A stretch of DNA of 64,000 nt. It comes from Ignavibacteriota bacterium (GTDB taxonomy: Bacteria > Bacteroidota > Ignavibacteria > Tepidaquicellales > Tepidaquicellaceae). The translations under genes were made by a program, and so were the position numbers. Under the pieces are notes generated by a model. That model was not told where the DNA came from, searched no databases, and saw only the letters and a program-made list of their open reading frames with translations. Where the stretch lies: positions 150,187 through 214,186 of the forward strand of contig JACREY010000017.1 of NCBI GenBank assembly GCA_016218085.1, given 5' to 3'. Below are positions 1 through 64,000 of this stretch, one piece after another; the stretch's first letter is position 1, and each line of letters starts with the position of its first letter.

Positions 1-1244
1 AAATTCGAAGGACCTTCGGGCTGTCCCGGAGGAGTTGCACCCGAATTCCACGCACTCCAACTTGATTTAGTGGAAAAACTTGCACCACCGTTTGTAGATT
101 TTTCAACGTTTAATGTACCAAGCAGAATCGAATACGGGTCATTTGATTTTACAATATGCGCCTGGTTATACCAGCCCTGATTGCCCGAAGGAACGGTAGT
201 TGAGCCGACTGTCCAGTTAAGTCCGCCGTTTGTGCTTCTGTAATAGCCGACGTAACTTGTAACATCATTTGCAATATTAGCATATATATATTCAGGATTT
301 CCCTTATACATATCCAGTGTAGCTTTTCCTGACCAGGAAGCAGGCAATCCTCCTGAGAGCTTTGTCCAGTTCAAGCCTGAGTTTGTGCTTTTGAAAATAC
401 CGATTTCACCCGATGGTAAGGGGGAATTATTTGTCAGATTTCCGATAGAAGCATATAAAATATTTGTATCGACTGGATTAATAAGTAAATCCATTACCAT
501 TTTATAACCCAGAACCTGAAACCAGCTGCTGCCTGCATTAACAGTTTTATATATTCCTTCGCTTGTTGCCGAATACAACACGTTTGAATTTTTCGGATTA
601 ATAATCACATCCCATATTCCTGTTTGATTATTATAAGACCAGTCGAGTGATTTCGTCCAGGTTGTGCCACCGTTAGTTGTTTTCAAAATTCCGATTCCAT
701 ACATACCGCGTGTAACCCTGATATCAAGTCCGTAGCTTGAATACTGGTATCCGTAATTTTCTCCCGTTCCGATATACATTACATTCGGGTTAGCTGAGTC
801 TATTGCAATCGAACTTACGGCGAGGCTCGGGAAACCGGTATTTATGAGCGTCCAGGCTGAAGCTCCTATACCGCCTGTAGTCGATTTCCATAATCCGCCC
901 GATGCGGAACCGATATAAACAATCGAAGTATCGACCGGATGGACAGCCAGAGCATTAGACCTGCCTCCGATGTTATTTGGTCCGATACAGGTCCAGGAAT
1001 CAAGATTCGGATTATCATTTAACCCGGCAAGATTATTTTTCGAATATTCGAATGCCTGATAAAATTTATCAGCCGGGATGTTAGGCTCCGGGTATGCCCT
1101 GATTTGCGACATCCATTGGAGCGAAGTCATTATACCGGAAGGTTTATTTGCTTTTGTATGCAAACTATTTTTATTCAAGTGGATGTAAATGGAAAGACCA
1201 ATAAAAACAATAAGCGTAAAGGAAAGGAAGATAGCTCGTTTCAT
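1..1244 (-). CDS. Secreted BNR/sortilin-like beta-propeller protein, 3' end outside window
   Basis: A reading frame opens at the ATG at 1242-1244 and stays open to the left edge, so only the N-terminal 414 or so residues are visible. It begins MKRAIFLSFTLIVFIGLSIY, a signal peptide or anchor. It then carries repeated blocks such as GLWKSTTGG, GILKTTNGGTTW, GIYKTVNAGSSW, GIFKSTNSGLNW and GYYRSTNGGLNW. These are BNR/Asp-box-type repeats of sortilin and Ycf48-like beta-propellers. Similar proteins in this lineage often end in a T9SS sorting domain, but the C-terminus is off the window, so export by T9SS is inference. Function beyond a secreted propeller is unknown. It is the last gene of the minus-strand set at this end and is separated from the next upstream gene by a terminator. 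Confidence 0.8.
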   Translation of the reverse strand, partial: MKRAIFLSFTLIVFIGLSIYIHLNKNSLHTKANKPSGIMTSLQWMSQIRAYPEPNIPADKFYQAFEYSKNNLAGLNDNPNLDSWTCIGPNNIGGRSNALAVHPVDTSIVYIGSASGGLWKSTTGGIGASAWTLINTGFPSLAVSSIAIDSANPNVMYIGTGENYGYQYSSYGLDIRVTRGMYGIGILKTTNGGTTWTKSLDWSYNNQTGIWDVIINPKNSNVLYSATSEGIYKTVNAGSSWFQVLGYKMVMDLLINPVDTNILYASIGNLTNNSPLPSGEIGIFKSTNSGLNWTKLSGGLPASWSGKATLDMYKGNPEYIYANIANDVTSYVGYYRSTNGGLNWTVGSTTVPSGNQGWYNQAHIVKSNDPYSILLGTLNVEKSTNGGASFSTKSSWSAWNSGATPPGQPEGPSN

Positions 1245-1320
1245 GATAAAAACTTTTATTTTATTTCAACTTATTAGAAGTAAGAAATAAAATCAATTCA
1301 AAATTATTTGAAAGCATATA

Positions 1321-1352
1321 AAAAATGGAGCCGGATTTGACAAACCGGCTCC
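1321..1352 (-). terminator. Rho-independent terminator behind the DUF4382-like lipoprotein gene
   Basis: GGAGCCGG (1327-1334) pairs with CCGGCTCC (1345-1352) around a 10-nt loop. Read on the minus strand the stem is followed by five T (A-run 1321-1325). It lies 22 bp past the stop codon of the 1375-2079 gene and separates it from the propeller gene. Confidence 0.85.
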
Positions 1353-1374
1353 CTTTTAATAAAATCGTTATTTT

Positions 1375-2079
1375 TCAGTTATCGGGCTGTCCGTTTTTAT
1401 CATCATCGAGAAATGCATTTTTAAATGAAGTCCTGATATTATCGTCTATTTCGTTTTCGTTATTCGAATTATTTGGGTCTTTCAAACCGTTTTTGTAAAA
1501 CCAGGATTTTTTATTGAATATAACTGTAATATTTTTTTTGGTTGTTGCAAAATTAATACCTGACGGGAAGTTTAATATCAGGCTTGCAGACTGTTTTGAT
1601 TTATATACAAAGGCGCTGCCGTTATATGTTCCTTTAATAATAAAAGAATATCTCTGGTTTCCGCTTGTGCCTTCCTTGAATTCAGGGTCCGGCGGTGTTT
1701 CGTTATCTTCGGGTTTATGAATCTTGAATTTGATTTTCGTATATGTACCTGCAGGTATCTGTCCGCCGATTATTTCCTGAATGGAGCCGTTGCTGTTAAA
1801 GTAAATCACAAAAGGATTAACGTGGACTGAGGTTCCGGGACTCTGGTTTTCTACTTCCACTTCGTTGATAAGCGCTTTTGCGGATGTTATGATTAATGTA
1901 TCCGCCAGAGGATTATCGAGAGCATTATCGTTTCGCATAATGCTTAATCCTATATTCTGGGAAGTTGAGCTTCCGCTTCCGGATGTTACAGGTGAATCAC
2001 TGTTACTGCATCCTGAAATTACTGCAAAGAAAATCAGTGAGCTTAGGATTCCGAAACCGAAATATTTTTTTGTTTTCAT
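1375..2079 (-). CDS. Lipoprotein with DUF4382-like domain
   Basis: 234 residues. The N-terminus is a lipoprotein signal with lipobox VISGC (Cys about 24), predicting a lipid-anchored protein. The rest is a single beta-rich region: ALINEVEVE, then GGQIPAGTYTKIKFKI, then a C-terminal part with KKSWFYKNG and an acidic DDDKNGQPDN end. The IPAGTYTKIKFKI block resembles the DUF4382 family (lipoproteins with a carboxypeptidase-regulatory-like fold), assigned from memory. No catalytic residues are recognisable. It is a single-gene unit, with a terminator behind it and a 34-bp palindrome in its upstream region. Its neighbours suggest a surface role, but no function can be assigned. Confidence 0.75.
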   Translation of the reverse strand: MKTKKYFGFGILSSLIFFAVISGCSNSDSPVTSGSGSSTSQNIGLSIMRNDNALDNPLADTLIITSAKALINEVEVENQSPGTSVHVNPFVIYFNSNGSIQEIIGGQIPAGTYTKIKFKIHKPEDNETPPDPEFKEGTSGNQRYSFIIKGTYNGSAFVYKSKQSASLILNFPSGINFATTKKNITVIFNKKSWFYKNGLKDPNNSNNENEIDDNIRTSFKNAFLDDDKNGQPDN

Positions 2080-2107
2080 AGTTTTATATTTAAAGTTTTA
2101 CAATAAA

Positions 2108-2141
2108 TTCAATATTATATGTATATACATATAATATTGAA
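2108..2141. promoter_or_regulatory. Perfect 34-bp palindrome upstream of the lipoprotein gene
   Basis: Positions 2108-2141 are exactly self-complementary, centred at 2124/2125 on TATA. The arms carry TTCAATATTATATGTA. It sits 29 bp upstream of the ATG at 2079, where an operator or a 5' UTR hairpin would lie. No T-run follows on either strand, so it does not look like a terminator. The symmetry is seen directly; a role as an operator is inference. Confidence 0.55.
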
Positions 2142-2182
2142 AACACCTCCCTGCCTGATTAAGTTCCATTGCAGATTAATTT

Positions 2183-2217
2183 AAAAAAAAGAGGGCTGCC
2201 TGTAACAGGCAGCCCTC
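2183..2217 (-). terminator. Strong terminator of the exported nonaheme cytochrome gene
   Basis: A 12-bp stem, GAGGGCTGCCTG (2191-2202) with CAGGCAGCCCTC (2206-2217), closes a 3-nt loop. On the minus strand it is followed by eight T (2183-2190). It lies just after the stop of the cytochrome gene at 2247. The spacer between them holds TTAGGAGGAGAACAAAA (2222-2238), which recurs at 4524-4540. Confidence 0.92.
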
Positions 2218-2246
2218 TGTATTAGGAGGAGAACAAAAAAATACTT

Positions 2247-4328
2247 TTATTTCACGAGAACCATTTTCTTAACTTCCGTATAGCTTGGTGTTACGAGTCT
2301 GTAGAAATAAACACCGCTCGATACTTTCTGACCGTTTCCGCTGACACCTGTCCAGTCGGTTGAATATTTACCTGCACCCATTTTCTGGTTTATGAGTGTA
2401 ATCACTTCCCTGCCCATCATATCGTACACTTTAATCGAAACATTTTCATTCTTTGTAATTGCAAAATTAATCTTCGTAGTCGGGTTGAACGGGTTCGGAT
2501 AATTCTGTGACAGTTCATATCTTAACGGAACTTCATTGCTGATATTCTGTACACCAACTGCATACTGATATGAAGTTAACAGTACCTGTATTGTATAGAA
2601 CGGATTGTGCATTCCAAGGCTTCCGTCGTTGTTGATATACTGATAGTTCCAGTATGCTTTTCTTAAGTTGACATTATTGGAATCCCTTGCAATTAGACCC
2701 CAACTTACCGAATCAACTCCGACCGGGGGTAATTTTATTCTTAAATTCCTGATACAACCTTCAACTTCTTTCTGCCAGGGTTCGACAACGTTATCGCCAT
2801 CATAATCTTCAGGAGCCAGGAAGTCATCAAAGCTGGTCTTTCCGGGGTGACAGCCAACGCATCCGGTCATATGGTCATAATTTGTAGCTGAATAGTGCAG
2901 GTTCATGCTATGACCACCGACTTTATCTCTCGTAACTGTTCCTGTATCTGTTGTCGCTGCCATATGACATCCAACGCAAACACCTTCTATATTTTTGTGC
3001 GAACCGCTGATATACGGAACACCGCCGAATGATGCAGCGTTTTTACCAAGAACTACGTCACCCTGTGTTGATCCGTGGGGACCCCAGGTAGATGTAAGAC
3101 TTCCGCCTGCTACAACATACCATACAGGATTTCTTCTTGCTTTATGGCAGTCAAGACAAACTTTACCTGTTCCGGCATTCGGATATGTAAATCCACCGGA
3201 TAAAGTATCGCTTCCTGCTATTCTTGTTCTTAAGCTATATTCATTTGTACTACCATGCGGGTCGTGGCAAGATGCACATCCGATACCCTGCTGGTCAGCA
3301 GTTGTAATATTCGGTGGTAAAGCCAAGCCTTTTGTGAATCCCATATATGTATATCCATCGTGGCATCTGTTACAGTCGCTGAATGTGTTTCTTGAAGAAG
3401 CTGTAACTGTTCTACCTTCAAATAACGGATCTGCATGCAAACTGTTTTCCCACTGAGCATATCTGTTATGTCTCCAGGGTTCATCGTGGCACTGGCCGCA
3501 TTTTCCCGAACTGACAGACATATCCATTTTGTTTGTATCGGTAGTTGAAGCGTGTTCGCTTCCCGGACCGTGGCAGCTTTCGCATCCGATTGTTGCAAGG
3601 TTAACGAGGTTCGGATAAACTGTTCTTAATGAATCCCATTTTCCGGGATGCGGAGGACCTGACCAGACCCATCCGAGTGTTCTGGCTTTATCGTCAAAAC
3701 CACCGTTTACAGCATATTTATTATGGTCATAACCTGTTGTGTGACATTTTATACAGCTAATACCGTAGTATGCAGCACCTGAATCGATTTCATACCTGAA
3801 AATATTGGCATGTCCGCTGACTTTCCATTTGTTAAAGATTGTCTGGAAAGCAGGCATTCCGTTGTGGCAAGTCATACATTTCGGAAACTCACCCGTAATA
3901 TTATAAAAACCACCGACACCGATGAAAGTACCGCAATAGATATTCATTGTGGTATCTTTTGAGCCTGTGGAAGTAGTAATAGAGAGCTTAACATTATAAG
4001 TACCTGTGCTATCGGCTAAAAATTTATACCAGCCCAAGCTCGGGATACTTGTAAATGTAGCATTTGACCCGGTTGGTTTAGACAGGAAAGTCCAGGCCTG
4101 TGTTTGGATTGAAGCCGTATCACCGAAATTAAATGCCTGTAAATAGACATAGGTCATTTTCGGTACGACTTTCATACCAGTAGTAACACTCGAATCCGCT
4201 GTCAGTGAAGGTGTTGAAAGCAATTCGTGAGGTGTCACATTTTTTATGAATATTTTGGCTCTCGGAGCACCATAAATAACAGAAGCGCTCATCACCAAAA
4301 CAACTAACAATGTAAGAATTTTTTTCAT
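2247..4328 (-). CDS. T9SS-exported nonaheme c-type cytochrome
   Basis: 693 residues. There is a signal peptide (about 1-20), then an Ig/PKD-like beta region (about 30-140). A heme region follows (about 150-505) with nine CXXCH sites: CMTCH, CIKCH, CESCH, CGQCH, CNRCH, CASCH, CLDCH, CVGCH, CVGCH. A post-heme helical part containing HNPFYTIQVLL resembles the end of NrfA-like multiheme cytochromes. The C-terminal 85 residues or so are a T9SS sorting domain (NYPNPFNPTTKI ... KKMVLVK). It should be secreted, heme-loaded in the periplasm, and passed through the type IX system to the cell surface or medium. It is divergent from the sigma-54 activator and cytochrome series and has its own sigma-54-like promoter and terminator. 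The substrate is unknown; a terminal extracellular electron carrier is the best inference. Confidence 0.9.
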   Translation of the reverse strand: MKKILTLLVVLVMSASVIYGAPRAKIFIKNVTPHELLSTPSLTADSSVTTGMKVVPKMTYVYLQAFNFGDTASIQTQAWTFLSKPTGSNATFTSIPSLGWYKFLADSTGTYNVKLSITTSTGSKDTTMNIYCGTFIGVGGFYNITGEFPKCMTCHNGMPAFQTIFNKWKVSGHANIFRYEIDSGAAYYGISCIKCHTTGYDHNKYAVNGGFDDKARTLGWVWSGPPHPGKWDSLRTVYPNLVNLATIGCESCHGPGSEHASTTDTNKMDMSVSSGKCGQCHDEPWRHNRYAQWENSLHADPLFEGRTVTASSRNTFSDCNRCHDGYTYMGFTKGLALPPNITTADQQGIGCASCHDPHGSTNEYSLRTRIAGSDTLSGGFTYPNAGTGKVCLDCHKARRNPVWYVVAGGSLTSTWGPHGSTQGDVVLGKNAASFGGVPYISGSHKNIEGVCVGCHMAATTDTGTVTRDKVGGHSMNLHYSATNYDHMTGCVGCHPGKTSFDDFLAPEDYDGDNVVEPWQKEVEGCIRNLRIKLPPVGVDSVSWGLIARDSNNVNLRKAYWNYQYINNDGSLGMHNPFYTIQVLLTSYQYAVGVQNISNEVPLRYELSQNYPNPFNPTTKINFAITKNENVSIKVYDMMGREVITLINQKMGAGKYSTDWTGVSGNGQKVSSGVYFYRLVTPSYTEVKKMVLVK

Positions 4329-4373
4329 GTTTATATAATTTTAAATTATACTCATTTTCCTGTTATATAATAT

Positions 4374-4390
4374 TACATATTTTATGCCAA
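4374..4390 (-). promoter_or_regulatory. Sigma-54-like promoter for the exported cytochrome gene
   Basis: Read on the minus strand the site is TTGGCATAAAATATGTA. TTGGCA matches the -24 element of the sigma-54 consensus (YTGGCACGRNNNTTGCW), and the -12 element TATGTA is imperfect (GT in place of GC). It ends 46 bp upstream of the ATG at 4328. A TGTGG-TTTTT-CCCA site lies about 50 bp further upstream (4439-4455). The match is seen; use by RpoN is inference. Confidence 0.45.
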
Positions 4391-4438
4391 AAAAAACGCG
4401 TTTTTTTATCATTTTTTGAAATTTATTTAATATTTATA

Positions 4439-4455
4439 TGTGGGGGTTTTTCCCA
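4439..4455. promoter_or_regulatory. Candidate activator site 1 (TGTGGGGGTTTTTCCCA)
   Basis: Resembles the sites at 4642-4658 and 6051-6067. It lies about 50 bp upstream of the minus-strand sigma-54-like element, a usual distance for an enhancer-binding protein. Symmetry is weaker than in the third site (TGGG/CCCA only). Confidence 0.35.
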
Positions 4456-4490
4456 TGTGTAGATTTTTTGGACTTCGCTATTTTCAGCAT

Positions 4491-4540
4491 AAAAAAAGCC
4501 CCGACATTGCTGTCATGGGCTTCTTAGGAGGAGAACAAAA
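4491..4540 (-). terminator. Hairpin with T-run plus TTAGGAGGAGAACAAAA motif
   Basis: AAGCCC (4496-4501) pairs with GGGCTT (4517-4522), with an inner GACA/TGTC stem. On the minus strand seven T follow. Directly beside it (4524-4540) is TTAGGAGGAGAACAAAA, identical to the motif beside the terminator at 2183-2217. On the plus strand this lies in the leader ahead of the sigma-54 activator gene. It could be the terminator of a short minus-strand RNA or a mobile terminator unit; no gene is seen that would need it. Confidence 0.5.
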
Positions 4541-4641
4541 GAAAAAGAACAAAATTTTTAATTTCTATGATTATATTTGCAATTTCCATACCATAAAAAA
4601 GGCTAATAATGTAGAATTTTTTAGCATTAAGGAAAATAATG

Positions 4642-4658
4642 TGTGGAATTTTTCCCTG
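4642..4658. promoter_or_regulatory. Candidate activator site 2 (TGTGGAATTTTTCCCTG)
   Basis: Shares TGTGGA-N-TTTTTCC with the site at 6051-6067 at the same spacing. It lies 37 bp upstream of the activator's ATG at 4695, so autoregulation is possible. The similarity is seen; the role is inferred. Confidence 0.35.
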
Positions 4659-4694
4659 TTAATGTGTAATTTTAAGAAAACAAATATCACAGGA

Positions 4695-6050
4695 ATGGAA
4701 AATTCGGATTTTAAAATACTGGTAGTTGATGATGAAGCAAATTCAACTCAAATTCTGAGGAAAGTGCTTAATAAGAAAGGATACTCTGTAAGTGAGGAAA
4801 ACGACAGTGTAAAAGCAAAGAAGCTGATTAACGAAAATTTCTATGATATAATAATTTCTGATCTTCAGATGCCGGAAGTTGACGGACTGGACCTGTTGAA
4901 GGAAAAGCCGGTTGACAGCATATTTATAATGATTACCGGATACGGCTCGGTAGCAACAGCAGTTGAGTCAATGAAAAACGGTGCATTCGATTACATCAAT
5001 AAGCCGTTTAACCTTGAGGAATTTATCATTAAAGTAGAAAAGGCAGTTGATAAAATCAAAATGACAAGAAGAATACAGGACCTGAAAACCATAATCGAAG
5101 ACAATTATCCGTTTAAAAATATAATCGGCACGAGTAAAAAGATGAACGAGGTTTTTGATTTTATAAAAAAGATTTCAAAAGTGAACGTAAATGTTTTGAT
5201 AGAAGGTCAAAGCGGAACGGGCAAGGAACTTGTTGCAAGGGCAATCCATCAAAACAGCGACAGAAAATCACAGCCTTTCATTGCGATAAACTGCAGTGCA
5301 ATCCCTGAGAACCTGCTTGAGAGCGAGCTTTTCGGGCACACGAAGGGAGCTTTTACCGGTGCATTCGAAACACAAAGAGGGGTTTTCGAGCAGGCAGACG
5401 GAGGAACGCTTTTCCTGGATGAAATCGCTGAAATGCCTTACAATCTTCAGGCAAAACTTCTTCGCGTAATCGAAAACTGGGAAATAAAATCTCTCGGAAG
5501 CGATAAGATAAAAAAGATTGACGTTAGATTACTTTCGGCGACAAATCAAAACCTGAAAGAATTCATCAAGCAGAAAAAGTTCAGAGAAGACCTATACTTC
5601 AGGCTTTCGACTTTTTCAATAACATTACCGCCTTTGAATGAAAGAATATCCGATATTCCTCTGATTGTGAACCATTACCTGAAGATATTATCCGTAAAGT
5701 TTGACAAAGAATTTTCGATAACTCCATTAGCTTTAGATGTGCTTATGAAGCACAAATGGAATGGAAATGTCAGAGAACTTGAAAACGTTTTGGAGCAGGC
5801 GGCGATAATCACAACAAATAACAGTATAGATTCAAAACACTTCAGCTTTCTCGACTTTTCAGATAACCTTGAAGACTGTCTTAAAAGTGCAGTGGATATA
5901 AGCCTTGATGAGCTTGAAAAAAGGTACATTCTAAAAGTACTTGAAGAAAACGAATGGAACAAAGCCAAAGCCTCACAGATTCTGAAAATTGACAGAAAAA
6001 CACTTTACAAAAAAATAAAGGATTATAGCATCGTAGAAAAGCAGGATTAA
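4695..6050 (+). CDS. Sigma-54-dependent response regulator (NtrC family)
   Basis: 451 residues from the ATG at 4695. The frame is open upstream to 4440, but that part is low-complexity, contains hairpins and matches nothing; the receiver starts immediately after MENSDF. Residues 1-120 are a complete receiver: VVDDE acidic pocket, ISDLQMP phospho-Asp, ITGYGS, and NKPF with the conserved Lys. Residues about 140-375 are the AAA+ sigma-54 activation domain with Walker A GQSGTGKE, an intact GAFTGA loop and Walker B TLFLDE. The C-terminus is a Fis-type helix-turn-helix ([20 protein letters not shown]). Lying between two cytochrome units that each have a sigma-54-like promoter, it is the likely activator of both. 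No partner histidine kinase is in the window. Confidence 0.93.
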
Positions 6051-6067
6051 TGTGGACTTTTTCCACA
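6051..6067. promoter_or_regulatory. Candidate activator site 3 (TGTGGA-N5-TCCACA)
   Basis: A clean inverted repeat, TGTGGACTTTTTCCACA, begins right after the activator's stop codon. It lies about 65-80 bp upstream of the sigma-54 element at 6115-6131. Its form and distance suit the upstream activating sequence of an NtrC-type regulator; binding by the 4695-6050 product is inference. Confidence 0.45.
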
Positions 6068-6114
6068 CATAAAATATAGAATATACATAAAAATCAACGT
6101 TTTTAGGTTATTTT

Positions 6115-6131
6115 TTGGTATAATTATTGCA
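6115..6131 (+). promoter_or_regulatory. Sigma-54-like promoter of the cytochrome gene series
   Basis: TTGGTATAATTATTGCA has the sigma-54 elements at exact spacing: TTGG, 8 nt, then TTGCA. That gives invariant GG and GC ten bases apart. The middle of the -24 element (CACG) is not conserved. Transcription would start near 6141, about 15 nt before the first gene. An inverted repeat (6051-6067) and the activator gene lie directly upstream. Confidence 0.6.
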
Positions 6132-6156
6132 CTTCTATATTATATATATTTAGGTG

Positions 6157-6528
6157 ATGGATTTTAAAATTCACATATTTTGCGGGACATCTTATCTGTG
6201 CAAGCTGATAAGAAAGACTTTTGTCAGGGAACCATATACGTTTAACTGTACAGAAGTTACCGATAAGTTAAACGATAAATCGGGAAAGCTGGATTATACT
6301 CCCGATTGCATTATCTTTGACAAGGATATTGCCGGAGATTTCAAGGAAGAAATAATCAATAAGCATTCTGATTCCAGCATTATTCTTCTGCCTTCCCTGA
6401 ACGAGATTGAAGCTCTTGCAAATTCAAAAAATGTGTTTCAGATTTCAGAACCTTTTAAATTAAGCGAATTAAGCGAAGTATTAAAAGAAATTTATCATAA
6501 TAAACAAATTGAAGAATCCATTAATTAG
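6157..6528 (+). CDS. Degenerate stand-alone receiver-like protein
   Basis: 123 residues from ATG 6157 (GTG at 6154 in frame is an alternative). The layout is that of a CheY-like receiver: beta strand FKIHIFCG, a central DCIIFDKDI with Asp where the phospho-Asp would be, SSIILLPS, then SEPFKLSELSEVLKEI in place of the usual KPF segment. The acidic pair of strand 1 is missing and the conserved Lys before PF is Glu, so classical phosphorylation is doubtful. It is the first gene after the sigma-54-like promoter, and the next cytochrome gene starts 20 bp inside it. A regulatory or partner-binding role is likely but unproven. Confidence 0.7.
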   Translation: MDFKIHIFCGTSYLCKLIRKTFVREPYTFNCTEVTDKLNDKSGKLDYTPDCIIFDKDIAGDFKEEIINKHSDSSIILLPSLNEIEALANSKNVFQISEPFKLSELSEVLKEIYHNKQIEESIN

Positions 6529-8440
6529 AAAAAGCACAAGACTATTAATAATTTCATTGTTATTTTTGGCAGTAATAATCTCTGCTTTATTCACATACCA
6601 GAGAACAAAAGCCAAAGGTACGGATGACTGCCTGGTCTGCCACGAAGACAAGGACCTGGTAATGGAAGTAAACGGAAAAAAGATTTCTCTTTTTGTTAAC
6701 GGAAAGGAATTCAAGAAATCGATGCACGGTGCAATTGAATGCACCGATTGTCATCAGAATTACAAAGCGGAAGAGTTTCCGCATAATCCTAAAAAGCAGG
6801 AAATTGACTGCAAAGCGTGCCACGATAACGTTAAGTCGGAGCCGGGTAATGTGCACAATAACGTAAAATGTTACAGCTGCCATTCTGCTCATAATGTAAA
6901 ATCCGCGAAGGAGTTGTCGAAGAACCAGACCGATAATTGTCTTGGCTGCCACAAGAGCAAAAATGTACAGTCTTTCAAAACCAGCATACACGATAAAAAG
7001 AACGTGAAATGCAGCGACTGTCATCAGGGCGGTCATTCAGTAAAGAAGATTACAAAGTCGGAATCGATGAACAGCTGCGGCAAGTGCCACGCAAAAGACC
7101 AGAAAGATTTTTCCAACAGCGTTCACCAGGTAGTATTAAGACAGGGTAACTCGAAAGCACCTACCTGCATAGACTGTCACGGCTCGCACAAAGTCAACAG
7201 CAGCAAAATAGACATCGAGTCCCAGGGATGCCTAAAATGCCATCTGGACGAAAAGATGTTCCCCGGTGACGGAAAGGGTTCGACAAAATTTATTTCCGAA
7301 TACAAAACGAGCATACATTCAATTATACAGAAAAACGGAAAACAGGCGGCAGGATGCACGGACTGTCACGGGAACCATATGATACAACAAAACGACCCAA
7401 GCAGACCATCAACAACAAAGTCAAAAATTTTTGAAACCTGCGGAAAATGCCACGGAGATCTTGTAGAAAAATTCAAGGGTTCGATGCACGGTCAGGAAAT
7501 GCTAAAGGGAAATGACAAAGCCCCGACCTGCGCGACCTGTCACGGTGAGCATAACATTAAATCGGTTTCATTATCAGATGAGTTTTCGAAAATCAATCAG
7601 GTTGACTTATGCCTTAAATGCCATCAGGAACAAAAGCTCCCGCATAAAAATTACAAGGGAGAAGACGTGTTGATAAGCAATTACAAGGACAGTTATCATT
7701 ACATCGCTTTAAAAAACGGTAAGAATGCGGCAACATGTTCAGACTGTCACGGCAGCCACGAAATGAAGAAAGTAGATGATCCTGATGCAAAAATAAACAG
7801 AAAGAATATTCCGAAGACCTGCGGTCAAAGCGGGTGTCACACAAAGCAATTGAATGATTTCACAGGAAGCATTCACGAGACATCACTGACACAGAAAAAC
7901 AGTCCGGACGCACCAAACTGCAGTTCGTGTCACGGCAATCACCAGATCGCAAAAAAGGATGATGTGAATAACAGGATAGCAAGCAGTAAAGGTCTTGTTC
8001 AGTTATGTTCGGACTGTCACAATTCGGTCGAGATGACGCAGAAGTACAACATACCGACAGGAAGGACCGACTCATACCTGAACAGTTTCCACGGACTTGC
8101 CGTTCGCGGAGGATCAAAGGTTGCGGCAAACTGCGAAAGCTGCCACGGATATCACAACATAAGGCCTTCATCGGATTCATTATCGACAATAAGCAAAAAG
8201 AATCTGCCTGAAACCTGCGGGAAATGCCATCCCGGTGCAGAGCAAACATTATTCAATACAAAAATTCACATTACTGATTCGTTGTCGGAATCCCCGATGC
8301 TGTACTGGATAACAAGAATTTACATCATATTGATAGTTCTAACAATAGGCGGCATGGCATTGCACAACATATTAGACTTAATTAAAAAAGGAAAAAAGAA
8401 AAACAAACAGAATGAAAACAACGGAGAAGATGGAAAATAA
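6509..8440 (+). CDS. Membrane-anchored 19-heme c-type cytochrome
   Basis: 643 residues. The start is TTG at 6509, overlapping the receiver-like gene by 20 bp. The first internal Met lies beyond the N-terminal membrane segment (LLIISLLFLAVIISALF), so an upstream non-ATG start is needed. Eighteen CXXCH sites (CLVCH near residue 41 to CGKCH near 573) plus one CX4CH (CGQSGCH) run through the protein, interleaved with distal His in repeats such as SIH/SMH and CxxCHGxH. A second membrane helix (IYIILIVLTIGGMAL, about 600-620) and a basic tail follow. It should be periplasmic and tethered at both ends to the inner membrane. The gene overlaps the following cytochrome b gene, which suggests a quinol-oxidising complex. 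Confidence 0.92.
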   Translation: MKNPLIRKSTRLLIISLLFLAVIISALFTYQRTKAKGTDDCLVCHEDKDLVMEVNGKKISLFVNGKEFKKSMHGAIECTDCHQNYKAEEFPHNPKKQEIDCKACHDNVKSEPGNVHNNVKCYSCHSAHNVKSAKELSKNQTDNCLGCHKSKNVQSFKTSIHDKKNVKCSDCHQGGHSVKKITKSESMNSCGKCHAKDQKDFSNSVHQVVLRQGNSKAPTCIDCHGSHKVNSSKIDIESQGCLKCHLDEKMFPGDGKGSTKFISEYKTSIHSIIQKNGKQAAGCTDCHGNHMIQQNDPSRPSTTKSKIFETCGKCHGDLVEKFKGSMHGQEMLKGNDKAPTCATCHGEHNIKSVSLSDEFSKINQVDLCLKCHQEQKLPHKNYKGEDVLISNYKDSYHYIALKNGKNAATCSDCHGSHEMKKVDDPDAKINRKNIPKTCGQSGCHTKQLNDFTGSIHETSLTQKNSPDAPNCSSCHGNHQIAKKDDVNNRIASSKGLVQLCSDCHNSVEMTQKYNIPTGRTDSYLNSFHGLAVRGGSKVAANCESCHGYHNIRPSSDSLSTISKKNLPETCGKCHPGAEQTLFNTKIHITDSLSESPMLYWITRIYIILIVLTIGGMALHNILDLIKKGKKKNKQNENNGEDGK

Positions 8441-9218
8441 ACACGAGAAGAAATATTTAAGGATGACCCTTAATGAACGCATACAGCATTTCCTGCTGCT
8501 TTCGAGTTTTATCACTCTGGTAATAACCGGTTTTGCATTAAAATACCCAGAGGCAGTGTGGGTAATCTGGTTCAGAAAATTATTCGGTGAAAATACTTTT
8601 GAACTGAGGGGAATTGTGCACAGGATAGCCGCGGTTGTAATGGTTGCAGATTCACTTTATCATATTTTTTATGTGATTTTTTCCGGGCGCGGAAGAAAAC
8701 TAATAATAGATTTATGGTTTACAAAAAAAGATTTAACGGATGTAATCGGAACAATGAAATACTATATTGGAAAATCTGATACCAAGCCGAAATATGCAAG
8801 ATTCAGCTATATAGAAAAATCAGAATACTGGGCTCTTGTATGGGGAACAGTTGTAATGACCGTTACAGGAGTGTTTTTATGGTTCAATAATTTTTTCCTT
8901 CCGATAATATCAAGCTTCGGAATGGAAATTTCCACGGCAATACATTTTTACGAAGCAATTCTTGCATCACTGTCGATAGTGGTATGGCATTTTTATTTTG
9001 TAATATACAATCCGGATGTTTATCCGCTCAACAGGACATTTATAACCGGATACATGACACGGGAAGAGATGGAGCACGAGCACCCGCTTGAACTTGAAGA
9101 AATAGACAAAATGGAAGAAGAGATGAAGTCCGAAACGGAAGAGGAATCGATTAAGAAGGATGCAAAATCAGTATCAGCAGAACCAGAGAGTAAAACTACG
9201 GAAGAGAAAAAGATTTAG
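8412..9218 (+). CDS. Integral membrane cytochrome b (formate dehydrogenase gamma / Cbc-like)
   Basis: 268 residues. ATG at 8412 overlaps the upstream gene by 29 bp; ATG at 8430 is an alternative. Four membrane helices are visible (FLLLSSFITLVITGFAL, IAAVVMVADSLYHIFYVIF, YWALVWGTVVMTVTGVFLW, AILASLSIVVWHFYFVIY). They carry His residues suited to two b hemes (IQHF, VHRIA, IHFYEA, VWHFYF). The tail after residue 215 is charged and acidic. The pattern is that of prokaryotic cytochrome b561/formate dehydrogenase gamma proteins. Placed between two multiheme cytochrome genes, it most likely takes electrons from menaquinol and hands them to the 19-heme protein, as in the Cbc complexes of Geobacter (analogy). 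Confidence 0.88.
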   Translation: MKTTEKMENKHEKKYLRMTLNERIQHFLLLSSFITLVITGFALKYPEAVWVIWFRKLFGENTFELRGIVHRIAAVVMVADSLYHIFYVIFSGRGRKLIIDLWFTKKDLTDVIGTMKYYIGKSDTKPKYARFSYIEKSEYWALVWGTVVMTVTGVFLWFNNFFLPIISSFGMEISTAIHFYEAILASLSIVVWHFYFVIYNPDVYPLNRTFITGYMTREEMEHEHPLELEEIDKMEEEMKSETEEESIKKDAKSVSAEPESKTTEEKKI

Positions 9219-9271
9219 GTTTTTGTATTTTATCGGAGGTTATACAATAAATCAATTTTAATAATATTGTT

Positions 9272-11308
9272 ATGGAAAACGAACAGGTACCTGAGAAGAC
9301 AAAGAAACGCAGGTTTTTTAAAAACGTCTTCGGTTTTAAAAGGTTTCTTCTTTTCACCGGAATATATTTCATGCTGTTTATAATAGTACTGGCGGGTGCA
9401 GCTGAATATACTTCCAGGCCGAGCTTCTGCCCGACCTGTCATTACATGGAAACGTTTTACCAGAGCTGGAGGACATCTGCGCACAACAAGGTTGACTGTG
9501 TTGAATGTCATTTTGAACCGGGACTGACAGGAGTAATCAAAGGAAAACTGAACGGCCTTGTTCAGATTGTCAGTTATGTTTCTTCTTCCTACAAGAAAAG
9601 AAAACCCTGGGCGGAGATTCCGGATAACACCTGCGCGCGTTCAGGATGCCACGAAAGACAGGCAATACAGGATACAACTTATGATTTCAAAGGAATTGCG
9701 TTTAACCACAAACATCACCTCGGAGAACTTAAAAGAGGCAAGACGCTTAAATGCACAAGCTGTCACTCGCAGATTGTTCAGGGTACCCATATTGAAGTTA
9801 CATCATCAACTTGTTTTAATTGCCACTTTAAAAAGTCCGCAGATCCGGAACACAAATATGACAAGCTGGCAAATTGCACAACTTGCCACAACTGGGAAAA
9901 AATGCCGAAGGAGCAAATGGCAAATTTCAGATATGACCACGGCAATGTAGTTAAGAATAAAATAGACTGTTACAGCTGCCATACCAACACAGTTGCGGGA
10001 AACGGAGAAGTAGGAAAGGAAAGGTGCTTCCAGTGTCATTTTGAAACCGAGAGGCTCGAGAAGTATGATGATACCGAATACATGCACAGCACGCACATCA
10101 GCAAACACAGCCTGAGGTGTTTCAACTGCCACTCGAGCATTCAGCATAAAATTCAGAAAATCGATCCTCAGAGTCCGCCGGACTGTATAAGCTGTCACAG
10201 CAACTCGCACAGTTCCCAGGTGAGCCTGTATACAGGAGAAAACGGATTCAATACTGAAAAAACACCGAGTGTAATGTTCCTGAACGGGATTAATTGCAAG
10301 GGCTGTCATATATTCCACGAAACAAGCAAAAACGATATCAATACTTCAAAATCCAAAGGTACAGCCTGCGACATGTGCCACGGTAAAGGATACGACAAGC
10401 TCGTCGGACAGTGGAAGAGTGCTGCGGAAAAGAGACTAAAGGAAATATATTCCATATATAATATAGCTAACGGGCAGGTGAAAAACTCAAAGGCAAACAA
10501 TAAGCCCGAAGCCGAAAAACTGATGAGGGATGCTTATCACAATATCAGGATAGTCGAAGTAGGAAAAAGCGTGCATAATATTCAGTTTGCAGATAAACTG
10601 TTAATGGCCGCATACGGACTGATGAAGCAGGCAATGAATTTAATTGGTACAAGCACAAAACTGCCGGATTTCAAATCCAGTTCCGAATTCGTCCCCAATG
10701 AATGCTACAACTGTCATTCGGGAATACAGGAAATTTCGGTAAGAAAGTTCGATATGAATTTCTCGCACAATCTCCATATAGTAAAGCAGAAAGTGCCTTG
10801 CGACAAGTGCCATTCCAATGCAAACAAACATGGAGAATTGATATTAAGCAAGCAAAACTGCAACAGCTGCCATCATTCTTCAAGCAAGACAAATGAAGCC
10901 TGTGCAAAGTGTCACACATTCCAGACTCAGGTTTACACGGGTTCATTTATGAACAAAAATTCCCCGGATATTATGAAGCAGGGAGGTGTCGGATGCATTG
11001 ACTGTCACGTAAATGCCGATAAACTATTCAAGCCCGACAGCAAGATTTGCCTTAAATGCCACGACAAAGGTTATGACCAGCAGATGGAAGACTGGAAAAA
11101 AGATGTAAAAACACTGTTGGCGGAAACAAATGCATTGATAAATGAGTTAAAAGGTACGGGATTGAATACAGAGCAACAGAATGAATTAAATGAAATTAAG
11201 AAAACTGTAAATCAGATAAGTTCATTCCCGAGTATATATGTACACAATTATGATTTAATCAGCAGCATACTGTCAGAAAAGAAAAAGAAACTTAAAAGTT
11301 TTAAATAA
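9272..11308 (+). CDS. NapC/NirT-like 18-heme c-type cytochrome
   Basis: 678 residues. A basic N-terminus (KTKKRRFFKN) precedes one membrane anchor (FTGIYFMLFIIVLAGAAEY). Next comes a NapC/NirT-like opening: SFCPTCHYME, FYQSWRTSAHNKVDCVECH and GLVQIVSYV. In total 17 CXXCH and one CX4CH (CARSGCH) are present. Hemes cluster at about 52-355 and 475-600, separated by a heme-free helical stretch (about 370-470) and followed by a helical C-terminus. NapC proteins pass electrons from menaquinol to periplasmic partners, and this looks like a NapC head fused to a long heme wire. The leader has TATCGGAGGTTATAC upstream of the ATG. It follows the cytochrome b gene by 53 bp. Confidence 0.9.
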   Translation: MENEQVPEKTKKRRFFKNVFGFKRFLLFTGIYFMLFIIVLAGAAEYTSRPSFCPTCHYMETFYQSWRTSAHNKVDCVECHFEPGLTGVIKGKLNGLVQIVSYVSSSYKKRKPWAEIPDNTCARSGCHERQAIQDTTYDFKGIAFNHKHHLGELKRGKTLKCTSCHSQIVQGTHIEVTSSTCFNCHFKKSADPEHKYDKLANCTTCHNWEKMPKEQMANFRYDHGNVVKNKIDCYSCHTNTVAGNGEVGKERCFQCHFETERLEKYDDTEYMHSTHISKHSLRCFNCHSSIQHKIQKIDPQSPPDCISCHSNSHSSQVSLYTGENGFNTEKTPSVMFLNGINCKGCHIFHETSKNDINTSKSKGTACDMCHGKGYDKLVGQWKSAAEKRLKEIYSIYNIANGQVKNSKANNKPEAEKLMRDAYHNIRIVEVGKSVHNIQFADKLLMAAYGLMKQAMNLIGTSTKLPDFKSSSEFVPNECYNCHSGIQEISVRKFDMNFSHNLHIVKQKVPCDKCHSNANKHGELILSKQNCNSCHHSSSKTNEACAKCHTFQTQVYTGSFMNKNSPDIMKQGGVGCIDCHVNADKLFKPDSKICLKCHDKGYDQQMEDWKKDVKTLLAETNALINELKGTGLNTEQQNELNEIKKTVNQISSFPSIYVHNYDLISSILSEKKKKLKSFK

Positions 11309-11383
11309 AAAGCATATATTCCGATAAAAAATATATTATTTTAAATAAAATATTATTATATTAATTTAATTAAAAAAACAACC

Positions 11384-11944
11384 ATGAGAAAGAAAGCTTT
11401 AATTTCAGGATTGATTCTTATTGTTGCCGCGCTGGTGATATTTTCCACCACGACGGTAAGCTCAAAAAATGCCGGAAGTTTCAAATATGTTGGCGTCAGC
11501 AAATGTGTAACCTGTCACAAGACAGAGGCACAGGGAAAACAGCAGGATATCTGGCAAAATTCACAACATTCAAAGGCTTTTAAAACATTACAGACGGAAG
11601 CCGCAGATAAAATTGCAAAAGACAAGGGATTCAACACAAAAGCAGCGGAAACACCACAGTGCGTAAAATGCCACGTTCTTGGCAAGGATATAGTTGCGGA
11701 TGAACTCGCAGAATCATTCAACAAGGAAGACGGCGTGCAGTGCGAAAGCTGCCATGGTCCCGGTTCTGAATACAAAGCTATGTCAATTATGAAAGACAAG
11801 CAAAAATCAATTGAAAACGGAATGAACCCGATATCAGATATAAACCAGCTCTGCACCGGATGCCACAATTCCGAAAGCCCGACCTTCAAGGATTTCAAGT
11901 TCGATGAAATGTGGGGAAAGATAAAGCACAATAAAGCAAAATAA
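11384..11944 (+). CDS. Tetraheme cytochrome c554-like protein
   Basis: 186 residues with an N-terminal signal or anchor (ALISGLILIVAALVIFSTTTV). Four CXXCH sites (CVTCH, CVKCH, CESCH, CTGCH) have the order and context of the cytochrome c554 family: YVGVSKCVTCH, then WQNSQHSKAF, then CESCHGPGSEY, then a final CTGCHNSE. Such proteins are soluble or anchored periplasmic carriers, so a shuttle between the inner-membrane complex and the outer-membrane conduit is likely. It lies 75 bp after the 18-heme gene and is followed by a strong terminator, which ends the first transcript segment. Confidence 0.9.
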   Translation: MRKKALISGLILIVAALVIFSTTTVSSKNAGSFKYVGVSKCVTCHKTEAQGKQQDIWQNSQHSKAFKTLQTEAADKIAKDKGFNTKAAETPQCVKCHVLGKDIVADELAESFNKEDGVQCESCHGPGSEYKAMSIMKDKQKSIENGMNPISDINQLCTGCHNSESPTFKDFKFDEMWGKIKHNKAK

Positions 11945-11953
11945 CAAGTTTTT

Positions 11954-11980
11954 CACACTTCCGGTTAATCCGGAAGTGTG
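11954..11980 (+). terminator. Terminator after the tetraheme cytochrome gene
   Basis: CACACTTCCGG (11954-11964) pairs perfectly with CCGGAAGTGTG (11970-11980) around a 5-nt loop, followed by AATATGTTTTTT. It separates the inner-membrane cytochrome genes from the porin group. Confidence 0.88.
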
Positions 11981-12016
11981 AATATGTTTTTAATATTTAG
12001 CGCTGTATTTATATAA

Positions 12017-12099
12017 TTCCCGGTTTTTCTTTCGGAGGAGAATAATCTTCCGGGAAAGATAAATTTCATCTCATTTCTGAATAAAACTTCAAATGAGAT
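12017..12099 (+). promoter_or_regulatory. Structured leader ahead of the porin gene
   Basis: Two hairpins precede the beta-barrel gene. TTCCCGG (12017-12023) pairs with CCGGGAA (12050-12056) and encloses GGAGGAGAA (12034-12042). ATCTCATTT (12068-12076) pairs with AAATGAGAT (12091-12099). Neither has a proper T-run. The GGAGGAGAA core is shared with the motifs at 2222 and 4524. Role unknown. Confidence 0.4.
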
Positions 12100-12148
12100 T
12101 ATATTAGTTTAGAAGCAATTTTTTTCTTTAAGAATAAAACTTATTTTT

Positions 12149-13453
12149 ATGAAAAAGTATTTTACCTCTTTTCTGCTGTTGTTGTTTCTGCTATCCGCTT
12201 CTTTTGTAAGATCGCAAACAATCAACGCCAGGTTCAGTACGTATTTTTATACCTGGAAAACACTTGATTCCGTTACTACAAGCGGCTCAGATACATATAC
12301 AGACCACATTAAAGGCTATCAGAATCTGTTATTTGACATTTCGTCAAAGAAATGGACATTTAATACCTTTATTCAGACGGATGAAGATGTGACAAACAAA
12401 ATCGGAAGGGGCTTCAGTTACAGGCTTTACAACATGTACATTAAGGGAACAAACCTTTTCGATGTTCTTGATTTAAAATTGGGAAGACAGTTCGTTGCCG
12501 CAGGGGTATACAAGGGCAATACGGACGGTTTATACATGAAAGTGAAACTCGGAAAGAATAAAGAGTATCAGGTTGTAGCATTCGGAGGCGAGCTTACACC
12601 ACTTAGCTATGAGGTTGACAAATATCCCAACATCCAGGATAACTTTTCATTCGGCGGACAGTTCCTTTATTACGGGGTTAAAGATTTATCAGTCGGATTA
12701 AGTTATGCGATGAAGAAAAGGAAAGTCGATTCTTATTATGCATTAAGACTGGATAATCTAGGAAATCCATATGAGATTCTTGTAGATTTAGATTCAAGGG
12801 CCGACCAGCTCGCAGGTCTCGATGTGAACTATTCCTTTATGAAAAAGCATAATTTCTACGGGAAAGCTTATTATGATGTTAACAGGATGAAACTTTCAAG
12901 GGGAGAATTCAATGCAAGCATAGCAGCAAATGACAAGCTGAGATTTTCCGCAGGATTTATTTACAGGGAGCCGCAAATCAGCTACAACACGATATTCTGG
13001 GTATTCACGCACAAGCAGAACCAGGAAATCGAGGGCGGTGTCGACTATCTGTTGAACAATAAAATCAATTTATTCGGCAGAGTAGCCAATGTTTTTTATG
13101 ACGGAGAAAATTCACTGAAGCTGCAACTTGGGGTTTCCGATTCCTGGTACAGTCTATCATTTGTAAAATACACAGGCTACACAGGGGAATCAGACGGATT
13201 CAACGGATTCATTTCACATGAACTCGTAAAGTCAAAGCTCGTGCTTTCAAGTAACCTGAATTATTCACGGTATCAGCTGGGCACTTATTCCACAGAAAAG
13301 CTGAATGCATTTGCAGGCTCGCTCGGATTCACGTACAGACCTGTGCCAAAAGTATCCATAGATGCCCAGGGACAGTTTATTACAAATGAGATTTACAAAT
13401 ACGATACAAGGTTTTTAGTGGGATTTAATTACTGGTTATTCAGTAAATTCTAA
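12149..13453 (+). CDS. Outer-membrane beta-barrel of the cytochrome conduit
   Basis: 434 residues with a clear signal peptide (YFTSFLLLLFLLSASFVRSQ). The rest alternates polar and aromatic residues in short strands (YNMYIKGT, LDLKLGRQFV, GLYMKVKL, YQVVAFGG, LFGRVANVFYDG) and ends with an aromatic C-terminus (VGFNYWLFSKF), the hallmark of an outer-membrane barrel. No CXXCH is present. It has the right context for the porin of a porin-cytochrome complex: tetraheme and 14-heme cytochrome genes lie on either side. Sequence relation to MtrB or OmbB is not obvious, so the conduit role rests on context. Confidence 0.82.
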   Translation: MKKYFTSFLLLLFLLSASFVRSQTINARFSTYFYTWKTLDSVTTSGSDTYTDHIKGYQNLLFDISSKKWTFNTFIQTDEDVTNKIGRGFSYRLYNMYIKGTNLFDVLDLKLGRQFVAAGVYKGNTDGLYMKVKLGKNKEYQVVAFGGELTPLSYEVDKYPNIQDNFSFGGQFLYYGVKDLSVGLSYAMKKRKVDSYYALRLDNLGNPYEILVDLDSRADQLAGLDVNYSFMKKHNFYGKAYYDVNRMKLSRGEFNASIAANDKLRFSAGFIYREPQISYNTIFWVFTHKQNQEIEGGVDYLLNNKINLFGRVANVFYDGENSLKLQLGVSDSWYSLSFVKYTGYTGESDGFNGFISHELVKSKLVLSSNLNYSRYQLGTYSTEKLNAFAGSLGFTYRPVPKVSIDAQGQFITNEIYKYDTRFLVGFNYWLFSKF

Positions 13454-13472
13454 CAGATAAATTTTAAATCAT

Positions 13473-14714
13473 ATGAAAAATAAAAAGTTTTATATTATCT
13501 TTTTAATCGGAATCTTCGCATTCCTTACAACCACTGCTTACATATCTTTCGATAAGGACATTGCAAGGAAATTCGATATTTATAAAAAGAATAATATTTC
13601 AGACAATAAAAAAGTTATCAAATTCGATCACAGTCTGCATATAAAAACTGCAGGGGCTCAGTGTAAAGACTGCCACGCAGGCGCACTTACATCTGTAAAT
13701 GCTGCGGATAATCTGAACCCGAAAATGAGCAACTGTGAATCCTGCCATGATGTGAAAGACGAAAAAACCTGTAATTTATGCCATTACGATAAAAATTACG
13801 GTAAACTGGTACCGGCAGGCAGAAATCTCATATTCTCTCACAAGTACCATATTGACAAGGGAAAACAATGCACGGACTGTCATGCCGACCTTGACAAGGT
13901 AAAATTCGCAAGTGATGTAAACACATCATTTCCAAGTATGGAAAGCTGTGCAACCTGTCATGACAGCAAAACTGCAGCCAGCAACTGCGAGGCGTGCCAT
14001 ACAAATCTGACGAAACTGACGCCCAAGACACATTTAAATTCAAATTTCCTGAACGAGCACAAAATAGCAAATATGACAGGAAATAATAACTGCATGATGT
14101 GTCATTCGGATAACTTCTGCCAGGCCTGTCACAGTGTATCAAAATACAGCGGCGAAAACACAACTAAGAACTTCTACGCACCATATTACACAAAAGAATC
14201 AGGTGTAAGAACCGACAGGTCTGCTCTTCAGAAGCTTTCGAGCATGCATACTTTGAACTACCAGTACACACACGGTCTGGATGCAACCCAGAGAAGTTTT
14301 GAGTGTAAAACCTGCCACGATCCAGTTGAATTCTGTTCATCCTGCCATAACAATCAGGGTAATCTTCAAACAGGATTTATTCCGAAGAGTCACAAACAGG
14401 CAGGGTTCACAACGTACGGAGTGCATACAGGAGGCGGTCTGCATTCACAACTGGCAAAAAGGGACATAGAATCCTGCGAATCCTGCCATAGTATTCAGGG
14501 CGGGGATCCGGTCTGTGTGAAATGCCATTTCGACAATACAGGCATAAAAGGAACGCATCCGAGGACACACGAATCGGGATTCCTATCTGATGAAAACGGA
14601 ATATGGCACAAAACGCAGGGAGCTGTTTGTTATGTGTGTCATACAGACCCGAATGCAAAACCGACAGGTATTGCAGGAATTGGATTCTGTGGCTATTGCC
14701 ATGGTGCTAAATAA
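13473..14714 (+). CDS. 14-heme c-type cytochrome
   Basis: 413 residues with an N-terminal signal or anchor (FYIIFLIGIFAFLTTTAYISF). Fourteen CXXCH sites run from CKDCH (about 63) to CGYCH at the very C-terminus (CGYCHGAK). Early ones are preceded by FDHSLHI and FSHKYHI, typical of the c7/c3-like modules where distal His precede the heme motif. The start is 19 bp after the porin stop, so the two are surely co-transcribed. It is the best candidate for the cytochrome inserted in or docked to the barrel. Confidence 0.9.
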   Translation: MKNKKFYIIFLIGIFAFLTTTAYISFDKDIARKFDIYKKNNISDNKKVIKFDHSLHIKTAGAQCKDCHAGALTSVNAADNLNPKMSNCESCHDVKDEKTCNLCHYDKNYGKLVPAGRNLIFSHKYHIDKGKQCTDCHADLDKVKFASDVNTSFPSMESCATCHDSKTAASNCEACHTNLTKLTPKTHLNSNFLNEHKIANMTGNNNCMMCHSDNFCQACHSVSKYSGENTTKNFYAPYYTKESGVRTDRSALQKLSSMHTLNYQYTHGLDATQRSFECKTCHDPVEFCSSCHNNQGNLQTGFIPKSHKQAGFTTYGVHTGGGLHSQLAKRDIESCESCHSIQGGDPVCVKCHFDNTGIKGTHPRTHESGFLSDENGIWHKTQGAVCYVCHTDPNAKPTGIAGIGFCGYCHGAK

Positions 14715-14738
14715 AGAAAAATAAATTTCTATAAAAAT

Positions 14739-15416
14739 ATGAATAAAACAATTTATAAGATTTTTTCAGCATCTGTACTACTGTTTCTCCTGTCGGTTGC
14801 AATAATACCGGGATGCAGCAAACAGGCAGATAACCTGGTAGTTGTTCCAACATCAAATGCAGAATCCTGTGCAATGTGCCACGGTACAGCAGAGCATCCT
14901 TATCCACCGAAGTCTTTGGCGGGAAATACTTTGCCGACACAGCAGGGAGTGGGAACTCACGAAGTACATATGGATAATGCATTAAGCCATTCCGCACCGG
15001 TTGCCTGCAGTGAATGCCATACACCTGTGAGCAGTTATTATGATCCGGGACACATTGGCAATGGCGACGGAATTGCGGAAGTAATTTTCGGAGCACTTTC
15101 AAAAACGAAAACAACCGGTTTTACTCCTAATCCCGTATGGAACAACTCAAACCAGACGTGCTCGAGTGTTTATTGCCACGGATACTTCAAAGGCGGCAAT
15201 TCAACTGCAACTGCAACGTTTACAAATCCGTCATCGGTTGTTTGCGGCTCCTGTCACGGAAATCCGACAACCGGCAATCCTAAACCCGTTACCACTCATC
15301 AATATTATCCGGATGAGTGCTGGTATTGCCACGGTAAAGTAATTGATTCGAACAACGTAATCATAAACAAGACCAGGCACGTAAACGGAGTTATTGACTT
15401 CAACGTTGAAATGTAA
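14739..15416 (+). CDS. Multiheme lipoprotein with CxxxxCH...CXXCH domain
   Basis: 225 residues. The signal ends in the lipobox IIPGC (Cys about 27), so the protein should be lipid-anchored. Heme sites are CAMCH, CSECH, CSSVYCH (CX4CH), CGSCH and CWYCH. The CX4CH-HGYF...CGSCHG arrangement matches the Geobacter-type CxxxxCH...CXXCH domain (TIGR01904, named from memory), common in outer-surface cytochromes. It starts 24 bp after the 14-heme gene and ends the porin group at a terminator. It is a likely outer-membrane cytochrome, with inner or outer leaflet orientation not decidable here. Confidence 0.88.
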   Translation: MNKTIYKIFSASVLLFLLSVAIIPGCSKQADNLVVVPTSNAESCAMCHGTAEHPYPPKSLAGNTLPTQQGVGTHEVHMDNALSHSAPVACSECHTPVSSYYDPGHIGNGDGIAEVIFGALSKTKTTGFTPNPVWNNSNQTCSSVYCHGYFKGGNSTATATFTNPSSVVCGSCHGNPTTGNPKPVTTHQYYPDECWYCHGKVIDSNNVIINKTRHVNGVIDFNVEM

Positions 15417-15457
15417 GGTCTGTGATGCTCGAAACGTAGCAGTAACCTGAAATTATA

Positions 15458-15495
15458 AAACGTTCTCAATCAAACAGACTGAGGACGTTTTTTTT
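15458..15495 (+). terminator. Terminator after the heme lipoprotein gene
   Basis: AAACGTTCTC pairs with GAGGACGTTT (one G-U) across a 14-nt loop, followed by a run of T (15488-15495). It closes the porin-cytochrome segment before the maturation genes. Confidence 0.82.
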
Positions 15496-15591
15496 ATAGA
15501 TTTTTGAATCTTTTATAACATTCATTTTGTTATATTTAGTATAAATTAAAAATTTTTATTATATTATAAACATATATTTAAACATATTAAA

Positions 15592-16077
15592 ATGAGAACC
15601 ACACTAATTTTATTCATTGCGGCAGCACTTTTTGCAGGGTGCTCAAAAATGGAAGAGAAAAAAACCGGTCAGAACGAAAACAAAATGCCTCCTTCGAATA
15701 CTCAAAGTCCCCATACACAGGGTAATATGCCAAAAGATGATAACCATAGCGGATTGACAGGCGATATGACAGATATGGCACCTGAAACGGCTGTTGATGA
15801 CAAGGCAGACAAGCTTGTAAAAGAAGCAAATGACTTTGAAAGCACATTTAAAAAAAGCAGTTCGGAAGAAAACAAAAAATCTCTTGTCGAAAAACATATG
15901 GCGGCAGGAGTTTATTTAATGTATCAGGCAAACCTGAACCCAAAGAAAAAATACGGACCTGCACTGAAACATTTCAAGAGAGTACTTGAACTTGACCCGA
16001 ATAACAAAGAAGCAATTTCGAATAAAATGCAAATTGAGGACATATATAATTCGATGGGAAGACCAATACCAAATTAA
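15592..16077 (+). CDS. Small lipoprotein with a C-terminal TPR-like repeat
   Basis: 161 residues. The lipobox is LFAGC (Cys about 18). A low-complexity Asn/Gln/Asp/Met-rich linker (about 20-70) follows, then a helical part ending in KYGPALKHFKRVLELDPNNKE, which is one TPR-like unit. No enzyme motif is seen. It starts the maturation segment 35 bp upstream of ccmC. TPR-bearing CcmH/CycH-like proteins act as apocytochrome chaperones, so a role in cytochrome assembly is conceivable, but the single repeat is weak evidence. Confidence 0.65.
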   Translation: MRTTLILFIAAALFAGCSKMEEKKTGQNENKMPPSNTQSPHTQGNMPKDDNHSGLTGDMTDMAPETAVDDKADKLVKEANDFESTFKKSSSEENKKSLVEKHMAAGVYLMYQANLNPKKKYGPALKHFKRVLELDPNNKEAISNKMQIEDIYNSMGRPIPN

Positions 16078-16111
16078 AAAAATTGAGTATTAAAAATCAA
16101 AATTTTCAGAT

Positions 16112-16765
16112 TTGAATAATCTATTAAAATATTTAATTTTTATAATTATTACCGGTGTGCTGATAGCGGGAATACTCCTGCCGATTCCGTTTATACCGGC
16201 TTTAGGAGACAAGGCAAGAATAATTTATCTTCACGTGCCGATGTCCTGGATAGCGGTGCTTGCATTCCTGATGTCGATGATATACTCAATCGGATATCTG
16301 AAGTCAAGAGACCTTAACAAGGATATTGTTGCGTATTCATCAGCGGAGATAGGATTTCTTTTCAGCATTCTTGCAACCGTAACAGGCTCGCTCTGGGCAA
16401 AGTTTAACTGGGGCTCATTCTGGAACTGGGACCCGAGAGAGACATCAATATTTATTCTGCTTCTTATTTACGGGGCATATTTTTCTTTGAGGTCGGCAAT
16501 AGAAAATCCCGAGCAGAAAGCAAAGCTCAGTTCGGTTTATTCCATAATTGCCTTTGTGACAGTTCCGTTCTTTATATTCATAATGCCAAGAATTGTAGAG
16601 TCTCTTCATCCGGAAGATACAATAGTGAACTCTGAGGGAAAGATTAATATGAATCCCGTTATGTTTACAATTTTCATGTCTTCGCTTGCGGGTTTTACGA
16701 TGTTTTATTTCTGGCTGTTGAATCTTAAAGTAAGAGTGGAAAGACTGAATCACAAATCTGATTGA
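16112..16765 (+). CDS. ccmC: Heme exporter protein CcmC
   Basis: 217 residues from TTG at 16112. It has six membrane helices and the tryptophan-rich heme-handling motif WGSFWNWDPRET near residue 100. A periplasmic His lies on each side (YLHVPMSW near 36 and ESLHPED near 170), as expected for the heme-iron ligands of the CcmC/F/CcsA superfamily. CcmC loads heme onto CcmE in system I cytochrome c maturation. CcmD, CcmE and CcmF follow in order. No ccmA/ccmB ABC pair lies in this cluster. Confidence 0.93.
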   Translation: MNNLLKYLIFIIITGVLIAGILLPIPFIPALGDKARIIYLHVPMSWIAVLAFLMSMIYSIGYLKSRDLNKDIVAYSSAEIGFLFSILATVTGSLWAKFNWGSFWNWDPRETSIFILLLIYGAYFSLRSAIENPEQKAKLSSVYSIIAFVTVPFFIFIMPRIVESLHPEDTIVNSEGKINMNPVMFTIFMSSLAGFTMFYFWLLNLKVRVERLNHKSD

Positions 16766-16855
16766 TTTCACTGACTTGTAATGAGACAAACAGAACGCTT
16801 TAAAAATTTTAAAAACTTTATAAACTTTATACTTTAAAAACTTTATAACCTAATT

Positions 16856-16993
16856 ATGTACGACTTTTTAGAAAAGAATGCAATGTATATAGTGCTGTTG
16901 ATAGCTCTGATAATATGGATAGGACTTTTCCTGTACATGTTCAGGCTGGACAGCAGGATAAAGAAACTTGAAAAAGAAAAAAAACCGGAGTAA
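16856..16993 (+). CDS. ccmD: CcmD-like small membrane protein
   Basis: 45 residues, from ATG at 16856 to TAA at 16991-16993, four bases before ccmE. One membrane helix (YIVLLIALIIWIGLFLYMF) is followed by a basic, helical C-terminus (DSRIKKLEKEKKPE). Size, topology and position between ccmC and ccmE match CcmD, which releases holo-CcmE from CcmC in system I. The sequence family is poorly conserved, so the assignment rests mostly on position and shape. Confidence 0.8.
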   Translation: MYDFLEKNAMYIVLLIALIIWIGLFLYMFRLDSRIKKLEKEKKPE

Positions 16994-16996
16994 ACA

Positions 16997-17398
16997 ATGA
17001 CGAAACAAATAAAATTAATAATCGGCTCTGTAATAGTTATCGCATTTATAGTAGTCGGATTCATTTCCTTTATGGGAAGCAAAATAGAGTATGCAAATTT
17101 TCAGCAGGCTCAGGAAAAGAAAAAAACCGTCGAAGTAAGGGGTGTATGGCAGAAGGACAAGGAAACACATTACGATGCGGCTACAAACATGTTCACTTTT
17201 TACATGAAGGATGAAAACAACACCGAAATGAAGGTGATGCTGAATGATGCAAAGCCCAATAACTTCGAGACCGCAGGAGAGCTTATGATTGTAGCAAAAG
17301 GCAAGGTCAAGGACGGAGTTTTTTATGCTGATAACGTTTTGACAAAGTGTCCTTCCAAGTATGAGGGAACCGGACAGGAAGTGAAGAACAAACAATAA
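16997..17398 (+). CDS. ccmE: Heme chaperone CcmE, Cys-type
   Basis: 133 residues. One N-terminal membrane anchor (LIIGSVIVIAFIVVGFISF) is followed by a beta-barrel OB-fold domain (VEVRGVWQ, MFTFYMKDE, MKVMLND, LMIVAKGKVKDGVFYADNVLTKCPSKYE). The heme-attachment segment reads CPSKY (Cys about 118, Tyr about 122) where the classical protein has HxxxY. Cys-type CcmE is known from Desulfovibrio and archaea and tends to go with an altered system I. The gene follows ccmD by 3 bp. Confidence 0.92.
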   Translation: MTKQIKLIIGSVIVIAFIVVGFISFMGSKIEYANFQQAQEKKKTVEVRGVWQKDKETHYDAATNMFTFYMKDENNTEMKVMLNDAKPNNFETAGELMIVAKGKVKDGVFYADNVLTKCPSKYEGTGQEVKNKQ

Positions 17399-17527
17399 TT
17401 ACTAATTAGTGATTTGTAAACAAATAACAATTTCTTCAATAGTCTTATAGTTTTATAAATTTTATAAATTCCAATCCTTGTAAACTTTATAAACCTTATA
17501 AACTTTATAAACTTTTTAACTTACTTT

Positions 17528-19813
17528 ATGCTTGGTAAAATTTTCATTTATATAGCTTTCATTTCTTCCGTAATTTCGGTTTTAAGTTTTTTCATGGTTC
17601 ATCTCGGAAAAGACAAATTACTGAAAGCGGGAAGATTATTTTTTCATATTACGGCGATCAGCATTATTCTGGCGTCGGTCTTTTTAATGTATTTGATATT
17701 AACACATCAGTATCAGTATGCTTATGTATGGGAGCAGAGCAATTCAGAGCTCCAGCTTCCGCTGCTTATGTCAACTTTTTACTCGGGGCAGGAAGGCAGT
17801 TTCGTTTTGTGGATGCTGTTCACGGCGGTAATAGGAATTTTTCTTTCTAATTACGTTTCCAAAAAAGACAGGTTGGAGCCGCAGGTTATGTCGGTATTCA
17901 CGCTTGTACTTTCCTTTCTGACGCTCATAGTCATTCTGAAATCACCCTTCAAATACATCTGGGAAGCATTTCCAAAAGAAGTGGAGCCGGGTTTTTTGCC
18001 GCCTGACGGAAGAGGCTTGAATCCCCTGCTGCAGAATTTCTGGATGGTGATACATCCTCCTATACTATTCGTAGGGTTTGCTTCGCTTGCAGTTCCTTTT
18101 GCTTTTGCGATCGGAACGCTGATGAAGAATGAATACAACAAATGGGTAGTATTTTCAATGCCGTGGCTTTTATTTTCAGGAGGCGTTCTCGGGCTCGGTA
18201 TAATGCTTGGCGGATACTGGGCATACAGCATACTCGGATGGGGCGGATACTGGGCGTGGGACCCTGTTGAAAACTCATCCCTGATTCCGTGGATAATAGC
18301 AGTCGCCGGAACGCACACGATGCTGGTTCAGAAGAAAACGGGAGCTTACAAAAAGACAAACCTGATACTTTCCATACTTGGATTTCTTCTCGTGCTTTAT
18401 TCCACATTCCTTACACGAAGCGGAATACTCGGGGATTCATCGGTACATTCATTTGTAGATCCGGGTGCTGAAGTATATCTTGCGCTTGTAATTTTTATAA
18501 CATCGTTTATTTTAATAGCCATAATTGCTATTAGCATAAGACTTAAATATTTAAAATCCGAAATAAAAGAGCAATCTGAATTTTTCACGAGGGAGACATT
18601 CCTGTTTCTTGGCTCGATGGTGCTTTGCGCATCTGCACTGGTTATCACGGCAGGGACATCGATGCCACTGCTATCGAAGGCATCGATAGACACGAATTTT
18701 TACAATACCTGGAATATGCCTTTTGCAATAATCATACTTCTTACTTTAGGTGTAAGCGTTTTTCTGGAATGGAAAAAAACGGGTAAGGAGAAATTCCTTG
18801 GAAACATTCTTCAGCCGCTTATTTATTCAGTCATTGTTACAGTTGTATTGATATTTGTCGGTGTAACCAATGTATCGATGATAATTCTCTCATTTGCATC
18901 ATTGCTGGCTTTTTTCATCAACCTTATAATGGTTATAAGGGTTGTAAAGACAGGAAAGGCAAATTTCGGCGGAACGCTTGCCCACGTTGGTATTGCGCTG
19001 TTCTTCCTCGGAGTTATCGGCTCGGCAAAATACAGCGAGGAAGTAAATCTTTCACTCGAGCTTAACAAGCCGATGGAAGCATTCGGATTTAAGTTCACGT
19101 ACATAGGTGCAACTCCGTTTATGGATGCCAACAATAAGTCGGATACAATGTATCATTTCAACATACTTGTCGAAAAGGACAACAAGGAAATGACAATGAG
19201 GCCCGTGATGTACTACAGCAAGTTTTCCCAGGGTGTAATGAAAAATCCTGACATTGCATATTTCCTGACAAAGGATTTATACGTTGCTCCAATGTCTTAT
19301 GACGAGCCTCAGTTTTTCTCAAATGACCAGATGTTTGAATTCAAGAAAGGCGAGAAGAAGAATGTTGGAAATCTTGAAGTTGAATTCGTGGATTTTGATT
19401 TCGGAAGCATAGAAAAAGGCGGAAAGGAAATGATGTCGGGGAATTACACGATAGCCGCTACGATAAATATCAGTGACGGCAAGACGAAGGAGACTGTTTC
19501 TCCGAAACTGCACGCTGTAAACGGAAATCAGAATTACATACTCGATGAATCAAAAACAATCCCCGGATTTGAATTTTATTTCCTGAATATGAAGCTTCAG
19601 GACGAATCAAAGGGGGGCAACTCAGCCAGCATAGCTATCGTGGATACAAAAGACCCGAATAAAAAATCAAGAAAAGACGAAACACTGGTAGCAAGTGTTG
19701 CCACGAAGCCGTTTATCTGGGTTCTGTGGACCGGAGTTGCGGTGCTCGTTATCGGATTCTTTACAGCTGTTTACAGAAGAAGAAAAGAGCTGTTCGCAAA
19801 GCAAAAAGAATAG
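17528..19813 (+). CDS. ccmF: Cytochrome c maturation heme lyase CcmF
   Basis: 761 residues with about 14-15 membrane helices. The WWD-domain motif GGYWAWDPVENSSLIPW lies near residue 239, and conserved His segments occur at HPPILFVG and GTHTMLVQ. A large periplasmic region (about 500-720) precedes the last helix. CcmF attaches heme from CcmE to CXXCH apocytochromes. It is longer than typical CcmF because of the C-terminal periplasmic part. A 129-bp AT-rich spacer with tandem AAACTTTAT-like words separates it from ccmE. It ends the island at a terminator. Confidence 0.93.
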   Translation: MLGKIFIYIAFISSVISVLSFFMVHLGKDKLLKAGRLFFHITAISIILASVFLMYLILTHQYQYAYVWEQSNSELQLPLLMSTFYSGQEGSFVLWMLFTAVIGIFLSNYVSKKDRLEPQVMSVFTLVLSFLTLIVILKSPFKYIWEAFPKEVEPGFLPPDGRGLNPLLQNFWMVIHPPILFVGFASLAVPFAFAIGTLMKNEYNKWVVFSMPWLLFSGGVLGLGIMLGGYWAYSILGWGGYWAWDPVENSSLIPWIIAVAGTHTMLVQKKTGAYKKTNLILSILGFLLVLYSTFLTRSGILGDSSVHSFVDPGAEVYLALVIFITSFILIAIIAISIRLKYLKSEIKEQSEFFTRETFLFLGSMVLCASALVITAGTSMPLLSKASIDTNFYNTWNMPFAIIILLTLGVSVFLEWKKTGKEKFLGNILQPLIYSVIVTVVLIFVGVTNVSMIILSFASLLAFFINLIMVIRVVKTGKANFGGTLAHVGIALFFLGVIGSAKYSEEVNLSLELNKPMEAFGFKFTYIGATPFMDANNKSDTMYHFNILVEKDNKEMTMRPVMYYSKFSQGVMKNPDIAYFLTKDLYVAPMSYDEPQFFSNDQMFEFKKGEKKNVGNLEVEFVDFDFGSIEKGGKEMMSGNYTIAATINISDGKTKETVSPKLHAVNGNQNYILDESKTIPGFEFYFLNMKLQDESKGGNSASIAIVDTKDPNKKSRKDETLVASVATKPFIWVLWTGVAVLVIGFFTAVYRRRKELFAKQKE

Positions 19814-19858
19814 TGTTTAGTGACCGTAGAGTCTTTTGAGTGTATAGAGTTAAGAAGA

Positions 19859-19893
19859 AAGTGTTACCTAGCAATCGGGGTGACACTTTTTTT
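19859..19893 (+). terminator. Terminator after ccmF
   Basis: AAGTGTTACC (19859-19868) pairs with GGTGACACTT (19879-19888) with one T-G pair, followed by a T-run. Confidence 0.82.
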
Positions 19894-20371
19894 GTTGTGT
19901 CTTTCAAAAGCATTACCATCCACCCAGGCGGACGCCCACCTTTGCGGGTCTTCGACAAAAAGCGTGCAAAGGCAACCGCCACTGCGGTCTCCTCGGCGAC
20001 TCTTTGAGACTCAAAAAACGAGGATTTTTTTTGAGGGTTAAGAGCATTTTACCACTCCTTTTTTTCATTTTAAGAGCTGAAACCCCGAAGGGGTGAAATA
20101 TTTTGTTTTATTTGCTCTCTGCCCCAAAGGGGCAGGATATTTATAGCACCGTGAATCATTCCTAAATCCGCCGCTCCGGAGGTCAACGACCCGCCGTGGC
20201 GGGAGCGGAATATAAAAATAAAAAACCCCGAAGAGGTGATAGTATTATAGAAAAGAAAGAAATCGAAAAATAAAACCCCGAAGGGGTGAAATATATAGTT
20301 AGCATCGGGAGTCCTCCGATACAAATCATCGGAGAGACTCCCCGAGACGAGAGAAACAATTAATAATTTTT
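19894..20371. repeat. Gene-free spacer built of hairpin repeats
   Basis: No convincing gene lies here. It holds a GC-rich fold-back (19927-19980) and a CTCAAAAAA/TTTTTTTGAG hairpin (20010-20034). Three copies of AACCCCGAAG(G/A)GGTGA sit at 20081, 20224 and 20273. A GCCCCAAAGGGGC palindrome is near 20121, a 38-nt nested hairpin is at 20171-20208 and a GGGAGTC...GACTCCC hairpin at 20306-20345. Several recur elsewhere in the window. An apparent minus-strand frame at 19761-19982 follows the repeat sequence and overlaps the end of ccmF. Confidence 0.7.
20171..20208. repeat. 38-nt nested hairpin, copy 1 (outer stem CCGCTCC/GGAGCGG)
   Basis: The outer 7-bp stem CCGCTCC/GGAGCGG surrounds a GC-rich core containing GACCCGCCGTGGCGG and is followed by AATAT. 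A second 38-nt copy at 49593-49630 has the same core but a different, still complementary outer stem. Confidence 0.6.
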
Positions 20372-20397
20372 AAAAACCCCCTGCGAAGGGGGTTTTT
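20372..20397 (+). terminator. Terminator-like hairpin ahead of the Omp85 gene
   Basis: AAAAACCCCC (20372-20381) pairs with GGGGGTTTTT (20388-20397) over a TGCGAA loop. It is symmetric, so it could act on either strand, and it isolates the Omp85 gene from the upstream repeats. Confidence 0.75.
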
Positions 20398-20452
20398 AGT
20401 GTACTCCCCTTTTTTATATTTAATCTTATGAAATATATTCTAATATTATATC

Positions 20453-22213
20453 ATGCGCATTTGTGCGGGAATATTGATTTTTATTTTGATTTCAGGCGGG
20501 GCGTTTGGTCAGGCTGTTGTCAATTCGATTTCATTTTCGGGTAATGATTATTTTTCAGCAAACGAGCTGATAAGCTCGATGGGAAACAAGAAGGACAAGC
20601 CGTTTAATGCAAACCAGTTCAGCCTGGACCTGAAATCCATAAGGGAGAAATACCGTGACGCCGGATACCTGCTGGCAAAAATCCTGAAGAGCGAAGCAAG
20701 CTACAGCACGGATTCGCTGACAGTTGATTTGAGCATTTCACTGGAAGAAGGGAAAAGGGTTGACGTTGGCGTGATAACGCTGAGCGGGAACAAAACAATT
20801 TCTTCAAAAAAGATTTTCGAATTATTCGAGACAAAAACAGGGAGGCCGCTGGACGGCAATACGCTGAACAATGACATTAAGGAGCTGCTGAACCTTTACG
20901 AGAAGCAGGGAATACCTTTTGCAAAGGCATACATAGAGGAAGTATCGCTTTATTACGACGGGCAGACTCCGAAGACGGGAATATCAATAGTAATTCAGGA
21001 AGAATCGAAAGTGACAATAGACCGGATAAAAATAAAAGGCAACGAGGTAACAGATGAAAAGGTGATTTTAAGGGAACTGAAGATTTCGGGAAACAAAACA
21101 ATTCAGCGGGATGCACTGCAAAATATGAAGCTGAGGCTGGAGAAGCTGAACATATTCGAAAAAGTGGAGGACCCGAAAATATATACTATTAAAAAGACGG
21201 GAAAAACGGGACTGCTGATACAGGTGAAGGAAGGAAATACAAATACATTCGACGGGATACTGGGATACGCGCCGCCCGTGAGCGAGAAGGAGAGCGGATA
21301 CTTTACTGGGCTGATAAATCTTTCTTTTAGAAATATTTTCGGAACGGGCAGGAAAATAGAGGCAAAATGGCAGAAGCCTGTAAAGTCAACGCAGGAGCTG
21401 GAGTTCAAGTATGCAGAGCCGTACATACTCGGGCTGCCGGTGCATCTTAACCTGGGGTTCATGCAAAGGATACAGGACACATCTTATACGCAAAGGAAGA
21501 TTGATTTCAAGGGAGATGTAGATATTACGGATAGATTTATGGTGAGTTTTCTGGGGGGATACGACAGGGTGATTCCGTCTGATGATTCGACCCGGACATT
21601 TGTGATTTTCGATTCGAGGATTATGTATGCAGGATTCGAACTGAAATACGACTCGCGGGATAATGTATTCATTCCAAACAGCGGAATAGTGTATAAGCTT
21701 TTTACTTCGTTCGGCGACAAGAAAATAGATTATAAGAATATGATAATTGTAGGAACGGAAAAGACGAGCTATTCTATTAAAAAATATTCGATGGATTTGG
21801 ATATTTATTCTTCATTTTTCAAGAGGCAGACACTTTTGTTGAAATTTTTCGGCGGATATATGAGTTCGGAAAAACTTGAAGACGGTGACTTTTACAGAAT
21901 AGGCGGAAATAAAAATATACGCGGCTACCGCGAAGAGCAGTTCCTGGCGTCGCAAATTGTTTACAGCAATACGGAAGCGAGATATTCTGTTTCGAGAAAA
22001 AGTTTTCTGTACGGATTTTTTGATTACGGATATTATTACAGGCCATCGGATAATGCAAATCAAATTCCAAAGCAGGAAGGATTTTTATTCGGTTACGGTT
22101 TAGGCATCAGGCTGGAAACGGCAATCGGACTGGTGGGAGTGAACTATGCGCTTGGCAAGGGAGACGGGCTATCGGACGGAAAAATAAATTTCGGGCTGAT
22201 AAATGAGTTTTAA
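20453..22213 (+). CDS. Omp85-family outer-membrane protein with POTRA domains (BamA/TamA-like)
   Basis: 586 residues. A signal peptide (about 1-20) precedes consecutive POTRA-like repeats: NSISFSGNDYFSANEL, VGVITLSGNKTISSKKIFEL and IDRIKIKGNEVTDEKVILREL. A C-terminal beta-barrel (about 260-586) contains the Omp85 signature GGNKNIRGYREEQF near residue 485 and ends in phenylalanine (NFGLINEF). Omp85 proteins insert or export outer-membrane proteins. At 586 residues it is shorter than BamA, so a TamA-like or accessory paralogue is as likely as the essential BamA. It stands alone between repeat-rich spacers. Confidence 0.85.
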   Translation: MRICAGILIFILISGGAFGQAVVNSISFSGNDYFSANELISSMGNKKDKPFNANQFSLDLKSIREKYRDAGYLLAKILKSEASYSTDSLTVDLSISLEEGKRVDVGVITLSGNKTISSKKIFELFETKTGRPLDGNTLNNDIKELLNLYEKQGIPFAKAYIEEVSLYYDGQTPKTGISIVIQEESKVTIDRIKIKGNEVTDEKVILRELKISGNKTIQRDALQNMKLRLEKLNIFEKVEDPKIYTIKKTGKTGLLIQVKEGNTNTFDGILGYAPPVSEKESGYFTGLINLSFRNIFGTGRKIEAKWQKPVKSTQELEFKYAEPYILGLPVHLNLGFMQRIQDTSYTQRKIDFKGDVDITDRFMVSFLGGYDRVIPSDDSTRTFVIFDSRIMYAGFELKYDSRDNVFIPNSGIVYKLFTSFGDKKIDYKNMIIVGTEKTSYSIKKYSMDLDIYSSFFKRQTLLLKFFGGYMSSEKLEDGDFYRIGGNKNIRGYREEQFLASQIVYSNTEARYSVSRKSFLYGFFDYGYYYRPSDNANQIPKQEGFLFGYGLGIRLETAIGLVGVNYALGKGDGLSDGKINFGLINEF

Positions 22214-22543
22214 GAGCAGAAGTCAAGAGTCAGTATTAAGGAGTAAGTATTCAGAATTCAGTATTCGGAATTCAAAAAAGAACAAAAGACTAACCACTTT
22301 TAAATATATAGTAATACATTATTTATAACGCTTTTCTACTATCTACTAACTACTAACTGCTGACTACTGCTCTTTCTGCCTTTATTAAAATTTCCAAATT
22401 TCGTATATTGTTAATCAGAAATAAAGCAATACAACTTCTTAGCAAGGACAAATCAGAAAATTCCTGGTATTTATTTCCCAGTCATAGTCCAATGTGTTAA
22501 TAGAATTTTTTACTAACATATTTAAATGAGTGAGGATACTTAA
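22214..22543. other. Gene-free spacer with word repeats
   Basis: No gene is seen. The first part repeats CAGTATT/CAGAATTCAGTATTCGGAATTC-like words, and 22340-22375 repeats CTACTAACTA(C)TAACTGCTGACTACTGC. The part next to the YitT gene is AT-rich and presumably holds its promoter. Confidence 0.6.
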
Positions 22544-23500
22544 TTGAAAAGTAAAATTAACAAGGTTTACGAAAACACAAAAGATTTCATCGGAATCACT
22601 TTAGGCTGCATAATATTTGCAATGGCTTATGCATGGTTTCTGATTCCGTTCAAGGTTGCTCCGGGCGGAGTAGGCGGCATAGCGACAGTTTTATTTCACC
22701 TGTTCGGATTCCCTGCCGGTGTATCGATGATGGTTATAAATATTCCGTTGTTTATTTTTGCGTGGATTTTTCTGGGCAAGCAGTTCGGGTTCCGCTCTTT
22801 TTACGGAATGATGGTAGGTTCATTTTTCACGGATTTATTTGCGCCCGAATTATTATTAAAAACTTTTCCTTCTTTCTTCAAAGACATCGTAAACACGCAG
22901 TACTGGGCATTAACGGATAATATTCTGCTTGCATCAATTGCAGGTTCGGTTTTGCTCGGGGTTGGGCTTGGTATAATATTCCGTTTTTACGGTTCGACCG
23001 GCGGAACTGACATACCTGTTGCGGTTTTGAAGCAGTACACGGGAATGTCTATCGGTACAGGTTACTGGGTGATTGAGACATTGATAATTTTCTCTATCGG
23101 AATTGCATTCAAGGATTTAAACCTGATAATATGGGGATACCTGAATTTATTTATCACCACAAAAATAGTTGACCTGACAGCGGAAGGAGTGCCGTATGTA
23201 AAAGGCGCATATATAGTATCCACGAGCGAAGATGAAATAAAAGACAGGATTTTAAAAGAGCTGGATAGAGGCGTAACAATATTCAACGGCAAAGGCGGAT
23301 ATTCAGGCAAGGAGCAGGACGTGCTTTTCTGCGCAGTGAACAGAAGACAGGTAACCCAGCTTAGAAGAATAGTGAAGGAAGAAGACCCGAATGCATTTAT
23401 GATTCTGATGGATGTGCACGATGTGCTTGGCGACGGATTCAAGACGAGGATGATAGATTTTTCGAAACCTCCAACCACAGAAATTAAAACTGAAAATTAG
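22544..23500 (+). CDS. YitT-family membrane protein (DUF161 plus DUF2179)
   Basis: 318 residues from TTG at 22544; the ATG at 22525 leads straight to a stop. About five to six membrane helices carry family-typical segments (FLIPFKVAPGGVGGIATVLFHLFG, STGGTDIPVAVLKQYTGMSIG). A cytoplasmic C-terminal domain (about 215-305) has GVTIFNGKGGYSGKEQDVLFCAVNRRQ, the DUF2179 signature. YitT proteins are widespread, and their transport substrate is not established. It is a single gene, ended by a terminator shared with the convergent gene. Confidence 0.9.
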   Translation: MKSKINKVYENTKDFIGITLGCIIFAMAYAWFLIPFKVAPGGVGGIATVLFHLFGFPAGVSMMVINIPLFIFAWIFLGKQFGFRSFYGMMVGSFFTDLFAPELLLKTFPSFFKDIVNTQYWALTDNILLASIAGSVLLGVGLGIIFRFYGSTGGTDIPVAVLKQYTGMSIGTGYWVIETLIIFSIGIAFKDLNLIIWGYLNLFITTKIVDLTAEGVPYVKGAYIVSTSEDEIKDRILKELDRGVTIFNGKGGYSGKEQDVLFCAVNRRQVTQLRRIVKEEDPNAFMILMDVHDVLGDGFKTRMIDFSKPPTTEIKTEN

Positions 23501-23510
23501 TATAAATTGA

Positions 23511-23537
23511 AAACCCCGCAGCAGCGGGGTTTTTTTT
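23511..23537. terminator. Bidirectional terminator between convergent genes
   Basis: CCCCGC (23514-23519) pairs with GCGGGG (23524-23529) over AGCA, with A-rich flank on the left and eight T on the right. It ends the YitT gene on the plus strand. On the minus strand the short A-run (23510-23513) can serve the 23536-24474 gene. Confidence 0.85.
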
Positions 23538-24474
23538 ATTTAATCAAAATCATTCTTTTTACATCCGCAAAATCCCCCGACTGCAGTCTGTAGAAATATA
23601 TCCCCGACGGTAAACCATCCGCATCGAAACTAACCTCGTAAACTCCCGCTTTCTGAAATTCTTTTACAAGCGTTTTCACTTCTCTTCCTAAAATATCAAA
23701 TATTTTCAGCGTTGAAAATTTGCTGTTTGTTATCTGATATTTGATAATTGTATTCGGATTAAACGGATTCGGATAATTGTTATACAACTTATATTCAGCT
23801 GGAATATCGGAAGAAATCAGATTTACACCTGTAGGACATATCGTTGTAAAAGTCCTTACCTGAGACCACTGGCTAATTCCTCCTGTATTGGAAGCATTTA
23901 CCCTCCAATAATATCTTGTACAAATCACCAGAATATTTGTTGTAACAACATAACCTGAATTTACCAATCCGTTTACATCTAAAATAATTAAATTGAAAAC
24001 GGGAGATGTTGATATTTGAATTCGGTACATTGTTGCGCCCGGAACATCAGACCAGTCGAAAGCAGGATTCAAAGAAACAAAAAATGCGCTGTCAGACGGA
24101 TATAATAGGTTTGGGGGATTAGGGGGAAAAGGAGCGGTCGAAAAATTAAATATCTGTGACCAAGGACCTGTACCACCGGTACCTGTTGCATTCAATCTGC
24201 AATAATAAAAAGTATTCGGATTAAATGTATGAGGAGGTACTGTATATTCGGATTGCGGAATACCGTTCACGCTTAAAACAGTAATAGCTCCGGAGAAAAT
24301 CTGAAGACCGTAGCTGATAGCTCCCGTACAGTCATTCCAGTCAAACAAAACCGCACTGTCACAGTTAATTGGTAGTCCGTGATTAATAATTAACTGTGTC
24401 GGCGGATTCGGTACTTGCGAATGCAGTGAATTGATTATCAGAAAAAGTAAAATTATTAAAATTACCTTTTTCAT
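23536..24474 (-). CDS. T9SS-secreted protein with fibronectin-III-like domains (paralogue 1)
   Basis: 312 residues. It has a signal peptide (KVILIILLFLIINSLHSQ) and two beta-sandwich repeats of the form ADSAVLFDWND...YGLQI...YYCRLNATG and FDWSDVPGATMYRIQIS...YYWRVNASNTGG. A T9SS sorting domain closes it (NNYPNPFNPNTIIKYQI to VKRMILIK). The repeats look like FN3-type modules. It lacks enzyme motifs and is probably a surface or secreted adhesive or structural protein. The neighbouring 24500-26008 gene has the same architecture with more repeats, which points to tandem duplication. Confidence 0.85.
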   Translation of the reverse strand: MKKVILIILLFLIINSLHSQVPNPPTQLIINHGLPINCDSAVLFDWNDCTGAISYGLQIFSGAITVLSVNGIPQSEYTVPPHTFNPNTFYYCRLNATGTGGTGPWSQIFNFSTAPFPPNPPNLLYPSDSAFFVSLNPAFDWSDVPGATMYRIQISTSPVFNLIILDVNGLVNSGYVVTTNILVICTRYYWRVNASNTGGISQWSQVRTFTTICPTGVNLISSDIPAEYKLYNNYPNPFNPNTIIKYQITNSKFSTLKIFDILGREVKTLVKEFQKAGVYEVSFDADGLPSGIYFYRLQSGDFADVKRMILIK

Positions 24475-24499
24475 TTTTTTATAATTTAAAATTTAAGAA

Positions 24500-26008
24500 C
24501 TATTTAATCATCAACATTTTTTTTACATCGATAAAATCACCCGATTGCAGGCGGTAAAAATAAATACCTGACGGTAAATCACTTCCATTAAAAGTCACTT
24601 CATAAACTCCCGGTGGCTGTTTTTCGTTAACAAGAGTAACGACTTCTTTTCCTGTTACATCAAAAATTTTAAGAAGAACGAGATCCCCGCTTAAAGCATG
24701 CAGGGATGACATTTTAGGAATAGTATATCTTATATTTGTATTCGGATTAAAAGGGTTAGGGTAATTGTTGAACAGTTTATATTCAACGGGAATTTCAGAA
24801 GAGAGCTGAATAATCTTTGATGAAGTTATAGTACGGAAATTACATAATGTCGACCATGAACCTTGACCGGAATTATTGATTGCAGCAACTCTCCAGAAAT
24901 ATACAGTATAATATGTTAATCTTCCGGCGGGAATAGTTACTTCCGAACTTGCAACCACAGTATCAAATATACCGGAAGGATTGAATTGAATTCTGTAAGA
25001 TGTTGCACCGGGAACGTCAGTCCAGTCGAGAGTCAGCGTTAAAGGTACATTAATCTGACCGCAGGGATAAATAATAGATGGTGGCAGGGGAAGAACTGCC
25101 TGCGTAATTACCCGCCATACGCTCGACCAACCGCTCGTACCGCTGGTATTCGTGGCATTCACGCGCCAGTAATAAACTGTATTGCTCGTGAATATCGAAG
25201 AAGACACTGTATATTGCGAAGCATAGCCTGTAACCTGATTAAGTACAGTAGATGAAAATGTAGGTGAAGTTGAAATCTGTATTCTGTAAGACACTGCTCC
25301 TACAGGTTCACTCCAGTCGAATACCTGTCCAATCACCGGAATAGTAGAACTGTCCGCAGGAGAAAGCAAAACAGGCGGGTCGGGAACCTGCCCGATAGTA
25401 TAAAAATTAAAAACGCTTGACCATGGACTAACACCACCTGAATTCTTCGCACACATTCTCCAGTAATAGTGAGTATTATATTCAAGCGTGACTGTTGCAA
25501 GCGGTGTTGTGTCGCATACTACAAGTGAATCAAACAAAGCTGATTTTGAAACGTGAAGTATGTACGCTGTTGCACCGGGAACACCATTCCAATCAAATGT
25601 CGGGTGAATTGAAACACCTGTCTGTCCATTAAAGGGAATAATTAGAACGGGAGCAGATGGCGGACCAAGACCAGTTGTAAAATGAAAAAATGTAGACCAG
25701 GAGCTTGTCCCTCCGGAAGTCGTTACATTGACACGCCAGTAATAAGTTGTATTTGGAAGAAGATATGAAGATGGAACTAAATACTGAGATATTAATATTC
25801 CGGATACATCCAGTATTGTTGTTACTCCCATATAGACCTGCACTCTGTAGCTCAATGCGCCGGGTACATCCGACCAATCCAGTAAAACACTATCCATATT
25901 TACATTCGAATTATCTGGAGGCAGCAATAGTGTCGGCGGATTCGGAACCTGCGAATGCAGGGAATTAATTATCAGAAAAAGAAAAACCAGCAGAATTAAC
26001 TTTTTCAT
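24500..26008 (-). CDS. T9SS-secreted protein with fibronectin-III-like repeats (paralogue 2)
   Basis: 502 residues. The signal peptide is almost the same as in the next gene (KLILLVFLFLIINSLHSQVPNPPT). Four repeats of about 90-100 residues follow, each with DWSDVPGALSYRVQV-like and TTYYWRVNVTTSGGTSSWS-like strands. It ends in a T9SS sorting domain (NNYPNPFNPNTNIRY to VKKMLMIK). The two paralogues are 25 bp apart and were probably transcribed together, this one first. Role unknown; extracellular. Confidence 0.85.
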   Translation of the reverse strand: MKKLILLVFLFLIINSLHSQVPNPPTLLLPPDNSNVNMDSVLLDWSDVPGALSYRVQVYMGVTTILDVSGILISQYLVPSSYLLPNTTYYWRVNVTTSGGTSSWSTFFHFTTGLGPPSAPVLIIPFNGQTGVSIHPTFDWNGVPGATAYILHVSKSALFDSLVVCDTTPLATVTLEYNTHYYWRMCAKNSGGVSPWSSVFNFYTIGQVPDPPVLLSPADSSTIPVIGQVFDWSEPVGAVSYRIQISTSPTFSSTVLNQVTGYASQYTVSSSIFTSNTVYYWRVNATNTSGTSGWSSVWRVITQAVLPLPPSIIYPCGQINVPLTLTLDWTDVPGATSYRIQFNPSGIFDTVVASSEVTIPAGRLTYYTVYFWRVAAINNSGQGSWSTLCNFRTITSSKIIQLSSEIPVEYKLFNNYPNPFNPNTNIRYTIPKMSSLHALSGDLVLLKIFDVTGKEVVTLVNEKQPPGVYEVTFNGSDLPSGIYFYRLQSGDFIDVKKMLMIK

Positions 26009-26185
26009 TTTTGTAAAATTAAAATTTTACAATCTTAAATTGAAAGTCTTAATCAATCCAATAACTTTTTTCAATCAGTCTTCATATATAGAAAACATTA
26101 GAATCTGAAATCCATACATAAACGTAAGCAACTTTTTCTGAATTTGCAAGAGTAATTTTTCTAAATAAAAAGTCCCCCGAATGAG

Positions 26186-26267
26186 GAAACTACAAAAGTC
26201 TTAGTTAATAAGATATGAATGTTTATTAAATAATTTCATTTTTACAGAACAAGACTTTTGTAGTTTC
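26186..26267. repeat. Inverted-repeat element, copy 1 (82 bp)
   Basis: Perfect 17-bp terminal inverted repeats, GAAACTACAAAAGTCTT (26186-26202) and its complement (26251-26267), enclose 48 AT-rich bases. A second copy with 16-bp arms sharing ACTACAAAAGTCT lies at 32409-32491. This copy sits at the 3' end of the dehydrogenase gene. It is MITE-like in shape, but it could also be a long-loop 3' UTR hairpin. Confidence 0.6.
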
Positions 26268-26273
26268 TTTCTG

Positions 26274-28712
26274 CTAATAGAATTTCGGATATTTTGCAGG
26301 ATTTGTTTCAGCCATAATTTCATAAACTGTTTTGAAAACGTCTTCCGAATTCGGCTTGGAGAAATAATCTCCGTCCGCCCCGTATGCAGTCCTGTGGGCC
26401 TTTGCGCTGAGCGCAGCGGGCTTGGAATCGAGATACTGATAGCCGCCTTGCGCATCCAGCACCTGCTGTATCATATACGCCGTTCCGCCGCCCGGTACGT
26501 CTTCGTCAAGGAATAACACCCTGTTTGTTTTCTTAAGCGATTCAATTATCACTCCGTGCAAATCAAACGGAAGCAATGTCTGCACATCTATAAGTTCAAC
26601 CGAAATTCCCGATGCTTTTAGTTTATCAATTGCAACTTTCGCAATATCCACGCACGCGCCGTAAGTTACTATCGTAATATCATTTCCTTCTTCCAGCACT
26701 TCGGGCTTGCCGAGCGGAAGAGTAATATCGGCAACGTTTGATGGAAGTTTTTCCTTGTACCTGTATGCATTGAGTCTTTCAACAATTATTCCGGGTTCAT
26801 CGGATTTAAGAAGTGTTCCGTAAAATCCTGCCGCCTGTGTCATATTCCTCGGCACGCAAACATGCAGACCGCGGAATGCATTCACCACCATACCCATCGG
26901 AGAGCCTGCGTGAAAAATCCCTACCAGCCTGTGTCCGCGCGTTCTGATAATCAGCGGAGCTTTCTGTCCGCCTGCGGTTCTGTATCTTAAACTTGCAAGG
27001 TCATCACTGATAATCTGCAATGCATAGAGTAAATAATCGAGATATTGAATTTCTGCAATCGGTCTTAATCCTCTGATTGATGCGCCTATTCCCTGTCCGA
27101 TAATTGTTGCTTCGCGGATTCCCGTATCGTGAATTCTTATATCTCCGTATTTTGCCTGCAGACCTGCCATTCCCTGGTTCACATCGCCAAGCTGTCCGAC
27201 GTCTTCGCCGAATGCAATTAATTTCGGGTCGTGTTTAAATGCTTCATCGAAGAATGCAAGCAAAACTTCCCGACCTGCTACCATAGGTGAATCTTCATTA
27301 TAAACGGGCTTTACTTCGGTTACGTTTAACGCACTTTCAGCGGTTTCGCTGTGTAGGTGAGAGCTGAATCTTCTTTCATTTTCTTTCAGGAAATTATTCT
27401 GCCAGTTTACAAGTTTTTCCTTTGCTTTTAAATTTTCATCTTTCACCGCAAGCAGTACATCGAAAACAGCCTGTCCGTTGACTTTACGCTCCATATCCAT
27501 ATTCGTGTTCATCCATTTCGTAATTTCATCTATCCTGTTTTTCTTTGTGCTCTGCACTGCAACATCAGCAAATATTTTTGTGAGTTCCTGTCTCTCTTTT
27601 TTAATCGGAGCGCAAAATTCATCCCACGCTTCTTTTTGAATCTGCTTTACGTTTACTTTTACATCTTCTTCTATTTTATAAAGCTCGTCTTCGGTTGCGA
27701 TTTTTTTATCGAGTATCCATTTTCTCATCTGTTTTATGCAGTCATAATCCTGTTCCCACTGAAGTCTTTCCTTTGTTTTATATCTCTCGTGCGAGCCGCT
27801 TGTGGAGTGACCGAGAGGCTGTGTCATTTCTACAATGTGGAAAAGAGCGGGAATGTGTTTTTCCCTAACGATTTCAATTCCATCCTTATATGTCTTTATA
27901 AGTTTCTCATAATCCCATCCCGGCACACGGTAAATATTATATCCCTGCTGTTGTTTTTCATTATAGCGGAATCCTTCGAGCACTTCCGATATGCTTGATT
28001 TAGTCACCTGGTAAATGTTCGGCACTGAAATTCCGAAGCCGTCATCCCAGATTGACATTGCAAGCGGAACCATCATAACGCCGGCGGCGTTGATTGTTTC
28101 ATAAAAAATTCCTTCGGCTGTGCTTGCATTTCCGATTGTACCGAATGCAACTTCGTTTCCGTTAATCGAAAAATCTTTTAAGTATGATAGTTCGGGATTG
28201 TGCCTGTAAAGTTTTGATGCATAAGCAAGTCCGAGCAGTCTCGGCATCTGCGCCGCAGTCGGTGCAATATCCGAAGTAGTATTTTTCATTTCGGTCTGCT
28301 TCTTCCAGCTTCCATCTTCGTTAAGCAAACGTGTTGCAAAGTGATTATTCATCGAGCGTCCTGCGCAGGCAGGTTCTTTCGATAAATCGGTATCCCCGTA
28401 GAGCTGGGCGAAAAGATTTTTCAGAGTCATCATTCCCGTTGCAAGCGCGAAAGTCTGGTCGCGGTAGTAGCCTGAACGGAAGTCGCCGTTTTTAAAAGCT
28501 TTAGCCATTGCAATCTGCGCAATTTCTTTTCCGTCTCCGAAAATTCCGAATTTAGCTCGTCCCATGAGCGATTCTTTTCTGCCGAGAATGCTCATCTGGC
28601 GGCTTTCATTTGCTAATTTGTAGTCGTTTAAAATTTCTGTTTTATCGTATTTCCCGTTAGTCGGAGTTTTAGATACGTTGACTTCGGGTTTTGTATTAAC
28701 CTGGTTTGACAT
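26274..28712 (-). CDS. 2-oxoacid dehydrogenase E1, fused alpha and beta subunits
   Basis: 812 residues. Residues about 30-400 form the E1-alpha part, with the thiamine diphosphate region GTIGNASTAEGIFYETINAAG followed by WDDGFGISV. This corresponds to the usual GDG...NN motif with Asn and Asp-Asp-Gly variants. Residues about 470-812 are the E1-beta part (EVLLAFFDEAFKHDPKLIAFGEDV, YLDYLLYALQIISDD, PLIIRTRGHR). It decarboxylates a 2-oxoacid (pyruvate or branched-chain) and passes the acyl group to the E2 lipoyl enzyme. Fused E1 of this type occurs in Bacteroidota, and substrate choice cannot be read from sequence. E2 and E3 are not nearby. Confidence 0.88.
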   Translation of the reverse strand: MSNQVNTKPEVNVSKTPTNGKYDKTEILNDYKLANESRQMSILGRKESLMGRAKFGIFGDGKEIAQIAMAKAFKNGDFRSGYYRDQTFALATGMMTLKNLFAQLYGDTDLSKEPACAGRSMNNHFATRLLNEDGSWKKQTEMKNTTSDIAPTAAQMPRLLGLAYASKLYRHNPELSYLKDFSINGNEVAFGTIGNASTAEGIFYETINAAGVMMVPLAMSIWDDGFGISVPNIYQVTKSSISEVLEGFRYNEKQQQGYNIYRVPGWDYEKLIKTYKDGIEIVREKHIPALFHIVEMTQPLGHSTSGSHERYKTKERLQWEQDYDCIKQMRKWILDKKIATEDELYKIEEDVKVNVKQIQKEAWDEFCAPIKKERQELTKIFADVAVQSTKKNRIDEITKWMNTNMDMERKVNGQAVFDVLLAVKDENLKAKEKLVNWQNNFLKENERRFSSHLHSETAESALNVTEVKPVYNEDSPMVAGREVLLAFFDEAFKHDPKLIAFGEDVGQLGDVNQGMAGLQAKYGDIRIHDTGIREATIIGQGIGASIRGLRPIAEIQYLDYLLYALQIISDDLASLRYRTAGGQKAPLIIRTRGHRLVGIFHAGSPMGMVVNAFRGLHVCVPRNMTQAAGFYGTLLKSDEPGIIVERLNAYRYKEKLPSNVADITLPLGKPEVLEEGNDITIVTYGACVDIAKVAIDKLKASGISVELIDVQTLLPFDLHGVIIESLKKTNRVLFLDEDVPGGGTAYMIQQVLDAQGGYQYLDSKPAALSAKAHRTAYGADGDYFSKPNSEDVFKTVYEIMAETNPAKYPKFY

Positions 28713-29111
28713 AAAGTTCTCCTGTTTTTTACCTTATTTCTGCACAAAAACTAAGTGTTTTTATACTTCTCTGTTAAAAAAAAATTATATTACCATCATA
28801 ATAATAACAAATTTCATTCTTCATAAGTTCTTAAAATAGAAATATTTATAATGACATTAAACGCAAAAATAATGTTGAGTAGTTTACCCACGGCTGAAGC
28901 CGTCCCGATAAGAGAACCGGGGTCAAAAGCGAAAGAGTGATGGGCTACATGAAAAACTTTTAAAAACCCGCAGAGCGGGTTTCCTGTTAATAGGAATATA
29001 AAACATAAAATGTAAACCCCGTAGGGGTTTCCTGTTGCATTTGGGCAACCCCTACGGGGTTGAAATATATTATTCGATATTTTCTATTAACAGGTAATCC
29101 CTACGGGATTA
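28713..29111. repeat. Spacer with palindromic repeats
   Basis: No gene is seen. It contains an interrupted CCCACGG hairpin (28887-28950) and an AACCCGC/GCGGGTT palindrome near 28965-28982. AACCCCGTAGGGGTT (29014-29028) and its near-inverted partner AACCCCTACGGGGTT (29047-29061) follow. The repeats have tails such as CCTGTTAATAGG and TTGAAATAT. The last, AATCCCTACGGGATT (29096-29110), abuts the stop codon of the gene at 29112. Confidence 0.65.
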
Positions 29112-30401
29112 TTATTTTAATAAAATCATCTTCTTTGTTTCTATTTTTATACCATCCGCATAGAGAGTATAAAAATAAATCCCTGAAGATAATGTGCGGG
29201 CGTCGAAGTTGACTTCGTATGAGCCGGAGGATTGTTTTTGGTTTACGAATGTTGCGACTTCTTTGCCGAGGAGGTCGAAGACTTTTAACGTGACAAATTT
29301 GCTATTTGTTATTTGGTATTTGATATTTGTTGAAGGATTAAACGGGTTAGGATAGTTCTGAAAGAGATAAAATCTATCAGTCAAGGAAGTTGAATTGTTT
29401 TCCGAAAATGTAGTAATTCCTCCGTTTGTTGTTCTTAATATTTTCCCATTATTTGCTCCTATAAATCCAATTGAATCACTTGTAAATTTTATGCAATATA
29501 AATTTTCGATAACGGGACTTGTCTGTTGAATCCAATTTGCACCTCCGTTTGATGTATAAACGATTTTTCCTCCGTAGCCACAAGCCCATCCTGTTTGTGC
29601 ATTTATAAAATATACAGCATTAAGGTCACTGTTTATTGAACTGTTTTGGGAAACCCAACTAGCTGCTCCGTTAGTTGATTTTAATATAATCCCGCCTCCA
29701 CCAACAGCCCAACCCGTATTATTGTTTACAAAGAATATTCCAAACAAATAAGGGAAATTTCCAATTAAAGGCGAAAAAAAAGTTCCTCCACCATTTATTG
29801 TTTTTGAAATTACAGACTCATAATTCGAATATAAAATATAGCCTGCCGCATATCCTGTCAAGCTGTCAGTAAAATAAACTGAATAATATTCAGCTTCGGA
29901 AAGGGTATATGACTTTGACCAGTTGAGTCCTCCGTTTGTAGTTCTGCAAACTAAACCTTGGGTCACAAATGATGTATCAGGGCTTTTAGCTCCATATCCT
30001 GTTCCGACAGCCCACCCCGTATTACCGAAAAATGTAATTGAATGAAAATATCCGTGATAACAGTCACTATAATATCCTATCCAATTAGTACCACCGTTTG
30101 TAGTCTTATATATAAAATTATTGTTACCGCATACATAACCTGTTTGGTTATTTGTAAATACAACACTTGATGGTTGTGCAGGCATTATTAAATTACAAAC
30201 TATTATCCAGTTTATTCCGGAGTTTGTTGTTTTAAATAATTTATTTCCATCCGTAACAGCATACCCTGTTGAATTTTGTATAAATGAAAATGAAACTATT
30301 TTATCAAAATTGGGACTTACATCCTGAACTATCCATCCGGTTTGTGAAATAGCAGTGTTGAGAAAAAAAAGTATAATAAAAATAAAATATGACTTTTTCA
30401 T
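29112..30401 (-). CDS. T9SS-secreted Ycf48/BNR-repeat beta-propeller protein
   Basis: 429 residues with a signal peptide (YFIFIILFFLNTAISQ). At least six repeats of the type TGYAVTDGNKLFKTTNSGINW, TGYVCGNNNFIYKTTNGGTNW and TGWACGYGGKIVYTSNGGANW follow. This is the Ycf48/photosynthesis-assembly-factor-like propeller found in many secreted bacterial proteins. The C-terminal 80 residues are a T9SS sorting domain (QNYPNPFNPSTNIKYQI to TKKMILLK). It is extracellular with no known substrate. It is related in fold to the partial gene at 1-1244. Confidence 0.87.
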   Translation of the reverse strand: MKKSYFIFIILFFLNTAISQTGWIVQDVSPNFDKIVSFSFIQNSTGYAVTDGNKLFKTTNSGINWIIVCNLIMPAQPSSVVFTNNQTGYVCGNNNFIYKTTNGGTNWIGYYSDCYHGYFHSITFFGNTGWAVGTGYGAKSPDTSFVTQGLVCRTTNGGLNWSKSYTLSEAEYYSVYFTDSLTGYAAGYILYSNYESVISKTINGGGTFFSPLIGNFPYLFGIFFVNNNTGWAVGGGGIILKSTNGAASWVSQNSSINSDLNAVYFINAQTGWACGYGGKIVYTSNGGANWIQQTSPVIENLYCIKFTSDSIGFIGANNGKILRTTNGGITTFSENNSTSLTDRFYLFQNYPNPFNPSTNIKYQITNSKFVTLKVFDLLGKEVATFVNQKQSSGSYEVNFDARTLSSGIYFYTLYADGIKIETKKMILLK

Positions 30402-30512
30402 AATATTGATTTTATGATTCTTTATTGTTGCTGAATACTATTATATTTTACGATATTAGAATTGAATAATCAATTACAATTACAGGTTGTTTTTCTTATC
30501 ATTCGATTGTGG

Positions 30513-30537
30513 ATCCCGGCCTAAAAACCGCCGGGAT
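30513..30537. repeat. Short palindrome ATCCCGGC/GCCGGGAT
   Basis: An 8-bp stem with a 9-nt loop (30513-30520 and 30530-30537) lies in the spacer between divergent genes. It has the look of a dispersed REP-like hairpin. No T-run follows, so it is not a clear terminator. Confidence 0.5.
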
Positions 30538-30632
30538 GACAAAGTGTGGTGAGTGGTGTGTGTTGGGGTTTCTTTTCTATTTTTTGATTTCTAAATTTAT
30601 ACTATCTTGAAAAAAATCAAATTTTTACAATT

Positions 30633-31094
30633 ATGGCACTTGATAAAATAAAAGAAATGGCAAAAGATGCCGCCGGCGGTCTGAAAGACAAGATTACAGA
30701 CCTGAAAGACAACATTTTCAGCAAGGAAGAAGACGAAATTAGAGAAGAGTTTAAGGACACCAATACCAGCAAACTTCAGGAAATCATCAATTACATAACC
30801 GACTCTACCGACATAGTAAACCGTGCGGGTTTTGACATAAGCGGATTGGGACTTTCGATTGCAATTGTACCGGTCTTGAAAGTCAATTTTGCTTTTCTGA
30901 AAAAAATCTCGGATGAAGAGCGCGAGAAAATTATGGAAGAAGTTCAGGAAAAGAAAATAATGAAAATACTTATGGCGTGCCTTTTCAAGGCAAGTGATTT
31001 TGTAGACGGGATTAAAGTAGGAAATTACAAGCTCGGCGGTGTCGAGGTATCGCTCGGGCTTACACCCGGTATCAGCGTATCATTTAAAAAATAA
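30633..31094 (+). CDS. Conserved-looking small protein of unknown function
   Basis: 153 residues, not recognised. Residues 1-50 are charged and helical (KIKEMAKDAAGGLKDKITDLKDN). Residues 45-115 form an alpha region around LQEIINYITDSTDIVNRAGF and EEREKIMEEVQEKKIMKI. The C-terminus is beta-rich with Gly (VGNYKLGGVEVSLGLTPGISVSF). There is no signal peptide and no membrane helix. It ends 17 bp before the POT-like transporter gene and is probably co-transcribed with it. Confidence 0.65.
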   Translation: MALDKIKEMAKDAAGGLKDKITDLKDNIFSKEEDEIREEFKDTNTSKLQEIINYITDSTDIVNRAGFDISGLGLSIAIVPVLKVNFAFLKKISDEEREKIMEEVQEKKIMKILMACLFKASDFVDGIKVGNYKLGGVEVSLGLTPGISVSFKK

Positions 31095-31111
31095 ACCACA
31101 AAATAATATTA

Positions 31112-32401
31112 ATGGATGAAAAAAAATCTTCGGGGATAAAATCCTTTCCAAGAAATTTCTGGGTAGTAATCACTATGGAATTCTTCGAAAGGGGTTCCTA
31201 TTACGGAGTGATGTCTGTGCTTTCGGTTTATCTGGTACTTAGCGTGGCGGAAGGCGGGCTGGGCTTTTCCAAAGAATCTGTCGGGGTGATTAACAGCGTT
31301 ACCCGTCCGTTGCTTTACCTCCTGCCGATTTTATCAGGAGCCATTGCGGACAGGTTCGGGTACAAGAAAACTCTTATGTTTGCATTCATTGTGATGAGCA
31401 TCGGGTATTTCCTCACGAGCCTTGCATCTGCATATGCGCTTGTGTTTTTAAGTTTGATATTTATGACACTCGGTGCGGGATTTTTCAAGCCGATTATTTC
31501 AGGCACGATAGCAAGAAGCACTGATGAAAGCAATTCAACTCTCGGATTCGGAATTTTTTACTGGACGATTAATTTAGGAGCATTTATATTCCCGCTCATA
31601 CTTGTACCGTATTTGAAAAATATTTCATGGTCGCTGATATTCGTTATGGCAGCAGTCGGTACGGGCTGGCTGATATTCCTGAATTTATTTGCATACAGGG
31701 AACCGAAGAAACCAGAATCATCCAAATCCGTTATCGATGCGCTTAAAGGTATATTACTTGTATTAAAAGATTTCAGATTTATACTTATGATAGTGATTTA
31801 TTCGGGATTCTGGATTTTGTATTTCCAGATGTTCGATACCGTTCTCTGGTATCTGAAAGATTATATGGATATGACTCCCGTGAATAATGTTGTAAATTCT
31901 TTCCTCGGATTATTCACAAAAAATCCGAATTGGAAATTCGACGCAGAACACGTAACGGTGATAAATGCATTCACAATTATTGCTTTGCAGTTAATCGTAT
32001 CCAACATTGTAAAGAAAACAAAAGCATTGCCTACAATGATAGCAGGCATAACGCTTGGCACGATTGGTATGGCAATACTTGCAATTTCAACTTATGCGTG
32101 GGTGTTTATGATTGGTATAATAATTTTTTCGATTGGAGAAATGACGGCACATCCGAAATTTATTTCTTATATCGGACTGATTGCTCCAGAAGACAAGAAA
32201 GCATTGTATCTCGGATATTCATTTTTATACGGAGTAATCGGGAGCGGAATTGGCGGCATACTCGGAGCGAATTTATATGTGCATTTCGTCGATAATCTCA
32301 AAAACCCGCAGATTCTCTGGCTTATTTTCAGCGGAATCGGGGTGGTGACTATAATAGGGCTTTTATTATACAATAAATACCTGGCTCCTAAAAAAGTGTA
32401 A
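31112..32401 (+). CDS. MFS transporter of the POT (peptide/H+ symporter) type
   Basis: 429 residues with about 12 membrane helices. Helix 1 carries EFFERGSYYG, which fits the POT family motif ExxER(F)xYY. GAGFFKPIISGTIAR near residue 122 corresponds to the second POT signature, and SGAIADRFGYKK near 74 is the MFS loop motif. POT proteins import di- and tripeptides with protons, and substrate here is inferred only from family. The upstream small gene is 17 bp away. It is followed by an inverted-repeat element. Confidence 0.82.
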   Translation: MDEKKSSGIKSFPRNFWVVITMEFFERGSYYGVMSVLSVYLVLSVAEGGLGFSKESVGVINSVTRPLLYLLPILSGAIADRFGYKKTLMFAFIVMSIGYFLTSLASAYALVFLSLIFMTLGAGFFKPIISGTIARSTDESNSTLGFGIFYWTINLGAFIFPLILVPYLKNISWSLIFVMAAVGTGWLIFLNLFAYREPKKPESSKSVIDALKGILLVLKDFRFILMIVIYSGFWILYFQMFDTVLWYLKDYMDMTPVNNVVNSFLGLFTKNPNWKFDAEHVTVINAFTIIALQLIVSNIVKKTKALPTMIAGITLGTIGMAILAISTYAWVFMIGIIIFSIGEMTAHPKFISYIGLIAPEDKKALYLGYSFLYGVIGSGIGGILGANLYVHFVDNLKNPQILWLIFSGIGVVTIIGLLLYNKYLAPKKV

Positions 32402-32408
32402 ATAATGA

Positions 32409-32491
32409 AAGACTACAAAAGTCTAAATTGATTAATATCAGATAATTAAATTTTTCTCATATTTTTTACAAAATGAGACTTTTGTAGTCTT
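32409..32491. repeat. Inverted-repeat element, copy 2 (83 bp)
   Basis: The arms AAGACTACAAAAGTCT (32409-32424) and its complement (32476-32491) enclose 51 AT-rich bases. Similarity to copy 1 at 26186-26267 extends inward on the right side (TTTTTACA followed by GAACA or AAATG). It lies 8 bp behind the transporter stop. Confidence 0.6.
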
Positions 32492-32542
32492 ATTCTATTG
32501 AATAAACAAAGATTTTTACCTATTTTTAATATTCCCAACAGA

Positions 32543-32616
32543 GGGCGGTTAGCTCAGCTGGTTAGAGCGCCACGTTGACATCGTGGAGGCCATTGGTTCG
32601 AGTCCATTACCGCCCA
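32543..32616 (+). tRNA. tRNA-Val (anticodon GAC)
   Basis: 74 nt. The acceptor stem GGGCGGT pairs with ACCGCCC. The D arm is GCTCAGCTGGTTAGAGC. The anticodon stem CCACG/CGTGG holds loop TTGACAT with GAC at the anticodon. The T arm carries GGTTCGAGTCC. The discriminator base is A, and CCA is not encoded. A run of T follows directly. Confidence 0.96.
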
Positions 32617-32659
32617 CTTTTTTATACCATTGAGTTTTATTTAGAAGGTATAAATACTC

Positions 32660-32755
32660 CGTGGAACTCCGCTTTGACTCCGTGCCTCTCTGTGAAACAA
32701 AAAGCATTACACAGAGATACACTGAGATGACACTGAGATACACAGAGAAAAATTT
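32660..32755. repeat. CTCCGTG/ACACAGAGA spacer repeats
   Basis: Tandem and inverted versions of TCTCTGTG and CACAGAGA (for example TCTCTGTG facing CACAGAGA across 18 nt near 32690) fill the spacer between tRNA-Val and thrS. The same CAGAGACACAGAGA words end the direct repeats at 44955-45011 and 46097-46153. Confidence 0.55.
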
Positions 32756-32785
32756 TTATAACAAGAAAACTGTTACAATACTGAA

Positions 32786-34705
32786 ATGTCAGATAAAATC
32801 AAAATAACATTTCCTGACGGAAACATAAAAGAGTATGATAAAGGCATATCCGCAATGGATATTGCAAAATCTATCAGCAATAAATTTGCAGATGCAATTC
32901 TTGTATGCAAGATAAACAAGAAGGCAATTGACCTTTCCGCTCCGATAAACGAAGACGGAAGCATAATGTTTTTCAAGTTCGATTCACCCGAAGGCAAGGA
33001 ATGCTACTGGCATACAACCTCGCATATGATGGCGCAGGCAATCGAAGAGCTTTACCCGGGCGCAAAGTTCGGAGTGGGTCCGGCGATTGAAAACGGATTT
33101 TATTATGATGTGGATTCGACAACAAAGTTCACGGAAGAAGATTTAAAGAAAATTGAGAACAGGATACTTGAAATAGCAAAGCGCGACCTGAAGCCTGTGC
33201 GCGATGAAAAGCCGAGAATCGATGCAATAGAATATTTCAAATCGAAAAGAGTTGACCCTTATAAAGTAGAAATACTCGAAACAATTGCAGGCGCGGAAGA
33301 ATCCGTATCGCTTTATCATCAGGGCGAATTCACCGACCTGTGCCGCGGCCCGCACCTTCCGACCACAGCAAAGGTAAAGGCCGTAAAGCTTTTATCGGTA
33401 TCGGGTTCATACTGGAGAGGCGACGAGAAGAGGCAAATGCTTCAGAGGATTTACGGAATTTCATTCCCGACTCAGAAAGAACTTGACCAGTATTTAAAGG
33501 ATTTAGAAGAAGCAAAAAAACGCGACCACAGAAAACTCGGAAAGGAACTTGATTTATTTTTCTTCCACGAAGTCAGTCCGGGCGCGCCATTCTGGCTTCC
33601 GAATGGAATGATTATATACAGGGAGATAGAATCTTTTTCAAGAAAACTTCACGATAAATTCGAATATGATGAAATCAGCACTCCGATAATAGTACGAGAG
33701 CCGCTGTTCAATACATCCGGACATACAACTCATTACGCAGAAAATATGTTCAAGATTATAAGCGATAATGAACCGATGTACCTTAAACCGATGAACTGTC
33801 CTGAATCGACTATTGTATATTCCTCGAAACTCAGAAGTTATAAAGATTTACCGATCAGATTAAGCGAACTCGGCAGAATGCACAGGAACGAAGTGCGCGG
33901 AGCGCTCGGAGGAATGTTCAGGGTAAGGCAGTTCACTATGGACGATGCTCATATTTTTTGCCGCGACGACCAGATTCTCGAAGAAATTACGCGAGTGCTT
34001 CAGCTTATGACCGAAACTTACGGAGCTTTCGGATTCACTCCGAAATATTATCTCTCGACAAGACCCGATGAATTTATGGGCTCAATCGAAACATGGGATG
34101 CGGCGGAAGATTCACTTAAAAAAGCTCTCGAAGCAAACAAACTTGAATACACTATAAATGAAAAAGACGGAGCTTTTTACGGACCTAAGATTGACGTACA
34201 TATTAAAGATGCACTCAACAGGACCTGGCAGCTTGCAACCGTTCAGCTTGATTACCAGTTGCCGGAGAAATTCGATTTAACTTACGAAGGCAGTGACGGG
34301 AACAAGCACAGGCCGGTGATGATACACCGCGCAATATACGGAAGCTTCGAAAGATTTGTCGGAATCCTGACAGAGCATCACGCAGGAAACTTCCCGCTTT
34401 GGATTGCGCCTGTTCAGCTTTCGGTTTTATCCATTACGGATGCTTCTATTGAATATGCCGAAAAAATTCATAAAGAACTGAGAAACGAAGGCTTCAGGGT
34501 ATTTTTAGACACGAGGAACGAGAAAATCGGCTATAAAATACGTGAATCAGAGAATAAAAAAATTCCGTATATGATAGTTTTAGGAGATAAAGAGAAAGAA
34601 AACAACAATATATCTGTAAGACAACATAAAGTTGGTGATGTAGGAAAATTTGAATTGAAAGAATTTATTCAAAAGCTTAAATTAGAGGTTTTACAGAAAG
34701 CTTAA
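32786..34705 (+). CDS. thrS: Threonyl-tRNA synthetase
   Basis: 639 residues, full length. In order: TGS domain (1-60), second additional editing domain with HTTSHMMAQAIEELYPG (about 76-92), class II catalytic core (PMNCPESTIVYSS, RLSELGRMHRNEVRGAL, RVRQFTMDDAHIFC), and an anticodon-binding domain (about 540-639). It leads the classical thrS-infC-rpmI-rplT-pheS order. Confidence 0.97.
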   Translation: MSDKIKITFPDGNIKEYDKGISAMDIAKSISNKFADAILVCKINKKAIDLSAPINEDGSIMFFKFDSPEGKECYWHTTSHMMAQAIEELYPGAKFGVGPAIENGFYYDVDSTTKFTEEDLKKIENRILEIAKRDLKPVRDEKPRIDAIEYFKSKRVDPYKVEILETIAGAEESVSLYHQGEFTDLCRGPHLPTTAKVKAVKLLSVSGSYWRGDEKRQMLQRIYGISFPTQKELDQYLKDLEEAKKRDHRKLGKELDLFFFHEVSPGAPFWLPNGMIIYREIESFSRKLHDKFEYDEISTPIIVREPLFNTSGHTTHYAENMFKIISDNEPMYLKPMNCPESTIVYSSKLRSYKDLPIRLSELGRMHRNEVRGALGGMFRVRQFTMDDAHIFCRDDQILEEITRVLQLMTETYGAFGFTPKYYLSTRPDEFMGSIETWDAAEDSLKKALEANKLEYTINEKDGAFYGPKIDVHIKDALNRTWQLATVQLDYQLPEKFDLTYEGSDGNKHRPVMIHRAIYGSFERFVGILTEHHAGNFPLWIAPVQLSVLSITDASIEYAEKIHKELRNEGFRVFLDTRNEKIGYKIRESENKKIPYMIVLGDKEKENNNISVRQHKVGDVGKFELKEFIQKLKLEVLQKA

Positions 34706-34742
34706 TAAAGCGATAATTCCAAACAAACGAAAGGAAAACTGA

Positions 34743-35348
34743 ATTAAAGACAAAAGATACAAAGAGCGGGTAAACCACGAAATTACTTCTTATCAAATCA
34801 GAGTTGTTGATGAAAACGGCGGCTCGCTCGGAATACTGACTCCGGCAGAAGCACTTCGAATTGCTTCCTCAAAAGGATTTGATTTAGTTGAAATATCTCC
34901 AAATGCAAAACCACCGGTTTGCAAGATAATAGATTACGGAAAATACAATTACGAAAGGCAGAAGAAAGAAAAACTGCAGAAGAAGAATCAGGTTGTAATG
35001 ACAGTAAAGGAAATCAGGTTTAACGCAAACACAGACACGCATGATATAGAGTTCAAGACAAAGCACCTGAAACAGTTTTTGATGGACGGACACAAGGTAA
35101 AGGCGACAGTATTATACAAAGGAAGGATGATAACGCATCCCGAATTCGGAAGGAAGCTGATGGAAGAAATACTTGAAAAGCTTCTCGAAGTAGGAAAGAT
35201 AGAATCGCCACCTAAGTTGGAAGGAAAAATGCTAACGACATATCTTGTACCGGACAAAAACAAAATTACCGTTTACAAGACAAAATTAGAGAAAGAAAAT
35301 AAACAAATTGCCCAGGTTCCGAATACCGAGCCGGCAGAAAATAAATAA
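34743..35348 (+). CDS. infC: Translation initiation factor IF-3, AUU start
   Basis: 201 residues from ATT at 34743. The frame upstream is closed by TGA at 34740-34742, directly before the ATT. The first ATG (34998) would delete the whole N domain. AAGG at 34731-34734 sits 8 nt ahead as ribosome-binding site. The N domain (YQIRVVDENGGSLGILTPAEALRIA, DLVEISPNAKPPVCKIIDYGKYNYE) and C domain (KEIRFNANTDTHDIEFKTKHLKQFL) are both complete. In E. coli infC also starts with AUU, which lets IF-3 repress its own translation; the same control is inferred here. Confidence 0.95.
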   Translation: MKDKRYKERVNHEITSYQIRVVDENGGSLGILTPAEALRIASSKGFDLVEISPNAKPPVCKIIDYGKYNYERQKKEKLQKKNQVVMTVKEIRFNANTDTHDIEFKTKHLKQFLMDGHKVKATVLYKGRMITHPEFGRKLMEEILEKLLEVGKIESPPKLEGKMLTTYLVPDKNKITVYKTKLEKENKQIAQVPNTEPAENK

Positions 35349-35370
35349 ACAGAAAGGACATTTTTCGTAA

Positions 35371-35568
35371 ATGCCAAAAATGAAATCCAACCGTGCAGCA
35401 AAGAAGAGATTCAAAACAACTGCAACGGGAAAAATCAAAAGGGAAAAGGCTTACAAGAGCCACATTCTCACAAAGAAAACGCCCAAGCGGAAGAGAAATC
35501 TTCGCACGGCAACCACCGTCTCTGACGGCGATTCCAAGAGAGTTAAAAGAATGATTCTTGCGGAATAA
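35371..35568 (+). CDS. rpmI: Ribosomal protein bL35
   Basis: 65 residues, highly basic: [20 protein letters not shown], then [11 protein letters not shown] and RKRNLR, the bL35 signature. It starts 22 bp after infC. It is a structural protein of the large subunit and part of the IF-3/bL35/bL20 operon. Confidence 0.97.
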
Positions 35569-35661
35569 ATGTTCCGGTTAAGCGGGACAATTTAATAAGA
35601 AGAGGTTATAAAGCGGGATTTTCCGTACCTCAATTTTAAAAAAATATTTAAGGAGTTATAA

Positions 35662-36009
35662 ATGCCAAGATCTAAAAACAAAGTTGCTTCACACAGAAGA
35701 AGAAAACGCACGCTTGCCGCTGCAAAGGGATATTTCGGTGCACGCAGTAAAGTCCACTCGATAGCAAAGAACGCAGTTGAAAAAGGACTGCTTCACTCTT
35801 ACAGGGACAGAAAACTGAAAAAGAGAGTTTACAGAAGCCTCTGGATAGCTCGTATAAACGCAGCATGCAGAATGAACGAAACATCATATTCAAAACTGAT
35901 GGGCAAGCTTCACGAAAAGAACGTGAATATAAACAGAAAGACCTTAGCTGATTTAGCGTACAATAACATGGATGCATTTAACGAAATCGTTAAATTCGCA
36001 ATGAGCTAA
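35662..36009 (+). CDS. rplT: Ribosomal protein bL20
   Basis: 115 residues with the bL20 pattern ([44 protein letters not shown]). AAGGAG lies 7 nt before the ATG. bL20 is an early 23S-binding protein and in several bacteria represses this operon. The 93-nt spacer before it has a short GTTCC/GGGAC hairpin and an AAGCGGGA word occurring twice, which might be part of such control; that is only a suggestion. Confidence 0.97.
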
Positions 36010-36031
36010 AATTCAAAATATATTTTATTTA

Positions 36032-36066
36032 AAAGCGGATTATATAAAATAATCCGCTTTTTTTTT
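36032..36066 (+). terminator. Terminator after rplT
   Basis: AAAGCGGATTA (36032-36042) pairs with TAATCCGCTTT (36050-36060), followed by a long T-run to 36066. It ends the infC-rpmI-rplT unit before pheS. Confidence 0.9.
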
Positions 36067-36110
36067 GCGTTTTATAATTAATCTGACTTTATTATAATTA
36101 AAGATTATGC

Positions 36111-36138
36111 CGGGAGTCCAAAAAACGGAGACTCCCCG
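36111..36138. repeat. GGGAGTC/GACTCCC hairpin upstream of pheS
   Basis: CGGGAGTC pairs with GACTCCCCG over an 11-nt loop, 22 bp before the pheS ATG. A longer relative at 20306-20345 has an extra inner TCCGAT/ATCGGA stem. It could be a dispersed repeat or part of a pheS leader. Confidence 0.5.
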
Positions 36139-36159
36139 ACACACATTAATAGAAAACAT

Positions 36160-37185
36160 ATGCTTGAGAATCTCGAGAAATTCAGAAAAGAAATAGAAGA
36201 AAAAGCTTCGCAAATCACAAGCCCCGAGGCGCTGGAGGAATTCAGACTCTATTACTTAAGCCGCAAGGGACTGCTTAACGACCTTTTCGAAAATTTGAAA
36301 TCGGTAGATAAAAGCATAAAAGCAAACTACGGAAAAGGCCTGAACGAACTGAAAAATTTCGCTTTCGAATTGTTTGATATTAAAAGCAAATCAATTTCAG
36401 AAAGCGCACCGAAAAAGCAAAAGGTGGATGACTTCACACTGCCCGGAAAAATTTACAACACGGGCTCGAAACACCTGCTGACGCAAGCTCTGGAAGATAT
36501 CACAAAAATCTTCGAAAGAATCGGATTTAAATTATACGAAGGTCCGGAAATCGAGGACGAGTACCATAACTTCGATGCGCTGAATACTCCCGATTATCAC
36601 CCTTCGCGTGATATGCAGGATACATTTTACGTCTCAGGTGAAGGAAAAGACAAAAGGTATCTTTTAAGAACTCACACTTCCCCGGGTCAGATTCGCGTTA
36701 TGGAAAATCAACAGCCGCCGGTGAGGGTTATCGTTCCCGGAAAAAGCTACCGCAACGAAGCAATCAGCTCGCGCTCGCTTTCGATGTTTCATCAGGTGGA
36801 GGGATTGTACGTTGATAAGAACGTAACGTTCAGGGAACTGAAAGGTACACTGGATTATTTCGCAAAAGAATTTTTCGGAAAAGACATCAAGACAAGGTTA
36901 AGACCGAGCTTCTTCCCGTTCACGGAACCGTCTGCGGAGATGGATGTTGAATGCTTCCTCTGCAAAAGCAAGGGATGCAGAATCTGCAAATACACCGGCT
37001 GGCTTGAAATCCTCGGATGCGGAATGGTTGACCCAAATGTGTTTAAGTTCGTCGGATATGACCCCGAAGTATACACGGGATTCGCATTCGGAATGGGTAT
37101 TGAAAGAACCCTGCTTATCAGGCACGGAATACCCGATATAAGGATGTTCTATGAAAATGATGTAAGATTCCTTAAACAATTTTAA
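36160..37185 (+). CDS. pheS: Phenylalanyl-tRNA synthetase alpha subunit
   Basis: 341 residues. A coiled-coil N-terminus (1-90) precedes the class II core: HPSRDMQDTFYV, LLRTHTSPGQIRVM, SYRNEAISSRSLSMFHQVEG, FRPSFFPFTEPSAEMDVEC-like segment, GMGIERTLLIRHGIPDIRMFYENDVRFLKQF at the end. It charges tRNA-Phe as an alpha2-beta2 enzyme. The partner pheT is not the next gene, which is unusual. A Cys-rich insert (CFLCKSKGCRICKYTGW) follows motif 2, seen in many bacterial PheS. Confidence 0.96.
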   Translation: MLENLEKFRKEIEEKASQITSPEALEEFRLYYLSRKGLLNDLFENLKSVDKSIKANYGKGLNELKNFAFELFDIKSKSISESAPKKQKVDDFTLPGKIYNTGSKHLLTQALEDITKIFERIGFKLYEGPEIEDEYHNFDALNTPDYHPSRDMQDTFYVSGEGKDKRYLLRTHTSPGQIRVMENQQPPVRVIVPGKSYRNEAISSRSLSMFHQVEGLYVDKNVTFRELKGTLDYFAKEFFGKDIKTRLRPSFFPFTEPSAEMDVECFLCKSKGCRICKYTGWLEILGCGMVDPNVFKFVGYDPEVYTGFAFGMGIERTLLIRHGIPDIRMFYENDVRFLKQF

Positions 37186-37217
37186 CAAATATAAAATAAT
37201 AAATTTAAGAGATTCAA

Positions 37218-37766
37218 ATGAAAACATTAGGCTTAATTTTAACAATAATTTTTTCAGTCACATTTTTAAATTGCAATTCTTCAAAAACAAATACAATAAA
37301 AAATATTATGAAAGTAGAAACAAATATGGGGACGTTTAAGATAAAACTGTATCCCGACGAAGCTCCGAAAACTGTTGCGCACATTAAAGGACTCGTGGCA
37401 AAAGGATTTTACGACGGAATTATTTTTCACAGAATAATAGCGGGATTCGTGATTCAGGGCGGCGACCCGACCGGCACGGGAATGGGCGGCTCGGGAACGA
37501 GCATTCCGGATGAATTCAACAATAAGCTGAAACACGGAAAAAAAGGAATGGTGGCAATGGCAAATTCGGGCAGACCGAATTCGCAGGATTCGCAGTTTTA
37601 CATCACGCTCGCTCCGCTGGATTTCCTCGACGGCAAGTACACCGTGTTCGGAGAAGTGACAGAAGGCATGGACGTGATAGACAAGATGGGAGCAGTTGCA
37701 ACAGGAGCAAATGACAAGCCGGTGAATGATGTAAAGATGCTGAAAGTAACAATGGAAGAAGAATAA
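37218..37766 (+). CDS. Cyclophilin-type peptidyl-prolyl isomerase, lipoprotein (1)
   Basis: 182 residues. The signal ends in FLNC (Cys about 19), predicting a lipoprotein. The cyclophilin core carries [52 protein letters not shown] and LDGKYTVFGEV, matching the catalytic pocket residues (HR, QGGD, QF-I). It assists folding of exported proteins in the periplasm. The next gene encodes a close paralogue. Confidence 0.93.
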   Translation: MKTLGLILTIIFSVTFLNCNSSKTNTIKNIMKVETNMGTFKIKLYPDEAPKTVAHIKGLVAKGFYDGIIFHRIIAGFVIQGGDPTGTGMGGSGTSIPDEFNNKLKHGKKGMVAMANSGRPNSQDSQFYITLAPLDFLDGKYTVFGEVTEGMDVIDKMGAVATGANDKPVNDVKMLKVTMEEE

Positions 37767-37916
37767 TCACTGATTAAACTTCCCGACAAGTCGGGACATA
37801 AAAAATGTGGATTACGCTGATTTCGCTGATAGAGTAAAAAAGCGAAAGCAGAGAAATTGCAAACTATATTTTCGAAAAAAACAATATTTTTTTAATAACA
37901 ATAAGGAGATAAAAAA

Positions 37917-38632
<716 letters not shown>

Positions 38633-38641
38633 TTAAAACAA

Positions 38642-38680
38642 AAATCCCGTCCCGACGTACGTCTGGACGGGATTTGTTTT
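38642..38680. terminator. Bidirectional terminator between convergent genes
   Basis: AAATCCCGTCC (38642-38652) pairs with GGACGGGATTT (38665-38675), with GACGTACGTC in the loop that can fold further. T-rich flank GTTTTTAT follows on the plus strand and A-rich on the other side. Confidence 0.82.
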
Positions 38681-38698
38681 TATATAATCAATAAAATA

Positions 38699-39121
38699 CT
38701 AAATTATAATCATCTCCATCTGGTTGGCTGGATTATATTTAATATTCAGCTTATCGCCTACTCTCGGGACTGCGATTTTTGAAACAGCCGTTTGAATATC
38801 CGCAGTAAATTCGGGACCAAACTGCGGCTGAACTTTTAGCTTCATCTGGACTACGGGATTAAAGTTTACCATTGCTCCGGTATCGGCAATGGAAAGCACT
38901 TCAGCCGTGCCGGGAAGCCCGGTCTGCATAAGCTGTGCGTGCTTGCCGTCGTAGTCGGTATATTGCTTTGCCATATCGAGGCCTGCATTGGCTTTATCCA
39001 TGAAGTCCTTGCCCATGAATGTTTTTGCCATAAAGCCCGAAACGCCTTTGTTCAGAGCTTTATCTGCATTATCCAGTGCCTCTTTGGGGTCGTCTGTTTT
39101 TTTCTTTCCAAATCCAAACAT
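38699..39121 (-). CDS. Small cytoplasmic protein of unknown function
   Basis: 140 residues, not recognised with certainty. Residues 1-65 are helical and charged, with no signal peptide (KKKTDDPKEALDNADKALNKG). Residues 68-140 form a beta-rich domain: GTAEVLSIADTGAMVNFNPVVQMKLKV, then VPRVGDKLNIKYNPANQMEMII. The GxAxVLSIxDTG...VNxNP...P..G..v.v.yNP pattern recurs in small uncharacterised bacterial proteins with an OB-like domain. It is a single gene, convergent with the second cyclophilin gene. Confidence 0.7.
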   Translation of the reverse strand: MFGFGKKKTDDPKEALDNADKALNKGVSGFMAKTFMGKDFMDKANAGLDMAKQYTDYDGKHAQLMQTGLPGTAEVLSIADTGAMVNFNPVVQMKLKVQPQFGPEFTADIQTAVSKIAVPRVGDKLNIKYNPANQMEMIII

Positions 39122-39232
39122 TGTTTCTCTCCTTTTTTATGTTTGTAAATAATGTTACAAGCTGTTCTAATATAACAAAGTTTTTAGAAATAAAATACAG
39201 AGTATAGTAAAAAAAAAATTCAATTACGGATA

Positions 39233-39892
39233 TTATTCAGCGGCAGATGCTCCGTTTTGAAGCAGAAGATTAAATACTTTTCCTGCAATAAAATCCGCGA
39301 GGTCATTGAAGTCTTTGGGGTTATATTCGAATCCGGGCATAGCGGGCACCAGTTTTCCGCCTGCCTCCATAACTTTACCCATATTCCTGATGTGTATGCG
39401 GTTGATAGGTGTTTCCCTGGGAACAAGAATGAGAGGTTTCGAATACGAGAATGCCCAGTCGGCGCATTTCTCTATAAGATTTTTGCATTCGCCGTTTGCT
39501 ATTCCCGCCACATAATCCATAGAGCACGGGCTGACAATCATTCCGAAAGCGCTGTACCAGTTCATGAAGATATCGGATTTAAGGTCGAGGTTGCTGTGGA
39601 AAGAGACAGTGCATTTGCGCATCATCAGTTCGGGAAAAATATTAGTAACGTTTCCCTGCTTCAGTTCCACTCCGCATTCTTTATAGAGCGTATAATGTGC
39701 GAACTCCGTGATTATCAAATCCACATTGAAGTTGTTCATAATCAGGGCTCTCAGCATTCTGAGTCCGTAAATTGCGCCGCTTGTACCGGTGATACCCAGT
39801 ATAATATTCTTACCTTCACCGTTGTAAGATTTTACAAGGGGTTTTGTTTCGGTTTTCGGGACCGTGAGATCCGGTTTATCCTGTGATTCCAT
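39233..39892 (-). CDS. ubiX: Flavin prenyltransferase UbiX
   Basis: 219 residues. After a 25-residue extension comes the UbiX fold: GITGTSGAIYG (flavin phosphate loop), a segment with SPCSMDYVAGIANGECKNLIEKCADW, LVPRETPINRIHIRNM, and PAMPGFEYNPK. UbiX makes prenylated FMN for UbiD-type decarboxylases, used in quinone and aromatic-acid metabolism. No ubiD is in the window. It ends a minus-strand run and lies 6 bp after the membrane protein gene. Confidence 0.92.
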   Translation of the reverse strand: MESQDKPDLTVPKTETKPLVKSYNGEGKNIILGITGTSGAIYGLRMLRALIMNNFNVDLIITEFAHYTLYKECGVELKQGNVTNIFPELMMRKCTVSFHSNLDLKSDIFMNWYSAFGMIVSPCSMDYVAGIANGECKNLIEKCADWAFSYSKPLILVPRETPINRIHIRNMGKVMEAGGKLVPAMPGFEYNPKDFNDLADFIAGKVFNLLLQNGASAAE

Positions 39893-39898
39893 TTTGTT

Positions 39899-41428
39899 TT
39901 AATTACTTTTTAAAGTAAACTGCCTCTTTTTTAAAAATGCCGATACAATTAAAAATGCAAGAACCGATATTCCTACAAATATAACATTTTCAAATATAAA
40001 AATCTGACTAACAAATATTACTATTCCCACGAGCATTATCAGCAGAATTTCTCCAAGTTTCGATACGGAATTATACCGTGAGTTCTCAAGGCTGTAAGGG
40101 GCGATTTTATCAAACAGAAAGAAAACAGATATAATAAAATAAGAAGAAGTCAGTACAAACACCATATTGCAAAGGAGCGCAAGAGTAGGAATTTTAAAAA
40201 TCAGGATTAAAGAAAGGAGCAGCACAACGGGAAATATAAAATTTGCATATACGAATTTAATATTTGCATTAATTACCCTTTTGAGGGAACTGACGGGCAG
40301 AACGGAAAAAGCCCAAGCGGCACCCTGTGAATTTTCATCTTCGATTTTAGTTGCGGACACAAGCAGCTTGATGCACATAAGCAAAGTAAAAAAGAAAGAA
40401 GGGGTAAGAATCTGAACGCTTCCCTCCCCGCCCGGCTCGAACAGCAGGGCACCCGTGATAACCGCTATCATCGTCACAATCAGCGGAATGAATGCAAGGG
40501 GTATGAATTTCATCTTCAGTGATTTTGAGCTTCGGAGCTGGTTAACGGTCAGCATATAAGAAGCTTTTTCTTCGTTATTGCTTATGAACTTCGAACATAT
40601 AAAATTATTATACCCTGTATAAATATTCTTCTTTTCTTTTTCTTTTTTCTTTTTATCCTTCAGGTCATATATAACAGCTGATAACAAGTTGTAATTTTTT
40701 TTCAGATAATAATAATATGATGCATAAACGAGCACGGTCAGAAGCAGGAGCATCAGAAACCACAGTGCATTATCAACTGCAAAAGTAAAATAATACTGCG
40801 GGAAATATTTTATGTATTCCGAAGCCATGATGTCGCTCCGTACAGTTGCCTTTTTGGAAATGTGGCTCGATATATAAATCACATAGAAGAAAAATATAAA
40901 CTGCAGGAAGTAAAGCAGGAAGCCCGCCTTTTCGGAAAACAATCTTACGCATATTGTATAAAGAAACAGGAATATCCCGGTAAGCAGAAAGAGCGATGAA
41001 ACGTTTACCGCGGCAAACATCAGCGTGCCGTAAATATTTTTTTCATAGAAAAAATAGAATGCCGTCTGGGGAATAATAATAACAGCTGCGAAAACTGCGA
41101 GGTATGCGAATGCAGCTGCATACTTTGCCGTAACAAGCTCTGAAACGCTTACGGGCAGAGGATTTACGGCGTCTATGTGCCTTTTGGTAAAAAAGATATT
41201 ACTGAAGTCGCTGAGCACTACAAAGACAAGCAGGAAAACTCCCGTCGAAAAAGCGAGAAGTTCATAGCCGGTTTTCTCAAAACTCAAAAAACTGTTCAGG
41301 GAGAGCACCGCATTTGCAAAAAGATATGAAATTACCACTCCGATAAATTTCTTTTTTGCGGAATTTTCATTATCCCTGAATTCGAGCTTAAAAAACGTTT
41401 TGAATAATATTTTTACATTACTGTTCAC
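39899..41428 (-). CDS. Polytopic membrane protein, ABC-2 permease-like
   Basis: 509 residues with about 10-12 membrane helices in two halves separated by a Lys-rich cytoplasmic loop (DLKDKKKKEKEKKN, near 265). No ATP-binding domain is present, and no ABC ATPase gene lies beside it. Segments such as FFTKRHIDAVNPLPVSVSELVTAKYAAAF and WAFSVLPVSSLKRVINANIKFVYANF resemble ABC-2-type permeases that act in heterodimers. It overlaps the mltG gene by 11 bp, so translational coupling is likely. Confidence 0.75.
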   Translation of the reverse strand: MNSNVKILFKTFFKLEFRDNENSAKKKFIGVVISYLFANAVLSLNSFLSFEKTGYELLAFSTGVFLLVFVVLSDFSNIFFTKRHIDAVNPLPVSVSELVTAKYAAAFAYLAVFAAVIIIPQTAFYFFYEKNIYGTLMFAAVNVSSLFLLTGIFLFLYTICVRLFSEKAGFLLYFLQFIFFFYVIYISSHISKKATVRSDIMASEYIKYFPQYYFTFAVDNALWFLMLLLLTVLVYASYYYYLKKNYNLLSAVIYDLKDKKKKEKEKKNIYTGYNNFICSKFISNNEEKASYMLTVNQLRSSKSLKMKFIPLAFIPLIVTMIAVITGALLFEPGGEGSVQILTPSFFFTLLMCIKLLVSATKIEDENSQGAAWAFSVLPVSSLKRVINANIKFVYANFIFPVVLLLSLILIFKIPTLALLCNMVFVLTSSYFIISVFFLFDKIAPYSLENSRYNSVSKLGEILLIMLVGIVIFVSQIFIFENVIFVGISVLAFLIVSAFLKKRQFTLKSN

Positions 41429-42968
41429 TTTTTTTCTCCAGGTTTTTCTTATACTCCTCCACTGCTTTTAAATGCTCCTGATAAGTTTCCGAAAACTTAT
41501 GCCCTCCGTTTCCCGTTGCCACAAAGAATATATAATTATTCTTATCGGGCTTCAACACGGATTTGATTGCATGCAGGCCCGGATTGTTAATGGGTCCGGG
41601 GGGCAGTCCGAAATGCAGATAAGTATTATATGGTGAATCGAATTTCAAATCGCTGTATTTCAATCTTGCCTTAGGCCCTTCGGGAATTACATACTGGATA
41701 GTAGGGTCTGCTTCGAGCCGCATATTTTTTCTCAGCCTGTTCTGGTAAACGCCCGATACGACAGGCATTTCGTCTTTTAGGTTTGTTTCGCCCTGAATGA
41801 TTGAGGCAAGTGTTATTACCTGCAGAAGATTGAACCTGCTGTTTTTAATTCCTGATTTTATTTCCTCGTCATTCAGCACCCTTTTTCTGAATTCGCCGAA
41901 CAGCAGCTGAACGAGTCCCCTCTCGTCTATATCCAGAGGAAGATAATATGTATCGGGAAAAAGGAAACCTTCGAGGTTTTTAATTTTACCTTTCAGACCC
42001 AGAATATTTATCAGTGAATCATTTTCCGTTTCAATAATAAATTTTTCCGAAGATAGCTGTAATTTATTTTCAATATTTTTTGCAATCTGTTTTATCCTGA
42101 GCCCTTCTATCACGGTAAATCTTTCCGTCTGAATCATATTTTTATCCGTAAGAAGATTCAGAAGCTCGCTGTTGCTTATTCCGCTTTTGAATATATATCC
42201 TTTCGAGATTATTTTATCATCCTTGCCCGAAAGCTTTGCATAAACTTTAAAAACCAGTTTGCTTTTCAGAATATCTTTATCTTTAAGCTCGCTTATGATT
42301 TCGTCGAGGTTTTTTCCGGGTCGTATGAAAAATTTTTTTTCCTCCTTCCCTTCCCAGTAATGCCGCGCATGAAGAACCCTGTATGTGCTGAACCAGATAA
42401 GGAGAACATCAAACATAACAAATGCAAGCAGATATATAATCAATCTTTGATAAGAAAGATATTTAATATGCCTTATCAGGTTAACAGGAAAACGGGAAAA
42501 AGAAAATGGTTCCGGCTTTTTTTCGTGAACGGGGTGAATGCCTTTTTGCTTTGAGAGCTTTTGCTTCGCAAAATCATATAATTTTTCTGAATACTCAACA
42601 GCATTATCCAGTGCGGTTTTCCCGTAATGCAACAGAGCATCATATGTATCTTTGATACTTTTTGACAGGCTTTCGAAGTCCCTTTTTATATCGGGTTTCG
42701 ATGACCTTGTAAATTCTTCCCACTGCTCTTTAATTCGAATTGCGAGAGGTATGAATTGATTTTTCTTTACTCTGCCCGCCCATATAGCAAATTTTTGGAA
42801 ATTGGTTTTTACAACAGACCAACTTTTTCCAAATGCAGTTTTAAGATTTGAATAAATCTTTCCTGATATTTTCTCTATAAATATCTGCGTTTTTGCAGCA
42901 GCGGGTTTCACATAAGCGGAAGCCTTTGCAAAAAAATCCCGAACCTTATTCATAAAATCGCTCTTCAT
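41418..42968 (-). CDS. mltG: Endolytic transglycosylase MltG with long N-terminal extension
   Basis: 516 residues. The C-terminal 330 or so residues are the YceG/MltG domain: LysM-like FFIRPGKNLDEIISEL, then TLASIIQGETNLKDEMPVVSGVYQNRLRKNMRLEADPTIQY, and YNTYLHFGLPPGPINNPGLHAI. A single membrane helix (LIIYLLAFVMFDVLLIWF) lies near 180-200. MltG cuts nascent glycan strands to end peptidoglycan polymerisation. The first 170 residues are a basic, amphipathic helical extension not seen in standard MltG (about 340 residues), and would be cytoplasmic. Confidence 0.92.
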   Translation of the reverse strand: MKSDFMNKVRDFFAKASAYVKPAAAKTQIFIEKISGKIYSNLKTAFGKSWSVVKTNFQKFAIWAGRVKKNQFIPLAIRIKEQWEEFTRSSKPDIKRDFESLSKSIKDTYDALLHYGKTALDNAVEYSEKLYDFAKQKLSKQKGIHPVHEKKPEPFSFSRFPVNLIRHIKYLSYQRLIIYLLAFVMFDVLLIWFSTYRVLHARHYWEGKEEKKFFIRPGKNLDEIISELKDKDILKSKLVFKVYAKLSGKDDKIISKGYIFKSGISNSELLNLLTDKNMIQTERFTVIEGLRIKQIAKNIENKLQLSSEKFIIETENDSLINILGLKGKIKNLEGFLFPDTYYLPLDIDERGLVQLLFGEFRKRVLNDEEIKSGIKNSRFNLLQVITLASIIQGETNLKDEMPVVSGVYQNRLRKNMRLEADPTIQYVIPEGPKARLKYSDLKFDSPYNTYLHFGLPPGPINNPGLHAIKSVLKPDKNNYIFFVATGNGGHKFSETYQEHLKAVEEYKKNLEKKSEQ

Positions 42969-42971
42969 CAG

Positions 42972-44933
42972 TTATTTTACTTTTACAGAATCTATTGAAT
43001 TGTAAAGCTCCTGTACTTTTTTATCGTCGGGATAAAGTTTCAGATACCTTCCGAGATAATTTTTAGCTTCATCTTTTTTATTCATTTGTTTGTAGAAATT
43101 CCCGTACTGAAAAAGCGCTTCCTTGTAATCGGGAAATATTTCAAGCGCTTTCTGAATATTTTTCTCGAAATTATTTACATCGTTCAGCATTAGGTATGCA
43201 TTTGCCAGAAGGTAATACGTATATGAAGATTTCGGGTCAACAAGAATGCTTCCCTGCAAAACCTGCAGAGCCTGCTGAACCGCCTGCGGAGAGCGCTTGC
43301 TCATCATTTCTATTGCATACATATTCCTGTCCTTGGATTCAGCGGCGAGTATGTGAGTATAGTCGGGTATAAACTTAAACACTTCCATTGTTTCGAAGTT
43401 AGTTCCGGGGGCGGTGGTGAAGAGAGGATTCTGGTTAACGACCCTGTACCACTCCTGCAGGAATGCAATATGAGTGACTCCGGCAGATTTCAGATATTCG
43501 GTCATATAGGCGTTGTAATTCCTGTCATTGATTTTTGAAATCAGTTCTGGAGTAACAAGTCCCGCCACATCGACAATTTTTCTCCCGCAGTAAAATCCAA
43601 GCGCGCCTACATCGTGAGTGGCTATTATATCGCCTTCCCTGGTGTTTTCTTTAAGCCACATTGCAGTTGCCACCTGCCTGTCGGCTATGTACTTGCATTC
43701 TGCCGCATAGTCATTTTTTCCGCTGATATAAATATTTACCGATAAATAAATAGTGATTGCGGAAACCAGTAAAAACAATCCGATTGCAAAATTTCTGTTT
43801 TTAAAATATGAACCGAGTAGTTTTGCTATATCCCTGTATCCCAGCCCCGCAACGAGTATGAAAAAAGGAATAATCGGCATCATATACCTTCCGAAGCGGT
43901 GAGCATAAGGCATCTTATACCAGTAAACAAAAACCAGACCTAATGCAAATGCTATATATAAAATATTTCCGTTGTACTTTTTCTTAAATAAATCATAAAG
44001 AACTTTCAGTGCGGAGAAAATAAATCCCGCCATTATCACTGCATATCCGCCTTTTGTAAAATATTCCCAGACTTCCACCTTCATAAAAAATTCCTTGCTC
44101 TTGGCGGAGTAATAGACAATCTTGGCAGTGTAGGTATTCGGCAATATCGAGCCGGAGAGCATCAGGTTCATAATAAAATACACGAGCATTATTGCACCAA
44201 AAATAATTCCGATTTTTGCCAGCTCGCTTTTCTCAAAAAGCTTTATGGATTTATCCGTTTTTGCAAAATACTTTGCGATAAGGTAATCCAGCACGAGCGC
44301 GATAATAAAAATAAGTCCGTCAGGCCTGCCCCATAAAATCAATCCTGCAAACACCGCGAAAGGTACGGCTTTCCGGGTTTTATAAAAATACGCCGATGCA
44401 ATAAGTATAAAAATAAACATCGTGGTTTCCATTCCCGAAAGTGAAACGAAATTCATCCATTTATCAAGAAGGAAAATTCCCGTAAATATCAGGGCATAAT
44501 AATTTTCCTTTCCGAACTCGAAGCTGCTGAGTTTATAGAATGCAATTCCGGATAAAAGGAGAAAAGCAATGCCGAGAACGTAGCTCAATACCATTTCATT
44601 TTTCATAAAGAAAAATCCCGCTGCGAGAATCAGGGTGTAAATGGGAGAGGTGGAGCCGGCGGTTGCCATTTCGTTTTTGAAATAGGAAAAGCTATGGTAA
44701 TCCACAAGGTTTTTTGCAAACGTAAGGTGAATCCACGGGTCATCCAACGGAAAGCCGAATGCGCCGTTTACGGACTTAGCAAAGTTCAGGTAATAGAACG
44801 AAAGTCCGAAAGAAATCAAAGCTATGGCTGCAAAAATCAGGTATCTGATGTTTTTCGCCGGTTCAAAAGGAAGCTCGAGGTTTATTGCGGGCGCCTTTTG
44901 AGTCTGTTTTTTAATGTCTTTTTTCTGTGCCAT
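42972..44933 (-). CDS. Polytopic glycosyltransferase-like protein with C-terminal TPRs
   Basis: 653 residues. There are about 11 membrane helices. After helix 1 comes an outside loop with PLDDPWIHLTFAKNLV, the acidic DD pair typical of GT-C glycosyltransferases (ArnT/PMT-like). A further outside domain (about 420-530) contains EGDIIATHDVGALGFYCGR. Two to three TPR units close it (TYYLLANAYLMLNDVNNFEKN, ALFQYGNFYKQMNKKDEAKNY). It probably uses a lipid-linked sugar at the periplasmic face; the acceptor is unknown. It is the first gene of a four-gene minus-strand run. Confidence 0.82.
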   Translation of the reverse strand: MAQKKDIKKQTQKAPAINLELPFEPAKNIRYLIFAAIALISFGLSFYYLNFAKSVNGAFGFPLDDPWIHLTFAKNLVDYHSFSYFKNEMATAGSTSPIYTLILAAGFFFMKNEMVLSYVLGIAFLLLSGIAFYKLSSFEFGKENYYALIFTGIFLLDKWMNFVSLSGMETTMFIFILIASAYFYKTRKAVPFAVFAGLILWGRPDGLIFIIALVLDYLIAKYFAKTDKSIKLFEKSELAKIGIIFGAIMLVYFIMNLMLSGSILPNTYTAKIVYYSAKSKEFFMKVEVWEYFTKGGYAVIMAGFIFSALKVLYDLFKKKYNGNILYIAFALGLVFVYWYKMPYAHRFGRYMMPIIPFFILVAGLGYRDIAKLLGSYFKNRNFAIGLFLLVSAITIYLSVNIYISGKNDYAAECKYIADRQVATAMWLKENTREGDIIATHDVGALGFYCGRKIVDVAGLVTPELISKINDRNYNAYMTEYLKSAGVTHIAFLQEWYRVVNQNPLFTTAPGTNFETMEVFKFIPDYTHILAAESKDRNMYAIEMMSKRSPQAVQQALQVLQGSILVDPKSSYTYYLLANAYLMLNDVNNFEKNIQKALEIFPDYKEALFQYGNFYKQMNKKDEAKNYLGRYLKLYPDDKKVQELYNSIDSVKVK

Positions 44934-44954
44934 TCTTTAAAATACTTATTTCAC

Positions 44955-45011
44955 ATTGTTTTATCAATTTTGTAATTTGCCACTTGCCGATTGCCGCAGA
45001 GACATAGAGAA
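44955..45011 (+). repeat. Left 57-bp direct repeat of the RAYT module
   Basis: Starts ATTGTTTTATCAATTTTGTA and ends in CAGAGACATAGAGAA. The equal-length copy at 46097-46153 differs at about six positions. The pair brackets the transposase module. Confidence 0.75.
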
Positions 45012-45053
45012 TAAAGCTATCCCCTTTACTCATAAGAAACTAGATACAAAATC

Positions 45054-45083
45054 CTCGTTACCAAGCTCCAGCTTGGTAACGAG
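45054..45083 (+). repeat. REP palindrome R1
   Basis: CTCGTTACCAAGCT-CC-AGCTTGGTAACGAG, a perfect 14-bp stem with the CC centre (same orientation as R2). Confidence 0.9.
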
Positions 45084-45142
45084 TTATTGTTGTAAAATTA
45101 TTTTATCGTTTTTTATAATCGAAATAAATCATATTTTACTAT

Positions 45143-45439
45143 ATGAAAACCAAAAAAACACCACAGGAAAAGAAAGAAATAAGTTACAAAAAAGACAGAA
45201 AAAACGATTACGGCGAAAACAATAAATCTTCAAGAAAATCTATTAAATATCGAAAAACCTGGGTAAATCAAACATTTAGAAGAGGAATAAACCAGATATT
45301 AACAGATACAATCAAAACTGAAGATGGTAGCGAGGAAGCAAATGAAAAAGTGAACTCAGTTAAAAGAAAACCCTGGAAGAAACAGACGGATATTCCATTA
45401 GGAATATATCTTAAGCGTAAAAGTAAAGATAAGGGTTAA
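45143..45439 (+). CDS. Small basic protein inside the RAYT module
   Basis: 98 residues, very rich in Lys, Arg and Asn (KKTPQEKKEISYKKDRKND, SIKYRKTWVNQTFRRGINQ). It has a more acidic middle (TEDGSEEANEKV) and a basic end (KRKPWKKQTDIPLGIYLKRK). No known domain is recognised. Such charge suggests nucleic-acid binding, but the A-rich DNA could also produce it by chance. It lies between two directly oriented REPs, immediately upstream of the transposase, so it may be a passenger or accessory of the element. Confidence 0.5.
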   Translation: MKTKKTPQEKKEISYKKDRKNDYGENNKSSRKSIKYRKTWVNQTFRRGINQILTDTIKTEDGSEEANEKVNSVKRKPWKKQTDIPLGIYLKRKSKDKG

Positions 45440-45465
45440 ATATATTACTAAAAACAAACTAACAA

Positions 45466-45494
45466 CTCGTTACCAAGCTCCAGCTTGGTAACGC
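45466..45494 (+). repeat. REP palindrome R2
   Basis: CTCGTTACCAAGCT-CC-AGCTTGGTAACGC. It is the exact reverse complement of R3 at 46060-46088. The transposase ATG follows 8 bp after it. Confidence 0.9.
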
Positions 45495-45502
45495 AAAAAC
45501 AT

Positions 45503-46045
45503 ATGCGAACCCGTTATAAAATACCGGATTATAAAGCATCTTGTTTTATCACATCAACTATTATTGATTGGATTCCTGTTTTTAATGAAAGCAAATATTT
45601 TGAAATATTAATTGATGCAATAAAATACAATCAACAACATAAAGACTTTGAAGTTTTCGCTTATGTCATTATGGTTAATCACTTTCACATGATATGCCGT
45701 TCAGATAATTTATCAAATATTTTTAGGTCGATAAAAAGTTATACCGCAAAAAAAATAATTGAAAAATTAAAAGCCGACGGAAAATTGAACTTGTTGAATA
45801 TGTTTGAGGAAAATAAGCGAAAAGGGAAAAAGGTAAGCCAATATCAAATATGGCAAGAGGGTTTTATGCCGAAAGAGATATTATCTGAAAAAATGTTTAA
45901 CCAGAAACTGTTATATATTCATTACAATCCGGTCGAAGCGGGAATTGTTGATAATCCACAGGATTATGAGTATAGTTCTGCATTTGATTATTATTGGGCA
46001 AAGACAGGCAAGTTGAAGTTAGATTGTGTTGAGTATGAGAGATGA
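45503..46045 (+). CDS. REP-associated tyrosine transposase (RAYT, Y1_Tnp)
   Basis: 180 residues from ATG at 45503. A TTG in frame at 45485 lies inside the REP and is unlikely. The HUH metal site is VNHFHMICRS (near 68). The Y1 family end is visible as LLYIHYNPVEAGIVDNPQDYEYSSAFDYY, with the candidate catalytic Tyr in YIHYNP. RAYTs nick and join single-stranded REP sequences. The close REP pair in opposite orientation on both sides supports this gene being the enzyme for the GTTACCAAGCT repeats in this window. Confidence 0.9.
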   Translation: MRTRYKIPDYKASCFITSTIIDWIPVFNESKYFEILIDAIKYNQQHKDFEVFAYVIMVNHFHMICRSDNLSNIFRSIKSYTAKKIIEKLKADGKLNLLNMFEENKRKGKKVSQYQIWQEGFMPKEILSEKMFNQKLLYIHYNPVEAGIVDNPQDYEYSSAFDYYWAKTGKLKLDCVEYER

Positions 46046-46059
46046 AAAAAATGTGTTAT

Positions 46060-46088
46060 GCGTTACCAAGCTGGAGCTTGGTAACGAG
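46060..46088 (-). repeat. REP palindrome R3 (inverted)
   Basis: GCGTTACCAAGCT-GG-AGCTTGGTAACGAG, opposite orientation to R1 and R2, 14 bp after the transposase stop. Confidence 0.9.
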
Positions 46089-46096
46089 GAGGTGTG

Positions 46097-46153
46097 ATTG
46101 TTTTATCAATTTTGTAATTTGGCACTTAATGATTGCCACAGAGACACAGAGAA
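46097..46153 (+). repeat. Right 57-bp direct repeat of the RAYT module
   Basis: Same start (ATTGTTTTATCAATTTTGTA) and same end word (CAGAGACACAGAGAA) as the left copy at 44955-45011. Confidence 0.75.
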
Positions 46154-46565
46154 ATTTCTCCCCCTCACTTTTTCCTTGATATTTACATACATAATTCAGA
46201 CATTTACGGTGAAAGAGTTTAAGTCGGGTTAAATCTATTTAATCATACAATAAGCAAAGGGATTTGAAATCAATACCGGTAAATCCCGATTCTGAATAAT
46301 TCCTGCCGGATTATAATAAAAACAACGATAATACCGGATTGCGGAGGAAAAGAGAATTAAACCAAAAATATTGTTTTTTATGTTTTTCACTTGAAACTTT
46401 ACGTAATTTATAATAGTTTATATTAACATCATTAGACATTATATATCACACCGGTATACTTCTATCGAAGATTATAACATGAGAGATTAATTAAATACAA
46501 TATATTTAGACATTTAACAACCAATAAAAAAAATCCATAACAATACTTAAGGAAAGGTAACAGAA
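46154..46565 (+). promoter_or_regulatory. Gene-free leader region of rho
   Basis: About 410 bases with no gene. A GGGATTT/AAATCCC hairpin (46259-46287) and AT-rich DNA with several ATACCGG words (46275, 46341, 46450) precede the rho start. AAGGAAAGG lies 7 nt before the ATG. Rho controls its own synthesis in several bacteria through the leader, so a long 5' UTR would make sense, but no promoter can be fixed here. Confidence 0.45.
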
Positions 46566-47870
46566 ATGGCAGAAAAAAACGGCAAGAAAGAGCCCGTTGC
46601 ACCGGAAACCCCGGATAAAGATAAAAATTTCGAGATATTAAAGACAAAGAAAGTTGCTGAGCTCATTCAAATCGCTAAGGAACTGAAATTAACAGGTTAC
46701 AGCGATTTGAAGAAGCAGGAACTTATATTCAAGATAATCGAAGCAACATCTCAAAAGGACGGCTACGCTTTTGCCGCCGGAGTTCTTGAAGTTCTGCCCG
46801 ACGGATACGGATTCCTGAGGTCAACGGATTATAACTATTTACCCTCCCCGGATGATATTTACGTCTCACCTTCACAGATTAAAAAGTTTTCACTCAAAAC
46901 GGGAGATACGGTCAGCGGACAGGTTAGACCGCCCAAGGAAGGAGAAAGATTCTTTGCACTTCTTAAAGTAGAAGAAGTAAATTTTGGCGACCCTGAGAAA
47001 ATAAGGGAAAGAATCATCTTCGATAACCTTACGCCGATGTATCCCGACAATCGTTTTGTGCTGGAGACCGTACCTGCCGAATACGCAATGCGCATAATGG
47101 ATTTGTTTACCCCCATTGGCAAGGGCCAAAGAGGGCTGATAGTTTCCCCCCCAAAAAGCGGTAAGACTATTTTGCTACAGACGATAGCAAATAGCATTAC
47201 CCGAAATCATCCGGAAGTACATTTGATAGTTCTTCTGATTGACGAAAGGCCTGAAGAAGTAACGGATATGCAGAGGAATGTGAGAGCGGAAGTAATCAGC
47301 TCGACATTCGACGAACCGCCTGACCGTCACGTGCAGGTTTCGGAAGTTGTATTGCAAAAAGCAAAACGCCTTACCGAAGCAAAAAAGGATGTGGTTATAC
47401 TACTTGACAGTATTACACGTCTTGCGCGCGCACACAACACAGTGATTCCGCACAGCGGAAAGATATTATCCGGCGGTGTTGACGCAAATGCTTTGCATAA
47501 GCCGAAAAGATTTTTCGGAGCTGCCAGAAACATCGATGAAGGCGGCAGTCTGACAATCATAGCCACGGCTTTGATTGAAACCGGCAGCAGAATGGATGAA
47601 GTCATATTCGAAGAATTCAAAGGCACGGGTAATATGGAAATAGTCCTGGACAGAAGACTGTCCGACAGGAGAATATTCCCTGCAATTGACATCAACCGTT
47701 CCGGTACGAGAAAAGAAGAGCTTCTGCTCGATAATGACATGCTGAACAGGATGTACTTATTGAGAAAAATTACTTCGGATTTAAACCCCGTCGAGGCGAT
47801 GGAGTTTCTCCTCGAAAAGATGCGCGGTACAAAATCCAATAAAGAGTTCCTTGCTTCTATGAATTCTTAA
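46566..47870 (+). CDS. rho: Transcription termination factor Rho
   Basis: 434 residues. In order: an N-terminal helical domain ([28 protein letters not shown]), the cold-shock RNA-binding fold ([30 protein letters not shown]), Walker A SPPKSGKT (about 197), Walker [12 protein letters not shown], and Q/R loop elements to the end. It is normal in length, with no large N-terminal insertion. It is co-oriented with RNase G 32 bp downstream, giving an RNA termination and turnover pair. Confidence 0.97.
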
Positions 47871-47902
47871 ATCAAGAATATTGTAGAACTTAAAAAGCTT
47901 TA

Positions 47903-49459
47903 ATGAAAAAAGAAATTCTGATTAATTCCACTTCAGACGAAGTAAGGATTGCTATAGCCGAAGAAGGGAAATTAACCGAACTGTTTTATGAAAGTCCTGA
48001 CCTGAGCCGCAATGTGGGTGATATTCACCTTGGCAAGGTGGCAAAAGTAATGCACGGAATACGTGCGGCTTTCATTGACCTCGGCTTCCCCCAGGATGCA
48101 TTTTTGCACTTCTCCGATATGGATACAAACGCAAACGATTATTCCCTGCTGGGAGATGACGACGACATCGACGATGACGACGAAGACGACATTCCGCAGT
48201 CAAACGGCAAACCTGCTTATTACAGGGAAAAACCCCTGCCCTCGAACATTCAACGCGGACAGGATATAATCGTACAAATTACAAAAGAGCCGGTCGGAAA
48301 CAAAGGCGTAAGAGTAACCACAAAATATTCCATACCGGGCAGATACCTTGTGCTGATACCTTATAATAGGCGCATAGGTGTATCTAAAAAAATATACAAC
48401 TTCAGGGAAAAAAGAAGATTAAGAAATATCATCAGACCCGTTCTGCCCGAAGGATTCGGCGCAATAGTACGCACCGTGGCGGCGGGACAGGACGAAAACC
48501 TGATTCTCAACGACCTTAACCAGCTTATTACTGCCTGGAATGAAATTCAGGCAAAAATGAAATCTTCAAAAGCCCCGACACTGCTTTATAAAGACGCTTC
48601 CACTATGTCATCCGTGATGAGAGATTTATTCAGGGATGATATTGCTAAAATCACGATTGACAACAAGAAGCTTTTCCGGACAATTAAGAATTACGTGGAT
48701 GATACCTCGCCCGAATTTTCTGACAAGGTAGAATATTATTCCGGTAAGGCGCCACTTTTCGACGTAAGAAATATAGAGAAACAGATTGAGGAATCGATGA
48801 ATAAGAAAGTCTGGCTGAAAAATTCAGGCTACCTTGTAATCGAAACCGTAGAAGCAATGACCGTAATTGATGTAAACAGCGGAAAATATGCAAAATCTCG
48901 GGACCAGGAAATTAATTCTCTTAAAATAAATTTCGATGCAGCAAAAGAACTTGTCCGCCAGCTAAGACTTAGAGATATAGGCGGTATTATAGTAGTTGAT
49001 TTTATTGACCTGTATGAAGACGAAAACAAGCGCAAGCTCTATGAAGAAATCCGCAAGGAGTTCCGCCGCGACAGGGCAAAGGTAACCGTACTGCCGATGA
49101 GCGATTTCGGAATCGTGCAGATTACCAGACAGAGAATAAGGCAGAGCATATTGCATAGAATGTCCAACCAGTGCCCGATGTGCAGCGGCACGGGCAGAGT
49201 ACAGAGCAATATGAGCTACATTACCGAAATAGAGCGCTGGCTCCAGAGATATAAAGGCGGAAGCGGCAGCAAGTTTATAAAGCTTAAGGTAAATCCTTTA
49301 ATATTCAATTATCTCACGAGCGGATTTATAAATAAAATCCTGAGACTTTGTATCAGGTACAGGGTATTTATAAAACTCGGTGTTGACGAAAAACTTCCTT
49401 TAACTGATTTTAAATTCTTAAAGGACAAAACGGATATAACGGAAGAATACTCTATGTAA
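47903..49459 (+). CDS. rng: Ribonuclease G/E family endoribonuclease
   Basis: 518 residues. The S1 RNA-binding domain (HLGKVAKVMHGIRAAFIDLGFPQDAFLHFSDM) is interrupted by an Asp-rich loop (GDDDDIDDDDEDD). The catalytic DNase-I-like region carries VIDVNSGKY and GGIIVVDFIDL. A zinc-link CPMCSGTGRV (about 425) is followed by a short C-terminal domain. No long RNase E scaffold tail exists, so RNase G is the better name. It processes rRNA and mRNA in the cytoplasm. Confidence 0.93.
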   Translation: MKKEILINSTSDEVRIAIAEEGKLTELFYESPDLSRNVGDIHLGKVAKVMHGIRAAFIDLGFPQDAFLHFSDMDTNANDYSLLGDDDDIDDDDEDDIPQSNGKPAYYREKPLPSNIQRGQDIIVQITKEPVGNKGVRVTTKYSIPGRYLVLIPYNRRIGVSKKIYNFREKRRLRNIIRPVLPEGFGAIVRTVAAGQDENLILNDLNQLITAWNEIQAKMKSSKAPTLLYKDASTMSSVMRDLFRDDIAKITIDNKKLFRTIKNYVDDTSPEFSDKVEYYSGKAPLFDVRNIEKQIEESMNKKVWLKNSGYLVIETVEAMTVIDVNSGKYAKSRDQEINSLKINFDAAKELVRQLRLRDIGGIIVVDFIDLYEDENKRKLYEEIRKEFRRDRAKVTVLPMSDFGIVQITRQRIRQSILHRMSNQCPMCSGTGRVQSNMSYITEIERWLQRYKGGSGSKFIKLKVNPLIFNYLTSGFINKILRLCIRYRVFIKLGVDEKLPLTDFKFLKDKTDITEEYSM

Positions 49460-49520
49460 AGTAATGAGTAATGAATAATGAGTAATGAGTAATGAGTAAT
49501 AAGAGCATATCTGCTTTTTC

Positions 49521-49572
49521 GAACCCCGCTTAAGCGGGGTTCAATGTTAATAACCCCCAGCGAAGCCGGGGG
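49521..49572 (+). repeat. Direct repeat A, upstream of the 49741 gene
   Basis: GAACCCC...GGGGTTCAATGTTAATAACCCCC then AGCGAAGCCGGGGG. A copy in the same orientation lies at 50727-50774, on the other side of the gene. Confidence 0.75.
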
Positions 49573-49592
49573 AAATGATGCCCCCACACCTC

Positions 49593-49630
49593 CGACCCCG
49601 AAGTCGAAGACCCGCCGCGGCGGGGGGTCG
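49593..49630. repeat. 38-nt nested hairpin, copy 2 (outer stem CGACCCC/GGGGTCG)
   Basis: Has the same length and GACCCGCCGCGGCGG core as the copy at 20171-20208, and is likewise followed by AATAT. The outer stem has changed on both sides so that pairing is kept. Confidence 0.6.
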
Positions 49631-49740
49631 AATATCCGCCGTTGTTTTCATAAAAATCTCTCTCAATTTATGAATTATTTTATTCTATCATTTTTATAAA
49701 TAAGATTTTATCTTTAATTAAAATTTGCTGATATTTTAAA

Positions 49741-50616
49741 ATGAATAAAATATTCAAATTAACTTTATTCTTCCTTTTATCATTACTGTTTGTAGCAAAC
49801 ATTTCAGTTTACGGACAAAGCGGTTTGCAGTTCAGATATCAATATAACGATTTTTCAGGAAAAATCTCTTCGACAATTAATATTATTTCACCCGATAATG
49901 TAATCCATAAACTGTACTCTGATACTGCAGGGAAATTTAGTTTAAATGATGAAAATTTTTTTACCAAAGATGGAAAATATACTCTTTCCGTACTTTTTGA
50001 ATCAGAAAAATATGGCAGGGATTCAATTAATTACGACTTTACTCTTAATGGCAGTGAGATTTACACAGAAATTAATACTCGTTTTTTCTTTAAAAATAAA
50101 TCCATTAAGCAAGGGAATAAATATATAGAAGGTGAAAAGATACCCAAGGGGTGGATTGAAGTTGTTAAAAATTACGACGCTCCGGAATCAATCGAGATAT
50201 CCCTTAATACAAAAATGAAACCAAGTAATACTTACAGAGGACCTTACTTTATTATAAAAAATAACACGAGCGATACTCTTTATGGAGAATTTTTGCCGGG
50301 TTATTTTTGGGGAAGACTTAAAGAATATAGAAATGGTGTGATTATAGATGACAAAAAAGGATATCTTGATTTGAATTTTACGAATTCTCCGCCTCTTTAT
50401 CCAGATTCTTCTGACTTAGCACTTGTAGGCTCCTTTGGATACAGTAATAACCTTGAACCTGCTAAATATATATATGAAATTCGGCTTGGAAAGGAATTTC
50501 AGCCAATAGGTGTTAGCAAATTTTTAGAAAAAGAGGATTTTGAATGGTGGGCAGATACAAAACAGTTTTATGTTTTGAAATGTGAATTTGAAATAAAAGA
50601 AACGACTGAACAGTAA
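49741..50616 (+). CDS. Secreted protein of unknown function
   Basis: 291 residues, not recognised. The signal peptide is clear (FKLTLFFLLSLLFVANISVYGQ). The mature part is beta-rich and rich in Asn, Tyr and Lys: an N-terminal carboxypeptidase-regulatory-like stretch (SGKISSTINIISPDNVIHKLYSDTAGKFSL), a middle GPYFIIKNNTSDTLYGEFLPGYFWGRL, and a C-terminal WWADTKQFYVLKCEFEI. No sorting domain or lipobox is present. It is flanked by direct repeats, and its AT-rich composition differs from the rho/rng genes, so horizontal gain is possible. Confidence 0.7.
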   Translation: MNKIFKLTLFFLLSLLFVANISVYGQSGLQFRYQYNDFSGKISSTINIISPDNVIHKLYSDTAGKFSLNDENFFTKDGKYTLSVLFESEKYGRDSINYDFTLNGSEIYTEINTRFFFKNKSIKQGNKYIEGEKIPKGWIEVVKNYDAPESIEISLNTKMKPSNTYRGPYFIIKNNTSDTLYGEFLPGYFWGRLKEYRNGVIIDDKKGYLDLNFTNSPPLYPDSSDLALVGSFGYSNNLEPAKYIYEIRLGKEFQPIGVSKFLEKEDFEWWADTKQFYVLKCEFEIKETTEQ

Positions 50617-50634
50617 ACAAAATATATATTGTAC

Positions 50635-50660
50635 CCCACGGATGAAGCCGTGGGCTACAT
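50635..50660. repeat. Intact CCCACGG...CCGTGGG hairpin
   Basis: CCCACGG (50635-50641) pairs with CCGTGGG (50648-50654) and is followed by CTACAT. A copy at 28887-28950 has the same ends but is split by 38 extra bases. Confidence 0.7.
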
Positions 50661-50674
50661 AGAAAGAACAAGTT

Positions 50675-50703
50675 TCGTTACCAAGCTGGAGCTTGGTAAC
50701 GAG
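50675..50703 (-). repeat. REP palindrome R4, solo copy
   Basis: TCGTTACCAAGCT-GG-AGCTTGGTAACGAG, the same repeat as those beside the RAYT gene, 4.6 kb away and without a transposase. Confidence 0.88.
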
Positions 50704-50726
50704 AAATTGACAATTACAAAAAATTA

Positions 50727-50774
50727 GAACCCCGTTAGGGGTTCAATGTTAATAACCCCCGGCGAAGCCGGGGG
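50727..50774 (+). repeat. Direct repeat B, downstream of the 49741 gene
   Basis: GAACCCCGTTAGGGGTTC, then AATGTTAATAACCCCC and GGCGAAGCCGGGGG. Nearly the same as the copy at 49521-49572, in the same orientation. Confidence 0.75.
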
Positions 50775-50898
50775 TAAAGATATTCGCACCCCCCACCCTC
50801 CCCTTTACCCAAAATTATGTATAATTTTTATTCTATTAATTTAAAGTTTAACATTTTATCTTTATGAATTGTTATAATTTTTAAATAATACACAGGTT

Positions 50899-52542
50899 TT
50901 GGCGAAAATTACTATAGATAAAAAGGAAATCGAGTTTAAACCAGGACAGACAATCCTGCAGGTGGCTAAGGAAAACGGAATCAAAATCCCGCATTTCTGC
51001 TGGCATCCGGGATTGAGCATTTCAGGCAACTGCAGAATATGCCTTGTGGAAATCGAGAAATTCCCGAAACTGAGCATAGCTTGCGCTACGCAGGCAATGG
51101 ACGGAATGGTAGTGCATACGAAATCGGAGAAGGTGGTGAAATCTCAGAATGCCGTAATGGAATTCCTGCTGATAAATCATCCGCTCGACTGCCCTATCTG
51201 CGACGAAGCAGGCGAATGCAAGCTTCAGGATTATGCTTATAAATTCAGCACGGGACAATCGAGATTCGATGAAGAAAAAAATCACAAGGATAAGAGAGTC
51301 CCGCTCGGGCCTAATGTAATGTTCGACCAGGAGAGATGCATAAGCTGTTCAAGGTGCATAAGGTTCTGCGATGAAATTGCAAAAGACCCCCAGCTTACTT
51401 TTATTCAGAGAGGCGAAAAAGTTACCATCACTACATTTCCCGGAAAAGAACTTGACAATCCATATTCGATGAACGTTATCGAAATCTGTCCCGTGGGCGC
51501 ACTGACATCACGCCATTTCCGCTTCAGGGCAAGAGTCTGGGATATGTCTTTCACGGATAGTATTTGCATTGGCTGTTCGCGCGGATGCAATTCCACTATC
51601 GGCGTGAGGAATAATGAAATTTTAAGAATCGAACCAAGACAGAATTTAGATGTAAATGAATACTGGCTCTGCGACTGGGGCAGACTGAATACATATAAAT
51701 ATGTGAACGATGAATCGCTGAGATTTAAAACACCAATAATAAAAACGGAAGAAACCGAAAAACAAATTGGAGTTGCGTGGGATGAGGCAATCTCGAAAGC
51801 GGCATCTGAACTCAACGGCGCAAAGGATATTCTGTTTATCGCATCACCATATTCAACTCTCGAAGATAATTACACGCTTAAGAAATTTGCAAAAGAAATT
51901 TTCAAATCCGATGAAGTTGTTTACATTCCGAACATCGATGAATCTTTTGCAGATGACCTTTTAAAAAAAGCAGACAAAACTCCAAATTCAAATGGGCTGA
52001 AACTGCTTGGAATAAATCCGATTTCAGAGAGTCATATCGAAAACCTGAAAGCAGGGAAATATAAAATTGTTTACATAATCGGCGATGATATTTCAAGGAT
52101 TCCCGAATCGGAAAAATTTATAAAGAAAATAGATTCGCTTATATACCATTTAAGCACGAAGACAAAAAATTCCGAATATGCATATGTAATTTTCCCGAAG
52201 TCAACCTATGCGGAAATAAACGGGACGTTCGTGAATTTCCAAAACCGCGTGCAAAGACTGAAACCTGCAGTGGTAACTCTCGAGCAGGAAAGGCTGATAG
52301 GCGAATACTCGATTTCGCGGCTTGATAAATTCGGAGCTCAAAATGACACATGGTCTCATGGCACGAGATTCAATGCGCGTCCGACCTGGAAAATACTTGC
52401 CTCGATAGCAAAGAGCCTTGGGCACGACTTTAAATTCGAGAATTCCGAAGAGGTATTTATGGAGCTTGCAAACACAATCCCGCAGATGAAGGGCTGGGAT
52501 TATGAGATTGTCGGAGCTAAGGGAAAAAATATAAATTCATAA
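50899..52542 (+). CDS. nuoG: NADH-quinone oxidoreductase subunit G-like iron-sulfur protein
   Basis: 547 residues from TTG at 50899. It has a 2Fe-2S ferredoxin domain (HFCWHPGLSISGNCRICLVE...ACATQ), an HxxxCxxC region (NHPLDCPICDEAGECKLQDYAY), a second iron-sulfur region (CISCSRCIRFCDE and ICPVGAL), and a 4Fe-4S Mop segment (CIGCSRGCNSTIGVRNNEILRIEP). A shortened, degenerate molybdopterin-like domain ends it. The first part is complete for clusters N1b, N3 and N4. It belongs to complex I, but no other nuo gene lies in the window, so it is an orphan or split-operon copy. Confidence 0.9.
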   Translation: MAKITIDKKEIEFKPGQTILQVAKENGIKIPHFCWHPGLSISGNCRICLVEIEKFPKLSIACATQAMDGMVVHTKSEKVVKSQNAVMEFLLINHPLDCPICDEAGECKLQDYAYKFSTGQSRFDEEKNHKDKRVPLGPNVMFDQERCISCSRCIRFCDEIAKDPQLTFIQRGEKVTITTFPGKELDNPYSMNVIEICPVGALTSRHFRFRARVWDMSFTDSICIGCSRGCNSTIGVRNNEILRIEPRQNLDVNEYWLCDWGRLNTYKYVNDESLRFKTPIIKTEETEKQIGVAWDEAISKAASELNGAKDILFIASPYSTLEDNYTLKKFAKEIFKSDEVVYIPNIDESFADDLLKKADKTPNSNGLKLLGINPISESHIENLKAGKYKIVYIIGDDISRIPESEKFIKKIDSLIYHLSTKTKNSEYAYVIFPKSTYAEINGTFVNFQNRVQRLKPAVVTLEQERLIGEYSISRLDKFGAQNDTWSHGTRFNARPTWKILASIAKSLGHDFKFENSEEVFMELANTIPQMKGWDYEIVGAKGKNINS

Positions 52543-52696
52543 GATTCATAAGATTCGTAAGATTTATAAGACAATACAGTTTCATTAGCAGTAATTATAT
52601 TGGGTGAATTGTATATTTTATAATTTTCATTTCTTAATTTTATTATTATAAAATTTCATTTATCTTATTATAACTCCCAACTAAATAATAAAAATT

Positions 52697-54490
52697 ATGA
52701 AAAAGTTTTTTTTTGGCATTTCGATAATATTACTTGCGGCATTTAATTTATACTCACAGGATATAAGACAACTTACTATTCCCGACGTAATGAATAATTT
52801 CAGTGTTTTGAAATACCAAAACAAAGGATTCAAACAGGTTACTTACAATACTGATTCATTCCCGAATTTTACCGGATTCCCTAAAAACATTTCAGGTACT
52901 ACTTTCGAAGGATATATCTTCTGCAATATGGACAGCGACCCTGAGCCCGAGATTGTGATTAACATCGGCTACACGGTGCAGGCGTTTAATCAGGACGGCT
53001 CGGCTGTTACCGGCTGGCCGAAGACAGTAGCTTCTTACGGGCTCGAAGGTTCACCTGCTTTCGGTGATATAGACGGCGACGGGCAGGGCGAGATAGTCGT
53101 AACAAATCACGGCCTGACTTCAGGCGGATATATTTATGCTTATAAAAGAGACGGAACAGTGTTAACCGGGTATCCGATAAATCACGGATACTCATCAAGG
53201 TCACCAGTGCTGGCTGATGTGAATAACGATGGCAAGATGGAAATAATAGTGAACAAGAGAACATATCCGACGGGACAGGTTTACATTTATAAATACGATG
53301 GAACAATTCTTACCGGCTGGCCGAAAAATATGGGACACGTACCGGCTTCGAGCTGTGCAGTTGGTGATATAGACGGGGATAATGCGCCCGAAATAATAAT
53401 GGAATCCTATACGGGACTTTATGCATGGAAGGTAAACGGAGATTCTCTCGCCGGATTTCCATTTATGATGCCGAACGGAGACGTGAACTCTTATTCTTCT
53501 CCCGTGCTCGCAGATGTTAACGGAGACGGTTTCAGGGAAATAATTTTCGGCACGCACGTTTCGGGCGGCGGCGGATATGTCTATGTTTTAAAGAAAGACG
53601 GTACGGTGCAGACAGGCTGGCCGAAAACAACAGGAAATTGGATTTACGGTCCCCCTTCGATTGGATATATAGATAATGATAATTATCTCGATATTGCCGT
53701 AGGTGACCAGGTGATGAGCGCTTCACCGGCGGACTATGTTTACGCCTGGGACAGGAACGGAAATGCACTTTCCGGCTTCCCTATCGGTCCTGTGAATGCG
53801 GTAAATTGCCAGATTGTGCTTGCCGATATAGACGGGGATAATATGACTGAATTAATTTTCGATGACAATACTTACAATTCAACTACAGGTATGGGACAGT
53901 ATCTCGGATATAACCACGATGGTACACCCTGTTCCGGTTGGCCGATACAAACCATGGGAACAACATTTTTCACGACTCCGTGTCTTTATGATATGAATTC
54001 AAACGGAATACTCGATATAATCGGAACCGGAATTCAGGGCACTGCTCCGAGCCAGTCAACTAATGTATATTTATGGAATACGGGAATTTCATATCATCCG
54101 ACAAAAATTTACAATCGCATGTGGCAGTATAATACACGGCATAACGGAGTTTACGGCGATACGCTTACAATGACTGGGGTGCAGAATTCATTTAACAGCG
54201 TACCCGTTAAATATGGGCTATCGCAGAACTATCCTAATCCGTTTAATCCGGCAACGATTATAAGATTCAAGATTAAAGATTCAAGATTCGTAACATTAAA
54301 GGTTTATGATATTCTCGGTAAAGAAGTTTCTACTTTGATTAATGAATTTAAGAAATCGGGAGAATATGAAGCAAGATTTATTGCAGAGAATCTTTCTTCG
54401 GGAATTTATTTTTACAAGCTGAATGTCGTAGATCCGCTGGGGCGGACAGGAGATTTTTCGGAAACAAAGATTATGACGCTGATAAAGTAG
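52697..54490 (+). CDS. T9SS-secreted FG-GAP/VCBS-repeat beta-propeller protein
   Basis: 597 residues with a signal peptide (FFFGISIILLAAFNLYSQ). At least six repeats with calcium-binding-type loops follow: DIDGDGQGEIVV, DVNNDGKMEIIV, DIDGDNAPEIIM, DVNGDGFREIIF, YIDNDNYLDIAV, DIDGDNMTELIF. Each is preceded by a TGWPK motif. This is an integrin-alpha-type propeller. A T9SS sorting domain ends it (QNYPNPFNPATIIRFKI to ETKIMTLIK). It should be extracellular, with calcium-dependent folding; ligand unknown. Confidence 0.9.
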   Translation: MKKFFFGISIILLAAFNLYSQDIRQLTIPDVMNNFSVLKYQNKGFKQVTYNTDSFPNFTGFPKNISGTTFEGYIFCNMDSDPEPEIVINIGYTVQAFNQDGSAVTGWPKTVASYGLEGSPAFGDIDGDGQGEIVVTNHGLTSGGYIYAYKRDGTVLTGYPINHGYSSRSPVLADVNNDGKMEIIVNKRTYPTGQVYIYKYDGTILTGWPKNMGHVPASSCAVGDIDGDNAPEIIMESYTGLYAWKVNGDSLAGFPFMMPNGDVNSYSSPVLADVNGDGFREIIFGTHVSGGGGYVYVLKKDGTVQTGWPKTTGNWIYGPPSIGYIDNDNYLDIAVGDQVMSASPADYVYAWDRNGNALSGFPIGPVNAVNCQIVLADIDGDNMTELIFDDNTYNSTTGMGQYLGYNHDGTPCSGWPIQTMGTTFFTTPCLYDMNSNGILDIIGTGIQGTAPSQSTNVYLWNTGISYHPTKIYNRMWQYNTRHNGVYGDTLTMTGVQNSFNSVPVKYGLSQNYPNPFNPATIIRFKIKDSRFVTLKVYDILGKEVSTLINEFKKSGEYEARFIAENLSSGIYFYKLNVVDPLGRTGDFSETKIMTLIK

Positions 54491-54720
54491 AAGGTTTACA
54501 AGATTTAGGAATAGCACTAATTTAATCTGTGAATCTGTGGCATATAATCACAAAAAATTTGTGATTAGACTTGACATTTACCTCATTATACCATAATTTT
54601 ATGTGGCTTATTAAAATAGGGTATTTTACCGCTCTTTATTTCAATAAAAAATATATTTAAAATCATCCTTAAGTTTGTTAAATTATTGCAAAGATTACAA
54701 AAATTTAAATTATAATATAT

Positions 54721-55782
54721 ATGGCAGAAGAAAAACTTTCCAAGTTAAAATCACTTGATATAGCTATTGAACAAATCGAAAAAGACCACGGAAAAGGCTC
54801 CATAATGAAGCTGGGCGACAAGCCCGCAGCAAAGCTGGAATTCATTTCAACGGGCTCGATATCGCTGGATGCGGCGCTTGGGATAGGCGGCGTACCGAGA
54901 GGCAGAATCATAGAGATTTATGGACCTGAATCATCGGGTAAAACTACCGTATGCCTTCACATAATCGCCGAAGCGCAGAGAGGCGGAGGACTGGCGGCAT
55001 TCATAGACACCGAGCACGCAATGGACACAAACTATGCGCAGAAGCTCGGAGTGGATGTAAGCAACCTTTTGATTTCCCAGCCGGAATACGGCGAGCAGGC
55101 GCTTGAAATCTGCGAAACGCTTGTAAGAAGCAATGCACTGGATGTAATAGTAATTGATTCCGTAGCGGCTTTAACTCCCCGCGCTGAAATTGAAGGCGAA
55201 ATGGGAGATTCCGTAATGGGTATGCAGGCAAGGCTGATGTCACAGGCATTGAGAAAACTTACCGCGGCAGTTTCAAAATCGAATGTGGTGCTGATTTTCA
55301 CGAACCAGCTAAGGGAAAAAATCGGAATAATGTTTGGCAATCCCGAAACAACAACGGGCGGTAAAGCACTGAAATTCTACGCCTCGGTGAGAATGGATAT
55401 AAGAAAAATCGCCGCAATAAAAGAAGGCACGGATGTAATCGGAAACAGAACAAAGGTGAAGATTGTGAAAAACAAGGTTGCACCCCCGTTCAAGGAAGTG
55501 GAATTCGATATTATATACAACGAAGGAATTTCAAGAGTCGGAGATGTGATTGATTTAGCGGTAAATAAAGAAATCGTGAAAAAAGGCGGCGCGTGGTTCA
55601 CGTACGGCGACCTGAGAGTTCAGGGCAGGGATGGACTGAAGAAAGTATTGATGGACGATACGGCATTGATGGAAAAACTTTCATATGAAGTCAAGTCAGC
55701 GCTCGGATTCAATAACGGCAACAACAACAATGAGCCGAAAGAAGAAACGCCGGCAGCAGCGAAAGAGAAAAAAAGTAAATAG
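54721..55782 (+). CDS. recA: Recombinase RecA
   Basis: 353 residues. Walker A is GPESSGKTT (about 68), Walker [11 protein letters not shown], and the L2 and NQLREKIG segments are present. The C-terminal domain ends in a Lys/Glu-rich tail after residue 330. It catalyses homologous strand exchange and SOS induction. It is followed by recX 128 bp on, after a spacer of TAAATTGTAAAATG words. Confidence 0.97.
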
Positions 55783-55910
55783 TAAATTGTAAAATGTAAA
55801 TAGTCAGAGTATTTTTTTTACTCTTAAAATTTAAAATGTAATTAGTTTGAGCTTTTGCTCTTACTTTTTACATTTTACTTTTTACAATTTACGTTAATTA
55901 TAAAATTTTA

Positions 55911-56537
55911 ATGCAAAGAATAACCGCCATCGAACCCCAGAAACGCAAAGGGAGATACAACGTCTTCCTTGATGAGGAATTTGCATTCGGCGCGGACAAG
56001 GAAACAATTTTTCATTTCGGACTTAGGAAGAATGATGAATTGAGCGATGAAAAGATTAATGAAATCAGGGATTACGACGAATTCAATCTCGGCAAAAAAA
56101 CCGCATTCAGCTTCCTCGGATACAAGCCCCGCACGGAAAAGGAATTGATTAAAAAACTCAAAGAGAAAAAAATCTCAGTAAAGAATATCGAGAAAACTCT
56201 GAAAGTCCTGAAAGACCTGAAATACCTTGACGACGGGCAATATGCAAAAATGTACCTCGAGGAAAAACTCAGCCGCAAACCCGCGGGCAAGAGATTAATT
56301 TCAATGAAGCTCGCCGAAAAAGGGATTAAGAAAGAAGTAATAGAGAATGTTATGGCTTCGCAGTACAGCGAAGAGAAAGAAAAAAAGAAAGCAAAAGAAC
56401 TGCTCATCAAATACCTTAAGAAAGTAAGAGCAAAATCCGACCTCGATAAAAAGCAGAAATGCTACCGATTCCTCCTTTCAAGAGGGTTTGATTACGAGAT
56501 AGTAAAATCCGTTTGCAGCATAGAAAGTACGGACTAA
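55911..56537 (+). CDS. recX: RecA regulator RecX
   Basis: 208 residues, basic and helical, with three-helix repeats typical of RecX: AFSFLGYKPRTEKELIKKLKEKKIS, LKYLDDGQYAKMYLEEKLSRKPAGKRLISMKLAEKGI and KCYRFLLSRGFDYEIVKSV. RecX binds RecA filaments and blocks or trims them. Position right after recA supports the call. Confidence 0.9.
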   Translation: MQRITAIEPQKRKGRYNVFLDEEFAFGADKETIFHFGLRKNDELSDEKINEIRDYDEFNLGKKTAFSFLGYKPRTEKELIKKLKEKKISVKNIEKTLKVLKDLKYLDDGQYAKMYLEEKLSRKPAGKRLISMKLAEKGIKKEVIENVMASQYSEEKEKKKAKELLIKYLKKVRAKSDLDKKQKCYRFLLSRGFDYEIVKSVCSIESTD

Positions 56538-56603
56538 CCTTCCGTTTTTTTACAGGGAATCCTACATATAATTTTAGTAAATTTATTAAATAAATATTAA
56601 TCC

Positions 56604-57023
56604 ATGAAAAACAAAAAATCACTTTTTTATATTATCTTTCTGGCAATAATTTTTGCCATGCTGCCGAAATACTCCTTTTCACAGGAAGAATTCGAAATGA
56701 AATCAGGCGATACCACCTACATAATGAAAAAGTATGTATTCGGAATGTATAAAAGAGGTGAGAATAAAAATCTGGATTCTACCGAGCTTGCAAATATTCA
56801 GGCAGAACATCTTAAACATCTTGGCGAACTTGCAAAGCTCGGTAAGCTATGCCTTGCAGGTCCGATAGACGGCAAGAGTGATTTAAGAGGTCTGCTTGTA
56901 TTCAATGTAAAGAATATCGAAGAGGCTGAAGAACTTATCAAAAAAGACCCTGCCGTGATAGCGGGAAGGCTGACCTATGAACTCTATTACTGGTGGGCGG
57001 CAAAAGGTTCGACATTAAAATAA
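56604..57023 (+). CDS. Exported YciI-like protein
   Basis: 139 residues. A signal peptide (SLFYIIFLAIIFAMLPKYSFSQ) precedes a YciI/YCII-type ferredoxin-like fold: MKKYVFGMYKRG, QAEHLKHLGELAKLGKLCLAGPI, LRGLLVFNVKNIEEAEELIKKDPAVIAGRLTYELYYW. The family is usually cytoplasmic, and an exported version is less common. No catalytic role can be read. It lies 18 bp before the S9 peptidase gene and is probably co-transcribed with it. Confidence 0.85.
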   Translation: MKNKKSLFYIIFLAIIFAMLPKYSFSQEEFEMKSGDTTYIMKKYVFGMYKRGENKNLDSTELANIQAEHLKHLGELAKLGKLCLAGPIDGKSDLRGLLVFNVKNIEEAEELIKKDPAVIAGRLTYELYYWWAAKGSTLK

Positions 57024-57041
57024 ATTTTTAAATACATTATC

Positions 57042-59078
57042 ATGAAAAAATTCTTTTTAGTAATTTTTGCGGTTGTTTGCATATTAAGCATATCGTTTGC
57101 ACAGGAAAAGAAACTGTTGACTCCCGAAATCCTCTGGTCATTCGGAAGAATCGGTGAAGTATCTGTATCACCCGATAATTCAACCGTACTTTTTTCCGTA
57201 AGATATTATGATATTCAAAAAAACAAAGGACAGTCGGATATATACACCGTTCCCGCAAACGGAGGTGATTATATAAGACTCACGAACTCTCCCGATGCAA
57301 AATATTCCATTCAATGGAGACCCGACGGTAAGAAAATAGGATTCGTATGCACTAAAAGCGGCACGACACAAATTTGGGAAATGAGTCCGGACGGAAGCGA
57401 CTGGAAACAAATCAGCAATATCGAAGGAGGAATAAATGATTTTAAATACTCTCCCGATATGAAAAAAATTCTTTTCACAAAAGATGTGAAAATCGATAAA
57501 GACATTCACGACATTTATCCCGACCTTCAGAAAACCAATGCAAGAATATATAATGATTTAATGTACCGCCACTGGGATACCTGGGCCGACGGCACATACA
57601 GCCATTTGTTTGTTGCAGATTATTCAGATAACATAAAAACAGCACTCGATATTATGCAGGGTGAGCCGTATGAAACACCGATGAAACCTTTCGGCGGTAT
57701 GGAGCAGATTAACTGGTCACCTGATTCAAAACAAATTGCATACACCTGCAAGAAAATGACAGGAAAACAGTATTCGATTTCAACCAACTCTGAAATTTAT
57801 ATTCATAATATCGATTCAAAAATTACAAAGAATATTACCGAAGGAATGATGGGTTATGATGTGGCACCTGTTTTTTCCCCTGACGGGAAAAAAATTGCCT
57901 GGTGCTCGATGGAGCGTGACGGATACGAAGCGGATAAGAACAGGCTTTTCATACTCGACTTTGAATCAGGAACAAAAACTTATGCTACAAAAGATTTAGA
58001 CCAGAATGCAGAGGGATTGAACTGGACTAAGGACAGTAAAACAATTTATTTTGTAAGCGGTGTCAGAGGAACTCAGGAAATTTTCAAATATAACCTGCTC
58101 GAAGGAAAAATCACAAGGGTTACAGACGAACAGCATAATTACCTCTCCGCAATTCCTGCAGGAAACAAACTTATTTCCGAAAAGCACAGCATGCAGAAAC
58201 CTACCGAAATATATGCAGTTGACACTGCTTCGGGAAAAGACATTGAGCTGTCTTTCGTAAATAAAAACATACTCGATAATCTCGCAATAGGTGATGTGAA
58301 AAGAAGAATTACAAAAGCAACCGACGGAAAAGATTTGAACTCGTGGGTAATATATCCGCCTAACTTCGACCCGAATAAAAAATACCCGACACTCCTTTTC
58401 TGCGAAGGCGGTCCGCAGAGCGCAGTTGACCAGTTCTGGAGCTATCGCTGGAACTTCCAGATTATGGCGGCGAACGGATATATCATTATAGCACCTGCAA
58501 GAAGAGGCTCGCTAACTTACGGTCAGGAATGGGTGGAACAAATCAGCGGCGACTACGGCGGACAAAATATGCGCGACTACCTAAGCGCAATTGACGACAT
58601 TGCAACTGAACCTTATGTTAATAAAGACAAACTCGGATGCGTGGGAGCAAGCTATGGCGGATATTCCGTTTACTATCTTGCAGGCATTCACGAAAAAAGA
58701 TTCAAAGCATTTATTTCTCACGACGGGATTTTTAACGAAGAAGCACAGTATCTCGAAACTGAAGAAATGTGGTTTGAAGACTGGGATATGGGCGGACCAT
58801 TCTGGGATAAAGATAATGCGGTTGCTCAAAAATCATTCACATATTCTCCGCATAAGCTCGTACAAAACTGGGATACACCGATACTGTGCATTCACGGAGA
58901 AAAAGATTACAGAATTGTTTATACGCAGGCAATGCAGGCATTCAATGCGGCAATACTCAGGGGAATTCCGGCACAGCTTCTGATTTTCCCGGATGAAAAC
59001 CACTGGGTGCTGCAGCCGCAGAACGGAATAGTCTGGCAGAGAACATTTTTCGGCTGGCTGGACAGATGGTTGAAATAA
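57042..59078 (+). CDS. S9-family prolyl oligopeptidase, exported
   Basis: 678 residues with a signal peptide (FFLVIFAVVCILSISFAQ). Residues about 30-420 form the beta-propeller lid (TolB-like repeats such as FSPDGKKIAWCS and WTKDSKTIYFV). Residues 430-678 form the alpha/beta-hydrolase domain with the nucleophile Ser in GASYGGY (about 537), Asp in HGEKDYR and His in DENHW near the end. It cleaves peptides, likely dipeptidyl or acylaminoacyl type, in the periplasm. Confidence 0.93.
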   Translation: MKKFFLVIFAVVCILSISFAQEKKLLTPEILWSFGRIGEVSVSPDNSTVLFSVRYYDIQKNKGQSDIYTVPANGGDYIRLTNSPDAKYSIQWRPDGKKIGFVCTKSGTTQIWEMSPDGSDWKQISNIEGGINDFKYSPDMKKILFTKDVKIDKDIHDIYPDLQKTNARIYNDLMYRHWDTWADGTYSHLFVADYSDNIKTALDIMQGEPYETPMKPFGGMEQINWSPDSKQIAYTCKKMTGKQYSISTNSEIYIHNIDSKITKNITEGMMGYDVAPVFSPDGKKIAWCSMERDGYEADKNRLFILDFESGTKTYATKDLDQNAEGLNWTKDSKTIYFVSGVRGTQEIFKYNLLEGKITRVTDEQHNYLSAIPAGNKLISEKHSMQKPTEIYAVDTASGKDIELSFVNKNILDNLAIGDVKRRITKATDGKDLNSWVIYPPNFDPNKKYPTLLFCEGGPQSAVDQFWSYRWNFQIMAANGYIIIAPARRGSLTYGQEWVEQISGDYGGQNMRDYLSAIDDIATEPYVNKDKLGCVGASYGGYSVYYLAGIHEKRFKAFISHDGIFNEEAQYLETEEMWFEDWDMGGPFWDKDNAVAQKSFTYSPHKLVQNWDTPILCIHGEKDYRIVYTQAMQAFNAAILRGIPAQLLIFPDENHWVLQPQNGIVWQRTFFGWLDRWLK

Positions 59079-59141
59079 ATTTTAATATTTAAAACTAAAC
59101 ATAAAAATAAGAATTTAAAAAGCTTATAGTACGGAGGAGTT

Positions 59142-59594
59142 ATGGTTACGAAAAAACAAATTGATGATTTTCTGCTTCTGAAAAACATTGCTGTGATTGG
59201 TGTTTCAAGAGTTAAGAAAAAATTCGGCAATGCTATTTATAAGGAATTAAAGAATAAAAATTACTCGGTCTATCCCGTGCACAAGGAAATGAGTAGTTTT
59301 GGAAATGATGTGTGCTACAGGGATTTAAAATCCATTCCTTACTTACCTGACGCCCTTTTGATATCGGTCAGCAGGGAAAAAACTCTCGGTATAATAAAAG
59401 ATGCTCATTCTGCAGGAATAAAAAATATCTGGCTTCACTTAATGTCGGAGACAACAGAAGCAATTGATTACTGCAGGAATAACGGAATCAATTTAATTTA
59501 CAAAGAATGTATGTTTATGCACCTTCAGCCCGTAAAAAGTATTCATTCATTCCACAGGTTTATTAAAAAATTATTCGGCAAAATGCCAAAATAA
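59142..59594 (+). CDS. CoA-binding domain protein (YccU-like)
   Basis: 150 residues, a single Rossmann-type domain: IAVIGVSRVKKKFGNAIYKELKNKNYSVYPVH, LPDALLISVSREKTLGIIKDAHSAGIKNIWLH. It ends with LIYKECMFMH, the Cys-containing tail of CoA_binding_2 proteins. GGAGGAG lies 5 nt before the ATG. The family binds CoA; substrate and role here are unknown. Confidence 0.9.
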   Translation: MVTKKQIDDFLLLKNIAVIGVSRVKKKFGNAIYKELKNKNYSVYPVHKEMSSFGNDVCYRDLKSIPYLPDALLISVSREKTLGIIKDAHSAGIKNIWLHLMSETTEAIDYCRNNGINLIYKECMFMHLQPVKSIHSFHRFIKKLFGKMPK

Positions 59595-59605
59595 ATTTCA
59601 TAAAA

Positions 59606-60223
59606 ATGAATATCAGGAAGGTATTTTTTTCAGTAGTTATTTATCTGTGCTTCACTGCGGTTTCTTTTGCACAATATGACCTGGTTGACGTAAAAAAACT
59701 GGACTCTACTATTATGCTTGATATAAAGTATGCAACGGAAAATAATTTTACAGGAAAGAAAATATATGATGAAGCAAAATTCTACCTGAGAAAAGAACCT
59801 GCTCTAAAAATCCTCGAAGTTCAGAAAGAATTGCAGAAGTTCGGGTTGGGGCTGAAAATATTCGACGGCTACAGACCGCTCTCCGTTCAGAAGAAATTCT
59901 GGGAGATAATGCCGGATGAAAGATATGTAGCTGACCCGAAAAAAGGTTCGAGGCATAACAGAGGTATGGCAGTGGATTTGACTCTCGTGGATAAGGACGG
60001 AAATGAAATTTCCATGCCGACACCGTATGATGATTTTACGGAAAAAGCTTCGAGAGATTATTTCGATCTGCCTGCGCAGATTTTGATTAACAGAAAATTT
60101 CTGGAAGACATTATGGTTAAATACGGATTCACCGGATTCCCCACTGAATGGTGGCATTTTGATTATGAAGGGTGGGAAAAATATGATATACTTGATGTGG
60201 ATTTTAAAGAGATAGAAAATTAG
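59606..60223 (+). CDS. D-Ala-D-Ala dipeptidase (VanX/DdpX family)
   Basis: 205 residues with a signal peptide (VFFSVVIYLCFTAVSFAQ). It has the peptidase M15D pattern: FDGYRPLSVQKKFW, SRHNRGMAVDLTLVD (zinc ligands His and Asp), EISMPTPYDDF, and EWWHFDYEGW (catalytic Glu and zinc His). It hydrolyses D-Ala-D-Ala. No vanH/vanA genes lie nearby, so a role in cell-wall recycling or nutrition is more likely than antibiotic resistance. Confidence 0.92.
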   Translation: MNIRKVFFSVVIYLCFTAVSFAQYDLVDVKKLDSTIMLDIKYATENNFTGKKIYDEAKFYLRKEPALKILEVQKELQKFGLGLKIFDGYRPLSVQKKFWEIMPDERYVADPKKGSRHNRGMAVDLTLVDKDGNEISMPTPYDDFTEKASRDYFDLPAQILINRKFLEDIMVKYGFTGFPTEWWHFDYEGWEKYDILDVDFKEIEN

Positions 60224-60251
60224 TTCACTCTAAACCGATAAATTGAAAACT

Positions 60252-60599
60252 ATGACAAATAACATTAACATTCCATTCCGGCTTATTGACTGGTCAGAAA
60301 TTTCAAAAACAGAGCATAAGGGAGAAAAAGGTACTTCATTCTGGCAAACTATAGATTATCCGGGATTAAGAATTAGAATAGTTGAATATTCTGCCGGTTA
60401 TTTAGCTGACCACTGGTGTAAAAAGGGGCATATAGTTCATTGTCTTGAGGGTGAATTCACAAGTGAATTACAAAACGGAAAAAAAATCCTTTTAAAAAAA
60501 GGAATGACCTATGTCGTTTCGGATGAGCTGAGTTCTCACCGTTCCAGCACCGAAAACGGCGTAAAAGTTTTGATTATAGACGGAGATTTTTTAAAATAA
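60252..60599 (+). CDS. DHCW-type cupin fold protein
   Basis: 115 residues from ATG at 60252; a TTG at 60243 in frame is less likely. A single cupin barrel with RIRIVEYSAGYLADHWCKKGHIVHCLEGEF and KKGMTYVVSDELSSHRSSTENG is seen. It matches the DHCW-motif cupin group, in which Asp-His-Trp-Cys and nearby His residues would hold a metal. The biochemical role of this group is not settled. Single gene. Confidence 0.83.
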   Translation: MTNNINIPFRLIDWSEISKTEHKGEKGTSFWQTIDYPGLRIRIVEYSAGYLADHWCKKGHIVHCLEGEFTSELQNGKKILLKKGMTYVVSDELSSHRSSTENGVKVLIIDGDFLK

Positions 60600-60738
60600 A
60601 AAATATAAAACAAAAAAAGAAGAAAAACTTCTTAAATATTAAATTCCTGACCTTCCATTTCCTTTGGAACAAATGCCTACAATTTGTTGTTTAACTTCCA
60701 TATATTAAAACTTTTTATAACTAAAAATTTATCTAAAA

Positions 60739-61575
60739 ATGCACAAAATATTAGCCTACACGCTCATCTTCTTTTTAGCGGCAGCTAACTTCTTATTTGC
60801 CCAGGTAACACCCGATACCACACAAAATGCTGCAAGTTTCATTAATGCAGGTGTGAAGAAATATACCGATAAAGATTTCAACGGTGCAATTGCTGATTTT
60901 ACAAAAGCAATTGAAATTGATGCAAAGAATCTGGAAGCCTATTACAACAGGGGTATTTGCTACAATAGTCTGCAGGATTTCGCAAATGCTCTGACTGACT
61001 TTGATAAAGTAGTGGAACTGGACCCAAAATTTAATGATGTATATAATTTCAGGGTAAATATTTACATGAAGCAGAAAGATTATGAAAAGGCAATCGGTGA
61101 TTACGATAAAATCATTGCTGCAAATCCGAAGAACGAGAAGGCTTTAATGATGAGGGGTAAATTGTATTATGCACAGAAAGATTATATGATGGCAGCATCG
61201 GATTTCGACCAGGTAATAGAGTTAAATCCCGGAAACGCAGACGCATACAACAGCAGAGGACAGGCTAACAAAAATATGAACCAGACCGATAATGCGATAG
61301 CTGACTACACAAAAGCGATAGAACTGAATCCCGGAATGTCTATTGCATATTTCAACCGTGCATTAGTATACGGCAACCTGCAGAAGAACGATCTTGCCAT
61401 TGCTGATTATAACAAGGTAATCGAACTTACCCCTAATGACGTGGATTCTTATGTTAACAGAGGCTCATTAAAATACAATGCAAACGATACCAAAGGCGCC
61501 TGCGAAGATTGGAAGAAAGCGAAGGAGATCGGCTCGAAAGAAGTTGATGAATTAATAGGAAAGTTCTGTAAATAA
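60739..61575 (+). CDS. Exported tetratricopeptide-repeat protein
   Basis: 278 residues. The signal peptide (LAYTLIFFLAAANFLFAQ) is followed by six to seven TPR units of 34 residues, each like DFNGAIADFTKAIEIDAKNLEAYYNRGICY. The final part (CEDWKKAKEIGSKEVDELIGKFC) has two Cys. It is a periplasmic protein-interaction scaffold with no known partner. It is convergent with the TonB-receptor gene over a strong shared terminator. Confidence 0.88.
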   Translation: MHKILAYTLIFFLAAANFLFAQVTPDTTQNAASFINAGVKKYTDKDFNGAIADFTKAIEIDAKNLEAYYNRGICYNSLQDFANALTDFDKVVELDPKFNDVYNFRVNIYMKQKDYEKAIGDYDKIIAANPKNEKALMMRGKLYYAQKDYMMAASDFDQVIELNPGNADAYNSRGQANKNMNQTDNAIADYTKAIELNPGMSIAYFNRALVYGNLQKNDLAIADYNKVIELTPNDVDSYVNRGSLKYNANDTKGACEDWKKAKEIGSKEVDELIGKFCK

Positions 61576-61610
61576 GATTAAAAGATTCATAAGATTCTTA
61601 AGATTATAGA

Positions 61611-61644
61611 AAAAAGTCCTCCGATGTACATCGGAGGACTTTTT
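61611..61644. terminator. Perfect 34-bp bidirectional terminator
   Basis: The two 17-base arms centre on 61627/61628 and carry AAAAAGTCCTCCGATGT. The run of T at the right end and A at the left end lets it stop both the TPR gene (plus) and the TonB-receptor gene (minus). Its TCCTCCGAT/ATCGGAGGA core is shared with the hairpin at 20306-20345. Confidence 0.92.
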
Positions 61645-61681
61645 TTATTTCAGAAATTCTATAATTTTTAATCTTATAAAC

Positions 61682-63994
61682 TTAAAACTGCAAGCTGAAT
61701 CCGCCTACCGGCATAAAAGCCCACTGGTAAACGGTTCCGACTTCGTTTTTATCCTTGTTCCAGAAATATCCGAAAACATTTTCACGATTATATACGTTTT
61801 GGAGTTCCATATATGCTGTAAGAGTTGCGGCTTTGAAATAAAATTTCTTATCCACTCTTAAATCAAGCCGGTGGTAATCAATATATCTCTCACCGTTGAA
61901 TTTATCCATATTATAAACTCCCCTGCCGAGCGATTTTGATTTTGCGTTATCAAACGGAGTGTAAGGCCTGCCTCCTGCATATTTGAACTTAATTCCAATT
62001 AGCCAGTCATCCGCAACCTGATAACCTGCAATTACAGTGAACTGATGAGTCGGATCGAATGCCGCAGGCTTTTCTCCGCCTGCAAGTGCCGTGAACCCGG
62101 ACTTTGAATATGAATAAGTGAGCAGTCCGTAAATTCCGTTACCCGTAAGTTTCTTCTGTAATGAAATATCCAGTCCCTTAATATCACCATAACCAGCACT
62201 TGTCGAAGCACCTACAAGATTAGGTCCGTAATTTGCTCCGCCGTCTATTAAAATGTACCTCGGGTCATCTAGGCTTACCGGATAGCCGTTATATACTTTA
62301 TGATAAATTTCAACTACTGCATTGAAAGAAGAGCTTAGCATGTGCTCTATTCCAAAAACATAATGCTCGCATTTAATGCTGTTCAGGTTTTTATTTTGAG
62401 AATTAGATGCCAGCCAAACATTTTCAGGACTCTGGCGGAAAATACCAAAAGATGCGTTAATAGAGGTAGTTGGTAATACTTTGTATGAAACACCGATTCT
62501 CGGAGAGAATTCTGATTTCAACCTGATGTAATCAAAATAATCGAACCTGCCGCCTACATTCACAATGATTTTTTCATTGAAGAGTTTACCCGTAAAATTA
62601 AGTGAAGAATAATACTTATTTGCATTTAATTTTGAACTAAAACGCAATTCAGGAATCGGATACCCTTCCGGTGTTGTGTCTGCTTTTGCATACATATCAC
62701 TTTTGAATATCAAATGTTTTCCGCCTGCACTGAAATTCATAAAAAGGTAATTACTCAGCTTGTAATTCAAATCGAATTTGAAGTTTGTTGTATTTTCATA
62801 TGAATCGTTAAAATATTCCCTGATACCTGTTTTTGAAAAAATTAAATCGTCATAATAATCGGTACGTGTATTTGAAACTACCGCCTGCATATATCCTTTG
62901 TTAAATAATCTCGTATAATTTAATCCGGCGGTGTAAGAGTTCGTCCTGTCATCTGAATCGTAGGGCCAGTCATTTACGGTTGTATTTTCATCGACCTTGA
63001 AATTTATTTTATCTATTGCCCCGAATCCAACTAGACTGAGAATGTTATTGTTGTCAAATTTATAATCAAGCTTCATATTTATATCCCAGTAATTCGGAAC
63101 TGCGGTCAGGCGGATTGCGCTTTTAAGCAAATCGAGATAACTCCTTCTGACCGAAAGAATATATGAGGATTTTTTCGAAATCGGACCTTCAAAAAGTCCT
63201 CCGAACCCTGCCATATTAAAATCAACATTGTTGATATAATTTGTTTTGCTCCCTTCCCTGAATTTAATGTCAACTACACTGGAAAGTTTATCGCCGTATT
63301 TTGAAATGAATCCGCCCGTATAAATATCGGCTTCGCGAATTAATTTGAGATTAATAAACCCGATTGGTCCGCCTGTTGTGCCGAGCGAGCCGTAATGGTT
63401 TATGTTTGGAATTTCAATACCGTCAACAAGAAAAAGATTTTCGGAAGGTGAGCCGCCGCGAACAATTAAATCATTTCTCTGGTCGTTAACAAGCGATACT
63501 CCGGGTGCTGTCTGAAGCATTCTGGAAATATCTTCCGCCGCTCCCGGTGCGCGCCTGACCTCTTCATAGTCGAGATTAAGTGAACTGACATTTACATCTG
63601 AATTTTTCTGGAAGTAATTTGCTTCTACGTTTATATCTTCCGTCGTAATATTTGTTGAGTTAAGCTCAACTACCACTACAACCGGTTTTGAAGAATAAAC
63701 AACTATATCCGATAAATTCTTTGGTGTATATCCAATATTCGATACTTCGATGCGGTATGTTCCGTAAATAAGTCTCTCGAATTTGAACTCACCATTTTTA
63801 TCGGAACCGGTTTTTAAATCGGTATTAATAATTTTAATTACAGCTCCTTCGATTCCCTTTTGAGTTTCATTATCAATCACCTTGCCATAAATTATACCGT
63901 TATCTTTATCATTAATATCATCTGCGTTTGAAATCCTGTAAAATAAAAACATAATCAGTACTGCTGTTATAATCCTCATTGTAAATTTTTCCAT
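61682..63994 (-). CDS. TonB-dependent outer-membrane receptor
   Basis: 770 residues. MRIITAVL near 63979 may be the true start, since the signal peptide core follows. A carboxypeptidase-regulatory-like domain (GKVIDNETQKGIEGAVIKI) precedes a plug domain (LNLDYEEVRRAPGAAEDISRMLQTAPGV, LIVRGGSPSENLFLVDGIEIPN) and a large barrel to the C-terminal Phe (GGFSLQF). No TonB-box or partner genes are clear. SusC-like size is absent (usually over 950), so it is a general TonB receptor for metal complexes or small ligands. Confidence 0.92.
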   Translation of the reverse strand: MEKFTMRIITAVLIMFLFYRISNADDINDKDNGIIYGKVIDNETQKGIEGAVIKIINTDLKTGSDKNGEFKFERLIYGTYRIEVSNIGYTPKNLSDIVVYSSKPVVVVVELNSTNITTEDINVEANYFQKNSDVNVSSLNLDYEEVRRAPGAAEDISRMLQTAPGVSLVNDQRNDLIVRGGSPSENLFLVDGIEIPNINHYGSLGTTGGPIGFINLKLIREADIYTGGFISKYGDKLSSVVDIKFREGSKTNYINNVDFNMAGFGGLFEGPISKKSSYILSVRRSYLDLLKSAIRLTAVPNYWDINMKLDYKFDNNNILSLVGFGAIDKINFKVDENTTVNDWPYDSDDRTNSYTAGLNYTRLFNKGYMQAVVSNTRTDYYDDLIFSKTGIREYFNDSYENTTNFKFDLNYKLSNYLFMNFSAGGKHLIFKSDMYAKADTTPEGYPIPELRFSSKLNANKYYSSLNFTGKLFNEKIIVNVGGRFDYFDYIRLKSEFSPRIGVSYKVLPTTSINASFGIFRQSPENVWLASNSQNKNLNSIKCEHYVFGIEHMLSSSFNAVVEIYHKVYNGYPVSLDDPRYILIDGGANYGPNLVGASTSAGYGDIKGLDISLQKKLTGNGIYGLLTYSYSKSGFTALAGGEKPAAFDPTHQFTVIAGYQVADDWLIGIKFKYAGGRPYTPFDNAKSKSLGRGVYNMDKFNGERYIDYHRLDLRVDKKFYFKAATLTAYMELQNVYNRENVFGYFWNKDKNEVGTVYQWAFMPVGGFSLQF

Positions 63995-64000
63995 AATATA

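What the first reader, a model, noticed from the sequence alone, without database searches (positions are those of the whole stretch)
2247..4328. Nonaheme cytochrome addressed to the type IX secretion system
Nine CXXCH motifs and a C-terminal YPNPFNP sorting domain occur in one protein. Multiheme cytochromes are usually placed outside by lipid anchors or type II secretion. T9SS routing of a holo-cytochrome, next to a conduit under the same kind of promoter, suggests a surface-attached last carrier.
Basis: partly seen in the sequence, partly recalled or inferred. Interest (0 to 1): 0.7.

Follow-up and report, generated by a model that had tools for sequence, protein, structure and literature searches.

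The report
T9SS-exported nonaheme surface cytochrome
The gene encodes a nine-heme electron-carrying protein, related to known mineral- and electrode-reducing surface proteins, that carries an export tag for a different secretion machine (type IX) than the ones known to deliver such proteins; the tag has been kept across a whole bacterial class, which points to an undescribed way for these bacteria to wire their outer surface.

Summary
In detail: the 693-aa product of 2247-4328(-) has a Sec signal, nine CXXCH motifs and a type A T9SS sorting domain (TIGR04183, E 1.6e-11), which models as a T9SS tail fold (best PDB match PorU). Orthologues occur in 50 of 79 relatives (10 families); all that reach the C terminus keep the tail. 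The genome has SprA, PorV and PorU and no detectable GspD. The heme domain is closest to OcwA and OmhA, surface terminal reductases of Gram-positive metal reducers, not to MtrC/OmcA. The gene co-occurs with the neighbouring porin-cytochrome conduit (49 both, 1 cytochrome only, 10 porin only, 19 neither) and shares its sigma-54 promoter type (28/46 orthologues against 0/349 other genes). Two more tailed multiheme cytochromes in this genome have such sites. An acidobacterial homologue and short lipoprotein homologues beside conduits lack the tail. Best reading: a T9SS-exported, OcwA-like extracellular terminal reductase fed by the conduit. Export, attachment versus release, and the electron acceptor are inferred, not shown. 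No paper in the searched library links T9SS to multiheme cytochromes.

The parts
2247..4328 (-). Nonaheme c-type cytochrome with T9SS type A sorting domain, 693 aa
4266..4328 (-). Sec-type signal peptide (about residues 1-21), no lipobox
   Evidence: read from sequence; no Cys in residues 1-60
3930..4169 (-). N-terminal Ig-like beta domain (residues 54-133)
   Evidence: beta strands at fair confidence in the AlphaFold model; conserved in alignments A1 and A3
2844..3887 (-). Nine-heme domain (residues 148-495)
   Evidence: Pfam cytochrome families; homologous to OcwA 6i5b and OmhA 6qvm
3741..3755 (-). Heme 2 motif CIKCH (residue 192), lost in some orthologues (3 of 22 aligned)
2553..2831 (-). 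C-terminal helical segment with invariant GxHN (residues 500-592), matching the C-terminal helices of OcwA/NrfA proteins
   Evidence: profile alignment; helices 517-532, 553-568, 576-590 in a low-confidence model
2250..2504 (-). T9SS type A C-terminal sorting domain (residues 609-693)
   Evidence: TIGR04183; seven-strand model pLDDT 92; PorU, PorZ and T9SS-bound cargo tails among PDB matches
4374..4389 (-). Sigma-54-type promoter TGGCATAAAATATGTA, -61 from the ATG
   Evidence: sites at similar distance in orthologues
4578..4593 (-). Second sigma-54-like site TGGTATGGAAATTGCA, -265
   Evidence: significance uncertain
4695..6050 (+). NtrC-type response regulator (REC, sigma-54 AAA+, Fis HTH), probable activator
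   Evidence: relatives beside the cytochrome or the conduit
6116..6131 (+). Sigma-54-type promoter TGGTATAATTATTGCA of the conduit operon (-38)
   Evidence: 9 of 9 homologous first genes have such a site
6154..6528 (+). Small receiver-like protein, first gene of the conduit operon
   Evidence: homologues
6509..8440 (+). 18-CXXCH cytochrome with C-terminal membrane segment
8412..9218 (+). Cytochrome b561-type membrane protein
9272..11308 (+). 17-CXXCH cytochrome with NapC/NirT-like N terminus, probable quinol-linked carrier
11384..11944 (+). Tetraheme cytochrome, c554 type
12149..13453 (+). Putative outer-membrane porin of the conduit (434 aa)
   Evidence: synteny and co-occurrence; no Pfam or PDB match, so its barrel is inferred
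13473..14714 (+). 14-CXXCH cytochrome next to the porin, MtrA-like position
14739..15416 (+). Small multiheme lipoprotein (lipobox IPGC), probable outer-membrane cytochrome of the conduit

Best explanation
The protein is an extracellular terminal reductase of the OcwA/NrfA-related kind. It is made under sigma-54 control together with a porin-cytochrome conduit. It crosses the inner membrane by Sec, receives nine hemes in the periplasm, and is exported across the outer membrane as a folded holo-protein by the type IX system (SprA/PorV) through its C-terminal domain. PorU then attaches it to the surface or releases it close by. It takes electrons from the conduit (NapC-like and cytochrome b proteins, then 17/18-heme and tetraheme carriers, then porin with 14-heme protein and lipoprotein cytochrome) and passes them to Fe(III)/Mn minerals, electrodes, humics or partner cells. 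Shown here: anatomy, conserved tail, T9SS genes, family relation, co-occurrence and promoter sites. Inferred: export, hemes in place during export, attachment, electron route and acceptor.
For: Nine hemes plus tail plus Sec signal. Tail fold: best match PorU, with PorZ and T9SS-bound RemA and NucA cargo tails also listed. SprA over cut-off, PorV, and PorU adjacent to PorV on contig C21; no GspD match. Long homologues that reach their C terminus carry the tail, while an acidobacterial and another homologue lack it (L072, L073). Nearest solved structures are OcwA (7.6e-30) and OmhA (2.2e-22), both surface EET reductases (PMC6703420, PMC7829351, PMC12203936). Seven conserved non-motif His for nine hemes, in line with the two open hemes of OcwA (PMC6703420). 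Co-occurrence with the porin 49/1/10/19, Fisher p 3.8e-10; by genus 26/1/5/14, p 6e-7. Gene next to or within the conduit cluster in several genera and in a separate family (L034, L037, L039, L070 and others). Sigma-54 sites: 28/46 orthologues vs 0/349 other genes; 9/9 conduit first genes; RpoN present. The two other tailed multiheme cytochromes of this genome have such sites too.
Against: No localisation, redox or mutant data. In many genomes the gene is not beside the conduit, and 10 genomes have the porin without it, so it is not an obligate conduit subunit. A small conduit lipoprotein cytochrome (14739-15416) could itself be the outer face. Co-occurrence and promoter counts are not corrected for shared ancestry. 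The -12 half of the window's own site (ATGTA) is imperfect. The whole-protein AlphaFold model is unreliable in the heme region.
Confidence: 0.74

Rival explanations
1. The protein is T9SS-exported but works mainly on soluble nitrogen compounds (nitrite, hydroxylamine) or as a detoxifying enzyme, not as the mineral or electrode reductase of the conduit.
For: The heme domain also matches NrfA and octaheme nitrite reductases. OcwA itself reduces nitrite and hydroxylamine, nitrite slowly (PMC6703420). About two hemes may have open sites.
Against: The two closest solved relatives are surface EET reductases; NrfA is more distant. Strong co-occurrence with a porin-cytochrome conduit and matching promoter type. 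All nine heme motifs are CXXCH; no CXXCK catalytic motif. The same genome appears to hold a separate NrfA-like protein (L165).
Confidence: 0.1
2. The protein is released into the extracellular matrix, or assembles there into larger conductive structures, rather than being anchored on the cell surface.
For: T9SS cargo can be released after removal of the C-terminal domain (PMC11285876). The genome has three different tailed multiheme cytochromes.
Against: PorU sortase is present, so anchoring is possible. Nothing in the sequence indicates filament formation; resemblance to OmcS-type filament proteins was not tested.
Confidence: 0.2
3. The tail is a passenger: it is not recognised, or is removed in the periplasm, and the cytochrome is an ordinary periplasmic carrier.
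For: No experiment excludes it; no tool result here speaks for it.
Against: Every long orthologue that reaches its C terminus, across many families, keeps the tail with its invariant residues, while homologues outside the T9SS setting or with a lipobox lack it. The tail fold matches T9SS tails.
Confidence: 0.05

Closest known systems
OcwA (Thermincola potens, PDB 6i5b)
   Same: Nine hemes, C-terminal helices, profile alignment covering eight of the nine motifs (E 7.6e-30); proposed surface terminal reductase
   Different: Gram-positive; 526-aa chain without the Ig-like N-terminal domain or T9SS tail in the aligned part; no outer membrane to cross
OmhA (Carboxydothermus ferrireducens, PDB 6qvm)
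   Same: Homologous heme domain (E 2.2e-22); surface Fe(III) reductase
   Different: 11 hemes, S-layer setting, no T9SS tail
NrfA and octaheme nitrite reductases
   Same: C-terminal half and HN motif
   Different: CXXCK catalytic heme in most NrfA, fewer hemes, not extracellular (general knowledge)
Porin-cytochrome complexes of Geobacter (OmbB-OmaB-OmcB) and Shewanella MtrCAB
   Same: Neighbouring cluster has the same layout: putative porin, large cytochrome, lipoprotein cytochrome. PCCs already reported in Ignavibacteria (PMC7399161)
   Different: The nonaheme protein is not MtrC/OmcA-like by family model and is tagged for T9SS instead of carrying a lipobox
T9SS type A cargo proteins
   Same: Sec signal, YPNPFNP-type tail of about 80 aa, beta-sandwich fold
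   Different: The cargo is a multiheme cytochrome; known cargo is mostly hydrolases, adhesins and proteases (general knowledge)

Membership tests
T9SS type A cargo | C-terminal domain over the TIGR04183 cut-off | tested here: met
   44 bits vs 23
T9SS type A cargo | Sec signal peptide, no lipobox | tested here: met
   read from sequence; no predictor was available
T9SS type A cargo | Tail folds as the T9SS C-terminal beta-sandwich | tested here: met
   pLDDT 92; PorU 6za2 first, PorZ and T9SS-bound cargo tails listed
T9SS type A cargo | T9SS core genes in the same genome | tested here: met
   SprA, PorV, PorU; PorK/L/M/N not searched
T9SS type A cargo | Export depends on T9SS | not testable with these tools
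   needs mutant and localisation
OcwA/OmhA-type surface reductase | Significant homology of the heme domain | tested here: met
   E 7.6e-30 and 2.2e-22, ahead of NrfA
OcwA/OmhA-type surface reductase | Nine hemes, two with open distal site (OcwA) | tested here: inconclusive
   Nine motifs; 7 conserved non-motif His; coordination not shown, heme region of model unreliable
OcwA/OmhA-type surface reductase | Reduces Fe(III) or electrodes at the surface | not testable with these tools
   needs biochemistry
MtrC/OmcA surface cytochromes | OmcA/MtrC family model TIGR03507 and lipobox | tested here: not met
   TIGR03507 not matched by the target; PF22113 just under cut-off (29.7 vs 30); no lipobox
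Cytochrome c nitrite reductase NrfA | CXXCK catalytic motif, PF02335 over cut-off | tested here: not met
   PF02335 20.7 vs 24.1; all nine motifs CXXCH
Sigma-54-dependent gene | -24/-12 element, RpoN and an enhancer-binding activator present | tested here: met
   site at -61, RpoN, adjacent NtrC-type gene; transcription itself not tested
Porin-cytochrome conduit (neighbouring cluster) | Beta-barrel porin | tested here: inconclusive
   No Pfam or PDB match; inferred from position and conservation

The most novel reading that the evidence does not exclude
A class-wide, sigma-54-controlled set of surface cytochromes (at least three different types in this genome) is delivered as holo-proteins by the type IX secretion system, making T9SS a third general route, besides lipid anchoring and type II secretion, for building the outer face of an extracellular electron transfer chain.
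Probability: 0.6. Interest if true: 0.8.

Novelty: new variant of a known kind. Interest (0 to 1): 0.66.

Why it matters
Ignavibacteria are found on anodes and in iron-rich settings, but how their electrons get past the outer membrane surface is not worked out. If true, T9SS is an undescribed export route for multiheme cytochromes, it can move a protein loaded with nine hemes, and the OcwA-type reductase unit has been placed outside by different devices in different lineages (lipid anchor, T9SS tail, none). It also gives a simple sequence rule (CXXCH repeats plus TIGR04183) for finding surface cytochromes that methods based on lipoboxes or type II secretion would miss.

Tried and rejected
AlphaFold of the whole protein with five homologues: heme region unreliable (mean pLDDT 40), not used for fold claims. 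Porin against PDB: no match. MtrC/OmcA and NrfA membership: not met. Chance motif count: rejected by shuffles. The neighbouring lipoprotein 1375-2079 as a conserved partner: no homologue in the fetched loci. My first neighbourhood run missed the NtrC regulator because its start was set out of frame; corrected. Literature searches for T9SS with multiheme cytochromes or EET gave no relevant paper; the library lacks most subscription journals and all preprints.

Full report
Observation. The gene at 2247-4328(-) encodes 693 aa with a Sec-type signal, nine CXXCH motifs and a C-terminal type A T9SS sorting domain. Composition shuffles never gave more than two CXXCH. The order of parts is: signal, Ig-like beta domain (about residues 54-133), heme domain (148-495), C-terminal helical segment with an invariant GxHN motif (500-592), sorting domain (609-693).

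The tail. TIGR04183 scores 44 bits against a cut-off of 23. Modelled with 16 other tails, it gives a seven-strand beta sandwich with pLDDT 92. The best PDB match is PorU of P. gingivalis; PorZ and T9SS-bound cargo tails (RemA, NucA complexes) are also listed, among other Ig-like folds. The genome holds at least 150 such tails, SprA, PorV, and PorU next to PorV on contig C21. No GspD was found in a 98% complete genome, and the protein has no lipobox, so T9SS is the only two-step route detected.

Orthologues. A search of 79 relatives found orthologues in 50 genomes of 10 families; a few are cut by contig ends. All that reach the C terminus end in the tail. In the 22-sequence alignment identities to the window protein are 31-62% and nearly all have eight or nine CXXCH. 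Heme 2 is lost in 3 of the 22; two divergent sequences have an odd CXCH at heme 1. One relative, G020, has a contig of the same length (470,813 bases) as GenBank record JAQTLX010000001.1, 'Ignavibacteria bacterium STA_27', which places the group in Ignavibacteria (inference from length). In 395 genomes of the phylum the heme domain occurs in 66, 63 of them in this class; the long homologues in the 30 fetched loci carry the tail.

Natural controls. An acidobacterial homologue with the same Ig-like region, nine hemes and helices ends without any tail (L072), and two tandem homologues in another bacterium have no T9SS tail (L073, one with a TSP3 repeat). Shorter homologues of five or six hemes, with a lipobox and no tail, sit in the conduit cluster of genomes such as G045 and G073, which lack the tailed protein. 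The heme unit is thus combined with different delivery devices, and the T9SS tail appears in the T9SS setting.

What the heme domain is. A profile of the heme domain finds OcwA of Thermincola potens (6i5b, E 7.6e-30) and OmhA of Carboxydothermus ferrireducens (6qvm, 2.2e-22) first, then NrfA and octaheme nitrite reductases. Eight of the nine motifs are aligned with OcwA; heme 2 falls between aligned pieces. OcwA and OmhA are surface terminal reductases (PMC6703420, PMC7829351, PMC12203936). OcwA has two hemes (2 and 5) with an open distal site; here seven non-motif histidines are conserved for nine hemes, which would leave two without one. That is suggestive only. The MtrC/OmcA family model is not matched, and NrfA's CXXCK motif is absent.

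Link to the conduit. The divergent cluster 6154-15416 resembles a porin-cytochrome conduit; such clusters are known from Ignavibacteria (PMC7399161). The porin itself has no Pfam or PDB match, so its barrel is inferred. Across 79 genomes: both 49, cytochrome only 1, porin only 10, neither 19 (Fisher p 3.8e-10; by genus 26/1/5/14, p 6e-7; not corrected for ancestry). The cytochrome gene lies beside or inside the conduit cluster in several genera, in varying order, and directly upstream of the porin in L037 and L070. In many other genomes it stands apart.

Promoters. The only TGGCAY-N5-NTG match on the minus strand of the window is at 4389, 61 bases before the cytochrome's ATG. Such a site lies within 130 bases upstream in 28 of 46 orthologues and in 0 of 349 other genes in the same loci. 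The first gene of the conduit operon has one in 9 of 9 cases in relatives (looser TGGYAY form; 12 of 589 for other genes). RpoN is present, and an NtrC-type regulator gene sits between the two promoters; relatives of it lie beside the cytochrome or the conduit in other genomes. The pattern was chosen after seeing some of the data, and related genomes are not independent.

More cases. The same genome has two further multiheme proteins with the tail: 599 aa with six CXXCH (contig C3) and 466 aa with seven (contig C16), both with sigma-54-like sites, at -79 and -63.

Mechanism and limits. Sec export, heme attachment in the periplasm, folding, T9SS export and processing by PorU are inferred from the known behaviour of T9SS cargo; fluorescent proteins fused to such tails are exported (PMC11285876). 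Whether the product is anchored or released, whether hemes are in place during export, and which acceptor it reduces are open.

Novelty. The parts are known kinds; the combination (OcwA-like nonaheme reductase plus T9SS tail, kept across a bacterial class and promoter-linked to a conduit) was not found in the searched literature, which is limited to open-licence PMC papers.

Noticed in passing
L190:6639-8438(-) = own genome contig C3: Second multiheme cytochrome with T9SS tail, 599 aa, six CXXCH, c554-like, with sigma-54-like site TGGCATAATATTTGCG at -79.
   Followed up: partly
L158:415-1815(-) = own genome contig C16: Third multiheme cytochrome with T9SS tail, 466 aa, seven CXXCH, site TGGTATAAAATTTGTA at -63.
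   Followed up: partly
L036:6967-7782(-), L037:5684-6472(-), L066:10285-11091(+): A protein of about 270 aa with T9SS tail and a single C(X)XCH motif (CSCH in L036 and L037, CGGCH in L066) lies close to the nonaheme gene in several genomes.
   Followed up: partly
L079:7470-10178(+): Neomarinimicrobiota protein with 16 CXXCH in an internal tandem duplication plus a T9SS tail: the combination occurs outside the class too.
   Followed up: no
L176:13257-14489(+), L179:6175-7347(-), L226, L230-L232, L234: Short lipoprotein homologues (5-6 hemes), several with collagen-like GPxGPxG stretches after the lipobox, often beside the conduit; L230 holds three in a row.
   Followed up: partly
L061, L063 (heme 1): First heme motif reads CFCH (CXCH) in two divergent orthologues; unknown whether it binds heme.
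   Followed up: no
window 61682-63991(-): Weak match to a Kustd1514-type S-layer glycoprotein model (E 6e-8, far below its cut-off).
   Followed up: no
own genome, all contigs: At least 150 T9SS type A tails in a 3.3-Mb genome.
   Followed up: no

Follow-up and report, generated by a model that had tools for sequence, protein, structure and literature searches.

Insertion sequences of the IS200/IS605 group share with the module described here a transposase of the Y1/HUH superfamily and hairpin ends. They insert single-stranded DNA and are not known to duplicate the target, and both end hairpins act on one strand; by IS200-like logic, the single-strand ends are arranged in direct orientation. 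RAYT (TnpAREP) genes are known from REPtrons (PMC2817692; PMC8266576), and the available text of PMC2817692 gives REPs on both sides as their architecture and places about a third of RAYTs within a REP array. According to PMC8266576, evidence for tnpAREP mobility is lacking, and according to PMC3116915, RAYTs appear incapable of self-mobilization. The prevailing view is that RAYTs are domesticated and immobile and only spread REPs, and a long target duplication around one is not expected. TIRtrons, with TIRYT enzymes, offer another comparison, as a tyrosine transposase lies there between inverted repeats without a GTAG tag (PMC3733652, available text); the terms “direct repeat” and “duplicat” have 0 occurrences in the main text of that paper. 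Target duplications around RAYTs are unreported in the available text of PMC2817692, PMC3733652, PMC3116915, PMC8266576, PMC3686654, and PMC6006769, a set that covers little of the subscription literature.

We analyzed a stretch of 64,000 nucleotides (“the window”) from an Ignavibacteriota bacterium (GCA_016218085.1, contig JACREY010000017.1). A preliminary description of this DNA had proposed a RAYT, three REPs, and a small basic ORF bracketed by a 57-bp repeat, and we recovered this arrangement at the same positions. The order across positions 44955 to 46153 is 57-bp repeat, 40 bp, REP, 98-codon ORF, REP, RAYT, REP, 6 bp, and 57-bp repeat. The features, with the neighboring genes, are as follows.

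42972 to 44933, minus strand: left neighbor “GT,” a 653-aa membrane protein with C-terminal TPRs and its start codon at 44933, located beside rho in several relatives
44955 to 45011, plus strand: direct repeat, left copy (57 bp), continuous with the GT upstream region; putative original target copy
45052 to 45083, minus strand: outer left REP, a 30/30 inverted match (45052 to 45081) to the right REP
45143 to 45439, plus strand: basic ORF, 98 codons, of an unnamed conserved family
45466 to 45493, minus strand: inner left REP, oriented like the outer one, immediately before the RAYT start
45503 to 46045, plus strand: RAYT, 180 aa (NF047646), with motifs NHFH, WQ, YIHYNP, and SS read from the sequence
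46061 to 46090, plus strand: right REP, in the opposite orientation to the two left REPs
46097 to 46153, plus strand: direct repeat, right copy (57 bp), 6 nt beyond the right REP match; putative duplicated target copy
46566 to 47870, plus strand: right neighbor, transcription terminator Rho
50676 to 50701, plus strand: solo REP of the same family

The RAYT scored 110.4 bits against NCBIfam NF047646 (cut-off, 80), and its gene is enclosed by an inverted pair of REPs with further copies in the genome. Comparison with the motif table in the available text of PMC6006769 identified an HUH motif (NHFH) and a predicted catalytic-tyrosine motif (YIHYNP). We rejected an identity as an IS200/IS605 transposase, with Pfam Y1_Tnp at 21.3 (cut-off, 23) and the IS200 model NF033573 at 16.6 (cut-off, 55). 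The locus may also differ from IS200/IS605 elements in its 57-bp repeat, a putative target duplication, and in the duplicated host DNA at sister loci. The ORF (30.6% GC) and the RAYT (30.4%) are alike in composition and both unlike their surroundings (window, 39.1%). The unit is single copy, as no second copy of the module was found in its own genome.

The REP core is a near-perfect 26-bp palindrome, CGTTACCAAGCT(CC/GG)AGCTTGGTAACG, found at 45056, 45468, 46061, and, as a solo copy 4.6 kb from the module, 50676, with 0 matches expected in shuffles. The inverted REPs that had been claimed around the transposase were borne out, the outer pair being complementary at 30/30 positions and the pair adjoining the RAYT matching at 97% over 33 nt. 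The same holds for the third REP said to set off the small ORF in direct orientation (the two left REPs are identical over 28 nt) and for the solo REP. The 3.3-Mb genome holds 14 REP places at ≤2 mismatches. In all 15 listed copies (L010 read in its other orientation), AG stands next to the REP after AACG, and a GTAG or GTGG tag beside the palindrome is absent from all 15. As in the REPtrons of PMC2817692 and PMC8266576 (available text), the RAYT matches NF047646 and sits between inverted REPs that are scattered in the genome; the window module differs from them in having AG in place of the GTAG tag, an extra gene between REPs, and a non-REP repeat on the outside. It differs from TIRtrons, as described in the available text of PMC3733652, in that its inverted repeats are short REP palindromes also found elsewhere in the genome. 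Among the first 30 RAYT loci that we inspected (29 from relatives or other RAYTs), palindromes stood on both sides of nearly every RAYT, often inverted. Inverted REPs around a RAYT are therefore ordinary, and the direct repeat is the real finding.

The two copies of this repeat are identical at 51/57 positions (11% diverged), as the preliminary description had put it with about six differences; 375 random placements in the window at the same spacing reached at most 34/57. The 57-mer has no hairpin and no REP just outside it, the next one being 4.6 kb away, and its distance to the nearest REP is asymmetric (40 bp on the left and 6 bp on the right). A 31-nt pattern from its first half occurs in its own genome only at these two places. 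Its tail, TTGCCACAGAGACACAGAGAA, was found at 8 places in the genome at ≤3 mismatches (2 matches for a reversed-pattern control) and, at ≤1 mismatch, in 8 of 59 genomes, a count that includes its own (none for the control). One copy of the tail lies about 20 bp from a REP. The condition named beforehand as fatal to a mobile module, a repeat that is widespread without it, thus applies to the tail motif and not to the first half, for which the genome offers no third copy. TTGCCACAGAGACACAGAGAA recurs as a dispersed motif at low copy number in this genome and in others of the class, at times close to REPs (G000 C2:49688, C2:96224, C21:398655; L137 to L148).

GT and rho are adjacent without a RAYT module in several relatives. 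The left copy of the repeat, together with the bases before it, was matched by the GT upstream region of four genomes (G005, G012, G016, and G011; E < 1e-3), all without the module. The best match was that of G016 (76% over 50 nt); matches were weaker in G021, G002, and G024, with nothing notable in G015. The GT upstream region of G005 also carries a tail-like motif, and its match, which is short and gapped, was equaled in letter shuffles by 9/1000 for the left copy and 0/1000 for the right copy. In G001, of the same genus, homology runs up to 44950, is replaced by other sequence with a small gene, and resumes at 46366; the 57-mer is absent from its GT-rho interval. The proposed comparison with empty sites thus held in that the module is absent from relatives and fell short in that, for the window site itself, G005 matches weakly and G001 is divergent. 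Because the GT upstream region of relatives resembles the left copy, that copy looks original and the right copy looks like a duplicate, a reading of sequence likeness with weaker support than that for L068 (below). The GT-rho intervals of G001 and G005 (L108 and L109) each hold another small gene of 126 to 127 aa with a start like that of a secreted protein, and this interval may be a favored place for gene insertion.

For a survey of direct repeats, 165 RAYT ORFs were reduced to 138 nonredundant loci whose flanks measured 300 bp or more on each side, after dropping duplicates and short flanks. Direct repeats within 600 bp were present at 80/138 RAYT loci (none at the other 58) versus 13/249 other ORFs of the same stretches, and within 1200 bp at E ≤ 1e-5 at 81/138. 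REP hairpins are present in most of the RAYT-flanking repeats, which resemble arrays. When we counted only single, hairpin-free repeats of 35 bp or longer, 13/138 RAYTs and 7/249 control ORFs were flanked (p = 0.007). Direct repeats of any kind were not found around 26 rho loci, and those at loci of the small-ORF family (2/23) were short or weak. For L150 and L151, two further RAYTs in the genome that contains the window, the direct repeats look REP-like and not like host DNA.

We picked 14 loci by eye from this survey and inspected them. At 6 of the 14, one repeat copy overlaps the end of a Pfam-recognized host gene, and the gene stays open on one side with a fragment on the other:

L058: 3' end of an IMS polymerase (polymerase IV) gene; the other copy spans the start of the next gene
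L065: 5' end of a Mg-chelatase family gene (95 bp at 97%)
L195: end of a zinc-binding dehydrogenase gene
L198: end of a PLP enzyme gene
L226: end of a MauE gene
L227: end of a PGA_cap gene

In the clear cases, the duplications are 43 to 109 bp and variable in length. At 8 of 12 loci examined (L058, L065, L170, L198, L202, L209, L226, and L227), no more than 13 bp separate the duplication from the left REP, and at all of these except L065 and L202 it is also no more than 24 bp from a right REP. The distances from repeat to terminal REP are as short as 4 and 5 bp (L170), 4 and 4 bp (L227), and 4 and 0 bp (L226).

One clean empty site was found. The L068 RAYT unit of G026 has a 43-bp terminator sequence on each side, the two copies being identical. 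A genome from the same genus, G027, shows the same flanks on both sides of one diverged terminator copy, with no RAYT in the stretch compared. On comparison of these sequences, this pair is the strongest single evidence that insertion duplicated the target. Partial matches, in which the site is single copy and the other flank is not conserved, were found for the PLP-enzyme end (G537 and G552), the Mg-chelatase start (G475, G049, and G094), and the dehydrogenase end (G073), while the flanks of L170 lie kilobases apart in G029 and G030. Paralogous units gave a second view of the boundaries. G572 has one unit in two full-length copies (C110 and C34), a partial copy (C65), and a fragment (C103), the others being 84 to 87% identical to the C110 query. 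In an alignment of L215 and L227, homology begins immediately beyond the left REP, ends a few bases past the right REP, and gives way to unrelated sequence on either side, and the L202/L221 pair in G425 has the same bounds. L227, L226, and L202 have duplications; the paralogous units L215 and L221 have none. Taken together, these comparisons show direct duplications of host DNA on both sides of RAYT units in related genomes, a single-copy empty site for one of these units, and homology of paralogous units that stops at the REPs. They suggest that such units insert themselves and duplicate at least 40 bases of target. The earlier remark that RAYTs rarely move as units fits this class poorly, given the paralogous units of G572 and G425. 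The idea of a mobile module itself was supported, since the module is absent from the orthologous GT-rho interval of relatives, related units are bracketed by host duplications, and one has a clean empty site.

The small basic ORF is a different matter. It belongs to a conserved family, and the objection that it might not be conserved falls away. Homologues were found at 22 loci among genome contigs and on 1 viral contig, and on plasmids of Janthinobacterium (42%, E 3e-13) and a streptomycete (E 5e-5); a first scan of genome contigs with the ORF alone as query had found no relative. Members share a near-invariant block, TPQEKKxLSYxKDRRNxYGEN, and residues P7, K11, S14, D18, R19, N21, G24, E25, R31, R46, W78, K80, and L86 are invariant in 21 of them. 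The family (L080 to L104) consists of small basic proteins of about 90 to 170 aa with scattered hosts: actinomycetes, proteobacteria, a planctomycete, a Pyrinomonadaceae genome, and Aureispira. The ORF had no notable match in Pfam, NCBIfam, PHROGs, or PDB sequences. The AlphaFold model reached a mean pLDDT of 83.7 (70 to 73 for the other four models), and no PDB fold matched it at E ≤ 0.001 (best E, 5). Conserved neighbors of the family were not found in a scan of 83 of 87 listed neighbors, whose hits were nearly all different.

The preliminary description suggested that the ORF could have moved with the module as an extra gene and proposed a search for copies beside RAYTs; on our searches, a cargo role is at most putative. 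The unit is single copy, and the ORF was not found in 98 other relatives or 394 other genomes of the phylum, i.e., it occurs in 1/99 and 1/395, its own genome both times. At 25 homologue loci, there was one weak match to the RAYT model (E 1e-4 at L095), by an IS605-type transposase. That locus, from Nocardiopsis, carries an IS605-type tnpA/tnpB pair (4935 to 6574) about 0.7 kb downstream of the ORF homologue. We therefore rejected the family as a regular RAYT companion, having seen no recurrence with RAYTs in relatives, phylum genomes, or homologue loci. Of the two marks of a composite element, a second copy of the unit or a cargo gene that recurs beside the transposase, neither was found. An ORF of at least 80 aa lies within the outermost inverted repeats at 6/138 RAYT loci; these are the window locus, one second RAYT, and four that we judged by eye to be neighboring genes beside a further REP.

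We believe that the window module is probably a REPtron whose insertion between GT and rho, which are divergent, copied a target segment of about 57 bp. A REP-RAYT-REP unit with an extra REP and the small gene would have entered the upstream region between the two genes, leaving the original GT upstream sequence as the left copy and its duplicate as the right. With terminal REPs in inverted orientation, the HUH/Y1 enzyme would work on one strand at one end and on the opposite strand at the other. Target strands nicked at points tens of bases from each other could then each receive an end, and filling of the gaps would produce a long, variable duplication. The small ORF might have entered in the same event, with the outer left REP used as an end, or might have inserted beside the inner REP later; the REPs around it are direct, like single-strand ends on IS200-like logic, which would make a separate capture possible. 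The window copies differ at 6 of 57 positions even though the REPs are identical, which counts against this insertion and implies that the event is old or that the copies do not stem from one duplication. Also counting against it are the asymmetric junctions, the short and gapped match in G005, the absence of a 57-mer in G001, the 58 RAYT loci with no direct repeat, the prevalence of REP hairpins among the repeats found, the units L215 and L221 that have no duplication, and the REP-containing flanks of E. coli rayT.

Since the tail is a dispersed motif, the two copies could also have arisen independently, with the RAYT module merely lying between two members of a dispersed repeat. The spread of the tail through this and other genomes, and its one copy close to a REP, fit such an origin. 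We consider it unlikely, as the first half of the 57-mer is confined to these two places in the genome and looks like the sequence upstream of GT in several relatives, and the host-DNA duplications at other RAYT units are not the 57-mer. In another reading, the RAYT sits in an ordinary BIME and the direct repeats are units or spacers of a REP-module array. Most direct repeats around RAYTs do contain REP hairpins, and E. coli rayT is such a case. The 57-mer, however, contains no REP, has a first half unrepeated elsewhere, and is followed by no further REP just outside, and the coding-gene ends duplicated at L058, L065, L195, L198, L226, and L227 are not array spacers; this reading is already disfavored, and we regard it as very unlikely.

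The module might instead owe its place between the copies to local segmental duplication, or to homologous recombination involving short host repeats, with no part played by the RAYT. Lengths of 43 to 109 bp, variable in the clear cases, are unlike a fixed transposase footprint, and the link between the duplications and the enzyme is drawn from sequence. Yet repeats adjoin REPs at many unrelated sites, and the G027 site is single copy, so that this origin seems highly improbable to us. Insertion with target duplication remains our preferred reading of the module.

A wider proposal is tentative: RAYT units of this class could be true two-strand transposons, with inverted REPs, opposite-strand cuts, duplications of tens to more than 100 bp, and an extra REP that can carry a neighboring gene along, the small basic gene of this module being a candidate example. 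If so, RAYTs would not be purely domesticated. With host-DNA duplications, an empty site, and units that end at REPs, mobility of the unit becomes directly testable and the chemistry is constrained, because a single-strand IS608-type reaction should not duplicate 43 to 109 bp of target. The repeats flanking E. coli rayT are all REP arrays, so that for RAYTs beyond this class the case speaks neither for nor against long duplications. One rayT-less E. coli strain keeps REPs at the rayT site. At the same site in E. coli TUM14771 (L312, 1080 to 1200), both rayT and the REP array are missing, and about 100 bp of other sequence stands in their place. RAYT genes also occur side by side, as tandem pairs at L190 and L222.
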